A stretch of 37,031 nucleotides of DNA from Bacteroidaceae bacterium (lineage in GTDB: Bacteria; Bacteroidota; Bacteroidia; Bacteroidales; Bacteroidaceae): the NCBI GenBank assembly GCA_017471185.1, contig JAFUVZ010000052.1:1-37031 (forward strand), read 5' to 3'. Under the pieces are notes generated by a model that saw only the letters and a program-made list of their open reading frames with translations, had not been told where the DNA came from and ran no database searches. The position numbers were made by a program, and so were the translations under genes. This document shows, in pieces, positions 1 to 37,031 of this stretch (position 1 is the stretch's first letter; every line of letters begins with the position of its first letter).

Positions 1-3000
1 AACGACGCAGGGTACACAGGTTGTTGTCCTTGGGTCGACTGATGGAATAGGTGGTGGTAAAGTCTTGGTCGGAAATGCCCACGAGCAGATGCAGGCGGCG
101 AATCTGCCCACCGAGTTCTGCCATGTAGCGGAAATAGCCTGAGTTTGCCGGATAAGGAATCGTGGGAAATCCGTCTTGCAGACATTCGTGATAAGTCTGG
201 CGATAGCGACGCGAGTGCAGCACGGCATAGATATAGTCAAGCAGGTCAATCGGCATGAACGTGTCTTTGTCCTCATCACCTGCATTATCCATCATGCGAT
301 ACCCTGTCTGTGGTTCTATCTGCCAAAACTCTTCTCTGGCAGAAAGCATGTGAAGCCCTGTCCGTGATTCTATCTGACTGACAATGGCTTCGGAGAAGTT
401 GGTGTGCGCATCTCCCAACTCATCGTAAACAAACAGTGGAAACAGATAGACACCGCCACGGGGAATGACATTTATGTCTGTCGGCAGGGAGGAGATGTAA
501 GCCAAACTCCATTCATTATCGCCAATGGCACTGCCCTCCTTGCCGAGGCAGAGAACCATATTCCGCTTATTAACAATATTTTTCCCTATTTCAGGCCGCG
601 GTCTGTCCATTGTTTCTTTCCCGTAGATAGTCCATCTGTTATCGAAAGGACGATAGGTTATCTCCACTATGTGCTCTAATGGTTTGAAATGATAATCGTT
701 AATGTCCTTTTGAATTGCTTGATACTTGTTGCTCTGTGCTTCCGTTTGGGCAAAGTGGAACATATCAACCATTTCACTAAAAGGCGCAGAAGCAACCTTG
801 CCAGCAAATAAATCTATATCTTTTTTAGTGTAGTGTATAACCAAAGAGTCTTTTCCCGTCTTTAAACCTTGCTTTACATCTTCTGTCATCAGTTCCCTAA
901 CGTTAAATCCCGAATCATACCTCTCTCTCAGTTCATTACTGCGTATACGGAACGTATAGAGCGGTGCCTGTGGCGAAAGCACTTGAAAGTCGATATTGCC
1001 AAGTCTGTGGGAAGCAAGATATTGCAGTTTCTCCCTTTGCGAGCCGTAAAGGTCTTTATAATAGACACTGGCCAGCGTGTTGCTGTTGCCATTGCGTCGT
1101 TTGATGAAGATGTTGATGCTGACGCCTACTTGGATATTGAATACGCACTCGTCCTTACCGCCCTCGCCGGTGCTTTCGTTGCGCTTGGTAGAGCCATGCA
1201 GGTTGATGATGTAGATTTCATCGAACTTCTTCAACAGTTCATAGCGCATGCCACGAAACAGTGCAGTGTCGAGAAACGTATTTCCACAGATGTAGGCCAG
1301 CACACCTTCCTCAGTGTTCTCCACGAAGTTCTGCCCCATTCGGATGAACTTGCAATAGTCGTTGTTTAGTCCTTTGGGATTACGTTCTTTCAGCGTGTTG
1401 CGGAACACTTTCTTTCCTTTCTTCTTGTCAAACCTTACATAGATTTTATTCTGTCCAGGCTCCTGCTTGTAGTCGTTCATCAAGTCCATAATCCAGTCGC
1501 CGTTATTGGCCGACTTCTCGTTATACGGAGGATTGCCCATGACCACCATTACAGGTGTATCGCGCTTGATGCGGCTGGCAGCATTAGACTCGTCGGTAAT
1601 GAACTTGGCAAAGTCGAGCCGTTCTTCGGGATAGTCCTTGTCAAGGGAGTTGGTCAGGAAGATGTTCAGCCTTTCAGGTAAATCTTCCTGTAGGTCATTC
1701 AGACGCAGGGCAGTGGCCACTTTCAGGTGAGCCATCGTATAGGGAGCCATCAGGTATTCAAAACCATTCAGTCGGGGAATGATATCCTTCACCACATCCT
1801 CTGGCCAACATCCTTCCTTCCCCTTATAGCTTGCATATATCTTTTCTGCTGCAGTTGCCAGAAAAGTGCCAGTTCCTGTTGCAGGGTCAAGAATCTGAAC
1901 TTTGTGAAAGGTCTTATCTTTCAAGATGATAAGTGAATTATCGGCCAGTCCCTTTTCGGTATTCAGTCTCTCGCGGAGGATAGTGTCTACAGCATCTACG
2001 ATGAAACTGACCACCTCTTGCGGTGTGTACCACACGCCGAAATCTTCACGGATTTTGGGGTTGTACGCTTCGAGGAATTCTTCATAAAAATGCACCAGCG
2101 GGTCTTTGCCGTAGTTGTGCATCACTCGCCTCATGTCTGTAACACGCAAGACAGCCACCAAGTCCTCCACTATCCACTTGATACCTATATGAAGTTCGGC
2201 TAAGGCCAGATGCTTGAATATCTTTTTCAAGAAAGGATTGATGGCTGGTATCAGTTCGGCAGCTTCCTGCAGGGAAAAAGTCTGTGGGGTCTTGTCGTAG
2301 ATACGGGCGACGAAAAGGCCATAGACAATTGTCTGGGCATAGAAATCGGTGAACTGCTCTACACTCATGTCGTGAACCAGAAACTTCTGGAAAGCGTCAA
2401 GTTTGGCATGCAAGTCTTTATCCTCGTTTGTCTTGTTCAACTCCATAGCAGTGTTCAGCACAGAAGCAATACCTTTGGCTTTGGCTGCCATGACTTCTGC
2501 CAAAAGTTTGGCACTGCGTATGGGTTGTGGCTCTGCATCACCAAGTTTATACACGATTTTCAGAAAGTTTTCTAACTGCTGTTCGTCATCGTTTATTACT
2601 ATACCAGAGGATTCTTCCTTGCCAATTCTTGCACTAAGTACTAGCTCTCCGTTCTCATAAAGATAAAAGACCAAGTAGTCGGTGAAAGCTATTAGATTGA
2701 CAGCATTCTTATATCTGTCGAACTGTTCTTTGTGCTGCTTACTGTTCAGTCCAAGCAGGTCATGGTCTCCGATTTTCTTTGTCTCAATAAAGGAAATGGT
2801 CACATCATCGCGCCGGAACTCTATGTCAGGAGCACCATAATCTTTACGGGCTCCTTCATTATAAACTCCCACCTTACCCTTCTTGTTTCCATTCAACAAT
2901 TGAGTCAGCAGATTCACCAACGGGACACGATAAGTATGTTCCGTTGGCACACCTGAATTATAAATGTCATTGACATCGGTGATATATTTCTCGATGTCAT

Positions 3001-3019
3001 ATCTTATGTTCATATCCAT
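1..3019 (-). CDS. Single-chain restriction-modification enzyme (Type IIG/ISP-like), 3' end off the window
   Basis: An uninterrupted minus-strand reading frame begins at the ATG at 3019 (second ATG at 3013) and runs off the left edge after about 1006 codons, so the C-terminus is missing. The first 85 residues hold a PD-(D/E)xK-type nuclease signature: PD at 64-65, then E79-T80-K81. A helical region follows. The adenine-methyltransferase core has motif I DPATGTGTF near residue 376 and motif IV NPPY near residue 495. Nuclease, methylase and a long C-terminal, probably target-recognition, region in one chain is the plan of Type IIG and Type ISP enzymes, which cut and methylate DNA with one polypeptide. 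The gene lies 17 bp behind the truncated DinD-like gene and probably shares its transcript. The recognition sequence cannot be read from the DNA. A helicase domain was not seen in the visible part, which makes ISP less certain than IIG. Confidence 0.85.
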   Translation of the reverse strand, partial: MDMNIRYDIEKYITDVNDIYNSGVPTEHTYRVPLVNLLTQLLNGNKKGKVGVYNEGARKDYGAPDIEFRRDDVTISFIETKKIGDHDLLGLNSKQHKEQFDRYKNAVNLIAFTDYLVFYLYENGELVLSARIGKEESSGIVINDDEQQLENFLKIVYKLGDAEPQPIRSAKLLAEVMAAKAKGIASVLNTAMELNKTNEDKDLHAKLDAFQKFLVHDMSVEQFTDFYAQTIVYGLFVARIYDKTPQTFSLQEAAELIPAINPFLKKIFKHLALAELHIGIKWIVEDLVAVLRVTDMRRVMHNYGKDPLVHFYEEFLEAYNPKIREDFGVWYTPQEVVSFIVDAVDTILRERLNTEKGLADNSLIILKDKTFHKVQILDPATGTGTFLATAAEKIYASYKGKEGCWPEDVVKDIIPRLNGFEYLMAPYTMAHLKVATALRLNDLQEDLPERLNIFLTNSLDKDYPEERLDFAKFITDESNAASRIKRDTPVMVVMGNPPYNEKSANNGDWIMDLMNDYKQEPGQNKIYVRFDKKKGKKVFRNTLKERNPKGLNNDYCKFIRMGQNFVENTEEGVLAYICGNTFLDTALFRGMRYELLKKFDEIYIINLHGSTKRNESTGEGGKDECVFNIQVGVSINIFIKRRNGNSNTLASVYYKDLYGSQREKLQYLASHRLGNIDFQVLSPQAPLYTFRIRSNELRERYDSGFNVRELMTEDVKQGLKTGKDSLVIHYTKKDIDLFAGKVASAPFSEMVDMFHFAQTEAQSNKYQAIQKDINDYHFKPLEHIVEITYRPFDNRWTIYGKETMDRPRPEIGKNIVNKRNMVLCLGKEGSAIGDNEWSLAYISSLPTDINVIPRGGVYLFPLFVYDELGDAHTNFSEAIVSQIESRTGLHMLSAREEFWQIEPQTGYRMMDNAGDEDKDTFMPIDLLDYIYAVLHSRRYRQTYHECLQDGFPTIPYPANSGYFRYMAELGGQIRRLHLLVGISDQDFTTTYSISRPKDNNLCTLRR

Positions 3020-3036
3020 ATTATCGTTTATTTAAC

Positions 3037-3462
3037 TTACCCACTAACTTTTCCGAGTACCCTAACTCGCTCCACATCCAAAATGCGTTGCTCTATCAGT
3101 TCTGCCCGGCGGGTCTGGACAGCAAAATAAGTTTGAGCAAAGGCTATCTGTGGTTTGCGTGGGTCGCCATTCTGAGCCACGAGATAGCAGGCATAGCGAG
3201 TGAGCATGATATCGTCAACCTCTCTTTTCGCGCCTTTGGCTAATTCTATCATTTTGCTGACGTCAGCAAAATGATCGGCAACTGATTGCCCTGCATTGTT
3301 GCATGCATCCTTAGCTTTGTCTATCACATTGTTAAAGTTGCGCCACTGTTGGTATCCCAACAGGATGCTTAATTCCCTTGCGCTCCAACATTCGGTATTG
3401 TCAATCTTGCAAACTGCATCTTCATAGCTTCTGAACAAAGCTTGTATATCTTCTTTCTTCAT
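3037..3462 (-). CDS. DinD-like protein, truncated after about half the usual length
   Basis: This 141-residue protein matches the N-terminal half of the DinD (DNA-damage-inducible protein D) family: [20 protein letters not shown] at 24-43, [20 protein letters not shown] near 83-102, and [20 protein letters not shown] near 108-127. Family members known to me are about 270-290 residues; this one stops just after the ERVRVLGK segment, where others continue. The N-terminal part resembles BRO-N-type DNA-binding domains. The gene starts at an ATG with a Bacteroidetes-type -7 box about 60 bp upstream and ends 17 bp before the restriction-modification gene. DinD-like genes often sit beside restriction systems. 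It may be a decayed gene or a shortened DNA-binding protein kept as a control element; the sequence does not decide. Confidence 0.75.
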
Positions 3463-3522
3463 ACTTATTCATTAAAAAAGTACATTTCGGAATCCTTTAT
3501 CTAGTTTGCCAAATCCTGACCA

Positions 3523-3530
3523 CAAAGGTA
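3523..3530 (-). promoter_or_regulatory. -7 box (TACCTTTG) of the dinD-like / restriction-modification operon
   Basis: On the minus strand this reads TACCTTTG, a full match to the Bacteroidetes TAnnTTTG element, about 60 bp ahead of the DinD-like start. No TTTG or TTG was found at the expected distance upstream; that space is taken by the inverted repeat at 3539-3577. Confidence 0.5.
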
Positions 3531-3538
3531 TATAATTT

Positions 3539-3577
3539 ATTGCAGGTTATCGCTGTAAGGGAACGATAATCTGCAAT
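3539..3577. repeat. 14-bp inverted repeat over the upstream promoter region of the dinD-like gene
   Basis: The left arm ATTGCAGGTTATCG (3539-3552) and the right arm CGATAATCTGCAAT (3564-3577) are complementary except at one position, with an 11-base spacer. The repeat lies directly upstream of the -7 box of the dinD-like/restriction operon, where the -33 element should be, and there is no T-run. An operator is more likely than a terminator. The remainder of the 345-bp gap 3463-3807 holds the ygjP promoter and nothing else I recognise. Confidence 0.6.
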
Positions 3578-3784
3578 ATTTATGATTTTTTGTGAGAACA
3601 ATGGAGGTTTGATGCAGCAATATGACAAAACAAGTGGGTTATCTCTTCTTTTTACACCAGTAACGCTTACCATTTTTTATGAATTGTACTTGTGTGGTTG
3701 TATGGCAAACTTGTATGTTTGGACGTTTTTCCCATTTGAATGAAATCTTTTTCAATTATCTGCCCATAGAAAGCGAAAAATGAA

Positions 3785-3792
3785 TATCTTTG
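3785..3792 (+). promoter_or_regulatory. -7 box (TATCTTTG) for the ygjP-pncC operon
   Basis: A perfect TAnnTTTG box lies 15 bp before the ATG of the YgjP-like gene, implying a very short 5' leader. No good -33 TTTG is visible 19-20 bp upstream. Confidence 0.55.
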
Positions 3793-3807
3793 TAGCCAGG
3801 AAAAGAT

Positions 3808-4368
3808 ATGGCTATACAGATAACATACAGAAGGACAAGTAGGCTTTCGATGCGCATTGTGAAGAACGGAGATGTGCATGTTTCGGCACCTATAAGGATG
3901 CCGAAAGAGCAGGTTATGGCTTTCATTGAGGAACATAAGAATTGGATTACAGAGGCCAGGAAAAAGACTCTTGAGAGGCAAAAGCAGAGGGTTGAGTTTT
4001 TCAGCAAATTGCCGTTGGAGACTGATGCTCAGGTAGATGATGCTTACAACAGGTTGAAGGCACTGATTGAACCTTTGGTGGAGAAGCATTCCAAAGTGAT
4101 GGGAGTGAAACCTTCCATCGTGTATTACAAGCCGATGATATCCAGATGGGGCATGTGTAAAGTAAAAGAGAAGGTTATCTGCTTCTCTGCTTATCTCTTG
4201 CTGTTGCCAGAGTGGTGTGTGGAACATGTGGTGGTGCATGAACTTTGCCACCTGATAGAGCCAAGTCATAATGAACACTTCCACCAACTGATGGATCAGT
4301 ATTTTCCTCGATGGCGAGAGGCTCGCAAGGAAACTAAGCGTATTAGCAGAATGGAAGATGATGATTAG
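3808..4368 (+). CDS. YgjP-like zinc metallopeptidase (M48-type, DUF45)
   Basis: A 186-residue cytosolic protein with no signal peptide. The C-terminal third holds the zinc site HELCH (HExxH) at about residues 145-149 followed by the ligand-bearing stretch [11 protein letters not shown], and a WGMC segment precedes it; this is the usual pattern of the YgjP/DUF45 family, whose length is typically 170-240 residues. The family is thought to hold soluble minigluzincin-like peptidases, but the substrate is not known to me. It is probably co-transcribed with pncC, which begins 14 bp after its stop codon. Confidence 0.85.
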
Positions 4369-4382
4369 ATAACAATAAGAGT

Positions 4383-4856
4383 ATGGAAAGTATTCAAAGG
4401 ATAATTGGAAAGCAGTTGAAGGAGAAAGGACTGACTGTTTCAACGGCTGAGAGTTGCACGGGTGGGGGCATAGCTGCCAGATTGACGTCTGTGGCAGGAA
4501 GCTCGGCATACGTGAGAGGGGGCATTGTAGCTTATCAAAATGATGTGAAAGTGGATTTGCTGGGTGTGAATGCTGACACTATATATAAATATGGTGTGGT
4601 GAGTGAGGAGACGGTAGTTGAGATGGTAAAAGGTGCGATGAAATCGCTGAAAACTGATTGCGCGATGGCAACAACAGGTATCGCAGGGCCCGGTGGCGAA
4701 GAGCCAGGCAAGCCTGTCGGGACAATCTGGATTGCCGCCGCTGTTGGCGACAGTATCGTTACCATGAGGCAAGAAGGAGATGAAGGACGGAGGAAAAACA
4801 TTGAAAGAGCTATCCAGAACGCATTAAAAATGCTCTTGCAACTCCTGAAAAGATAA
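4383..4856 (+). CDS. pncC: Nicotinamide-nucleotide amidohydrolase (CinA C-terminal family)
   Basis: This 157-residue protein equals the stand-alone C-terminal CinA domain, which hydrolyses nicotinamide mononucleotide to nicotinate mononucleotide and ammonia in NAD salvage. Family signatures are visible: [20 protein letters not shown] near 20-39, [11 protein letters not shown] near 47-57, and [19 protein letters not shown] near 96-114. The N-terminal molybdopterin-like CinA domain is absent, as in E. coli PncC. It is second in a two-gene unit with the YgjP-like gene, and a separate promoter for ribosomal protein genes follows. Confidence 0.93.
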
Positions 4857-4893
4857 AAAACGAAAATAAAACGAGAATTATTTGCTTAAAAAC

Positions 4894-4924
4894 TTGGTGG
4901 ATAAGAAAAAAAGTAGTTACTTTG
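4894..4924 (+). promoter_or_regulatory. Promoter of the rpmB-rpmG-DUF4295 operon
   Basis: TTGG at 4894-4897 is followed after exactly 19 bases by TTACTTTG at 4917-4924. This fits the Bacteroidetes primary-sigma pattern (-33 TTTG/TTG, -7 TAnnTTTG) with one mismatch in the -7 box. The leader to the L28 ATG would be about 45 nt. Confidence 0.65.
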
Positions 4925-4975
4925 CAGCCTGTTTGGTGAAACCATCAAAAACCGATAATTAAAAGATTAGATAAA

Positions 4976-5236
4976 ATGTCAAAGATTTGTCAAATTACAG
5001 GAAAGAAAGCCATGATTGGCAACAATGTATCACATTCAAAAAGAAGAACTAAGAGGACTTTTGATGTGAACTTGTTTACGAAGAAGTTCTACTATGTTGA
5101 GCAGGACTGCTGGATTAGCCTGAAGCTGAGTGCTAATGGTCTGAGAACAATCAACAAAATGGGTCTGGATGCAGCCCTGAAGCAGGCTGTAGAGAAAGGC
5201 TATTGCGATTGGAAGTCAATTAAAGTGATTGGTTAA
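4976..5236 (+). CDS. rpmB: 50S ribosomal protein L28
   Basis: An 86-residue basic protein with the L28 start [20 protein letters not shown], the SKRRTKRTF segment, and the C-terminal [17 protein letters not shown] block. It is a structural component of the large ribosomal subunit. It opens a compact operon with L33 (24-bp gap) and a DUF4295 protein, an arrangement common in Bacteroidetes. Its promoter is visible upstream at 4894-4924. Length and motifs are normal for the family. Confidence 0.97.
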
Positions 5237-5259
5237 TTATTAAAGGAGAAAAAGAAGTT

Positions 5260-5448
5260 ATGGCAAAGAAATCAAAAGGCGATAGAGTGCAGGTTATTCT
5301 TGAATGCACTGAGATGAAGGACAGTGGTCTGCCCGGTACTTCTCGATACATCACTACGAAGAACAAGAAGAACACTCCTGAGAGACTGGAACTGAAGAAG
5401 TATAATCCTATCCTCAAGAGAATGACAGTACATAAGGAAATTAAATAA
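5260..5448 (+). CDS. rpmG: 50S ribosomal protein L33
   Basis: A 62-residue protein with L33 features: an N-terminal [17 protein letters not shown] stretch, then [20 protein letters not shown] and YNPILKR. It binds 23S rRNA in the large ribosomal subunit near the exit site. Only the first cysteine position of zinc-binding L33 forms is seen (C in LECTE), so this is the cysteine-poor type. It lies between L28 and the DUF4295 gene in one operon. Confidence 0.97.
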
Positions 5449-5458
5449 ATTTTAGACC

Positions 5459-5617
5459 ATGGCAAAGAAAACAGTCGCTACATTGCACGAAGGCTCAAAA
5501 GAGGGTCGCGCTTATACTAAGGTTATCAAGATGATTAAGTCACCAAAGACTGGTGCTTATATCTTCGATGAGCAGATGGTACTGAATGAGAAGGTACAGG
5601 ATTTCTTCAAGAAATAA
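5459..5617 (+). CDS. DUF4295 small basic protein
   Basis: A 52-residue lysine-rich protein beginning MAKKTVATLHEGSKEGRAYT and ending QDFFKK. It starts 11 bp after the L33 stop codon and ends about 30 bp before a strong terminator, so it is the third gene of the ribosomal-protein operon. It resembles DUF4295, a small family found after rpmG in Bacteroidetes; a ribosome-associated role is plausible from the location and composition but I know of no direct proof. It is short and easily missed by annotation. Confidence 0.85.
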   Translation: MAKKTVATLHEGSKEGRAYTKVIKMIKSPKTGAYIFDEQMVLNEKVQDFFKK

Positions 5618-5648
5618 GATACTGACTTCTTTTACTGATAAAATCTAC

Positions 5649-5688
5649 AAAGGCTCCTTTATTTTTGCGGTAAAGGAGTCTTTTTTTT
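5649..5688 (+). terminator. Intrinsic terminator of the ribosomal-protein operon
   Basis: A 13-bp stem (arms 5649-5661 and 5671-5683, one mismatch, 9-base loop) is followed by eight T residues. It closes the rpmB-rpmG-DUF4295 operon just upstream of the ftsY promoter. Confidence 0.85.
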
Positions 5689-5698
5689 GTTTTTGTCC

Positions 5699-5706
5699 TT
5701 ACTTTG
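5699..5706 (+). promoter_or_regulatory. Probable -7 box (TTACTTTG) for ftsY-rimO
   Basis: The same TTACTTTG-CAG sequence as in the rpmB promoter lies just after the terminator T-run and 34 bp before the chosen ftsY ATG. No clear -33 box was found. Confidence 0.4.
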
Positions 5707-5740
5707 CAGTATCTTTACACCATATTTAACAGATTTAGCT

Positions 5741-6700
5741 ATGGGATTTTTCGGATTATTCTCTAAGGAAAAGAAAGAGACATTGGATAAGGGCTTGCAG
5801 AAGACAAAGGAAAGCGTGTTCGGAAAGATAGCACGCGCCGTAGCAGGCAAATCTAAAGTGGACGATGATGTGCTCGACAATCTGGAGGAGGTGCTTGTAA
5901 CCTCTGATGTAGGCGTTGAGACTACATTGAAGATAATAGAACGCATCGAACAACGGGTGGCTCATGACAAATATATGAATACGTCTGAGCTGAACGGCAT
6001 CTTGAGGTCTGAGATCTCTGCCTTACTCACAGAGAACAACACAGATGACGTGGATGATTTTGAAGCTCCTCTGAGAAGTAAGCCATACGTCATTATGGTG
6101 GTTGGCGTGAATGGAGTAGGAAAGACCACTACCATCGGTAAACTGGCTTATCAGTTTAAGAAAGCGGGTAAGAAAGTGTATTTGGGTGCAGCTGACACCT
6201 TCAGAGCTGCTGCCATCGAGCAGTTGCAGATTTGGGGAGACCGAGTAAACGTGCCTGTTGTCAAGCAGCAGATGGGCTCGGATCCGGCTTCTGTGGCTTA
6301 TGACACTCTGAGTTCTGCTGTTTCAAATGACGCTGATGTGGTGATTATAGATACAGCCGGGAGACTCCATAATAAGATTGGGCTGATGAACGAGCTGACT
6401 AAAATCAAGAACGTTATGAAAAAAGTGGTTCCAGATGCACCTCAGGAAGTTTTGCTGGTTCTTGACGGCTCGACAGGACAGAACGCTTTTGAGCAGGCCA
6501 AGCAGTTTACCAAAGCTACCGAAGTGACTTCCATGGCTGTAACCAAATTAGACGGGACCGCTAAAGGTGGGGTAGTTATTGGCATCTCTGACCAGTTTAA
6601 GATTCCTGTAAAATATATAGGATTGGGCGAAGGAATGGAAGACTTGCAGGTATTCCGTAGAGACGAGTTCGTCGATTCTCTGTTTGGAAGTGAGAAATGA
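5741..6700 (+). CDS. ftsY: Signal recognition particle receptor FtsY
   Basis: A 319-residue SRP-type GTPase that docks ribosome-SRP complexes at the inner membrane. The start at MGFFGLFSKEKK was chosen because an in-frame upstream start would place the promoter box inside the gene. An N domain (about 10-95) is followed by the G domain: G1 GVNGVGKTTT near 122-131, DTFRAAA near 152, G3 DTAGR near 204, and G4 TKLDGTAKGG near 270. The long acidic N-terminal domain of E. coli FtsY is absent; a short amphipathic N-terminus (GFFGLF) probably contacts the membrane, as in many other bacteria. Its stop codon overlaps the rimO start by 4 bp. Confidence 0.96.
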   Translation: MGFFGLFSKEKKETLDKGLQKTKESVFGKIARAVAGKSKVDDDVLDNLEEVLVTSDVGVETTLKIIERIEQRVAHDKYMNTSELNGILRSEISALLTENNTDDVDDFEAPLRSKPYVIMVVGVNGVGKTTTIGKLAYQFKKAGKKVYLGAADTFRAAAIEQLQIWGDRVNVPVVKQQMGSDPASVAYDTLSSAVSNDADVVIIDTAGRLHNKIGLMNELTKIKNVMKKVVPDAPQEVLLVLDGSTGQNAFEQAKQFTKATEVTSMAVTKLDGTAKGGVVIGISDQFKIPVKYIGLGEGMEDLQVFRRDEFVDSLFGSEK

Positions 6701-7995
6701 GGAGAAAGAATATAGACATCATAACGCTGGGATGCTCTAAGAACCTTGTGGATTCTGAGCGCTTGATGGGTATGCTCAGAGCGTTAGGTTTCAATCCAAA
6801 ACATGATCCATCCAAACCTAATGCCAGGATTGCCGTTATCAACACTTGTGGATTCATAGGTGATGCCAAGGAGGAATCCATAAATATGATACTGGATTTT
6901 GTTCAAGCTAAGCAGGAAGGAAAGCTTGAACAACTCTATGTAATGGGTTGCCTTTCACAAAGATATAGAGATGAACTCAGACGGGAGATTCCTGAAGTCG
7001 ATAAGTTTTATGGTAAGTTCGACTGGGTTCAGTTACTGCAAGATTTAGGCGCTGAAGAAAGAAAAGAACTATATGGTGAAAGGATGCTTACCACTCCCAA
7101 GCATTATGCTTATCTGAAGATTTCTGAAGGGTGTGACAGGCATTGTTCCTATTGCGCCATCCCCATTATAACGGGTCCACATCATTCGCGTCCAATGGAA
7201 GATATTCTCGCGGAGGTGAAGAATATGGTAGGTCAAGGTGTGAAAGAGTTTCAAATTATCGCTCAGGAACTGACTTATTACGGCATAGACCTCTATCAGA
7301 AACAGATGATTGCAGAACTGGTTGACCAGATTGCGCAAGTGCCAGGCGTTGAATGGATAAGGCTTCATTACGCATATCCTTCTCATTTCCCATTGGAACT
7401 GTTACAGGTAATGAACAAGCATCAGAATGTGTGCAAGTATCTGGATATCGCACTTCAGCATATCAGTGACAATATGCTGGGCAAGATGCAGCGTCATGTG
7501 ACGAAAGAGGAGACATACCGCTTGATTGAAACCATGAGGCGAGAAGTACCTGACATTCATATAAGGACCACATTGATGGTAGGCCATCCGGGAGAAACAG
7601 AAACTGATTTTGAAGAGCTGAAACAGTTTGTAAGGGATATAAAATTCGATAGAATGGGCGCTTTTGCTTATTCAGAAGAGGAAGGCACCTATGCCGCTAC
7701 CCATTATGAGGATTCCATTCCTCAAGAGGTCAAGCAACAGAGGCTGGATGAACTGATGGCTATCCAGCAAGACATTTCTGCAGAACTGAATGAAGCTAAA
7801 GTTGGCAAGGTAATGAAAGTAATCATTGACCGTGAGGAAGACGATTACTATGTAGGGCGCACGGAATTTGATTCCCCGGAAGTAGATCCCGAGGTGTTGA
7901 TTACAAAAGACAAAATGCCGTTAAAAATCGGTGAATTCTATCAAATAGAGTTAACGGGCGCAGAAGATTATGACCTTTTTGGGCATGTAGTGTGA
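6697..7995 (+). CDS. rimO: Ribosomal protein S12 methylthiotransferase RimO
   Basis: A 432-residue radical-SAM enzyme that adds a methylthio group to an aspartate of ribosomal protein S12. The N-terminal UPF0004 domain has cluster cysteines C13 (LGCSKN), C51 (NTCGF) and C85 (MGCLSQ). The radical-SAM cluster is C146-x3-C150-x2-C153 within EGCDRHCSYC, and a C-terminal TRAM domain covers about 370-432. The LGCSKNLVDSE start separates it from MiaB. It overlaps ftsY by four bases (ATGA), so translational coupling is likely. Confidence 0.96.
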   Translation: MRRKNIDIITLGCSKNLVDSERLMGMLRALGFNPKHDPSKPNARIAVINTCGFIGDAKEESINMILDFVQAKQEGKLEQLYVMGCLSQRYRDELRREIPEVDKFYGKFDWVQLLQDLGAEERKELYGERMLTTPKHYAYLKISEGCDRHCSYCAIPIITGPHHSRPMEDILAEVKNMVGQGVKEFQIIAQELTYYGIDLYQKQMIAELVDQIAQVPGVEWIRLHYAYPSHFPLELLQVMNKHQNVCKYLDIALQHISDNMLGKMQRHVTKEETYRLIETMRREVPDIHIRTTLMVGHPGETETDFEELKQFVRDIKFDRMGAFAYSEEEGTYAATHYEDSIPQEVKQQRLDELMAIQQDISAELNEAKVGKVMKVIIDREEDDYYVGRTEFDSPEVDPEVLITKDKMPLKIGEFYQIELTGAEDYDLFGHVV

Positions 7996-8008
7996 ATTTT
8001 TCTCAAAA

Positions 8009-8063
8009 GATTTTCTAATATAAGCAGAATTCAGTAATTTCACACGGATTTTTGATATAAGCA
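8009..8063 (+). repeat. Two direct repeats ahead of the HU genes
   Basis: GATTTTCTAATATAAGCA (8009-8026) and GATTTTTGATATAAGCA (8047-8063) are near-identical and spaced by 38 bp. A short inverted pair, GTGTGAA near 7990 and TTCACAC near 8039, encloses the first copy. Together they fill the 81-bp gap before the HU gene and may be regulator sites; no clear promoter box was recognised. Confidence 0.4.
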
Positions 8064-8076
8064 AAGGATTTGTATT

Positions 8077-8349
8077 GTGAACAACAGAGACTTTACCTTG
8101 GAATTATCGCGAAAAGGCGGGTATGCTTATAAAGACACTGCCGATATGATTGGCCGTCTGATTCAGGTCATGACAGAGCAATGGCAGAACAACGATAGCA
8201 TATCTATCCAGAACTTTGGATCTTTTGAAGTGAAGAAGAAACTGGAGCGTATTTCTGTAAATCCTGTTACCAAACAGCGTATGCTGGTCCCACCCAAATT
8301 AGTGCTTACATTCAGACCCAGCAATGTTTTGAAAGATAAATTCAAATAA
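8077..8349 (+). CDS. HU/IHF-family DNA-binding protein
   Basis: A 90-residue protein of the HU/IHF fold with an N-terminal helical part (YKDTADMIGRLIQVMTEQW) and the beta-arm region, including ISIQNFGSFEVKKK and NPVTKQRMLVPPKLVLTFRPS. It should bend or coat DNA as a dimer. The start codon is GTG at 8077; no ATG fits. It ends 8 bp before the larger HU-LysM gene, so the two could form a heterodimer, as IHF alpha and beta do; that is inference. Confidence 0.85.
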   Translation: MNNRDFTLELSRKGGYAYKDTADMIGRLIQVMTEQWQNNDSISIQNFGSFEVKKKLERISVNPVTKQRMLVPPKLVLTFRPSNVLKDKFK

Positions 8350-8357
8350 AATATACG

Positions 8358-9515
8358 ATGAACGAAAAGCTCAATATACAGGATTTGACCGAAGAACTTG
8401 CTGAGAACCATGGTTTAAGCAAGAAAAACGCTGAATCGTTCGTGAAAGATTTCTTCACGCTTATAGAAGATGCGTTGGAAAAAGACAAGTATGTAAAGAT
8501 AAAAGGATTGGGAACTTTCAAACTGATTGATGTTGATAGTAGAGAGAGCATTAACGTCAACACAGGTGAAAGGTTTGAAATCCAAGGTCATTCTAAAATA
8601 TCTTTCACCCCCGATTCTGCTCTTAAAGAAGTGGTTAACAAACCTTTTTCTGCTTTCGAGACAGTCGTGCTTTCTGAGGATGCAGCGATTGACGAACCTG
8701 TTGTGGATGAAAAAACTGGAGAAACAGGAAACACAGCTTTCGTAGAACCTATTACTGAAGAACCTGTTACTGAAGAACCTGTTGCAGAAGAAGAACCTGT
8801 TGCAGCAGAAGAACCTATTACTGAAGAACCTGTTGCAGAAGAACCTGTTGTTGCTGCCCCTATAGAAGGGGAAAAGAGCGATGTCGAAATACTGCCGATT
8901 TTCGACGATGAGGAGATTAAAAAGAGAGATGTGCCTGTAAGTCACCATGAAGAAGTGAAGGCTCTCAAACTCTCTGATGAAAAGCGAAAGGAAATATCCA
9001 AAAAGGCAGAAGGGTCTTCTACACCATACATGATGTTCATCGCAGTGTTGATTATCATGCTTTGCCTGGGTGCAGTCGCTTATCTTTATTATCCTGATTT
9101 GGTAGATAAGAATGCTGTTCAGCCAACGACTATTGAAGAGCCTATAGAAGATAACTTTGATGGAATTCCATTGACAACAGGAGAGAACGATGAAATCAAT
9201 GTAGTGCCTGAAGCTGAAAATAATGAAACGGAAGAGCCTGCAACAGAGAATGTTGAAACCCAGAATCCGATTGTACAGGAAACGGCATCGTTGGAAGTGC
9301 AAAAACTGGAAGAAGGCGTTCTTTACACTACGGATGGCGACTTGGCTACTCATACAGTTGAAAGGGGCGAGACTCTAAACGCTATTGCCAGGAAATACTA
9401 TGGTACAGGAAAGCTTTACAATTATATAGTCAGCTATAATAAAACGATAATCAAGGATCCTGATAACGTGCCTGTAGGAACCGCTATCAAGATACCTAAA
9501 CTTGTTAAGAAATAA
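8358..9515 (+). CDS. Membrane-spanning HU-domain protein with LysM domain
   Basis: The 385-residue protein has an HU/IHF-like domain at 1-92 (LTEELAENHGLSKKNAESFV, then IKGLGTFKLI and NVNTGERFEI), an acidic EEPV/EEPIT repeat linker at 128-168, a basic stretch before the membrane (DEKRKEISKKAEG), one transmembrane helix at about 224-245, a second acidic low-complexity linker, and a C-terminal LysM domain at 332-382 (HTVERGETLNAIARKYYG). The predicted topology places the DNA-binding domain in the cytoplasm and the peptidoglycan-binding domain in the periplasm. Similar proteins occur in Bacteroidetes. A tether between nucleoid and cell wall is an inference from the domain order. Confidence 0.88.
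   Translation: MNEKLNIQDLTEELAENHGLSKKNAESFVKDFFTLIEDALEKDKYVKIKGLGTFKLIDVDSRESINVNTGERFEIQGHSKISFTPDSALKEVVNKPFSAFETVVLSEDAAIDEPVVDEKTGETGNTAFVEPITEEPVTEEPVAEEEPVAAEEPITEEPVAEEPVVAAPIEGEKSDVEILPIFDDEEIKKRDVPVSHHEEVKALKLSDEKRKEISKKAEGSSTPYMMFIAVLIIMLCLGAVAYLYYPDLVDKNAVQPTTIEEPIEDNFDGIPLTTGENDEINVVPEAENNETEEPATENVETQNPIVQETASLEVQKLEEGVLYTTDGDLATHTVERGETLNAIARKYYGTGKLYNYIVSYNKTIIKDPDNVPVGTAIKIPKLVKK
8745..8850 (+). repeat. In-frame 15-bp minisatellite (EEPVT/EEPVA)
   Basis: Repeated GAAGAACCTGTT-type units of about 15 bp encode the acidic EEPVx linker of the HU-LysM protein. All unit changes keep the frame, so copy number could vary without disrupting the protein. Confidence 0.75.
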
Positions 9516-9562
9516 TTTGAATATAAATATAAAAACAGAATCATTAATTAAGACAGAAAAAT

Positions 9563-10558
9563 ATGGCAGAAACAATTAATATCCGTGAATTGAACGAACG
9601 GATTGAAAGCCAAAGCGCTTTCATTACTCATCTTACTACTGGCATGAACCAGACAATCGTAGGCCAGAAACATCTGATTGAGTCTTTGCTGATAGGTTTG
9701 CTTTCTGATGGCCATGTGTTGCTTGAGGGTGTACCTGGTTTGGCAAAGACATTGGCTATTAAGACACTGGCTTCACTGATAGACGCGAAATACAGCAGAA
9801 TACAGTTCACTCCAGACTTGTTGCCAGCCGATGTGATCGGTACTATGGTTTATAGTCAGAAGGATGAGGTTTTCCAGGTAAAGCAGGGTCCTGTTTTCGC
9901 AAACTTCGTGCTGGCCGATGAAATCAACCGTGCCCCAGCTAAAGTGCAGAGTGCGTTGTTGGAAGCTATGCAGGAAAGGCAAGTGACTATTGGCAGCGAG
10001 ACATTCAAGCTTCCCGAGCCATTCCTGGTATTGGCTACTCAGAACCCTATTGAACAGGAAGGTACCTACCAGTTGCCGGAAGCTCAGGTTGACCGTTTCA
10101 TGCTGAAGGTGGTTATTGATTATCCGAAACTGGATGAAGAGAAGCTGATTATCCGTCAGAACATCAATGGAGAAAGGGCAAAGATCATGCCGGTTCTGAC
10201 TGCAAACGAGATTATCGAAGCCCGCAAGTTAGTGCGTGAGGTATATATTGATGAAAAGATTGAGCAGTATATTCTTGACATTGTGTTTGCTTCACGTTAT
10301 CCTGAGCAGTATGGCTTAGACAAACTGAAAGGTATGTTGAGCTTCGGCGGCTCTCCTCGTGCTTCTATCAACCTGGCTCTTGCCGCAAGGAGCTACGCAT
10401 TCATCAAGCATCGCGGGTACCTGATTCCGGAAGACGTCAGGGCTGTGGCTCATGATGTGATGAGACATCGTATCGGTCTCTCTTACGAGGCAGAGGCAAG
10501 TAATCTTACTGCTGATGAAATCGTTAGTATGATTCTGGATGAAGTCAAAGTGCCTTAA
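9563..10558 (+). CDS. MoxR-family AAA+ ATPase
   Basis: A 331-residue AAA+ ATPase with Walker A GVPGLAKT near residues 56-63, Walker B VLADEINRAP near 116, and the sensor region ATQNPIEQEGTYQLPEAQVDRF near 160-181 that marks MoxR proteins. MoxR ATPases act as chaperone-like partners of VWA-domain proteins, and here the gene leads a run of eight genes that includes three with VWA folds. No promoter was identified in the 47-bp gap behind the HU-LysM gene, so it may be read through from there. Confidence 0.93.
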   Translation: MAETINIRELNERIESQSAFITHLTTGMNQTIVGQKHLIESLLIGLLSDGHVLLEGVPGLAKTLAIKTLASLIDAKYSRIQFTPDLLPADVIGTMVYSQKDEVFQVKQGPVFANFVLADEINRAPAKVQSALLEAMQERQVTIGSETFKLPEPFLVLATQNPIEQEGTYQLPEAQVDRFMLKVVIDYPKLDEEKLIIRQNINGERAKIMPVLTANEIIEARKLVREVYIDEKIEQYILDIVFASRYPEQYGLDKLKGMLSFGGSPRASINLALAARSYAFIKHRGYLIPEDVRAVAHDVMRHRIGLSYEAEASNLTADEIVSMILDEVKVP

Positions 10559-10576
10559 TCAAAGCCAGTTCTGATC

Positions 10577-11446
10577 ATGGAGACGACTGAATTATTAAAG
10601 CGAGTCCGTCGTATTGAAATCAAGACCAAAGGATTGTCTAACAATATCTTTGCCGGTGAGTATCACTCAGCTTTCAAGGGTAGGGGTATGGCCTTCTCTG
10701 AGGTTCGTGAATATCAATACGGTGATGATATCCGTGACATCGACTGGAATGTGACGGCTCGATTCCACAGGCCATACGTGAAAGTGTTTGAGGAAGAGCG
10801 TGAACTGACCGTGATGCTGCTGGTTGACGTTTCCGGAAGTCTGGACTTTGGTACAGTCAAACAAATGAAGAAAGACATGGTGACGGAAATAGCTGCTACT
10901 TTAGCCTTTTCAGCCATGCAGAACAATGATAAGATAGGTGTGATCTTCTTCTCTGACCGCATTGAGAAGTTTATCCCTCCCAAGAAGGGCAGGAAGCATA
11001 TTCTTTATATCATCAGGGAACTCATTGACTTCCATCCGGAAAGCAAGATGACTGATATAGGCATTGGATTACAATATCTTACCAATGTGATGAAGAGAAG
11101 ATGTACAGCTTTCATCCTGTCTGACTTTATTGACAGAAAGGACTTCAAGAATGCGATGACTATTGCGAATCAGAAACATGATGTGGTTGCCGTACAGGTT
11201 TACGACAGACGTCTGGAGGAATTGCCGGCTATTGGCCTGATGAGGGTTAAAGATGCGGAAACTGGTGTCGAACAATGGATTGACACATCCTCTAAGGCTG
11301 TCAGGAAAGCACATCATGACTGGTGGATAGCTCAGAAAACAGCTCTTGCCGAGGTGTTTCAAAAGAGTAATGTTGACAGCGTTTCTATTCGAACTGATCA
11401 AGATTATGTGAAGTCGCTCATGAGCCTTTTCGCACAACGAAACTGA
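10577..11446 (+). CDS. DUF58 protein with VWA-like fold
   Basis: A 289-residue cytosolic protein with the DUF58 signature GRGMAFSEVREYQYGDDIRD at about 36-55 and DWNVTARFHRPYVK, followed by the VWA metal-site motif LLVDVSGSLDFG (DxSxS) near 81-92. DUF58 proteins are standard partners of MoxR ATPases. It begins 18 bp after moxR and ends 7 bp before the next start, so it is clearly within the bat operon. Confidence 0.92.
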   Translation: METTELLKRVRRIEIKTKGLSNNIFAGEYHSAFKGRGMAFSEVREYQYGDDIRDIDWNVTARFHRPYVKVFEEERELTVMLLVDVSGSLDFGTVKQMKKDMVTEIAATLAFSAMQNNDKIGVIFFSDRIEKFIPPKKGRKHILYIIRELIDFHPESKMTDIGIGLQYLTNVMKRRCTAFILSDFIDRKDFKNAMTIANQKHDVVAVQVYDRRLEELPAIGLMRVKDAETGVEQWIDTSSKAVRKAHHDWWIAQKTALAEVFQKSNVDSVSIRTDQDYVKSLMSLFAQRN

Positions 11447-11453
11447 ATTGAAA

Positions 11454-12524
11454 ATGAAGAGACTGTTTGTTTTAATAACATATATATGCTGCATTCTGCT
11501 GCCTTCAAAGGCCCAGGTATCTGTTGAAGCAGCCATTGATTCTCTGGAAATACTGATTGGCGAACAAGCACATATCAGCCTGCAGGTTTCTTTGGATGCT
11601 GATCAACGTGCCATCTTGCCAGTTTATCCTGATACGCTTGTCAAAGGTGTGGAAGTACTGGATGTTGCAAAGCCTGATACTCAATATCTGAATGACAACA
11701 GAAGGTTGCTCATAAAGGAGGTTTATACCATTACCTCTTTTGACTCAGCCCTCTATTATCTGCCACCGATGGAAGTTCAGGTAGAGGATGAAGTGTATAA
11801 ATCCAATCCTTTGGCACTGAAGGTTATATCCATGCCTGTCGATACGCTGCATCCAGACCAGTTTTTTGGTACAAAGGATGTGATGAAACCAGATTTCATG
11901 TGGTCAGACTGGTATGGTGTCATAGCTTGTGCAGTGCTCTGGGTACCCGCTTTGTTTCTCTTGCTTTATCTCATTAAGCGCATCAGAGACAACCAACCTA
12001 TTATACGCAAGGTAAAGGTTGAGCCAAAGCTTCCTCCTCATCAGCAGGCGATGCAGGAGATCGAGCGCATCAAGGCTGAGAAAGTTTGGCAGCATGGACT
12101 CTCCAAGGAATATTACACGCAATTGACAGATGCTTTGCGTACCTATATAGAAAACCGATTTGGCTTCAAGGCTCTTGAAATGACCACAGACGAGATTATT
12201 GAAAGACTTGAAAGCGTTCATGATGTAGAGGCTATCAGAGAACTGCGTGGGCTACTGAGAACGGCAGACTTGGTGAAGTTCGCTAAGTTCATTCCAATGA
12301 TGAATGAGAACGACGCGAACCTACTGAATGCCGTAAACTTCATCAATGAGACAAAAGAGGCGGAAGATCCTAACGCTAAACCGGAACCCACGGAAATAAC
12401 GATTATCGAAAAACGACCGTTGCGTACCAAGATAATCCTTGGGGTGGGAATTGCGTTGATTTCCGTATTCCTGACAGGTGCATTGATCTATATAGGTGTA
12501 GAATTGTATAACAATTTAGCTTGA
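11454..12524 (+). CDS. Bat-operon membrane protein, BatD-like N-terminus, unnamed
   Basis: I know no gene name for this 356-residue protein. The ATG at 11454 was preferred over an in-frame TTG at 11448. It has a signal peptide (KRLFVLITYICCILLPSKAQ), a periplasmic beta-rich domain of about 130 residues starting VSVEAAIDSLEILIGEQAHI, a transmembrane helix near 155-178, a cytoplasmic helical domain that includes the LRTYIENRFGFKALEMTTDE stretch, and a final transmembrane helix near 333-352. The cytoplasmic segment resembles part of the C-terminal half of BatD (compare FAKFIP here with FARFAP in BatD), suggesting a shared origin. It lies between DUF58 and batA and is probably part of the same envelope complex. 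Confidence 0.7.
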   Translation: MKRLFVLITYICCILLPSKAQVSVEAAIDSLEILIGEQAHISLQVSLDADQRAILPVYPDTLVKGVEVLDVAKPDTQYLNDNRRLLIKEVYTITSFDSALYYLPPMEVQVEDEVYKSNPLALKVISMPVDTLHPDQFFGTKDVMKPDFMWSDWYGVIACAVLWVPALFLLLYLIKRIRDNQPIIRKVKVEPKLPPHQQAMQEIERIKAEKVWQHGLSKEYYTQLTDALRTYIENRFGFKALEMTTDEIIERLESVHDVEAIRELRGLLRTADLVKFAKFIPMMNENDANLLNAVNFINETKEAEDPNAKPEPTEITIIEKRPLRTKIILGVGIALISVFLTGALIYIGVELYNNLA

Positions 12525-12534
12525 GGTTAGAAAT

Positions 12535-13518
12535 ATGGTTTTTGCTGATAGTGGATATTTGTTTTTATTGCTGCTGCTCATTCCGTTGATTGTCGGATAT
12601 GTGCTGACCAGGAAGAAAGCGGATGCGTCTTTGCAAGTCTCAGACACTTCCGTATATGCACATGCACCTAAATCATACAAGAATTATCTGATACATGTAC
12701 CTTTCATCCTCAGGATGCTGGCACTGGCTTTGGTCATCATGGTGCTTGCAAGACCTCAGACAACTGACAGCTGGCAGAACAGTGAAGTGGAAGGCATTGA
12801 TATCATGCTGGCTATAGACGTTTCAACCAGTATGCTGGCCGAAGACTTGAAACCTAACCGTTTGGAAGCAGCTAAGCAGGTAGCCGCAGAGTTTATCAAC
12901 GGCCGTCCTAATGACAATATTGGCATCACATTGTTTGCTGGTGAGAGCTTTACGCAATGTCCTCTTACAGTTGACCATACCGTTTTGCTGAATCTGATCA
13001 AGGATGTGCAATGCGGCCTTATTGAAGATGGTACAGCTGTTGGTATGGGCATAGCCAATGCCGTAAGCAGGCTTAAGGACAGCAAGGCTAAGTCTAAAGT
13101 GATAATAGCCTTGACGGATGGAACAAACAATCGTGGCGACATCTCGCCTTTGACGGCTGCTGAAATAGCCAAGAGCTTTGGTATCAGGGTATATACCATT
13201 GGCGTGGGTACTAACGGTATGGCTCCTTATCCATATCAGGTGGCTGGTACAGTGCAATATGTAAATCTGCCAGTAGAGATTGACGAGAAGACGCTGAGCG
13301 AAATTGCCAGTACCACACAGGGCAATTATTTCCGTGCCACCAGCAATTCAAAACTGGAGGAGGTGTATCAGGAAATTGACAAGCTGGAGAAGACAAAACT
13401 CAATGTTCGTCAATTCAGCAAGCGTGATGAGAAATATGAATGGTTCGCGTTAGCGGCTTTCATTTGCATTTTGCTTGAGGTGCTGCTGCGGAATACTGTT
13501 TTGAAAAAGATTCCTTAA
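12535..13518 (+). CDS. batA: BatA, VWA-domain membrane protein
   Basis: A 327-residue protein with two N-terminal transmembrane helices (about 6-23 and 56-74), a VWA domain with an intact metal site (AIDVSTSM, DxSxS, near 93-100; TDGTNNRGD near 195), and a C-terminal helix near 303-322. The domain should face the cell envelope. It belongs to the Bacteroides aerotolerance (bat) set, which in B. fragilis was linked to oxygen tolerance. It starts 10 bp after the preceding gene and is followed 41 bp later by its paralogue BatB. Confidence 0.92.
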   Translation: MVFADSGYLFLLLLLIPLIVGYVLTRKKADASLQVSDTSVYAHAPKSYKNYLIHVPFILRMLALALVIMVLARPQTTDSWQNSEVEGIDIMLAIDVSTSMLAEDLKPNRLEAAKQVAAEFINGRPNDNIGITLFAGESFTQCPLTVDHTVLLNLIKDVQCGLIEDGTAVGMGIANAVSRLKDSKAKSKVIIALTDGTNNRGDISPLTAAEIAKSFGIRVYTIGVGTNGMAPYPYQVAGTVQYVNLPVEIDEKTLSEIASTTQGNYFRATSNSKLEEVYQEIDKLEKTKLNVRQFSKRDEKYEWFALAAFICILLEVLLRNTVLKKIP

Positions 13519-13559
13519 CGGGATGTTATGTGTAACTGTTAATAATTAGAAAGCGATAT

Positions 13560-14582
13560 ATGTTTAGATTTGAAGAACCGGGTTACTTGTACTTGCTGCT
13601 TTTGCTGCCGGTATTAGTGGCTTTTTACATATATTCAAACTATCGGAGACGCAAGGCCATCAGAGAGTTTGGCGATCCGGATCTGATGGCGTCGCTGATG
13701 CCGGATGTTTCCAAGAGACGTCCTGACGTTAAGTTCACGTTGATATTACTCTGCATCGCTCTGTTTTCGGTCTTGCTTGCCAGACCTCAGTTCGGTTCTA
13801 AGCTTGAGACAGTGAAGCGTCAAGGCGTGGAGGTGATGATTGCCCTCGATATTTCCAATTCCATGATGGCGCAGGATATACAGCCCAGCAGGTTGGAAAA
13901 AGCGAAGAGGCTCATTTCACAGTTGGTAGAGAAAATGGAAGAAGATAAAGTAGGACTGATTGTTTTCGCCGGTGATGCGTTCACACAGCTGCCTATCACC
14001 AGTGACTACATCTCTGCCAAGATGTTCTTGGAAACCATTTCTCCATCGCTTATCACCAAGCAAGGAACCGATATCGGAGCCGCTTTGAATCTGGCGAATA
14101 GGAGTTTTACGCCTCAAGAAGGGGTAGGGAGGACTGTCATTCTGATTACCGATGGCGAGAACCACGAAGGTGGGGTAGAGCAGGCTATCAAAACTATTAC
14201 TGATAAGGACATTCAGATCAATGTGCTGGGTATCGGATCCCCAGAGGGTTCACCCATCCCGATGGAAGATTCCAGGGATTTCCGAAGGGATAAGGATGGC
14301 AATATCGTAGTATCTCGGCTGAATGAGCAAATGTGTCAGGAACTGGCGAAGGCTGGTAATGGAGTTTATGTAAGAGTCGATAATACGAACACGGCTCAGA
14401 AAGCTATCCAGCAGGCTATTGACAAATTGGCGAAGGCAGATATTGAGACACAGGTTTATTCTGACTACAATGAGCAATTCCAGGCTGTGGCATGGGTACT
14501 GCTGCTGTTCTTGATTCTTGAACTGCTGATTATGGAGCGTCAGAACCCGTTATTCAATAAAATTCATCTGTTTGAAAAATGA
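13560..14582 (+). CDS. batB: BatB, VWA-domain membrane protein
   Basis: A 340-residue paralogue of BatA with the same layout: transmembrane helices near 8-25 and 58-74, a VWA domain with the metal site ALDISNSMMAQD (DxSxS near 95-99) and the GTDIGAAL loop, and a C-terminal helix near 309-327. Its final codons overlap the batC start (ATGA). BatA and BatB probably form a complex with the TPR proteins encoded downstream; this follows from operon context rather than from the sequence itself. Confidence 0.92.
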   Translation: MFRFEEPGYLYLLLLLPVLVAFYIYSNYRRRKAIREFGDPDLMASLMPDVSKRRPDVKFTLILLCIALFSVLLARPQFGSKLETVKRQGVEVMIALDISNSMMAQDIQPSRLEKAKRLISQLVEKMEEDKVGLIVFAGDAFTQLPITSDYISAKMFLETISPSLITKQGTDIGAALNLANRSFTPQEGVGRTVILITDGENHEGGVEQAIKTITDKDIQINVLGIGSPEGSPIPMEDSRDFRRDKDGNIVVSRLNEQMCQELAKAGNGVYVRVDNTNTAQKAIQQAIDKLAKADIETQVYSDYNEQFQAVAWVLLLFLILELLIMERQNPLFNKIHLFEK

Positions 14583-15277
14583 AAATGAGAGGTATAAAAT
14601 ATGGTTTGGTATTGACGGTAATGTTGGCGTTGTCACTGTCTTCCTTTGCTCAGAAGGCAGAGCGAGACTATATCCGCAAGGGTAACAGACAATACCATGA
14701 CAGTGTGTTTGTGGATGCGGAAGTGAGCTATCGCAAGGCGATAGAGGCTAACCCAACGTCAGCTATGTCACGATATAATCTGGGAGGCGCTCTGTTGTAT
14801 CAGAATAAGCCACAGGAAGCCTTGAAGGAGTATGAAGCAGCATCAAAGATGGAGCATGACAAAGGGAAACTCGCCTCTGTTTACCATAATACAGGTGTGA
14901 TTTTCCAAGCTGCCAAGCAATACAAGGAAGCTATCGAGGCGTACAAGGAGTCGCTGAGAAATAACCCAAAGGATCATGAAACGAGATATAATCTGGCGCT
15001 TTGTCAGAAACTGCTGAAAGATCAGGAGCAACAAGGTGGTAATAACGACCAGCAACAACAAGAACAACAGCAGCAAGACCAACAGCAGGATCAGCAGCAA
15101 CAACAGCAACAGGATCAACAGGACCAGCAACAACAACAGCAACAAGATGAGAATCAAATGTCTAAGGAGAATGCTGAGCAGTTGCTCCGTGCCGTGATGC
15201 AGGATGAGAAGGATGTGCAGGACAAAGTGAAGAAAAAACAAGTGATGCAGGGCAGAAAATTAGAAAAAGATTGGTAA
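14579..15277 (+). CDS. batC: BatC, TPR protein with polyglutamine linker
   Basis: A 232-residue exported protein with a signal peptide (LVLTVMLALSLSSFAQ), tetratricopeptide repeats from about 28 to 142 (AEVSYRKAIEANPTSAMSRY and AYKESLRNNPKDHETRYNL are clear units), and then a glutamine/aspartate tract at about 146-193 before a charged C-terminal tail. TPRs mediate protein contacts, so this should be a periplasmic adaptor for the Bat complex. The start overlaps the batB stop; a second ATG at 14585 would also serve. The glutamine tract is the odd element and its length may vary between strains. Confidence 0.9.
   Translation: MKMRGIKYGLVLTVMLALSLSSFAQKAERDYIRKGNRQYHDSVFVDAEVSYRKAIEANPTSAMSRYNLGGALLYQNKPQEALKEYEAASKMEHDKGKLASVYHNTGVIFQAAKQYKEAIEAYKESLRNNPKDHETRYNLALCQKLLKDQEQQGGNNDQQQQEQQQQDQQQDQQQQQQQDQQDQQQQQQQDENQMSKENAEQLLRAVMQDEKDVQDKVKKKQVMQGRKLEKDW
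15050..15157 (+). repeat. CAA/CAG trinucleotide-rich tract in batC
   Basis: About 36 codons are almost all CAA or CAG with interspersed GAC/GAT and GAA, giving a polyglutamine tract with aspartates. The mixture of codons lowers but does not remove slippage risk. Any change by three bases keeps the frame. Confidence 0.8.
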
Positions 15278-15281
15278 GATT

Positions 15282-17123
15282 ATGAAGAAGACATTATATA
15301 TATGGCTGTTTCTGAATCTGCTATGTCTGGCAAATGTCATGGCGGATAATGCCACTATTACAGCTAATGCGCCTGATGCTGTGGCTGTAGGTGACCAGTT
15401 CAGGCTTTCGTTTACAATCAACACGCAAAACGTAAGGGATTTCAGGGTAGGAGACATCAAGGGTTTTGAAGTCTTGATGGGTCCAAGCCGTTCTCAACAG
15501 AGTAGTGTGCAGATGATTAACGGAAAAACCACCTCCTCCAGTAGTATTACGTTCACCTATATCCTGATGGCGAATGAGGAGGGAACTTTCACAATTCCAG
15601 CTGCCTCTGCAATGGCTGACGGCAAGCAAATTACTTCCACTCCTATCAGGGTAAAGGTTTTGCCGAAAGACGAAGCGAATGGAATAGGAGGGGGAAGTAG
15701 CCAAGAGGGCAGGCAAGGTAATTCTTCCGGTAATTCAGCTAACGTAAGTGCAAACGATTTGTTTATAACAAGCACTACCAGCAAGACCAAGGTGTATGAG
15801 CAAGAAGCTATTCTGTTGACTTACAAGATTTACGCTGCCGTTGACTTGCGTGGATTCGACAATGTGAAGCTCCCCGATTTTAAAGGTTTCCAGTCACAAG
15901 AGGTGGAGTTGCCAAATGACCGTAGATGGGAGCTGGAACATTACAGAGGCAGAAACTATAGAACCACTGTTTACCGTCAATTCGTCCTGTTCCCTCAGCA
16001 GGCGGGTCAGTTAGAAATCGAGAGTGCGCGTTTTGACGCATCCGTTGCCCGTGCCACAGAAGCCATTGATCCTTTTGATGCTTTCTTTAACAGGGGCAAC
16101 ACCTATGTGGAGGTTAAGAAAACTCTGACTACACCAAAGATTCTTGTAAATGTAGATCCGTTGCCAAGTGGAAAGCCGGAGGGTTTTACAGGCGGAGTAG
16201 GGGATTTCAATATCTCATCTACCATCAGTAGCACCCATGTTAAGGCAAACGATGCCGTTACATTGAAACTTATAATCTCTGGCGTAGGAAACCTCAAGTT
16301 GATTTCCACTCCAGAAGTCAGGTTCCCTGAAGATTTTGAAATATATGACCCTAAGGTGGATAACCAGTTTAAACTGACAAGTGCAGGCTTGTCTGGAAAT
16401 CAGACAATCGAGTATCTTGTGATTCCACGTAATGCTGGCAATTATAAGATACCAGCCCTGAAATTCAGCTATTTCGATATCAATTCAAAGAGTTATAAGA
16501 CCCTCACAACAGAGGCATACGAACTCCAGGTGGATAAGGGTGATGGTACACCTTCTCAGACAGTGGCCAATTATAATAATAAGGAGGACTTGCGTATCTT
16601 GAATGAAGATATCCGCTTCATAAAGCAGAATGAGGTGAAGATGCGTCCAAAGGGTAATTACTTCTTCAATTCATTGGGATACTGGATGTTCTATCTTATT
16701 CCGTTGCTGGTCTTCGTGGTATTCTTTATCATCTACAGACGTAGGATTGCTGAGAACGCCAATGTCACCAAGATGAAGAATAAGAAGGCAAACAAGGTGG
16801 CCCTCAAGCGTATGAAGGATGCTGGCAAACTGCTTTCTGAAGGAAATGTAGATCAGTTCTATGAAGAAGTACTGAAAGCTCTTTGGGGGTATACCAGCGA
16901 TAAGCTCAACATCCCTTCTTCCATGCTGTCAAAAGACAATATAGAAGGGAAACTACTTGAACATCAGGTTCCTCAGGACGTTATTAAGGAATTCCTGGAA
17001 GTGATGGATAGCTGTGAGTTCGCTCGCTTCGCTCCAGGTGAGGAAAAGAGCCAGAACATGGATAAGGTCTATGCTTCTGCATTGGATACAATTAGTAAGA
17101 TGGAGAACACTATTAAACGTTAA
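15282..17123 (+). CDS. batD: BatD, large envelope protein
   Basis: A 613-residue protein with a signal peptide (LYIWLFLNLLCLANVMA), a long periplasmic beta-sandwich region with repeated Ig-like segments (the first starts TITANAPDAVAVGDQFRLSF), a serine/glycine-rich spacer near 135-155, one transmembrane helix at about 466-485 (WMFYLIPLLVFVVFFIIY), and a cytoplasmic helical domain ending in a CEFARFAPGEEKSQ stretch. This is the usual BatD plan and length. It starts four bases after the batC stop. It probably scaffolds BatA, BatB and the TPR proteins. Confidence 0.92.
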   Translation: MKKTLYIWLFLNLLCLANVMADNATITANAPDAVAVGDQFRLSFTINTQNVRDFRVGDIKGFEVLMGPSRSQQSSVQMINGKTTSSSSITFTYILMANEEGTFTIPAASAMADGKQITSTPIRVKVLPKDEANGIGGGSSQEGRQGNSSGNSANVSANDLFITSTTSKTKVYEQEAILLTYKIYAAVDLRGFDNVKLPDFKGFQSQEVELPNDRRWELEHYRGRNYRTTVYRQFVLFPQQAGQLEIESARFDASVARATEAIDPFDAFFNRGNTYVEVKKTLTTPKILVNVDPLPSGKPEGFTGGVGDFNISSTISSTHVKANDAVTLKLIISGVGNLKLISTPEVRFPEDFEIYDPKVDNQFKLTSAGLSGNQTIEYLVIPRNAGNYKIPALKFSYFDINSKSYKTLTTEAYELQVDKGDGTPSQTVANYNNKEDLRILNEDIRFIKQNEVKMRPKGNYFFNSLGYWMFYLIPLLVFVVFFIIYRRRIAENANVTKMKNKKANKVALKRMKDAGKLLSEGNVDQFYEEVLKALWGYTSDKLNIPSSMLSKDNIEGKLLEHQVPQDVIKEFLEVMDSCEFARFAPGEEKSQNMDKVYASALDTISKMENTIKR

Positions 17124-17133
17124 TCAGATGGTT

Positions 17134-17880
17134 ATGAAACAATACGTTATATTTATCATATTCTTGTTTGCCAGCTTGTCAGTCAACGCTCAATCCTTAA
17201 AAGCTGAAGCTGACAGTGCCTATATAAATAAGGAGTATGCCAAAGCGATTGAGCTATACGAATCGCTATTAGAACAAGGAGAATCCGGTGAAGTGTATTA
17301 CAATCTGGGCAACAGCTATTTTAAGCAAGAAGAACTGGGTAAGGCCATTCTAAATTACGAGAGGGCATTGCTCTTGCAGCCAGGCAATTCTGACATCAGC
17401 GCAAACCTTGATATAGCCAGGGCAAAGACGGTAGATAAGGTAAACCCGAATCCTGAAGTGTTTTTCGTTGCTTGGATTCGTGCGCTCATTAATCTATTGA
17501 GTGTAGATACATGGGGATATTGGGGTATCGCATTCTTTCTAAGTATGTTAGCCGCTTTGGTTGTATATTTCTTTACCAATAGGGTGCAGATACGGAAAAC
17601 TGGTTTTTTTGTAGCGATTATCTCACTGATTCTTTGCGTCATAGCTAATTTTTTTGCCTATGAGCAGAAAGGAAAGATAGACCATCGTAATGGAGCCATC
17701 GTGCTTTCTCCAAGCGTAACAGTCAGGAGTACGCCAAGCGATGAAGGTACCAGCCTTTTTATCATCCACGAAGGTCGTAAAGTCACGATCAAGGACAACA
17801 GCATGAAAGAGTGGAAAGAAATCATGCTTGAAGACGGTAAAGTGGGCTGGATTCCAGTTTCCGCTATAGAAATCATTTGA
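17134..17880 (+). CDS. batE: BatE, TPR and SH3-like protein
   Basis: A 248-residue protein. The start MKQYVIFIIFLFASL was chosen (ATG at 17134; another at 17128), since upstream starts lie deep in batD. A signal peptide is followed by TPRs at about 22-100 (KAIELYESLLEQGESGEVYY, KAILNYERALLLQPGN), two transmembrane helices near 125-145 and 153-172, and a C-terminal bacterial SH3-like domain (TVRSTPSDEGTSLFIIHEGR, GWIPVSAIEII). SH3b domains often bind peptidoglycan peptides. It closes the bat operon; no clear terminator follows before the next gene. Confidence 0.9.
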   Translation: MKQYVIFIIFLFASLSVNAQSLKAEADSAYINKEYAKAIELYESLLEQGESGEVYYNLGNSYFKQEELGKAILNYERALLLQPGNSDISANLDIARAKTVDKVNPNPEVFFVAWIRALINLLSVDTWGYWGIAFFLSMLAALVVYFFTNRVQIRKTGFFVAIISLILCVIANFFAYEQKGKIDHRNGAIVLSPSVTVRSTPSDEGTSLFIIHEGRKVTIKDNSMKEWKEIMLEDGKVGWIPVSAIEII

Positions 17881-17989
17881 GAATGTCAAAAATCTGTAGG
17901 AATGTTTTGCAGTTAACGATTAAATGAGTAATTTTAAAACCTTAAAATAAGTTAGTTTATAATATTCATTAAAAAAATACTTTATTATT

Positions 17990-18244
17990 ATGAAGAAAAT
18001 GACTTTTAACGAACTGCGCAGAATCAAGGATTCATTGCCAGATGGCAGTATGCACCGCATAGCTGAAGAGCTGAATCTTGACGTTGAGACCGTAAGAAAT
18101 TTTTTTGGTGCAGACAATTATAAGGAAGGCAGTGCCGTTGGTATTCATATCGAGCCAGGTCCAGACGGTGGTATCGTAGAGATTGATGATACGACAGTTC
18201 TTGACCGTGCATTGCAGATTCTTGAGGAAACTGCCCAAAAATGA
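17990..18244 (+). CDS. Small helix-turn-helix DNA-binding protein
   Basis: An 84-residue protein beginning MKKMTFNELRRIKDSLPDGS, with an HTH-like segment MHRIAEELNLDVETVRNFFG near residues 21-40, then a glycine/proline-rich turn (EPGPDGGIVEIDD) and a final helix. Similar small proteins occur across Bacteroidales, but I know no experimental role. It is separated from batE by 109 AT-rich bases and is followed by a probable terminator. It could regulate its neighbours or act globally; the sequence does not tell. Confidence 0.65.
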   Translation: MKKMTFNELRRIKDSLPDGSMHRIAEELNLDVETVRNFFGADNYKEGSAVGIHIEPGPDGGIVEIDDTTVLDRALQILEETAQK

Positions 18245-18256
18245 TACCCCTTTAAA

Positions 18257-18303
18257 AGTCCTCCTTTTATTCTCAATACATGAGAGAAGGGGGATTGTTT
18301 TTA
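18257..18303 (+). terminator. Probable terminator after the small HTH gene
   Basis: CCTCCTTTT...TTCTC (to 18274) pairs with GAGAGAAGGGGG (18282-18293) with bulges and wobble pairs, followed by a T-rich stretch ending at 18302. The stem is imperfect, so confidence is moderate. Confidence 0.5.
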
Positions 18304-18466
18304 TCCCCGTGTTTTATATTAAACATAATTGCGATTATGACTATAAAACATAGGCTTTGAAAGCCATAATACTTGCAAACCTATGAATTGCTTCCTTAAT
18401 CTATAAGTAAAAATGCATAGTTTTGTATTCACAGCATATTTATTTGTAAAAAAATGTGACAATTCT

Positions 18467-18497
18467 TTTGGTATATCAATGAAAACCACTATCTTTG
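18467..18497 (+). promoter_or_regulatory. Perfect Bacteroidetes promoter with no gene behind it
   Basis: TTTG at 18467-18470, exactly 19 bases, then TATCTTTG at 18490-18497. This is the best promoter match in the window. No plus-strand open reading frame of note follows; a strong terminator lies about 45 bp downstream, so it appears to drive a short non-coding transcript. Confidence 0.75.
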
Positions 18498-18502
18498 CAA
18501 TG

Positions 18503-18573
18503 GTTTGATTTATCAAATCACTTATTTGAATTTCGGTGTTAGGCAACTGTCTGTGAAGATAGTTGCCTTTTTT
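18503..18573 (+). ncRNA. Candidate small RNA, about 70 nt
   Basis: A short transcript is implied between the promoter at 18467-18497 and an intrinsic terminator. The 5' part has a small palindrome (TTTGAT and ATCAAA arms, near 18504-18517). The 3' part is a 12-bp stem, 18541-18552 with 18557-18568, one G-T wobble, closed by a GTGA (GNRA-type) tetraloop and followed by six T residues counting the closing pair. The only ATG near the start is followed at once by a stop. It matches no RNA family I recognise (not tRNA, 6S, tmRNA or SRP RNA). The exact 5' end is estimated from the promoter. Apart from this and the two other hairpins, the 396-bp gap 18245-18640 holds nothing I can assign. Confidence 0.6.
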
Positions 18574-18580
18574 CTATTGA

Positions 18581-18622
18581 ATAAGGGATGATGATCATGT
18601 TGACCACCATTCCTTATCTTTT
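18581..18622 (+). terminator. Hairpin between the candidate sRNA and rnfA
   Basis: A 13-bp stem (18581-18593 with 18605-18617, one mismatch and one wobble) is followed on the plus strand by CTTTTTC. It may back up the sRNA terminator or, as a stem alone, end the converging rnf transcript. Confidence 0.4.
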
Positions 18623-18640
18623 TCAAATTTTACTGTATTC

Positions 18641-19219
18641 CTAAATCTTTACAACACCACTGAATCCCATAAATGCCATAGCCAAAAGACCAGCAGTAAT
18701 GAGGGCTATCGGGGTACCCTTCATGCCTTTAGGAATGTTTACCAGACTCATCTGCTCACGCAAACCTGCAAAGAGTGTCAGTGCCAAGCCAAAGCCTAAG
18801 GCTGTTGAGAAAGCATAAACCACACCAGTCAGCAGGTCGTAGTCTTTCTGAATCACCAGGATTGCCACACCCAGTACGGCGCAGTTAGTGGTGATCAATG
18901 GAAGGAATACACCCAATGCCTGATAAAGCGAAGGAGATACTTTCTTCAATACAATCTCCAACATCTGCACCAGTGAAGCGATAACCAAGATGAAGGTGAT
19001 TGTCTGCAGATAGCTTAAATCGAACGCATCGAGCACAAACTTCTGAATGAGGTATGTCACGATGGTCGCAAGCGTCAGCACAAACGCCACAGCTGCACTC
19101 ATACCCAGCGCTGTGTCAATCTTCTTAGATACACCCAGGAACGGACAGATGCCGAGGAACTGAGAAAAGACGATGTTGTTGACGAATATCGCCGCAATAA
19201 ATATCAATATATATTCCAT
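18641..19219 (-). CDS. rnfA: Rnf electron transport complex subunit A
   Basis: A 192-residue integral membrane protein with six predicted helices, starting MEYILIFIAAIFVNNIVFSQ and containing FLGICPFLGVSKK, whose cysteine matches the membrane iron-sulphur site shared by RnfA and RnfE. Rnf oxidises reduced ferredoxin with NAD and pumps Na+ or H+. It is the last gene of the rseC-rnfB-C-D-G-E-A run and lies 26 bp after rnfE. Confidence 0.95.
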   Translation of the reverse strand: MEYILIFIAAIFVNNIVFSQFLGICPFLGVSKKIDTALGMSAAVAFVLTLATIVTYLIQKFVLDAFDLSYLQTITFILVIASLVQMLEIVLKKVSPSLYQALGVFLPLITTNCAVLGVAILVIQKDYDLLTGVVYAFSTALGFGLALTLFAGLREQMSLVNIPKGMKGTPIALITAGLLAMAFMGFSGVVKI

Positions 19220-19245
19220 AACTTCTTAATTTGAAAATTGAAAAA

Positions 19246-19836
19246 TCATCCGTTCACACCTCTCAGTTTATTGACAATCGCAACCAGGAATCCTAAAGCG
19301 ATGAACGCACCGGGAGCCAATACGAACAGCAGCATACCGTAATTCTCAGGAATGAGCGAAAGATTGAACATCTTGCCTGTTCCCAACAGTTCGCGTACAG
19401 CTCCGAGAAGCGTAAGTGCCAAAGTAAAGCCCAATCCGATGCCTAAGCCGTCAAAGAATGATGGCACAGGACCGTTCTTGGATGCGAAAGCTTCCGCACG
19501 GCCTAACACGATGCAGTTCACCACAATCAGCGGAATAAACAGACCTAATGTCTTGTAAAGATCAGGTACATAAGCCTGCATCACCATCTGAAGCAGCGTC
19601 ACAAATGATGCGATGATGACGATGAAGGACGGAATGCGCACCATGTTTGGAATGAAATTCTTCACTGCTGCAATCACGGTGTTTGAACAAATCAGCACAA
19701 ATGCTGTGGCAAGACCCATTGACATGCCGTTGATGGCACTTGACGTAGTACCTAACGTAGGACACATACCCAACATCAGCACAAACGTAGGGTTCTCATT
19801 AACGATACCGTTTATTAAAACTTTCAGGTTACTCAT
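19246..19836 (-). CDS. rnfE: Rnf electron transport complex subunit E
   Basis: A 196-residue multi-helix membrane protein, paralogue of RnfA with inverted topology. The segment NPTFVLMLGMCPTLGTTSSA near 15-34 holds the cysteine that pairs with that of RnfA to bind the intramembrane cluster. LFIPLIVVNCIVLGRAEAFA near 98-117 is the second conserved cysteine block. Length and motifs are normal. Confidence 0.95.
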   Translation of the reverse strand: MSNLKVLINGIVNENPTFVLMLGMCPTLGTTSSAINGMSMGLATAFVLICSNTVIAAVKNFIPNMVRIPSFIVIIASFVTLLQMVMQAYVPDLYKTLGLFIPLIVVNCIVLGRAEAFASKNGPVPSFFDGLGIGLGFTLALTLLGAVRELLGTGKMFNLSLIPENYGMLLFVLAPGAFIALGFLVAIVNKLRGVNG

Positions 19837-19855
19837 AACTCTTACCCTCCTCTAT

Positions 19856-20506
19856 TTAATTAGCGGCACCTTTTGAGGTTGCCTGGTTCATAACTTGGCT
19901 GGTAGCCTTCTGACTTGCGCCGGAATTGCCATCAGTGCTCTGCCCTGCAAATGCAGCGTATGCGGCATTCACAGCCTTCAGGAATGCACGTGAGGTAATG
20001 GTGGAAGCCGTAATGGCATCAATCTGTCCACCATCCTTGCTCACTGTCAATGCCACTTCTTTAGGATTCTTGCCCGTGATGTCACCTTTATTGCCACTCT
20101 TAAACCAAGTGTCAGCCTTGGCACCTAAGCCTGGAGTCTCAGCATGACTCAACAACGAATAGTCATTGATCTGGCCATCCTTATTGAACCCCACCAGAAT
20201 AGTGAGGTCGCCACCGAATCCCATCGCGGTTGACTCAACCGCAGCACCGATAAACTCGCCGGATTTCATTGCTGGATAAATGGTGAACTCCACTCCGTCA
20301 ACCACCTGGATCTTTTTCTCTTCAATAGGATTGTTGTCGAACCCAGGAACGACAGCATTCACAGCGTCGCTCAATGTCTTGGCATTGGCAGCGGCGATAG
20401 GCTCCTTTGTCAGCTCATTCATTACAGCCAGCAAGCCTACACACACGATGGTGATGCCCGTAAGCACCAGCACCATATTCTTTAATGATGACTCTAACTT
20501 CTTCAT
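19856..20506 (-). CDS. rnfG: Rnf electron transport complex subunit G (FMN-binding)
   Basis: A 216-residue periplasmic flavoprotein anchored by one N-terminal helix (about 10-29). The flavin-attachment motif is D163-AITAST169, so Thr169 is the likely site for ApbE-dependent covalent FMN; the usual TGAT core reads TAST here. A conserved HAETPGLGAKAD stretch lies at 121-132. The 30-residue tail after about 187 is rich in Ser, Gln and Asn. Its start overlaps the rnfD stop by 4 bp. Confidence 0.93.
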   Translation of the reverse strand: MKKLESSLKNMVLVLTGITIVCVGLLAVMNELTKEPIAAANAKTLSDAVNAVVPGFDNNPIEEKKIQVVDGVEFTIYPAMKSGEFIGAAVESTAMGFGGDLTILVGFNKDGQINDYSLLSHAETPGLGAKADTWFKSGNKGDITGKNPKEVALTVSKDGGQIDAITASTITSRAFLKAVNAAYAAFAGQSTDGNSGASQKATSQVMNQATSKGAAN

Positions 20507-21504
20507 TTCTTTACTTGTACAGCCCTGCTGCTGAATCTTTGAGGTTTAACATACGTATTGATAAGAGGTACGAACGCATTCATGATAAAGATGGCGAAAG
20601 ACATACCTTCCGGATATGAGCCCCACAAACGGATAACCATCGTGATTAAACCGATGCATACACCATAAATAAGTTGTCCGCGATGATTCATCGGTGAGGT
20701 AACATAATCAGTTGCCATGAAGATGGCACCCAGCATCAGACCTCCGCTGAGCAGATGATACTCAGGAGATGGATAGATTGAAGGATCAACCACATGCATA
20801 ATACCAGCAAACACTGCTACCGTAACAATGATAGACACAGGTATATGCCAGGTGATGATTTTCTTCCAAAGCATATAACATCCACCGATCAGCAAAGCCA
20901 ACGCACTGATTTCGCCTAAAGAACCTCCCATGTTATTTCCGAGCAACATGCTGACAGCATCAGGCAAGTCGCTCAATGCGCTTGGATTACCATTGACAGC
21001 CTGCTTCATCAGAGAAAGCGGCGTTGCTGCTGTAGTGGCATCGATATATGATGTCAATTGTCCTGCGACAGGCCATGAGGTCATCTGTACAGGGAATGAA
21101 ATCAACAGGAAGATACGTCCTGCCAAAGCTGGGTTGAAAGGATTACAACCCAAACCACCGAATGAAAGTTTGCCAACGCCAATTGCGAATAAAGCGCCCA
21201 GGATGATGATCCAGATCGGCAAGTTGGAAGGAACATTGAAAGCCAGCAGAACGCCAGTAATGATGGCGGAACCATCTGTAACGGTAGTGCGCTCACGCTT
21301 CAGGATATACTTGGTAATTGCCCATTCAAAGAATACGCACGCAGCCACTGACACAGCGGTCACGACCAAAGCACCCACGCCAAAAGCCACCAAAGAAACC
21401 AGGAATGCAGGAATCAGTGCGATCAGTACCCCGTACATATTCTTCTGCACACTGTCATTGGCATGGTCATGGGGCGAAAGTGATACTAACAATTTATTTT
21501 CCAT
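20503..21504 (-). CDS. rnfD: Rnf electron transport complex subunit D
   Basis: A 333-residue membrane protein with about nine to ten helices, beginning MENKLLVSLSPHDHANDSVQ. The covalent FMN motif is D155-ATTAAT161-PL, with Thr161 as the likely attachment residue. FGGLGCNPFNPALAGR at 115-130 is the conserved NPA block. RnfD and RnfG carry flavins that relay electrons across the membrane. It ends overlapping rnfG and begins 5 bp after rnfC. Confidence 0.95.
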   Translation of the reverse strand: MENKLLVSLSPHDHANDSVQKNMYGVLIALIPAFLVSLVAFGVGALVVTAVSVAACVFFEWAITKYILKRERTTVTDGSAIITGVLLAFNVPSNLPIWIIILGALFAIGVGKLSFGGLGCNPFNPALAGRIFLLISFPVQMTSWPVAGQLTSYIDATTAATPLSLMKQAVNGNPSALSDLPDAVSMLLGNNMGGSLGEISALALLIGGCYMLWKKIITWHIPVSIIVTVAVFAGIMHVVDPSIYPSPEYHLLSGGLMLGAIFMATDYVTSPMNHRGQLIYGVCIGLITMVIRLWGSYPEGMSFAIFIMNAFVPLINTYVKPQRFSSRAVQVKK

Positions 21505-21509
21505 CGTCT

Positions 21510-22847
21510 TTATTTTTTAGCACTGCGGGCACGTATGATAGCTCCTACCCTTGCCTTTCCCAAGCTGATGTAATCCAGCAACGGACGGTTGGCAGGACAG
21601 GTGAACTGGCAGGCGCCGCAACTCAAGCAGTCCATGATGTCTTCTTTTTCCAGTCTCTCAAAATCGGCATGCTCAGCAAGCTGTGCCATCAGGTAAGGCT
21701 CCAGGCCCATAGGGCAGGCACTTACGCATTTGGCGCAACGGATACAAGGCTGAACCTCACCACGCTTGGCATCCTTCTTATTTAATATGGTGATGCCACT
21801 GGTTCCTTTGGCAGTAGGTACCTCTGTATTTACCAACGCCTTACCCATCATCGGACCACCGCTGATGACTTTACCCGTATCTTCAGGCAGACCTCCGCAT
21901 GCGTCAATGAGCTGTTGGACAGGTGTTCCGATGCGAGCCAGGAAATTACCGGGCTGCTTTACAGACTTGCCCGTAACAGTTACGACACGCTCAAACAAGG
22001 GCTTGTTCTTTTGAACGGCTTCGTAAACAGCGAAAGCCGTACCGACATTCTGTACCAACGCACCTGTCGAGATTGGCAATGCACCACTTCCGACATACTT
22101 GCCGGTAATAGCCTGAATCAACTGTTTCTCACCTCCTTGCGGATATTTCATCTTCAATGGCACGACTTCGATACCTTTGAAATCCTTAGCGGCTTTATTC
22201 AGTGCCTCAATAGCGTCGGGCTTATTGTTCTCCACGCCGATATAAGCCTTGCTTACCCGCATTGACTTCATCAGAATGCTTACGCCCACCATGATTTCAG
22301 GAGCATGCTCCACCATAAGACGATGGTCTGCAGTCAGGTATGGCTCACATTCAGCACCGTTAATCACCACACATTCAGGCTTGAATGCTGGTGGCGGAGC
22401 CAGTTTCACTTGGGTCGGGAAGCAGGCACCACCCATGCCGACGATACCCATTTCGGCAACCTTCTTGTTAATCTCCTCAGGAGTGAGATCACACTCTTTA
22501 ATCAGTGTGTCAGTACGGTCAATGCTCTCTTCCCATTCGTCGCCAATCACATCAATGAAGATGGCTGGATTAGGATAACCGCTGGCATCTATGATGGTAT
22601 CAATCTTAGACACCTTGCCGCTGACTGACGAATGGATGGCAGCTGATACGAAACCACCGGGTTCCGCAATCTTCTGACCAACCTTCACCATGTCTCCCTT
22701 AGCCACGATAGGCTTTGCCGGTGCGCCAATATGCTGACCCAGCAAGATAGCTACCTTTGCCGGGATCTCAGCCTTGACAATGGGCTGACCTGCTGAAAGT
22801 TTATTTCCGTGTGGATGAACTCCACCGATTGAAAATGTCTTCAACAT
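21510..22847 (-). CDS. rnfC: Rnf electron transport complex subunit C
   Basis: A 445-residue peripheral subunit carrying the NADH/FMN site and two [4Fe-4S] clusters. The opening FSIGGVHPHGNKLSAGQPI is typical. A glycine-rich nucleotide region includes GMGGACFPTQVKL near 137-149. The ferredoxin motifs are CIRCAKCVSACP near 369-380 and CLSCGACQFTCP near 408-419. The extended cysteine-free C-terminal tail of proteobacterial RnfC is missing, as in other anaerobes. It is 14 bp after rnfB. Confidence 0.95.
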   Translation of the reverse strand: MLKTFSIGGVHPHGNKLSAGQPIVKAEIPAKVAILLGQHIGAPAKPIVAKGDMVKVGQKIAEPGGFVSAAIHSSVSGKVSKIDTIIDASGYPNPAIFIDVIGDEWEESIDRTDTLIKECDLTPEEINKKVAEMGIVGMGGACFPTQVKLAPPPAFKPECVVINGAECEPYLTADHRLMVEHAPEIMVGVSILMKSMRVSKAYIGVENNKPDAIEALNKAAKDFKGIEVVPLKMKYPQGGEKQLIQAITGKYVGSGALPISTGALVQNVGTAFAVYEAVQKNKPLFERVVTVTGKSVKQPGNFLARIGTPVQQLIDACGGLPEDTGKVISGGPMMGKALVNTEVPTAKGTSGITILNKKDAKRGEVQPCIRCAKCVSACPMGLEPYLMAQLAEHADFERLEKEDIMDCLSCGACQFTCPANRPLLDYISLGKARVGAIIRARSAKK

Positions 22848-22861
22848 ATATCTTATTCTTT

Positions 22862-24280
22862 TTATTTACTTGAGTTATAGAGCGTAGAAGCTATCTTGTC
22901 AACAACGGCAGCAGCCTCTTCCTTCGTAAGAGCTGCCACTTTCTGACCAGACATTCTGCCAGATGTTTTAACGGACAACAGAGGGGTGTCGTCCACCTTA
23001 CCAGGCACTGGAGCGTTAGCAGGATATTTTGCTGCCATAGCCAAAGCCTGAGCCGCAATCATAGCTACTACATCCACTTTAGGATGAGCCGCGATATTAA
23101 TGACCTCAAATGCTGGCTCTACAGCCTTGACAGCTGCTGGTTTCACCTCTGCCGCAGGAACTTCAGTCTTAGCAGGTGCAGTCTCAGCTATAGGAGCAGA
23201 TGCCAGTAAAGCAGCAATCTTACTCATCACTTCATCTCCGCCTACGGAGCAAGACTTCTCCCCTATTCCACCGTCTTTCACGACAGCTTTGGCAAATGCC
23301 GGGCAATCGTCGAATCCACAAGCTCCACAGTTAGCTTGAGGAAGCAAAGAAACTATTGCGTCCGCACTGACTGTAAGAGGTTTTTGAGCGACATTGGCTA
23401 CAGCTGGTTTTTCAACAGCAGGAGCAGGCTTGGTCTCAGCCGGAGCTGCTGGCTTAGCAGGTTTCGGCGGGAAATTCATATCTACGATGGCGTGGGTAGG
23501 ACAAACCTCCACACACTTACGGCAAGACTTACATTTGTTGATATCTATATATGCCAGATTGTTCTCAACGGTGATGGCTCCGAATGGACAGGTCTTCTCG
23601 CACTTGCCACAGCCGATGCAGCCTACGGAGCAAGCCTTACGGGTAACGGCACCCTTGTCCTTATTCACGCAACGCACATAAACGCGACGGTTTTTCAAGC
23701 CTTTCTTACGAAGCTCAATGATGTTCTTAGGACAAGCCTTTACACAGGCACCGCAAGCTGTACACTTCTCGTCATCCACTTCAGGCAAGCCTGTTTCCGG
23801 ATTCATGTGGATAGCGTCAAACTTACAAGCACGGGTACAGTCGCCACATCCCAAGCAGCCAAAGCTACATCCCGTCTCACCGCCATAAAGAGCCGCTGCT
23901 ATAGCACAGCTCTTTACGCCGTCATACTCATTCAGGCGAGGACGGTTGGCACAGGTACCGTTACATCTTACTACCGCCACCATAGGTTCCTTGGCTTCAG
24001 CAGTAAGCCCCATCACGGCAGCCACTTTCTCCATCACGGGCTGGCCACCGACAGGACAGAACTTGCCCTCTAATGAACCTGCTTTCACGATGGCACTTGC
24101 CAGACCGCTACACCCCGGATAACCACATCCGCCACAGTTAGCCTGAGGAAGCACCTCAGCCACTTGAGCGATACGCGGATCCTCGTAAACGGCGAATTTC
24201 TTTGAAGCCAGATAGAGCACCAGTGCTGCCACCAGCGCTATCACTCCAATAGAAATCACTGCAATCAGAATTACATTCAT
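22862..24280 (-). CDS. rnfB: Rnf electron transport complex subunit B, extended, with duplicated Fe-S domain
   Basis: At 472 residues this is long for RnfB. An N-terminal helix (2-24) is followed by the RnfB cluster domain (C49, C52, C57, C75, in LPQANCGGCGYPGC), a CNGTC block (106-110), and four ferredoxin-type motifs (C138-C152, C173-C183, C217-C231, C250-C260). After a proline/alanine linker (272-303) comes a second copy of the cluster domain, LPQANCGACGFDDC, with C318, C321, C326 and C344, and then an alanine-rich linker and a helical tail (430-472). RnfB takes electrons from ferredoxin. The second domain would add one more [4Fe-4S] cluster. It is the first rnf subunit after the rseC-like gene. 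Confidence 0.93.
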   Translation of the reverse strand: MNVILIAVISIGVIALVAALVLYLASKKFAVYEDPRIAQVAEVLPQANCGGCGYPGCSGLASAIVKAGSLEGKFCPVGGQPVMEKVAAVMGLTAEAKEPMVAVVRCNGTCANRPRLNEYDGVKSCAIAAALYGGETGCSFGCLGCGDCTRACKFDAIHMNPETGLPEVDDEKCTACGACVKACPKNIIELRKKGLKNRRVYVRCVNKDKGAVTRKACSVGCIGCGKCEKTCPFGAITVENNLAYIDINKCKSCRKCVEVCPTHAIVDMNFPPKPAKPAAPAETKPAPAVEKPAVANVAQKPLTVSADAIVSLLPQANCGACGFDDCPAFAKAVVKDGGIGEKSCSVGGDEVMSKIAALLASAPIAETAPAKTEVPAAEVKPAAVKAVEPAFEVINIAAHPKVDVVAMIAAQALAMAAKYPANAPVPGKVDDTPLLSVKTSGRMSGQKVAALTKEEAAAVVDKIASTLYNSSK

Positions 24281-24309
24281 AAATTAGTTAATTATTAAGT
24301 TGTTGATTA

Positions 24310-24756
24310 TTATTCTGTAAAGTTGTCGTCTAATGGCATGACAGTGAAGCTGAACTTCTTCTTCATCTTGTCTTTGCCAAAATAATAGAGCAGGAAATAA
24401 TAGGGAATGAAACAGATGAGTGTACAAAGCCCAATCGTCAGTTCTCCCTGGTCTTTGAGCCAGAAGGAAAGGACGAAAAGAAGCCCCACGATAATAAACA
24501 GAGGCAGCACATAGCCATACCAGACGGCTTGTCTGCCCATAGCTGTGGAACCTGTAATCCAAACTTCTTCTCCAGCATGATATCGTGATGCATTCATGTC
24601 TTCCACCTCAATGAGGTGTTCTTTGGATTCTGCGGAAGTACAATGTGCCTTGATGCTGCATGAAGAACAGCCGGAAGTCTGTAATATCCTAACAGTCAGA
24701 CGAGAATCCCCCACCTGCTGTACAACTCCTTTATGTTTTACTATATTTTCTTTCAT
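24310..24756 (-). CDS. RseC/MucC-family protein heading the rnf operon
   Basis: A 148-residue protein. The start MKENIVKHKGVVQQVGDSRL at 24756 was chosen because it is about 25 bp after the predicted transcript start; longer versions would begin inside the promoter. A beta-rich N-terminal part carries four cysteines (SGCSSCSIKAHC, two in CxxC spacing), and two transmembrane helices follow near 77-98 and 102-125. RseC-family proteins work with Rnf/Rsx in reducing SoxR in E. coli; Bacteroidetes usually lack that target, so here it more likely supports Rnf assembly. That last point is inference. Confidence 0.82.
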   Translation of the reverse strand: MKENIVKHKGVVQQVGDSRLTVRILQTSGCSSCSIKAHCTSAESKEHLIEVEDMNASRYHAGEEVWITGSTAMGRQAVWYGYVLPLFIIVGLLFVLSFWLKDQGELTIGLCTLICFIPYYFLLYYFGKDKMKKKFSFTVMPLDDNFTE

Positions 24757-24786
24757 TTCCACGCCCCTAATCGGCAAAATACATTG

Positions 24787-24817
24787 CAAAATTAATGTAT
24801 AATATTGTAACAAGCAA
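24787..24817 (-). promoter_or_regulatory. Promoter of the rseC-rnf operon
   Basis: On the minus strand TTGC (24817-24814), 19 bases, then TAATTTTG (24794-24787), a full TAnnTTTG match. The leader to the RseC-like ATG is about 25 nt. The -33 box overlaps the T-run of the terminator of the upstream gene. Confidence 0.7.
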
Positions 24818-24849
24818 AAAAAAAGGAGATGATTTTGATAATCATCCCC
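24816..24849 (-). terminator. Terminator of the DUF3078-like gene
   Basis: On the minus strand a 10-bp stem (GGGGATGATT with AATCATCTCC, one G-U pair) is followed by nine T residues (complement of 24816-24824). It ends the gene whose stop codon is at 24880 and abuts the rnf promoter. Confidence 0.75.
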
Positions 24850-24879
24850 CCTTAAAATACTTGTTTAAAGTAACAGATG

Positions 24880-26352
24880 TCACCAGTTGTAGCTTAAACC
24901 AAAGCTCAGCAGTTCACTCAGCTGGAAATAGCTGGAGCTACCGTTGAGAGGTGTCGCACTATCGTCATAACGGGCATGTACATAAAGCTTGGTTGACAGG
25001 AACCTGTTGACTGCCAGGTTCAACGTGTTCTCCCACTCTACACGAACCCACTTGTAGCTTGTCAGATAATCCAGGCGTGATTCAAACGTGATGTTCTTGG
25101 TAATGTTCCAAGTCAGCGTAGGCTGAATCTCAGAACCGATGTTATGCTTCACGCTCTTGCCTTCGTCAAGTCCGTATGTAGTTTCATCAATATCTTTATT
25201 GCCCACGTATCTCATGGTCCAGTTGACTGGCGCAATCAACAGGGAGAAAGCATATTTGTCAGTCTTCTTCTTAAAGTCCATACCAAGTGCTACCGTCAGG
25301 TCAGCAGGGGCAAAGAAACTGGAGATCAAAGTCGGGTCATTGGCCTTATAACCATGCATGAACTGTGTCTTGAACTCTGCGGAGAGTGTGTAGTACCAAT
25401 TCTTGGCTGCCTGAATACCCAACTTGCTGAAAATACGCAACTGGTCTGTGTTGGTAAGGTATTTGTGCACTTGGTCAGACGGAGTTGAAGCCAAGCCTAA
25501 TTTCGCGTCAAGCAAGTTCTCCCACTGCACTTTCTCCTTGTCGTTATAGTTGGCTGAAAGCTGCAAGGTACCTATCATAGCCACGCTGCTTTCACCGCCT
25601 TTATACCAGTTATCTGACAGATAGTGCTGTGAGAACTGAAGCGACCCGTTGCCTGCGTAAGTCCAGAACTTAGGTTTCTGTACTTCCACCTCAGCTTCCT
25701 GGGTTACTTCGGCAGGAGCGGAGTTAGTCAGCATAGTCATCATGGATCGCTGTGCATTCAGGTTGGCGGTATTTTCTTCTTTTGCTATGTTGTCAACGAA
25801 TAGTGGGACAGAATCCAGTTCGTCTTCTGTAAAAATCACATATTCCGGACTATTCAAGTACAGGTTCATCAGAGCTTTGTCAACAACCTTATTCACACGC
25901 TCTTTCGTGGTGTATGAATCTTCGTCTATTGGAAGTATTTCCTTGTTTTTTACTGTCTGATTGTCAGTCAGCAAAGCTTCAGTCTTCACAGTAGAGAGTT
26001 GCCCGATGGAAGACTTATAGTAAGTGGTGGGAACAAACAGGCGGTAATAATCAGGATCAGTCTCAATATACCTTTGGGGTGTCTCAGGGTCGTTCAAATA
26101 GTCCAGCTCACCAAAGTACTTTTCGTGAAGGATTGAAACTGTGTCAACATAGAAGTTGTTATTTCTGTCTGCCGGAGTCATTTTAAGCACGAAATACTTG
26201 CCCATTTCTCCAGGAAGCGCCTGAATCTTGTCTGGCGTGGATGCTGTCCGATCATCCCCTACAGCATAGGTTTTCAGTGGATTGTCAGCTAAAGCTGTTG
26301 AAACTGACATCATTGCCCCTAAAAACAAAAGCGGAAAATATCTCTTTTTCAT
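24880..26352 (-). CDS. Predicted outer-membrane beta-barrel protein (DUF3078-like)
   Basis: A 490-residue exported protein with a clear signal peptide (MKKRYFPLLFLGAMMSVSTA, cleavage near LADNP). The ATG at 26352 was preferred over upstream in-frame codons that would overlap its promoter. The C-terminal half (from about 240) consists of alternating amphipathic strands: FWTYAGNGSLQFSQHYLSDN, WENLLDAKLGLAS, and a terminal LSFGLSYNW ending in tryptophan, as in outer-membrane barrels. The GNGSLQFSQ...NWYKGGESS block recalls DUF3078 of Bacteroidetes. The function is unknown. It is transcribed alone, from its own promoter to its own terminator. Confidence 0.7.
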   Translation of the reverse strand: MKKRYFPLLFLGAMMSVSTALADNPLKTYAVGDDRTASTPDKIQALPGEMGKYFVLKMTPADRNNNFYVDTVSILHEKYFGELDYLNDPETPQRYIETDPDYYRLFVPTTYYKSSIGQLSTVKTEALLTDNQTVKNKEILPIDEDSYTTKERVNKVVDKALMNLYLNSPEYVIFTEDELDSVPLFVDNIAKEENTANLNAQRSMMTMLTNSAPAEVTQEAEVEVQKPKFWTYAGNGSLQFSQHYLSDNWYKGGESSVAMIGTLQLSANYNDKEKVQWENLLDAKLGLASTPSDQVHKYLTNTDQLRIFSKLGIQAAKNWYYTLSAEFKTQFMHGYKANDPTLISSFFAPADLTVALGMDFKKKTDKYAFSLLIAPVNWTMRYVGNKDIDETTYGLDEGKSVKHNIGSEIQPTLTWNITKNITFESRLDYLTSYKWVRVEWENTLNLAVNRFLSTKLYVHARYDDSATPLNGSSSYFQLSELLSFGLSYNW

Positions 26353-26388
26353 CTTTCTATAACATTTTAGGTTGGTAATTTCTTTATG

Positions 26389-26419
26389 CAAAAATAATGC
26401 AAATAAGTTTATCAAGCAA
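26389..26419 (-). promoter_or_regulatory. Promoter of the DUF3078-like gene
   Basis: On the minus strand TTGC (26419-26416), 19 bases, TATTTTTG (26396-26389). It matches the Bacteroidetes pattern fully at -7 and in three of four bases at -33. Confidence 0.7.
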
Positions 26420-26468
26420 GAATATCGAAAAAAATCCGCTTTCTTTAGGCACTTCGCTCTTTTTTTAA

Positions 26469-26476
26469 TACTTTTG
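26469..26476 (+). promoter_or_regulatory. -7 box (TACTTTTG) for yidC
   Basis: A perfect TAnnTTTG box about 60 bp before the yidC ATG. A matching -33 TTTG is not evident. It is divergent from the promoter at 26389-26419. Confidence 0.5.
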
Positions 26477-26536
26477 CAGCTAAAATGGAAAAATAGAGTT
26501 TACATACACCAAATTTAATAAATAAAGATTAGGAAA

Positions 26537-28384
26537 ATGGACAAAAATACCATTACTGGCATGGTGCTTATTTTTATCGTGCTTATTGTCTTCAGTTATC
26601 TGAGCCGCCCTTCACAGGAGCAGCTGGCAGCCCAGCAACATTATTATGATTCCATCGCTCAAGTGGAGAAACGTGCGGCTGAACTGCAGGCAAAAGCTGA
26701 AGCTGCACTTGCCAATGAAAGGGAAATGGCTTCAAAAGACTCGACATCCCTTTTCTTTAATGCTACACAAGGTACTGAGCAATTGGTTTCTATAGAAAAC
26801 AATCTGGCGAAACTTACTCTTAGTACTAAAGGCGGAAGTTTGTATTCAGCGACTTTGAAAGATTATATGAGCCAGGATAAGGTGACGCCGGTCACCCTGT
26901 TTGAAGGCCAGGAGGTCTCTCTCAACTACTTGCTTTACAATTCGAAAGGAGTGATGGAGACCAGCGACTATTATTTTACTCCTGTCAATCAGTCTGAAAA
27001 TGCTGTAACCATGCGCCTGCAGGCTGATGCATCCAGCTATGTGGACTTCACCTATGCTATGCGTCCTGACACCTACCTTGTAGATCTTACGATTCAGGCT
27101 GTGGGCATGAACGGTAAGTTGGCTTCTACAAACAACCATATCGACATTGAATGGAAACAGAAAGCACGCCAGATAGAGAAAGGATATACTTACGAGAACC
27201 GTTTGGCACAGCTTACCTATAAGACTGATGATGATGTAGAAGAGATGTCCGCTACAGGAGACGATTCAGAAGACGTGAAAGAAACAGTGACTTGGGTGGC
27301 ATTCAAGAATCAGTTCTTCTCTGCCGTGATGATAAGTGACGCTGGCTTTAACGACACCAAGCTGAACTCTAAGATGGAAGAGCGCAACAGCGGTTATATC
27401 AAGGATTATGCCGCTGATATGAATACGGTGTTTGACCCGTCAGGCAACGTGCCTACAGAGATGCACTTCTATTTTGGTCCTAATCATTACAAGATACTCT
27501 CTGCTTTAGATGATGGCCGTGAGAAAGATTGGGATATGCAGCGTCTGGTATATTTGGGATGGCCTGTCATACGCTGGATTAACCAGTTCTTTACCATCAA
27601 CGTGTTCGACTGGCTTTCTAAGCTCGGATTGGGCATGGGTATCGTTTTGCTCTTGATGACATTGATAGTTAAGATCGTGATTCTTCCTACCACTTGGAAA
27701 ACCTATATGTCTTCAGCAAAAATGAAGGCACTGAAGCCTAAAGTGGATGAGATTAATGCCAAATATCCTAACGAAGCTGATGCTATGAAGAAGCAGCAGG
27801 AAATCATGACCATGTATAGCCAATACAGGGTAAGTCCTATGGGTGGCTGTCTGCCAATGATCATCCAGTTCCCTATCCTCATGGCTTTGTTTATGTTTGT
27901 GCCAAGCGCTATTGAATTGCGTCAGCAAAGTTTCCTGTGGGCTGATGACCTTAGCACTTATGACGCTTTCGTGACCTTCCCGTTCAACATTCCGTTCCTG
28001 GGCGACCACTTGAGTCTGTTCTGCGTACTGATGTGTATCACCAACCTGCTTTACATGATGTATAATATGAAGATGCAGGACACGGGCGCTAATCCGTCAA
28101 TGGCTGCCATGAAGTATATGAACTACATCATGCCTGTGGTATTCCTTTTCATCCTGAACGATTATCCTTCAGGCTTGAACTATTATTACTTCCTCAGTAC
28201 ACTTATCAGTGTGGCTACGATGGCGTGGATGCGTTATTCTACGGATGACGCCAAATTACTCGCGCAGTTGGAAGCCAACAAGAAGGATCCTAAGGAAATG
28301 CGGAAGAGCGGTTTCCAGGCTCGTCTTGAGGCGATGCAGAAACAGCAGGAAGAATTACAACGTCAACGTAACAACAAGCATTGA
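26537..28384 (+). CDS. yidC: Membrane protein insertase YidC
   Basis: A 615-residue inner-membrane insertase of the long, Gram-negative form. An N-terminal helix (6-23) precedes a large periplasmic beta-domain (about 50-330) and five C-terminal helices from about 355, with the conserved [19 protein letters not shown] and [20 protein letters not shown] blocks. The C-terminus is long, charged and rich in glutamine and basic residues ([19 protein letters not shown]), suited to ribosome contact. It inserts membrane proteins alone or with SecYEG. The phosphoesterase gene starts two bases after its stop. Confidence 0.96.
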
Positions 28385-28386
28385 TT

Positions 28387-29445
28387 ATGACAAAGAATAT
28401 CAACCGCAGACAATTCATACGCAACTCAGCATTGCTGGGCATGGGTAGTTTCATTCCTGCTTCGGGTATTGCAGCGACCCGTATTGCTACCAGCAGTGGT
28501 GAGAAGTTTATGAATTTCAATTTTAAGCCAAACGGTAAGTTCAAGATTCTGCAACTCACCGACACTCATTATGTGGCCGGTGACCCTCGTTCAGAACGAG
28601 CTTTGAAGAATGTGTGCGAGATGCTTGATGCTGAAAAGCCTGACTTGGTGATTCATACAGGCGACATCATATTCGGAAAGCCGGCAGAGGATTCTGTACG
28701 TCAGATCCTCGCTCCTATTTCAGAACGTAAGATCCCTTTCGCTGTGGCATTGGGCAACCATGACAGTGATTTTGACCTTTCCCGCCAGGAGATTTTCGAT
28801 GTCATCAAGTCATTGCCTTACAATATTAATTCCACAGTTACGGGACTTCATGGCATCAGCAATGACATTATTACACTGTCTAAGGAAAATGAAGAGTCTC
28901 CACAATGGGTGTTCTATCTGTTCGATTCCAATAACCGGGCTGAGTTACCCGGATTTGAGAAGAGCTGGGGCTATATTCATTTCCCTGAAATAAACTGGTA
29001 TCGGCAGCACAGCATGGCTTTTACAAAACAGAATGGCGGTGTACCTGTGCCGTCTTTGGCTTTCTTCCATATTCCTTTACCTGAATATGGTTACGCATTC
29101 AAGCTCGACAACCATCGTATCATGAAAGGCAATTATGGAGAAGAGCCTTGCGCTCCAGACATTAATTCCGGTATGTTTGTGGCAATGAAAGAGATGGGCG
29201 ATGTTAGGGCAGTGATTTGCGGACATGACCATGATGATGACTTCACCATGAAATGGAATGATATCTTCTTGATGTATGGCCGTTTCAGTGGCTGTGACAT
29301 TGTGTATAATAACCTTAAGCCTAACGGTGCCCGGGTTATAGAGCTGTCAAGTGACGACCAGTCTTTCCGTTCATGGGTTCGACTCTATGGTGGCGAGATA
29401 ACCCAGAACCTAAAGTATCCAGACGATTTCAAGACATTTGAGTGA
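28387..29445 (+). CDS. Exported calcineurin-like metallophosphoesterase
   Basis: A 352-residue protein with the full metallophosphoesterase motif set: LQLTDTHY (DxH), HTGDIIFG (GD), LGNHDSD (GNHD), FFHIPLPEY (H) and CGHDHDDDF (GHxH). The N-terminus NRRQFIRNSALLGMGSFIPA looks like a signal sequence with a twin-arginine-like RRQFI motif, and the start ATG at 28387 is two bases after the yidC stop (a TTG at 28381 is less likely). Closest in type are the Dcr2-like phosphoesterases of Bacteroidetes. The substrate is unknown. Confidence 0.85.
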   Translation: MTKNINRRQFIRNSALLGMGSFIPASGIAATRIATSSGEKFMNFNFKPNGKFKILQLTDTHYVAGDPRSERALKNVCEMLDAEKPDLVIHTGDIIFGKPAEDSVRQILAPISERKIPFAVALGNHDSDFDLSRQEIFDVIKSLPYNINSTVTGLHGISNDIITLSKENEESPQWVFYLFDSNNRAELPGFEKSWGYIHFPEINWYRQHSMAFTKQNGGVPVPSLAFFHIPLPEYGYAFKLDNHRIMKGNYGEEPCAPDINSGMFVAMKEMGDVRAVICGHDHDDDFTMKWNDIFLMYGRFSGCDIVYNNLKPNGARVIELSSDDQSFRSWVRLYGGEITQNLKYPDDFKTFE

Positions 29446-29503
29446 GTCTGTCTTCAAATCTAATAGTTTGCGATCCGACACCTGTGTCACGCCTACTCCG
29501 CTT

Positions 29504-30823
29504 TTACAAAATATTCTCCTTGATTGTAGCGACGATGTATTTCACATCATCGTCGCTGACGCATGGGCCGGTAGGCAGGCACATGCCGACCTTGAAGAGA
29601 GTCTCTGAAACGCCATTGATGTAAGCAACACTTGTATCAGAAGTCTGGCAAACCACACCGGACGGCAAATGTTCAATGCTCAATGTTCCATGTTCAATCG
29701 TGCGTAAGTACACAGGCTGCTTGTGCATCGGCTTCCACACCGGACGAGCCTCGATGTCCGCCTTATTGAGAGCCACACGCATGGCTTCCACGTTGGCATT
29801 GGGCTCACAATCAGTATGGGCTGATTCAGCGGCATGAATAACACCGGCAGCACCGCCCACGGCACCCGTCACGATGGTCTTATAGGCATTCTCCTGACCC
29901 TTCACCTTCACATTCTCGCCAATAGTGATGATGCAAAGCCAGTAGTTTGAGTCATATTCACCATTATTAGGCTGAGAATGAACCTGTATGCCTGGCACAT
30001 CAGGCAACAGCTCCTCATACAGCTTCTGCACATGCTTGTGATGTGCCAAGTGGTCATTCACCACCGTCATCTGGCCACGACCGATACCGGCACAGATATT
30101 ACTCATGCGGTAGTTGTAGCCAATCTTCTCATGCTGATAGTAAGGATAGCTCTCACGGTACTGCGTAGCATACATCATGATCTCGCGCCACTCATCCTCA
30201 TTGGTAGTAATCAGCGCACCACCGCCAGAAGTCGTAATCATTTTGTTACCGTTGAAACTCAGCACGCCATACTTACCGAACGTACCCAGCACCTGGCCTT
30301 TGTATTTCGATCCAAAGCCCTCAGCGGCATCTTCTACCACAGGAATCCCATAGCGGTCAGCAATCTCCATGATGCGGTCAGCCTTGTAAGGCATGCCATA
30401 CAGAGCTACAGGTACGATGGCAGCGGGTTTCTTGCCAGTCTTCGCAATACGGTCCTTGATAGCCACTTCTAACAGTTCAGGATCCATATTCCAAGTGTCA
30501 GGCTCAGAATCCACCAAAACAGGCGTAGCCCCCAAGTAAGTCACAGGATGCGCAGAAGCGCAGAACGTGAAGCTCTGCACAATCACCTCATCACCACGGC
30601 CAACGCCGGCAGCTAACAGTCCTAAATGCACCGCAGCGGTACCTGAAGACAAAGCCACCACACGCTTCCCTTCACCCACGAACTCCTCCAGGTCCTTCTC
30701 AAACCCATCCACGTTAGGTCCCAGAGGCACCACCCAGTTCGTGTCAAACGCCTCCTGGATATACTTCTGTTCCATCCCGGCTTCACTCATGTGAGCCAGG
30801 CACAAATAAATTCTCTTTCCCAT
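29504..30823 (-). CDS. DegT/DnrJ/EryC1-type sugar aminotransferase with a repeat-encoded insert
   Basis: A 439-residue PLP enzyme of nucleotide-sugar biosynthesis. ALSSGTAAVHLGLLAAGV near 57-74, VVEDAAEGFGS near 162-172 (D165 contacts PLP) and the Schiff-base lysine K194 in FNGNKMITTSGGG are present. It would convert a 4-keto or 3-keto nucleotide sugar to the amino sugar for a surface glycan. It is the third gene of a minus-strand set after an acetyltransferase and a sugar-phosphate transferase, recalling bacillosamine-type pathways, though no dehydratase is in view. Residues about 376-386 (IEHGTLSIEHL) are encoded by a heptamer array (29671-29698) and, with the following stretch, look like an insertion before the conserved YINGVSETLFKVG end. 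Confidence 0.92.
   Translation of the reverse strand: MGKRIYLCLAHMSEAGMEQKYIQEAFDTNWVVPLGPNVDGFEKDLEEFVGEGKRVVALSSGTAAVHLGLLAAGVGRGDEVIVQSFTFCASAHPVTYLGATPVLVDSEPDTWNMDPELLEVAIKDRIAKTGKKPAAIVPVALYGMPYKADRIMEIADRYGIPVVEDAAEGFGSKYKGQVLGTFGKYGVLSFNGNKMITTSGGGALITTNEDEWREIMMYATQYRESYPYYQHEKIGYNYRMSNICAGIGRGQMTVVNDHLAHHKHVQKLYEELLPDVPGIQVHSQPNNGEYDSNYWLCIITIGENVKVKGQENAYKTIVTGAVGGAAGVIHAAESAHTDCEPNANVEAMRVALNKADIEARPVWKPMHKQPVYLRTIEHGTLSIEHLPSGVVCQTSDTSVAYINGVSETLFKVGMCLPTGPCVSDDDVKYIVATIKENIL
29671..29698 (-). repeat. Heptamer array H1 inside the aminotransferase gene
   Basis: Four 7-bp units read on the minus (coding) strand. Units 1 and 4 are ATTGAAC, unit 2 is ATGGAAC and unit 3 is ATTGAGC. 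The unit-2 change turns an in-frame TGA into GGA. Confidence 0.8.
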
Positions 30824-30885
30824 AAATTTTTGAATATTAGAAATTCAGCTTATTAATCATGCAATAATATATAGAATAAATGTTT

Positions 30886-31494
30886 TCAATTCCTCCCATT
30901 AAACGCCTCGACGGTAGCTTGTCCTTGGGCAGAGATGCCTTCGCGCTTGAATACCTTGATGATGGTGAGGAAGAGAATCTTCACATCAAAGAAGAAAGTG
31001 AGGTGATCCACGTAATACACATCATACTTGAAGCGTTCGGTGAAGGGCAGCTCGTTACGACCGTGAATCTGCGCCCAGCCAGTGATGCCCGGACGGACCT
31101 CATGACGGCGCATCTGCTCTGGTGTGTAAAGCTTCAGGTACTTCGGAATCAGCGGACGGGGGCCTATCAACGCCATGTCACCCTTCAGCACGTTGATCAG
31201 CTGCGGCAGCTCGTCAATGGAGGTTGAACGGACGAACCTGCCCACCTTCGTCAGTCGTTGCGCATCAGGCAGCAGGTTACCCTCAGTATCCCGCTCGTCC
31301 GTCATCGTCTTGAACTTGATTACCTTGAATATCTTCGCATCCTTGCCCGGACGCTCCTGCAGGAAGAAGGCCCCTGCCCCCTTGTTGGCGAAATGCAGCC
31401 AGATGGCCACGATGACAATCAGCCATCCTATACACAGCAATCCCGTCAGAGCCAGGATAAAGCTCAGGCAGCGTTTAAAAAAGTGTTTGTACAT
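30886..31494 (-). CDS. Initiating sugar-phosphate transferase (monotopic PGT, PglC/WcaJ-C type)
   Basis: A 202-residue membrane enzyme that moves a sugar phosphate from a nucleotide sugar to undecaprenyl phosphate, the first step of glycan assembly. MYKHFFKRCLSFILALTGLL forms the re-entrant membrane helix. The active-site block includes the Asp-Glu dyad in STSIDELPQL, then GDMALIGPRPL and RRHEVRPGITGWAQI. The start at 31494 gives the usual length; the ATG at 31512 would overlap the acetyltransferase stop by 8 bp. A decayed copy of its C-terminal end lies at 32073-32153. Confidence 0.93.
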   Translation of the reverse strand: MYKHFFKRCLSFILALTGLLCIGWLIVIVAIWLHFANKGAGAFFLQERPGKDAKIFKVIKFKTMTDERDTEGNLLPDAQRLTKVGRFVRSTSIDELPQLINVLKGDMALIGPRPLIPKYLKLYTPEQMRRHEVRPGITGWAQIHGRNELPFTERFKYDVYYVDHLTFFFDVKILFLTIIKVFKREGISAQGQATVEAFNGRN

Positions 31495-31504
31495 ATACAA
31501 GTTC

Positions 31505-31963
31505 TTATGCATCAGGTTTATGGCCATGATTAACGATTTGATAATCATCATTTAATTCAATCCCCACGCGCAAAATTTTAGCAGGATTACCTCCTACTAA
31601 ACAATGGTCTGGCACATCTTTTGTAACAACAGCCCCTGCTCCAATAAAACAATGATTGCCTATTCTCAAGCCTGGTAATATAATTGCACGCCCTCCTATA
31701 GATGTATTATGACCAATATAAGTATCGGATTGTTCCTTACCACGGAAATAGTCATGACCAAGCACCATAGCCTCTATAGAAATACGTGAATTATCACCTA
31801 TATGAATGGATTTGGGATAAGCACGTTCCATGGTTGCAGACCTCGCAACAGATACATGTTTACCGATATCCATACCTTTGATAAATTTCAAATAGCCATA
31901 GGTATACAATCCCCTAACTATAATACTAATTCGTTGGCGAAGTGTTCTCTTTCTTTTTTCCAT
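31505..31963 (-). CDS. Hexapeptide-repeat acetyltransferase
   Basis: A 152-residue left-handed beta-helix acyltransferase. Repeats of the [LIV]-G-x4 type are visible from about 55 to 125 (IHIGDNSRISI, YIGHNTSIGGRAIILPGLRI, IGAGAVVTKDVPDHCLVGGN), ending in the GNPAKIL motif typical of sugar O- or N-acetyltransferases. It is probably a surface-glycan acetyltransferase (WcaF/CatB-like). It is first in the minus-strand trio and has a strong stem-loop 34 bp upstream. It is more AT-rich than the adjacent sugar transferase, which suggests a separate history. Confidence 0.88.
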   Translation of the reverse strand: MEKRKRTLRQRISIIVRGLYTYGYLKFIKGMDIGKHVSVARSATMERAYPKSIHIGDNSRISIEAMVLGHDYFRGKEQSDTYIGHNTSIGGRAIILPGLRIGNHCFIGAGAVVTKDVPDHCLVGGNPAKILRVGIELNDDYQIVNHGHKPDA

Positions 31964-31996
31964 ATTAATAAAGTTTTAATAATTTTCAACCAAATC

Positions 31997-32022
31997 GCCT
32001 TTGGGCACAAAGGCCCAAAGGC
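31997..32022. repeat. Perfect 10-bp stem-loop ahead of the glycan genes
   Basis: GCCTTTGGGC (31997-32006) pairs perfectly with GCCCAAAGGC (32013-32022) around a 6-base loop. On the minus strand it lies 34 bp upstream of the acetyltransferase ATG. No T-run follows on either strand, so it is more likely a leader structure or protein site than a terminator. Confidence 0.6.
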
Positions 32023-32072
32023 ATGACAGCTGATTATTATGCCGTCATAAGAACAACGCTTTCAGATAGTGT

Positions 32073-32153
32073 TCAATGATAGCCAATGAAGGCTTCGCAC
32101 TTGAATACCTTGCGGATAATGAGAAAGAGAATCTTGAGATGGAGAAGAATCAC
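32073..32153 (-). pseudogene. Remnant of a sugar-phosphate transferase C-terminus
   Basis: Read on the minus strand this stretch encodes VILLHLKILFLIIRKVFKCE and then a stop. It matches the end of the intact sugar transferase (FFDVKILFLTIIKVFKREG), and the DNA is also similar over about 65 bp (compare 30938-31005). There is no start or catalytic core, so it is a leftover of another glycan cassette or of a duplication, cut at its 5' side next to the small HTH gene. Confidence 0.7.
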
Positions 32154-32392
32154 TTCCAGACAGGCATTACCCCTGCCTGATTGCACTTGTCCAAATCGTT
32201 TAAGACCTGCTCAACTGTATAGTTGTGATACATGGCAAGCACGGAATAGACATCCACATATACCTCGTAACTCACTTTCACATCACCTCGCTTCACTTTG
32301 CAGAAGGTTTTGTAAGATATGCCGGCTTCCTTGGCCAGGACTTTTGTGCTGACATAATAATCAATCAGCAAAACATTGATGATACCCGACAT
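32150..32392 (-). CDS. Small HTH protein divergent from VirE
   Basis: An 80-residue protein if started at the ATG at 32392 (MSGIINVLLIDYYVSTKVLA); a TTG at 32443 would give 97. The stretch TKVLAKEAGISYKTFCKVKR looks like an XRE-type helix-turn-helix, followed by SYEVYVDVYSVLAMYHNYTV. It is divergent from the VirE gene, with two strong inverted repeats in the shared 248-bp gap, so local control of the cassette is plausible. Its 3' end runs directly into the sugar-transferase remnant. Confidence 0.6.
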   Translation of the reverse strand: MSGIINVLLIDYYVSTKVLAKEAGISYKTFCKVKRGDVKVSYEVYVDVYSVLAMYHNYTVEQVLNDLDKCNQAGVMPVWK

Positions 32393-32473
32393 ACGGAGGA
32401 TGACGGAAGCATGGTAGTAACCACCGAATACTTGGTTATTCAATTAGGTCTTAACTTAAAAAGTGTTGAGAAA

Positions 32474-32491
32474 GTGGAAATATTTTTCCAC
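32474..32491. repeat. Inverted repeat in the HTH/VirE gap
   Basis: GTGGAAA (32474-32480) and TTTCCAC (32485-32491) are perfect arms around TATT. The site lies nearer the HTH gene and may be an operator. Confidence 0.55.
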
Positions 32492-32538
32492 TCATGATTG
32501 TTTATCGTTAAAACCTAAAGGATAATCGTAAGTTTTCA

Positions 32539-32576
32539 GACATAGTGTCGAAAATATCTTCTATTTTCGCACTGTC
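32539..32576. repeat. Long inverted repeat ahead of VirE
   Basis: AGTG-T-CGAAAATA (32544-32556) pairs with TATTTTCG-CACT (32562-32573): 12 bp with one bulged T and a 5-base loop, extended by GAC/GTC at the base. It lies about 65 bp upstream of the VirE ATG. The stretch from there to the ATG is very AT-rich and no clear promoter box was found. Confidence 0.6.
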
Positions 32577-32639
32577 AAAAAGCCGGCAAGTATGATTTAA
32601 ATTAAAATTTTAAACAAACTAAAAATTTTTTATTACTAT

Positions 32640-35036
32640 ATGATTATGAACAACGAACTAAAAGTGTCCATTTTCGCCAACTTGCAAAGTGTAAAAAGCA
32701 AGGAGGTCAGTCTTGACGAGGTGATACGCATGACCAGGCATGACGAGATCATCCGCCAGAAGACGGAAGGCTACAGGCAGATGGCCCAGGTCATCAGCCG
32801 TGAGGAAGCCAACAGACGCGTCAAGGTAGAGCGTATGGAGGCGTTCTCCGTAGGCGTGGTCTTCAACGGTTCAGGCAAGCAGCCGGAACATGTCGTCAGG
32901 TTCACTGGCCTTGCCATGTTTGATATTGACCATGTTTCTACATTGAACATTAAACATGGAACATTGAACATGGCCAATGCGGATGAACGGATGAAATATG
33001 TCCGAAACCTGATCATCAATGACCCTCATACCATGGTATGCTATAAAACCATCAGTAATGATGGTTACAGGGGCATTTACCGCTACAATCGCCTTTCTGA
33101 CACTGTTGACGGCATTCAGCCTTCAACGGTCAACGGGACCTCCTGGAAAGCGGCGTTCCTCTGTGGCAACGAGTACTACAAAAAGCTAACCGGTTGCGAC
33201 TACGATCCGGCTTGCAGCGACTACGGCAGGCTGTCAGGCATGGCGCATGACGAGGATGTGTATTACAATCCCGATGCGGAGCCGTTCGTCATCACCGACG
33301 ACATGATCTTGGCGGCCAACTTCGCTGAAAGCTGTGAGTCTGGCAAGCCCCGTAAGGTGTTCGATGCCGGAACCCAGCAGGCCACCATCGAAGAAGCCTG
33401 GTCCAAAGTCAGTAAGATATTAGCCAGACGGAACATGGAGTACCAGCCCCATCACCGGCATGACTACATCCTGCACGCCTGCTACCTCTTCAACCGCTTC
33501 GGTGTGCCGGAAGACGACCTGCGCACCTGGGCGGAAGGACAGTGGAGCGATTTCGATTCCCGTGAGCGGGAAGCCATCATCACCCACTGCTACAACAAAG
33601 GCCAGGACGAACACGGAACCTGGCGCGTCAGTCGCGACAGCAGGAAGAAGCCGCAAGAGAACTCTATGATTACCATAGCGGAAATCCGCCAGTGGCTCAC
33701 AGACCACGTCGAGCTAATCTATAATGTCGTCACTGACCAGACAATGGTCAGGAACATTGAACATTACCATGCGGACAATGCTGCAGCCCCCTCAGCTCTC
33801 CCCCTTAGAAAGGGGGAGTACGGCAAAGCCGGGAGGGGGTATGATACCGGTCAATGCTCAATGGTCAATGTTCAATGGTCAGTCGTTGACGACCGCATTC
33901 TCGCCTCATTGCGTTCCCAGATGGCGGTGGATACCGGCAAAAGGGTGCTGAAAAGCGACGTATATGATGTCATCAAGAGCGACTTCGCTCCGTTAGTGCA
34001 TCCCGTCAGAGACTATATCAATGCCTTGCCACCCTGGGATGGCAAAGATCGGGTTTCAGAGTTGATATCACACATCCGCGCCGAAGCGTCAGTGCCGGGG
34101 CAGACGGATGAGGAAGCGCAGGAAGACCTGCGGTGGGCGTTCCACAAGTGGCACTGCGCCACGGTAGGCTGCTGGCTTGACGACCATGTGACCAACCACC
34201 AGGTGTTCACCGTCATCGGCAAGCAGGGCATCTACAAGACCACCTTCTTCCGTTTCCTCCTGCCCCCTGAGCTGCGGGCCTACTTCTGGGAGAACGCCCA
34301 CAACACCTTCACCACGAAGGATGACAGGCTGGCCTTGGCTGAGAACTGCCTCGTGGATATCGAGGAAGTGGAAGCCACCGGGCAAAAGGAACTGTCAGAG
34401 CTTAAGTCTTTGATTACCACCGACACCATCAAGGAGCGAAGGCCCTACGCCCGCTTCCGGGAAGCCAAGCGTCGCCTGGCATCCCTCTGCGCCACTGGCA
34501 ACCAGCAGCGTTTCCTGACCGACGAGACAGGTAACCGCAGGTGGCTCTGCTTCAAGGTGAGCCACATTGACGATCCCCGCACGTGGAATATTGATTATCA
34601 GCAGCTGTACGCACAGCTCCGTGACGAGTTCCGCAGCGGATTCCGCTACTGGTTCAACACAGAAGACGAGCAGCGTGTGGAGCGGCTCAACCAGCCCTTC
34701 CGTGTGGAGAGCGACGAGGAGCAGCTCATCAGCATGAGGCTCCGTAAGCCCCAGGAGGGGGAGACTGCCAGACTCATGAACGCGGCCATGGTCTGCCAGC
34801 TGCTCAACGGAGGACATGTGGGCTATCCCCTGTCCTCACGCAAGGTTAGCGTGGCGATGGTCAGGCTCGGCTTTGAGGTCACGCACACCCGTAAAGGCAA
34901 TTTCTTCAAGGTCATCGAGATACCGTTTGACCAGGTGCAGTCGCATCTCTCGGCAGAGGCTTACGATTACGCCCATGAGGATACACACGGTTCCAGTGAG
35001 CCGGAGCAGCCTGCAGAGCCGAAACTGCCGTTTTAA
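32640..35036 (+). CDS. VirE/VapE-family primase-helicase
   Basis: A 798-residue replication-type protein. The N-terminal half resembles BT4734/VirE-N primase-like domains: MFDIDHV with D95 and D97, SNDGYRGIYRY near 138-148, and the CSDYGRLSGMAHDEDVYYNP block near 190-210. The C-terminal half is a VapE-type SF3-like ATPase, with Walker A GKQGIYKTT at about 527-535, Walker B NCLVDIEEVE near 570, and LASLCATGNQQRFLTDETGN near 615-635 with an arginine at NRRWLCF. Residues 100-111 and about 368-415 are encoded by heptamer arrays and a GC-rich hairpin element, all kept in frame. It leads the cassette that ends in the amidase. Confidence 0.88.
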   Translation: MIMNNELKVSIFANLQSVKSKEVSLDEVIRMTRHDEIIRQKTEGYRQMAQVISREEANRRVKVERMEAFSVGVVFNGSGKQPEHVVRFTGLAMFDIDHVSTLNIKHGTLNMANADERMKYVRNLIINDPHTMVCYKTISNDGYRGIYRYNRLSDTVDGIQPSTVNGTSWKAAFLCGNEYYKKLTGCDYDPACSDYGRLSGMAHDEDVYYNPDAEPFVITDDMILAANFAESCESGKPRKVFDAGTQQATIEEAWSKVSKILARRNMEYQPHHRHDYILHACYLFNRFGVPEDDLRTWAEGQWSDFDSREREAIITHCYNKGQDEHGTWRVSRDSRKKPQENSMITIAEIRQWLTDHVELIYNVVTDQTMVRNIEHYHADNAAAPSALPLRKGEYGKAGRGYDTGQCSMVNVQWSVVDDRILASLRSQMAVDTGKRVLKSDVYDVIKSDFAPLVHPVRDYINALPPWDGKDRVSELISHIRAEASVPGQTDEEAQEDLRWAFHKWHCATVGCWLDDHVTNHQVFTVIGKQGIYKTTFFRFLLPPELRAYFWENAHNTFTTKDDRLALAENCLVDIEEVEATGQKELSELKSLITTDTIKERRPYARFREAKRRLASLCATGNQQRFLTDETGNRRWLCFKVSHIDDPRTWNIDYQQLYAQLRDEFRSGFRYWFNTEDEQRVERLNQPFRVESDEEQLISMRLRKPQEGETARLMNAAMVCQLLNGGHVGYPLSSRKVSVAMVRLGFEVTHTRKGNFFKVIEIPFDQVQSHLSAEAYDYAHEDTHGSSEPEQPAEPKLPF
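32942..32969 (+). repeat. Heptamer array H2 inside VirE
   Basis: Four 7-bp units: ATTGAAC, ATTAAAC, ATGGAAC, ATTGAAC. It encodes TLNIKHGTLN directly behind the DxD motif. The ATGGAAC unit replaces what would be an in-frame TGA. Confidence 0.85.
33741..33884 (+). repeat. Composite insert in VirE: heptamers, hairpin element, inverted heptamers
   Basis: On the left is a degenerate forward heptamer segment with one exact ATTGAAC at 33756-33762. In the middle is the 53-bp hairpin element. On the right are five reverse-oriented units at 33850-33884 (GTCAATG, CTCAATG, GTCAATG, TTCAATG, GTCAGTC). The heptamers on the two sides are inverted relative to each other. The whole block stays in frame and codes about 48 residues between the two VirE domains. 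Confidence 0.75.
33787..33839 (+). repeat. 53-bp GC-rich three-stem element (REP-like)
   Basis: An outer 7-bp stem (CCCCCTC 33787-33793 with GAGGGGG 33833-33839) encloses a 9-bp hairpin (33798-33806 with 33810-33818, loop AGA) and a 4-bp hairpin CGGC-AAA-GCCG (33821-33831). This folds as a three-way junction. It resembles GC-rich palindromic repeats found between genes in many Bacteroidetes. Confidence 0.7.
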
Positions 35037-35044
35037 CATCAAGC

Positions 35045-35164
35045 GTGAAGCGGTGAAGCTCGTGTACGCGACTTTACCTATATATTTACATTTACTATTT
35101 CTTTCTTTTCTCTAAATGTAAATGTCATATATGAAAGTTAATATAAGTAACTTCACCGCTTCAC
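35045..35164 (+). repeat. Nested inverted repeats after VirE
   Basis: The perfect 14-bp arms GTGAAGCGGTGAAG (35045-35058) and CTTCACCGCTTCAC (35151-35164) enclose a second pair, TTTACATTTA (35085-35094) and TAAATGTAAA (35113-35122). The structure begins 8 bp after the VirE stop. No T-run follows, so it is not a standard terminator. Confidence 0.7.
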
Positions 35165-35197
35165 ATCCCAAGGCCCGGGTATATGACATCCCGCGGA

Positions 35198-35278
35198 AAA
35201 GTCATAGACTTACGGATGGAAAGTCATAGGCTTACGGTCTGGAAACATAGTGTTTAACAACCCAAAACATAGCGTTTA
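35198..35278 (+). repeat. Four iteron-like repeats at 22-23 bp spacing
   Basis: AAAGTCATAGACTTACGG (35198-35215), AAAGTCATAGGCTTACGG (35220-35237), AAACATAGTGTTTA (35243-35256) and AAACATAGCGTTTA (35265-35278) begin 22, 23 and 22 bp apart, about two helical turns. The units form two pairs sharing AAA-x-CATAG. The last ends on the A of the DUF4248-like start codon. Confidence 0.75.
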
Positions 35279-35460
35279 TGAAAGCAATGTCTAAGCAGCG
35301 TCTCGCAGGATATGCGGGTGTGAGCGTCAAGACGCTCATGAGCTGGTGCAAGCCCTATATGGCGGAGCTACGGAAGATGGGACTCAAGCCCAACGCCAAG
35401 GTCATTCCGCCGCACATCGTCAAGTACATCGCCGACAAGTTCACCATCATTTTCGACTGA
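35278..35460 (+). CDS. Small DUF4248-like protein
   Basis: A 60-residue basic protein (MKAMSKQRLAGYAGVSVKTL start). The segment KQRLAGYAGVSVKTLMSWCK resembles a helix-turn-helix, and PPHIVKYIADKF closes it. Small proteins of this kind (DUF4248 in my reading) are regularly found after VirE and before the HU-like gene at Bacteroidales polysaccharide loci. Iteron-like repeats lead right up to its start codon, which suggests it binds its own promoter; that is inference. Family membership is from memory of the context, not from a search. Confidence 0.65.
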   Translation: MKAMSKQRLAGYAGVSVKTLMSWCKPYMAELRKMGLKPNAKVIPPHIVKYIADKFTIIFD

Positions 35461-35539
35461 GAAAAGCAACTTATCAGGCGGAAAGTGAATAATACGGCGG
35501 AAACGGAAGCAAGCCGAAAGTGCCCCATCGCCCGTGTCG

Positions 35540-35547
35540 TATCTTTG
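35540..35547 (+). promoter_or_regulatory. -7 box (TATCTTTG) for the HU-like gene
   Basis: A perfect TAnnTTTG box 86 bp before the HU-like ATG. There is no TTTG at 19-20 bp upstream. It would give a leader of about 80 nt. Confidence 0.55.
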
Positions 35548-35632
35548 CATCGTCATTGAGACACAATGGCGGGATTCTGGTCAAGCGCGCGGCAAGGGTC
35601 CGGAGTTATTAACTTTTTAAACTTTCAGTATT

Positions 35633-36199
35633 ATGATCCGTTACATTCTCAAGAAGTGCAACAACATCAAGCAGGCCATCTTCGGCAAGGTGTTCGCCTA
35701 CCCGGTCATCGAGGAGACCGTTGACGAGGACGCTCTGGCAGAGCACATGGCAAGTCACAACACCCCGTTCTCCAAGGGAGCCATTAAGGGTATGCTCACC
35801 GATATGGTGCAGTGCATCCATGAGCTGCTGCTCGAGGGCAAGAACGTCAAGCTGAACAACCTCGCCATCTTCTCCATCGGCATCAAGAACGCCAAGGGAG
35901 GCGCTGACTCAGAGGACGACTTCTCCGTTCAGAAGAACATCCAGGGTGTCAAGCTCCGTGCACGTGCCACAGGCATCATGCTGGCCAAGGGCCTCGGTCT
36001 GACCGCCTCGCTGAAGAAGGCCGTTGCCCTGACCGGACTGACTGGCACATCAGCCTCTGGCAGTGGCAGCCCAACCGGCACAGGCACTGGTTCTAACACC
36101 GGCTCAAACACCGGCTCAGGCTCTAACACAGGCTCAGGCTCCGACACTGGTGGCTCAACACCAGGCGGTAACACCGGCGGCGATGACCTGAATGTCTAA
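35633..36199 (+). CDS. HU-like DNA-binding protein with Gly/Ser/Thr tail
   Basis: A 188-residue protein. Residues 1-130 look like the HU-related family common at Bacteroidales capsule loci: MIRYILKKCNNIKQAIFGKV, then the FSKGAIKGMLTDMVQCIHEL helix pair and the GKNVKLNNLAIFSIGIKNAK strand region. Residues 138-184 are a low-complexity tail of Gly, Ser, Thr and Asn (units such as GSNTGSNTGSGS). It should bind DNA as a dimer; the tail is probably disordered. It follows the DUF4248-like gene by 172 bp and has its own promoter box. Confidence 0.82.
   Translation: MIRYILKKCNNIKQAIFGKVFAYPVIEETVDEDALAEHMASHNTPFSKGAIKGMLTDMVQCIHELLLEGKNVKLNNLAIFSIGIKNAKGGADSEDDFSVQKNIQGVKLRARATGIMLAKGLGLTASLKKAVALTGLTGTSASGSGSPTGTGTGSNTGSNTGSGSNTGSGSDTGGSTPGGNTGGDDLNV
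36052..36184 (+). repeat. In-frame short repeats coding the Gly/Ser/Thr tail
   Basis: Units of 12-18 bp built from GGCTCA, GGCTCT and AACACCGGC repeat with small changes at the end of the HU-like gene. Length change in multiples of three is likely between strains. Confidence 0.7.
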
Positions 36200-36211
36200 T
36201 TGACAATTGAC
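36198..36211 (+). repeat. Heptamer pair H5 (AATTGAC twice)
   Basis: Two exact AATTGAC units. The first overlaps the HU-like stop codon (TAA, 36197-36199). Confidence 0.55.
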
Positions 36212-36235
36212 TTCGTCCTATTTCGTAACGACTCG

Positions 36236-36262
36236 GCAAAGTTCAAGCATGCTTGACTTTGC
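36236..36262. repeat. Palindromic hairpin
   Basis: GCAAAGTTCAAGC and GCTTGACTTTGC are complementary with one bulged T, centred on the palindrome CAAGCATGCTTG. It sits in the 194-bp gap between the HU-like and smalltalk genes, without a T-run. Confidence 0.6.
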
Positions 36263-36307
36263 GCTCGATGCTCCGAAATGTGACGATTGCCATCCGGAGG
36301 TGAAGTA

Positions 36308-36378
36308 GAGACGGGGCTTGCCCCGTCTCCCTCAAAAACCAATCATAATTAACCTTGATGCGGAGCTTGCTCCGCATC
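36308..36378 (+). repeat. Twin 9-bp hairpins with CTTG loops
   Basis: GAGACGGGG-CTTG-CCCCGTCTC (36308-36329) and GATGCGGAG-CTTG-CTCCGCATC (36357-36378) share the same 9-4-9 layout and the same G(CTTG)C loop, but have different stems. The second ends 15 bp before the smalltalk ATG. Confidence 0.8.
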
Positions 36379-36393
36379 ACAAATCAAATCAAT

Positions 36394-36501
36394 ATGTTTA
36401 AGAAAATCAAAGTAAACTGGGGCGTTGTCGTCAACGCCGTATTAACATGCGTAACCACGGTGATCAGTGCGATAACCCTCCACTCCTGCGTGATTCATTG
36501 A
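36394..36501 (+). CDS. Smalltalk-type small membrane peptide
   Basis: A 35-residue peptide (MFKKIKVNWGVVVNAVLTCV, then TTVISAITLHSCVIH). A basic start, a tryptophan and one hydrophobic helix ending in a conserved-looking SC match the small 'smalltalk' family that lies between the HU-like and amidase genes in Bacteroidales. It is probably a membrane peptide; a cysteine near the end could suggest membrane attachment, but no lipobox at the N-terminal side is present. Its TGA stop codon lies inside the first ATTGAAC unit of the following array. No function is known to me; a holin-like role with the amidase is inference. Confidence 0.75.
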   Translation: MFKKIKVNWGVVVNAVLTCVTTVISAITLHSCVIH

Positions 36502-36538
36502 ACATTGAACGTTGAACATTGAACGTTGAACATTAACT
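36497..36538 (+). repeat. Heptamer array H6 (ATTGAAC/GTTGAAC)
   Basis: Five exact-length units, ATTGAAC at positions 1, 2 and 4 and GTTGAAC at 3 and 5, then a sixth degenerate unit ATTAACT. It begins in the last codons of the smalltalk gene. Confidence 0.85.
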
Positions 36539-36541
36539 GAG

Positions 36542-36576
36542 TTCATTATTCATTACTCATTATTCATTATTCATTA
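36542..36576 (+). repeat. Heptamer array H7 (TTCATTA)
   Basis: Five units, four TTCATTA and one CTCATTA, three bases after array H6. It ends 5 bp before the amidase ATG and so fills the whole leader region of that gene. Confidence 0.85.
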
Positions 36577-36581
36577 AACAA

Positions 36582-36998
36582 ATGCGAAGCATAGCATTCA
36601 TCATATTGCACTGCAGTGCCACCCGTTGCGACCAGAGCTACAGCTTTGAAGCCTGCAAGCGTGATCATCTGAAGCGAGGTTTTACAGACATCGGCTACCA
36701 CTGGTACATTGAATGCGACGGCACCGTCCATGAAGGTCGCAAGGAAGAGCTTGTAGGAGCTCACTGCAAGGAGCGCAACAAGCACTCCATCGGAGTATGC
36801 TACGAGGGAGGCTTAAACGAGAACGGCCAGTTCGCCGACACCCGCACGGAAGCCCAGAAGGACTCCCTGCTCGACCTCCTTATCCAGCTGCATCAGCGAT
36901 ATCCCGAAGCAGTGATCACGGGGCACAATGAGTTCAATCCTCACAAAGCCTGCCCATGCTTCGATGCCGAGGAATACCGGGCTATATTCTCAATTTGA
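36582..36998 (+). CDS. N-acetylmuramoyl-L-alanine amidase (Amidase_2, T7-lysozyme-like)
   Basis: A 138-residue amidase that cleaves the bond between muramic acid and the stem peptide of peptidoglycan. The zinc ligands are probably H10 (ILHCSAT), H115 (GHNEF) and C124 (KACPCF); Y39 (IGYHW) and K122 fit the catalytic pair of T7 lysozyme. HSIGVCYEGGLNENGQ near 68-83 is also typical. The length is near that of phage endolysins. No signal peptide is seen, so export would need help, for example from the small membrane peptide encoded just upstream. It closes the cassette. Confidence 0.93.
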   Translation: MRSIAFIILHCSATRCDQSYSFEACKRDHLKRGFTDIGYHWYIECDGTVHEGRKEELVGAHCKERNKHSIGVCYEGGLNENGQFADTRTEAQKDSLLDLLIQLHQRYPEAVITGHNEFNPHKACPCFDAEEYRAIFSI

Positions 36999-37002
36999 GA
37001 AC

Positions 37003-37031
37003 ATTATCCATTATTAATTATTAATTATTAA
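37003..37031 (+). repeat. Heptamer array H8 (ATTATTA), reaching the window edge
   Basis: ATTATCC followed by three exact ATTATTA units, starting 4 bp after the amidase stop codon. It may continue past the edge. Confidence 0.75.

Follow-up and report, generated by a model that had tools for sequence, protein, structure and literature searches.

Tandem heptanucleotides (STRR) occur in Calothrix and other cyanobacteria, with several heptamer units in one genome, and the palindromic elements of Rickettsia, about 100-150 bp long, lie in frame within protein genes. Heptanucleotides are also the commonest class of long simple-sequence repeats in bacteria and are scattered over the genome; slippage has been proposed as their origin, and a polymerase that favours 7-base steps has been hypothesised (Mrazek et al. 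2007, as cited in the excerpted text of PMC4679880 and of PMC4692102, the latter of which also mentions Calothrix). In that excerpted text, the repeats of Xanthomonas (GGGAATC) and Nostoc (GGGGA(C/T)T) are G-rich and quadruplex-forming, with one unit type per genome (Rehm et al. 2015, PMC4692102), and TAACTGA direct repeats are described from Beggiatoaceae, Cyanobacteria and five Bacteroidetes (MacGregor 2015, PMC4679880).

Here we describe heptamer arrays in and around a window of 37,031 nucleotides, the whole stretch of DNA that was analysed, from a Bacteroidaceae genome. That genome belongs to a rumen-type bacterium, and period-7 arrays are present in it and in some of its relatives (denoted below by G numbers). 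The STRR of Calothrix, likened by description only and belonging to another phylum, are similar in having several units per genome; the Rickettsia elements are similar in their in-frame insertion, but the arrays here are tandem heptamers, not palindromes. With the repeats of Mrazek et al. (2007, as cited in the same excerpts) our arrays have in common the period of 7, dispersal and a proposed origin by slippage; what differs is that genomes have unit dialects and that at orthologous sites, in-frame sites in enzymes included, one unit takes the place of another. Like the Xanthomonas and Nostoc repeats, which vary in length and sequence between related strains at one intergenic place (PMC4692102, excerpted text), they are heptamers that lie in intergenic DNA close to ORF ends, and some form inverted pairs; unlike them, they have A+T-rich units, several per genome, and a share of them lies in coding loops. 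The TAACTGA repeats (PMC4679880, excerpted text) are likewise direct repeats of 7 bp that lie mainly outside genes, many of them immediately 5' of start codons, and that some close relatives lack, but they consist of one fixed unit across phyla, whereas in the present case species of a single genus have different units. We found no open-access paper joining heptamer tandem repeats, Bacteroidales and intergenic location, and no title among the matches listed concerned heptamers of Bacteroidales or Prevotella, which is no proof of absence.

Table 1. Heptamer arrays, two-copy places and associated genes in the window
Feature	Position	Strand	Basis and remarks
DegT/DnrJ/EryC1/StrS aminotransferase gene, array host	29504..30823	-	PF01041 4.8e-85
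Heptamer array, ATTGAAC type	29668..29698	-	TRF; in frame, C-terminal loop of DegT gene
BT4734-N/VapE-like domain gene, 798 aa	32640..35036	+	PF08800 8.5e-21, PF05272 6.2e-32
Heptamer array within VapE-like gene, in frame	32940..32971	+	TRF; TGG replaces TGA
GAACATT x2, forward arm of inverted pair, VapE-like gene	33752..33765	+	Two copies, sequence reading
Palindromic insert, G+C-rich, between inverted arms of VapE-like gene	33787..33840	.	Sequence reading
Heptamer array GGTCAAT/GCTCAAT, reverse arm of inverted pair, VapE-like gene	33849..33881	-	TRF
AATTGAC x2 across stop codon of HU-like gene	36198..36211	+	Two copies, sequence reading
Intergenic array ATTGAAC/GTTGAAC	36495..36534	+	TRF
Intergenic array TTCATTA	36541..36580	+	TRF; ends 1 base 5' of amidase ORF ATG
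N-acetylmuramoyl-L-alanine amidase (Amidase_2) ORF, arrays on both sides	36582..36998	+	PF01510 3.3e-15
Array CATTATC/ATTATTA	37002..37031	+	TRF; starts 3 bases 3' of amidase stop, truncated by contig end

Arrays in the window were called with TRF (minimum score 30) and by a second criterion of our own. The initial annotation had listed eight period-7 places; six are real arrays by TRF, and two (listed at 33741 and 36198) hold two copies only and fail both criteria. For the three arrays next to the amidase ORF the TRF limits are 36496-36534, 36542-36576 and 37010-37031, slightly narrower than the extents in Table 1. Its statement that the core carries nothing comparable is borne out, as neither criterion calls a period-7 array in positions 1-29400. 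Two genes contain arrays within their coding sequence: the DegT array reads, on the coding strand, ATTGAAC, ATGGAAC, ATTGAGC, ATTGAAC, and in the VapE-like gene arrays occupy two loops, the orthologue in G187 keeping both inverted arms and lacking the G+C-rich palindromic insert. The local cluster is real, since its six arrays in 7.4 kb exceed the densest such stretch elsewhere in our sample (four), but exclusivity to the glycan/amidase region fails genome-wide: a search for (ATTGAAC)x3 with up to three mismatches found 390 overlapping places on many contigs, against five for the reversed pattern used as control. The Poisson chance of an array-free 29.7 kb is 22% at the rate of our blind sample and 9% at that of the whole sample.

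Across 689 kb of this genome there are 56 period-7 arrays, against about 2.3 in order-3 Markov copies, and, multiples of 7 apart, the runner-up is period 22, with 25 arrays. The samples include a blind 252 kb with 13 arrays and 400 kb of contigs, chosen because they bore hits, with 37. In one further set, three of 20 stretches consisted entirely of N, and without them the count at period 7 falls from 31 to 28. Period 7 also leads among non-multiples in G239, G187, G231, G288 and G197, and 80 named DegT loci show the same lead. The distribution thus peaks at 7 in the genome sample and in relatives, and the earlier claim of a fixed period with varying units stands: the period is locked and the units differ. 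A rigid 7-base ruler everywhere is nevertheless disfavoured by G288, in which 60 kb hold 9 period-8 arrays alongside 14 of period 7. In four genomes, 130 of 154 arrays fall outside a crude ORF set covering 89-93% of the DNA, mostly between genes and up against stop and start codons. The arrays are heptanucleotide simple-sequence repeats: dominated by period 7, above chance, dispersed and mainly non-coding. Most genomes used are metagenome assemblies, which invites the suspicion of an assembly or chance artefact, but the Markov expectation, the in-frame coding matches to arrays in many assemblies, and records titled as cultured strains, in which (ATTGAAA)x3 far outnumbers its reversal (KHT7, 64 versus 0; Ga6B6, 37 versus 0; MA2016, 36 versus 2), make the chance of this virtually negligible. 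The reversed control is invalid for AGTGAAA, whose reversal reads as the same unit, and AGTTAAG reversed spells another dialect, ATTGAGA, so that there it served solely to count ATTGAGA.

The genes beside arrays are diverse. Outside the window we recorded 41 nearest proteins and scanned 20, of which four look glycan-related (GH3, SusD, GT2 and a nucleotidyl transferase). The remaining 16, which include an rRNA methyltransferase, a TPP enzyme, a lyase and the DNA polymerase III beta subunit, comprise enzymes, transport proteins and proteins that are unknown or belong to no family. Enrichment near polysaccharide loci may exist, but it was set aside on the bare count of four neighbours in 20. As regards phase variation, neighbours are diverse and the listed coding arrays sit in open frames. 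Array density in samples of neighbouring genomes ranges from 0 to 23 per 100 kb, and the close relative G203 has 2.7 per 100 kb, about one-sixth of the 14.5 to 18.5 in three congeners. Both the placement close to stop and start codons and the genome-specific units would suit arrays kept by function, with a species-specific DNA- or RNA-binding protein reading the heptamer and units co-evolving like dialects, and a regulatory role has been suggested for the Beggiatoaceae TAACTGA repeats (PMC4679880, excerpted text). Yet G203 lives with so few arrays, the neighbouring genes are so varied and orthologous places are so often empty (see below) that we consider such a function very unlikely.

Unit dialects are particular to each genome, with the period of 7 kept. 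By unit alone, 75 of 111 array sites were placed in the correct one of four genomes (shuffles: mean 28.7, maximum 46 in 300); the remaining 36 were assigned to a wrong genome, and several unit families can coexist in one. Same-unit pairs within genomes number 303, against 150 +- 15 expected. Because units are common to dispersed loci within a genome far more than between genomes, sequence spreads or is homogenised, and in this respect the earlier suggestion that the arrays do not arise by spread is not supported. Whether whole blocks are copied directly between loci was addressed with ordered unit variants, and the outcome is mixed: G231 shows an excess of 3-mers common to loci (19 versus 4.1 shuffled; 1/500) and none of 4-mers (1 versus 0.65); the excess in the window's genome is weak (4-mers, 4 versus 0.9, 24/500; 3-mers, 9 versus 7.0, 152/500); and there is none in G239 (3-mers, 4 versus 8.1; 4-mers, 1 versus 0.8) or G187 (2 versus 1.9; 0 versus 0.1).

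Orthologous places in relatives often carry arrays with other units. In the intervals orthologous to five sites of this genome, arrays occur in 10 of 21 cases from array-rich relatives (binomial P 0.002 at an assumed occupancy of 18%, 0.02 at 25%) and in 0 of 8 from array-poor G203; the other 11 of the 21 are empty. This count leaves out site B2, which has no orthologous interval, and B1 of G288 and G197, where the anchors align poorly and no array is present; counting the latter two as empty gives 10 of 23 (P 0.004 and 0.04, respectively). Such swapping of units at fixed places is unusual among known bacterial repeats of this kind.

Replacement extends into coding sequence. Seven is the sole best period in 16 of 20 long DegT linkers, and the repeat copies in the DegT loop all change their unit together, with the reading frame kept; shift-7 matches there number 262, against 200.9 +- 5.2 in column shuffles, which take no account of the relatedness of the sequences and reached the observed value in none of 5,000. 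The DegT loops of relatives hold palindromes too. At the HisD-HisC junction the aligned segment measures 64-67 aa in all six genomes, of which three have heptamers there. A hisD-hisC fusion caused by the array in G239 was rejected, because the fusion is also found in the window's genome, G187, G288, G231 and array-poor G203. Counted by eye, 19 of 23 coding arrays have a stop-free orientation, and in-frame coding arrays recur in many assemblies.

One alternative is local slippage on its own, by which a polymerase that contacts about 7 nt of DNA would favour 7-base gains and losses at each locus independently. It is in substance the idea of the initial annotation, and it is in print (Mrazek et al. 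2007, as cited in the excerpts of PMC4679880 and PMC4692102). A period locked at 7 while units vary speaks for it; independent seeds, however, would be expected to yield a different, unrelated unit at every locus and not units common within a genome, a lone gain or loss of 7 bases would shift the reading frame in coding loops, the HisD-HisC segment keeps its length, and G288 has period-8 arrays as well. Slippage alone appears unlikely.

Some arrays look element-like, forming inverted pairs around conserved cores. Inverted matches of 14/16 within 400 bp accompany 10 of the 56 arrays (direct, 4; two controls, 0 and 3), arrays have the motif CCRTNCGG nearby in 7 instances in G231 (0.78 expected) and in 9 in G288/G197 (0.57 expected), and at site A1 the core enclosed by the inverted arms has opposite orientations in G197 and G288 (38 of 40 bases). 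All this favours arrays as arms of a small MITE/REP-type mobile element with a hairpin core, its transposase acting in trans. At a threshold of 12/16, though, inverted and direct matches are equal at 25 (controls, 8 and 14), so most arrays of this genome stand alone, and CCRTNCGG is not clearly enriched in it (3 versus 1.57), in G239 (2 versus 0.68) or in G187 (1 versus 0.42). Sequence in common beyond the repeat is lacking in the window's genome, a core near arrays appearing only in G231 and G288/G197. Transposition with common flanks was rejected: among 110 flanks of 200 bp from this genome, matches occur only within one locus, and different loci are unrelated. Repeats driven by an IS200/RAYT-type (Y1) transposase were rejected as well, because matches to that family (Y1_Tnp), two each in the window's genome and G239, do not track with arrays and are absent from array-rich G187 and G231. 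A mobile element of this type is, in our judgement, decidedly improbable.

Nor do searches for RVT_1 and Y1 transposase point to the special polymerase or recombinase adding 7-bp steps that was suggested earlier. The arrays resemble interstitial telomeric repeats in their fixed period, in a unit specific to the genome and in their dispersal, and by that comparison they could have been written at breaks by a reverse transcriptase that carries its own template, telomerase-like or other. RVT_1, however, has no match in the window's genome or in array-rich G239, G187, G231 and G288, and one in G197, while array-poor G203, G285 and G178 have 3, 1 and 18; the genomes searched are 76-89% complete, which leaves room for an occasional missed gene. 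Since RVT_1 matches only G197 among the five array-rich congeners and is missing from the window's genome, we set such an enzyme aside as extremely improbable.

We lean, if only slightly, towards slippage-born heptanucleotide repeats that are made uniform by copying from array to array across the genome and filtered by selection. Arrays would be born and change length by slippage in a register of 7 bases while DNA is replicated or repaired; dispersed arrays would copy one another through a short common motif, by template switching or gene conversion, and one or a few units could thereby take over a genome. Older arrays, coding ones too, would be overwritten by the new unit at roughly constant length, and selection would spare only arrays that preserve the frame, the rest persisting at gene ends and in protein loops. 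No dedicated enzyme would be necessary. More tentatively, and with appreciable doubt, the arrays may form a selfish, concertedly evolving repeat population, a genome dialect copied by homology between dispersed arrays that overwrites older arrays and coding linkers at near-constant length and so rewrites gene borders and protein loops.

In many bacterial genomes heptamers are reported to outnumber all other long simple repeats, for a cause that is only hypothesised (Mrazek et al. 2007, as cited in the same excerpts). Several-fold differences in density and dialect, together with empty and filled orthologous sites, make the reason for heptamers testable in a lineage such as this one, and in-frame arrays offer a route by which the turnover of non-coding repeats may write new peptide loops into conserved enzymes.

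Of eight places in the window that the initial annotation had proposed as period-7 arrays, six are such arrays by TRF and two are two-copy repeats; none occurs in the 29.4 kb ahead of them, as it had also stated. Its view that the arrays are confined to the glycan/amidase region fails across the genome (2.76 Mb, 80% complete, 85 contigs, the window being one 37-kb contig), where the pattern (ATTGAAC)x3 with up to 3 mismatches has 390 overlapping places, against 5 for the reversed pattern. With up to 2 mismatches it has 305, and is present in 12 of 119 genomes of a genus sample (next counts 89, 80, 56 and 39) and in 13 of 149 of an order sample, this genome included in both.

The period is locked at 7, as proposed: a de novo scan of 41 stretches (689 kb) of this genome found 56 period-7 arrays (60 under another merging rule and without N masking), with 46 and 40 at the multiples 14 and 21, the top period outside these multiples being 22 (25 arrays). 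Density was 8.1 per 100 kb (5.2 for blindly sampled contigs and 9.25 for those chosen for having matches); array-rich congeners reached 16.0 (G239), 14.5 (G187), 18.5 (G231), 23.3 (G288) and 16.6 (G197), and the array-poor genomes G203 and G285 had 2.7 and 1.7. A third such genome, G178, gave 0 in the 160 kb sampled. Its 4.25-Mb contig carries 18 matches to RVT_1; among the 17 that are listed, 11 share an identical second-best score of 151.7 bits. Across 80 named DegT aminotransferase loci (548 kb), period 7 again ranks first (64, with 45 at period 14 and 37 at period 9). The 22-bp repeats are themselves a second class of fixed period and changing unit, direct repeats 22 bp apart, and one such array shares a locus with an inverted heptamer pair. 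Further repeats in long ORFs of the window, 15/18-period and CAA/CAG-rich, look like ordinary low-complexity protein segments.

Coordinates of repeat features and associated genes
Feature	Sequence	Position
15/18-period and CAA/CAG-rich repeats	window	8744-8854
15/18-period and CAA/CAG-rich repeats	window	15047-15147
22-bp-period array, directly upstream of small ORF	window	35196-35279
22-bp-period array	L031	18139-18850
22-bp-period array	L047	726-830
22-bp-period array, just before DnaN gene	L070	17495-17553
Inverted heptamer pair, just before DnaN gene	L070	17575-17779
DnaN gene (DNA polymerase III beta subunit)	L070	17890-19014
Core-flanking array	L221	19745
Core-flanking array	L223	15849
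Core-flanking array	L224	7082
Core-flanking array	L283	7282
Core-flanking array	L287	9999
HisD-HisC fused ORF of the window's genome	G000:C29	6346-8673

In four genomes only 24 of 154 arrays lie inside an ORF, though the crude ORF set (at least 90 codons) spans 89-93% of the DNA. Median distances from stop codon to array are 5.5 bp in the window's genome, 37 in G239, 1 in G187 and 2 in G231, and those between array and start codon are, in the same order, 24.5, 6, 21.5 and 10 bp. The amidase gene of the window has an array ending one base upstream of its start and another beginning three bases downstream of its stop codon, and the HU-like gene has a stop codon overlapped by a two-copy repeat; at site B3 of the same genome the start of the longest ATG ORF falls within the array. 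Repeats of Xanthomonas and Nostoc resemble these arrays: according to PMC4692102, they lie between genes, include some inverted pairs and vary among related strains.

Genomes differ in their preferred sets of units, or dialects. From unit content alone, 75 of 111 sites (arrays merged within 1 kb) were assigned to the correct genome out of four, compared with a mean of 28.7 and a maximum of 46 in 300 shuffles. Counting unit patterns over whole genomes bears this out only partly. The DegT unit AGTTAAG of locus L089 has 73 places in that locus's genome (G157), 137 in G153, 99 in G158 and zero in the window's genome, G187, G239 and G203. For AGTGAAA, which L116 carries in its DegT gene, the counts are 64 in the genome of that locus (G160), 88 in G158, 63 in G150 and at most one in each of seven searched genomes of the window's genus. 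ATTGAAA, the DegT unit of G167 and G150 (57 and 46 places), peaks in G166 (116). These counts indicate that dialects are common to some genomes and that several are possible per genome.

Units turn over at orthologous sites. Site A1, between genes for a membrane-fusion protein and an AcrB-type protein, holds arrays of differing units in the window's genome and all five array-rich congeners, and none in either copy in G203; the 40-bp core enclosed by its inverted arms has opposite orientations in G197 and G288, with 38 of 40 bases matching as an inversion. A3 has period-7 arrays of different units in the window's genome, G187, G239 and G231, and repeats that we interpret as period 8 in G197 and G288. 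The in-frame array A2, in the AcrB-type gene, belongs to the window's genome alone, which shares array place B1 with G239 and B3 with G231. Overall, 10 of 21 resolved intervals are occupied in array-rich relatives versus 0 of 8 in G203. Arrays in G231, G288 and G197 were seen to flank a core in which ACGGCTTCGCCGT-like and CCATCCGGATGG motifs occur.

Within genes, arrays are selected for frame. By eye, and with one A-rich tract excluded, 19 of 23 coding arrays lie in the stop-free orientation; the three exceptions in the window's genome have TGG in place of the stop TGA, and TGGA accounts there for 3 of 20 units in coding arrays and 3 of 99 in the other arrays. The best relatives of the DegT gene come from rumen and omasum assemblies (identity up to 87%) filed under Prevotellaceae, Prevotella or Bacteroidaceae. 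Three of its loops bear inserts, in 35, 20 (the middle loop, two alignment blocks joined) and 20 of 81 sequences, consisting of heptamer arrays with many different units or of repeats of other kinds, G+C palindromes among them. Loop 1 (loci L071-L150) has in-frame G+C palindromes too (for example, L108, L116 and L096), as well as 9-10-base ACGAAT-type repeats and GCGGGTCAAGCCCGC palindromes, also in frame. Among the 20 long linkers of the C-terminal loop, the sole best period is 7 in 16, 8 in one and others in three, and 13 are 28 or 29 residues long in the frame used. Copies co-vary: the 13 sequences whose 36-base core is free of gaps give 262 shift-7 matches against 200.9 +- 5.2, a value reached by 0 of 5000 column shuffles, with relatedness left in. 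Histidinol dehydrogenase and a HisC-like aminotransferase class I/II domain form one ORF (~787 aa) in the window's genome and five relatives; its aligned junction segment spans 64-67 residues in all six, with heptamers in G239, G187 and the window's genome and none in G203, G288 and G231. G187 has a VapE-like gene with 63% identity to the one in the window; it keeps the inverted pair with different units, lacks the palindrome and has arrays in one further loop. The open-access literature searched yielded no description of in-frame heptamer replacement in enzymes or of dialect turnover at orthologous sites.

In most of the genomes studied by Mrazek et al. 2007, heptanucleotide repeats outnumbered every other class, and a polymerase-contact hypothesis was proposed for them (as cited in PMC4679880 and PMC4692102). 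Here, the combination of unrelated flanks and shared units suggests that the array sequence itself is exchanged, or that a sequence-specific maker acts; among the genomes compared, the presence of reverse transcriptase and Y1 transposase is not in step with arrays. On these grounds we favour slippage, copying between arrays and selection: slippage would generate arrays, which would copy sequence from other arrays. The data show the period, the dialects, the turnover at orthologous sites and the selection for frame; the copying and the cause of the 7-base register are inferred. A copied-block test between arrays gave a mixed result. The period-8 arrays of G288 allow for a period that comes along with the inherited unit instead of being fixed by an enzyme.
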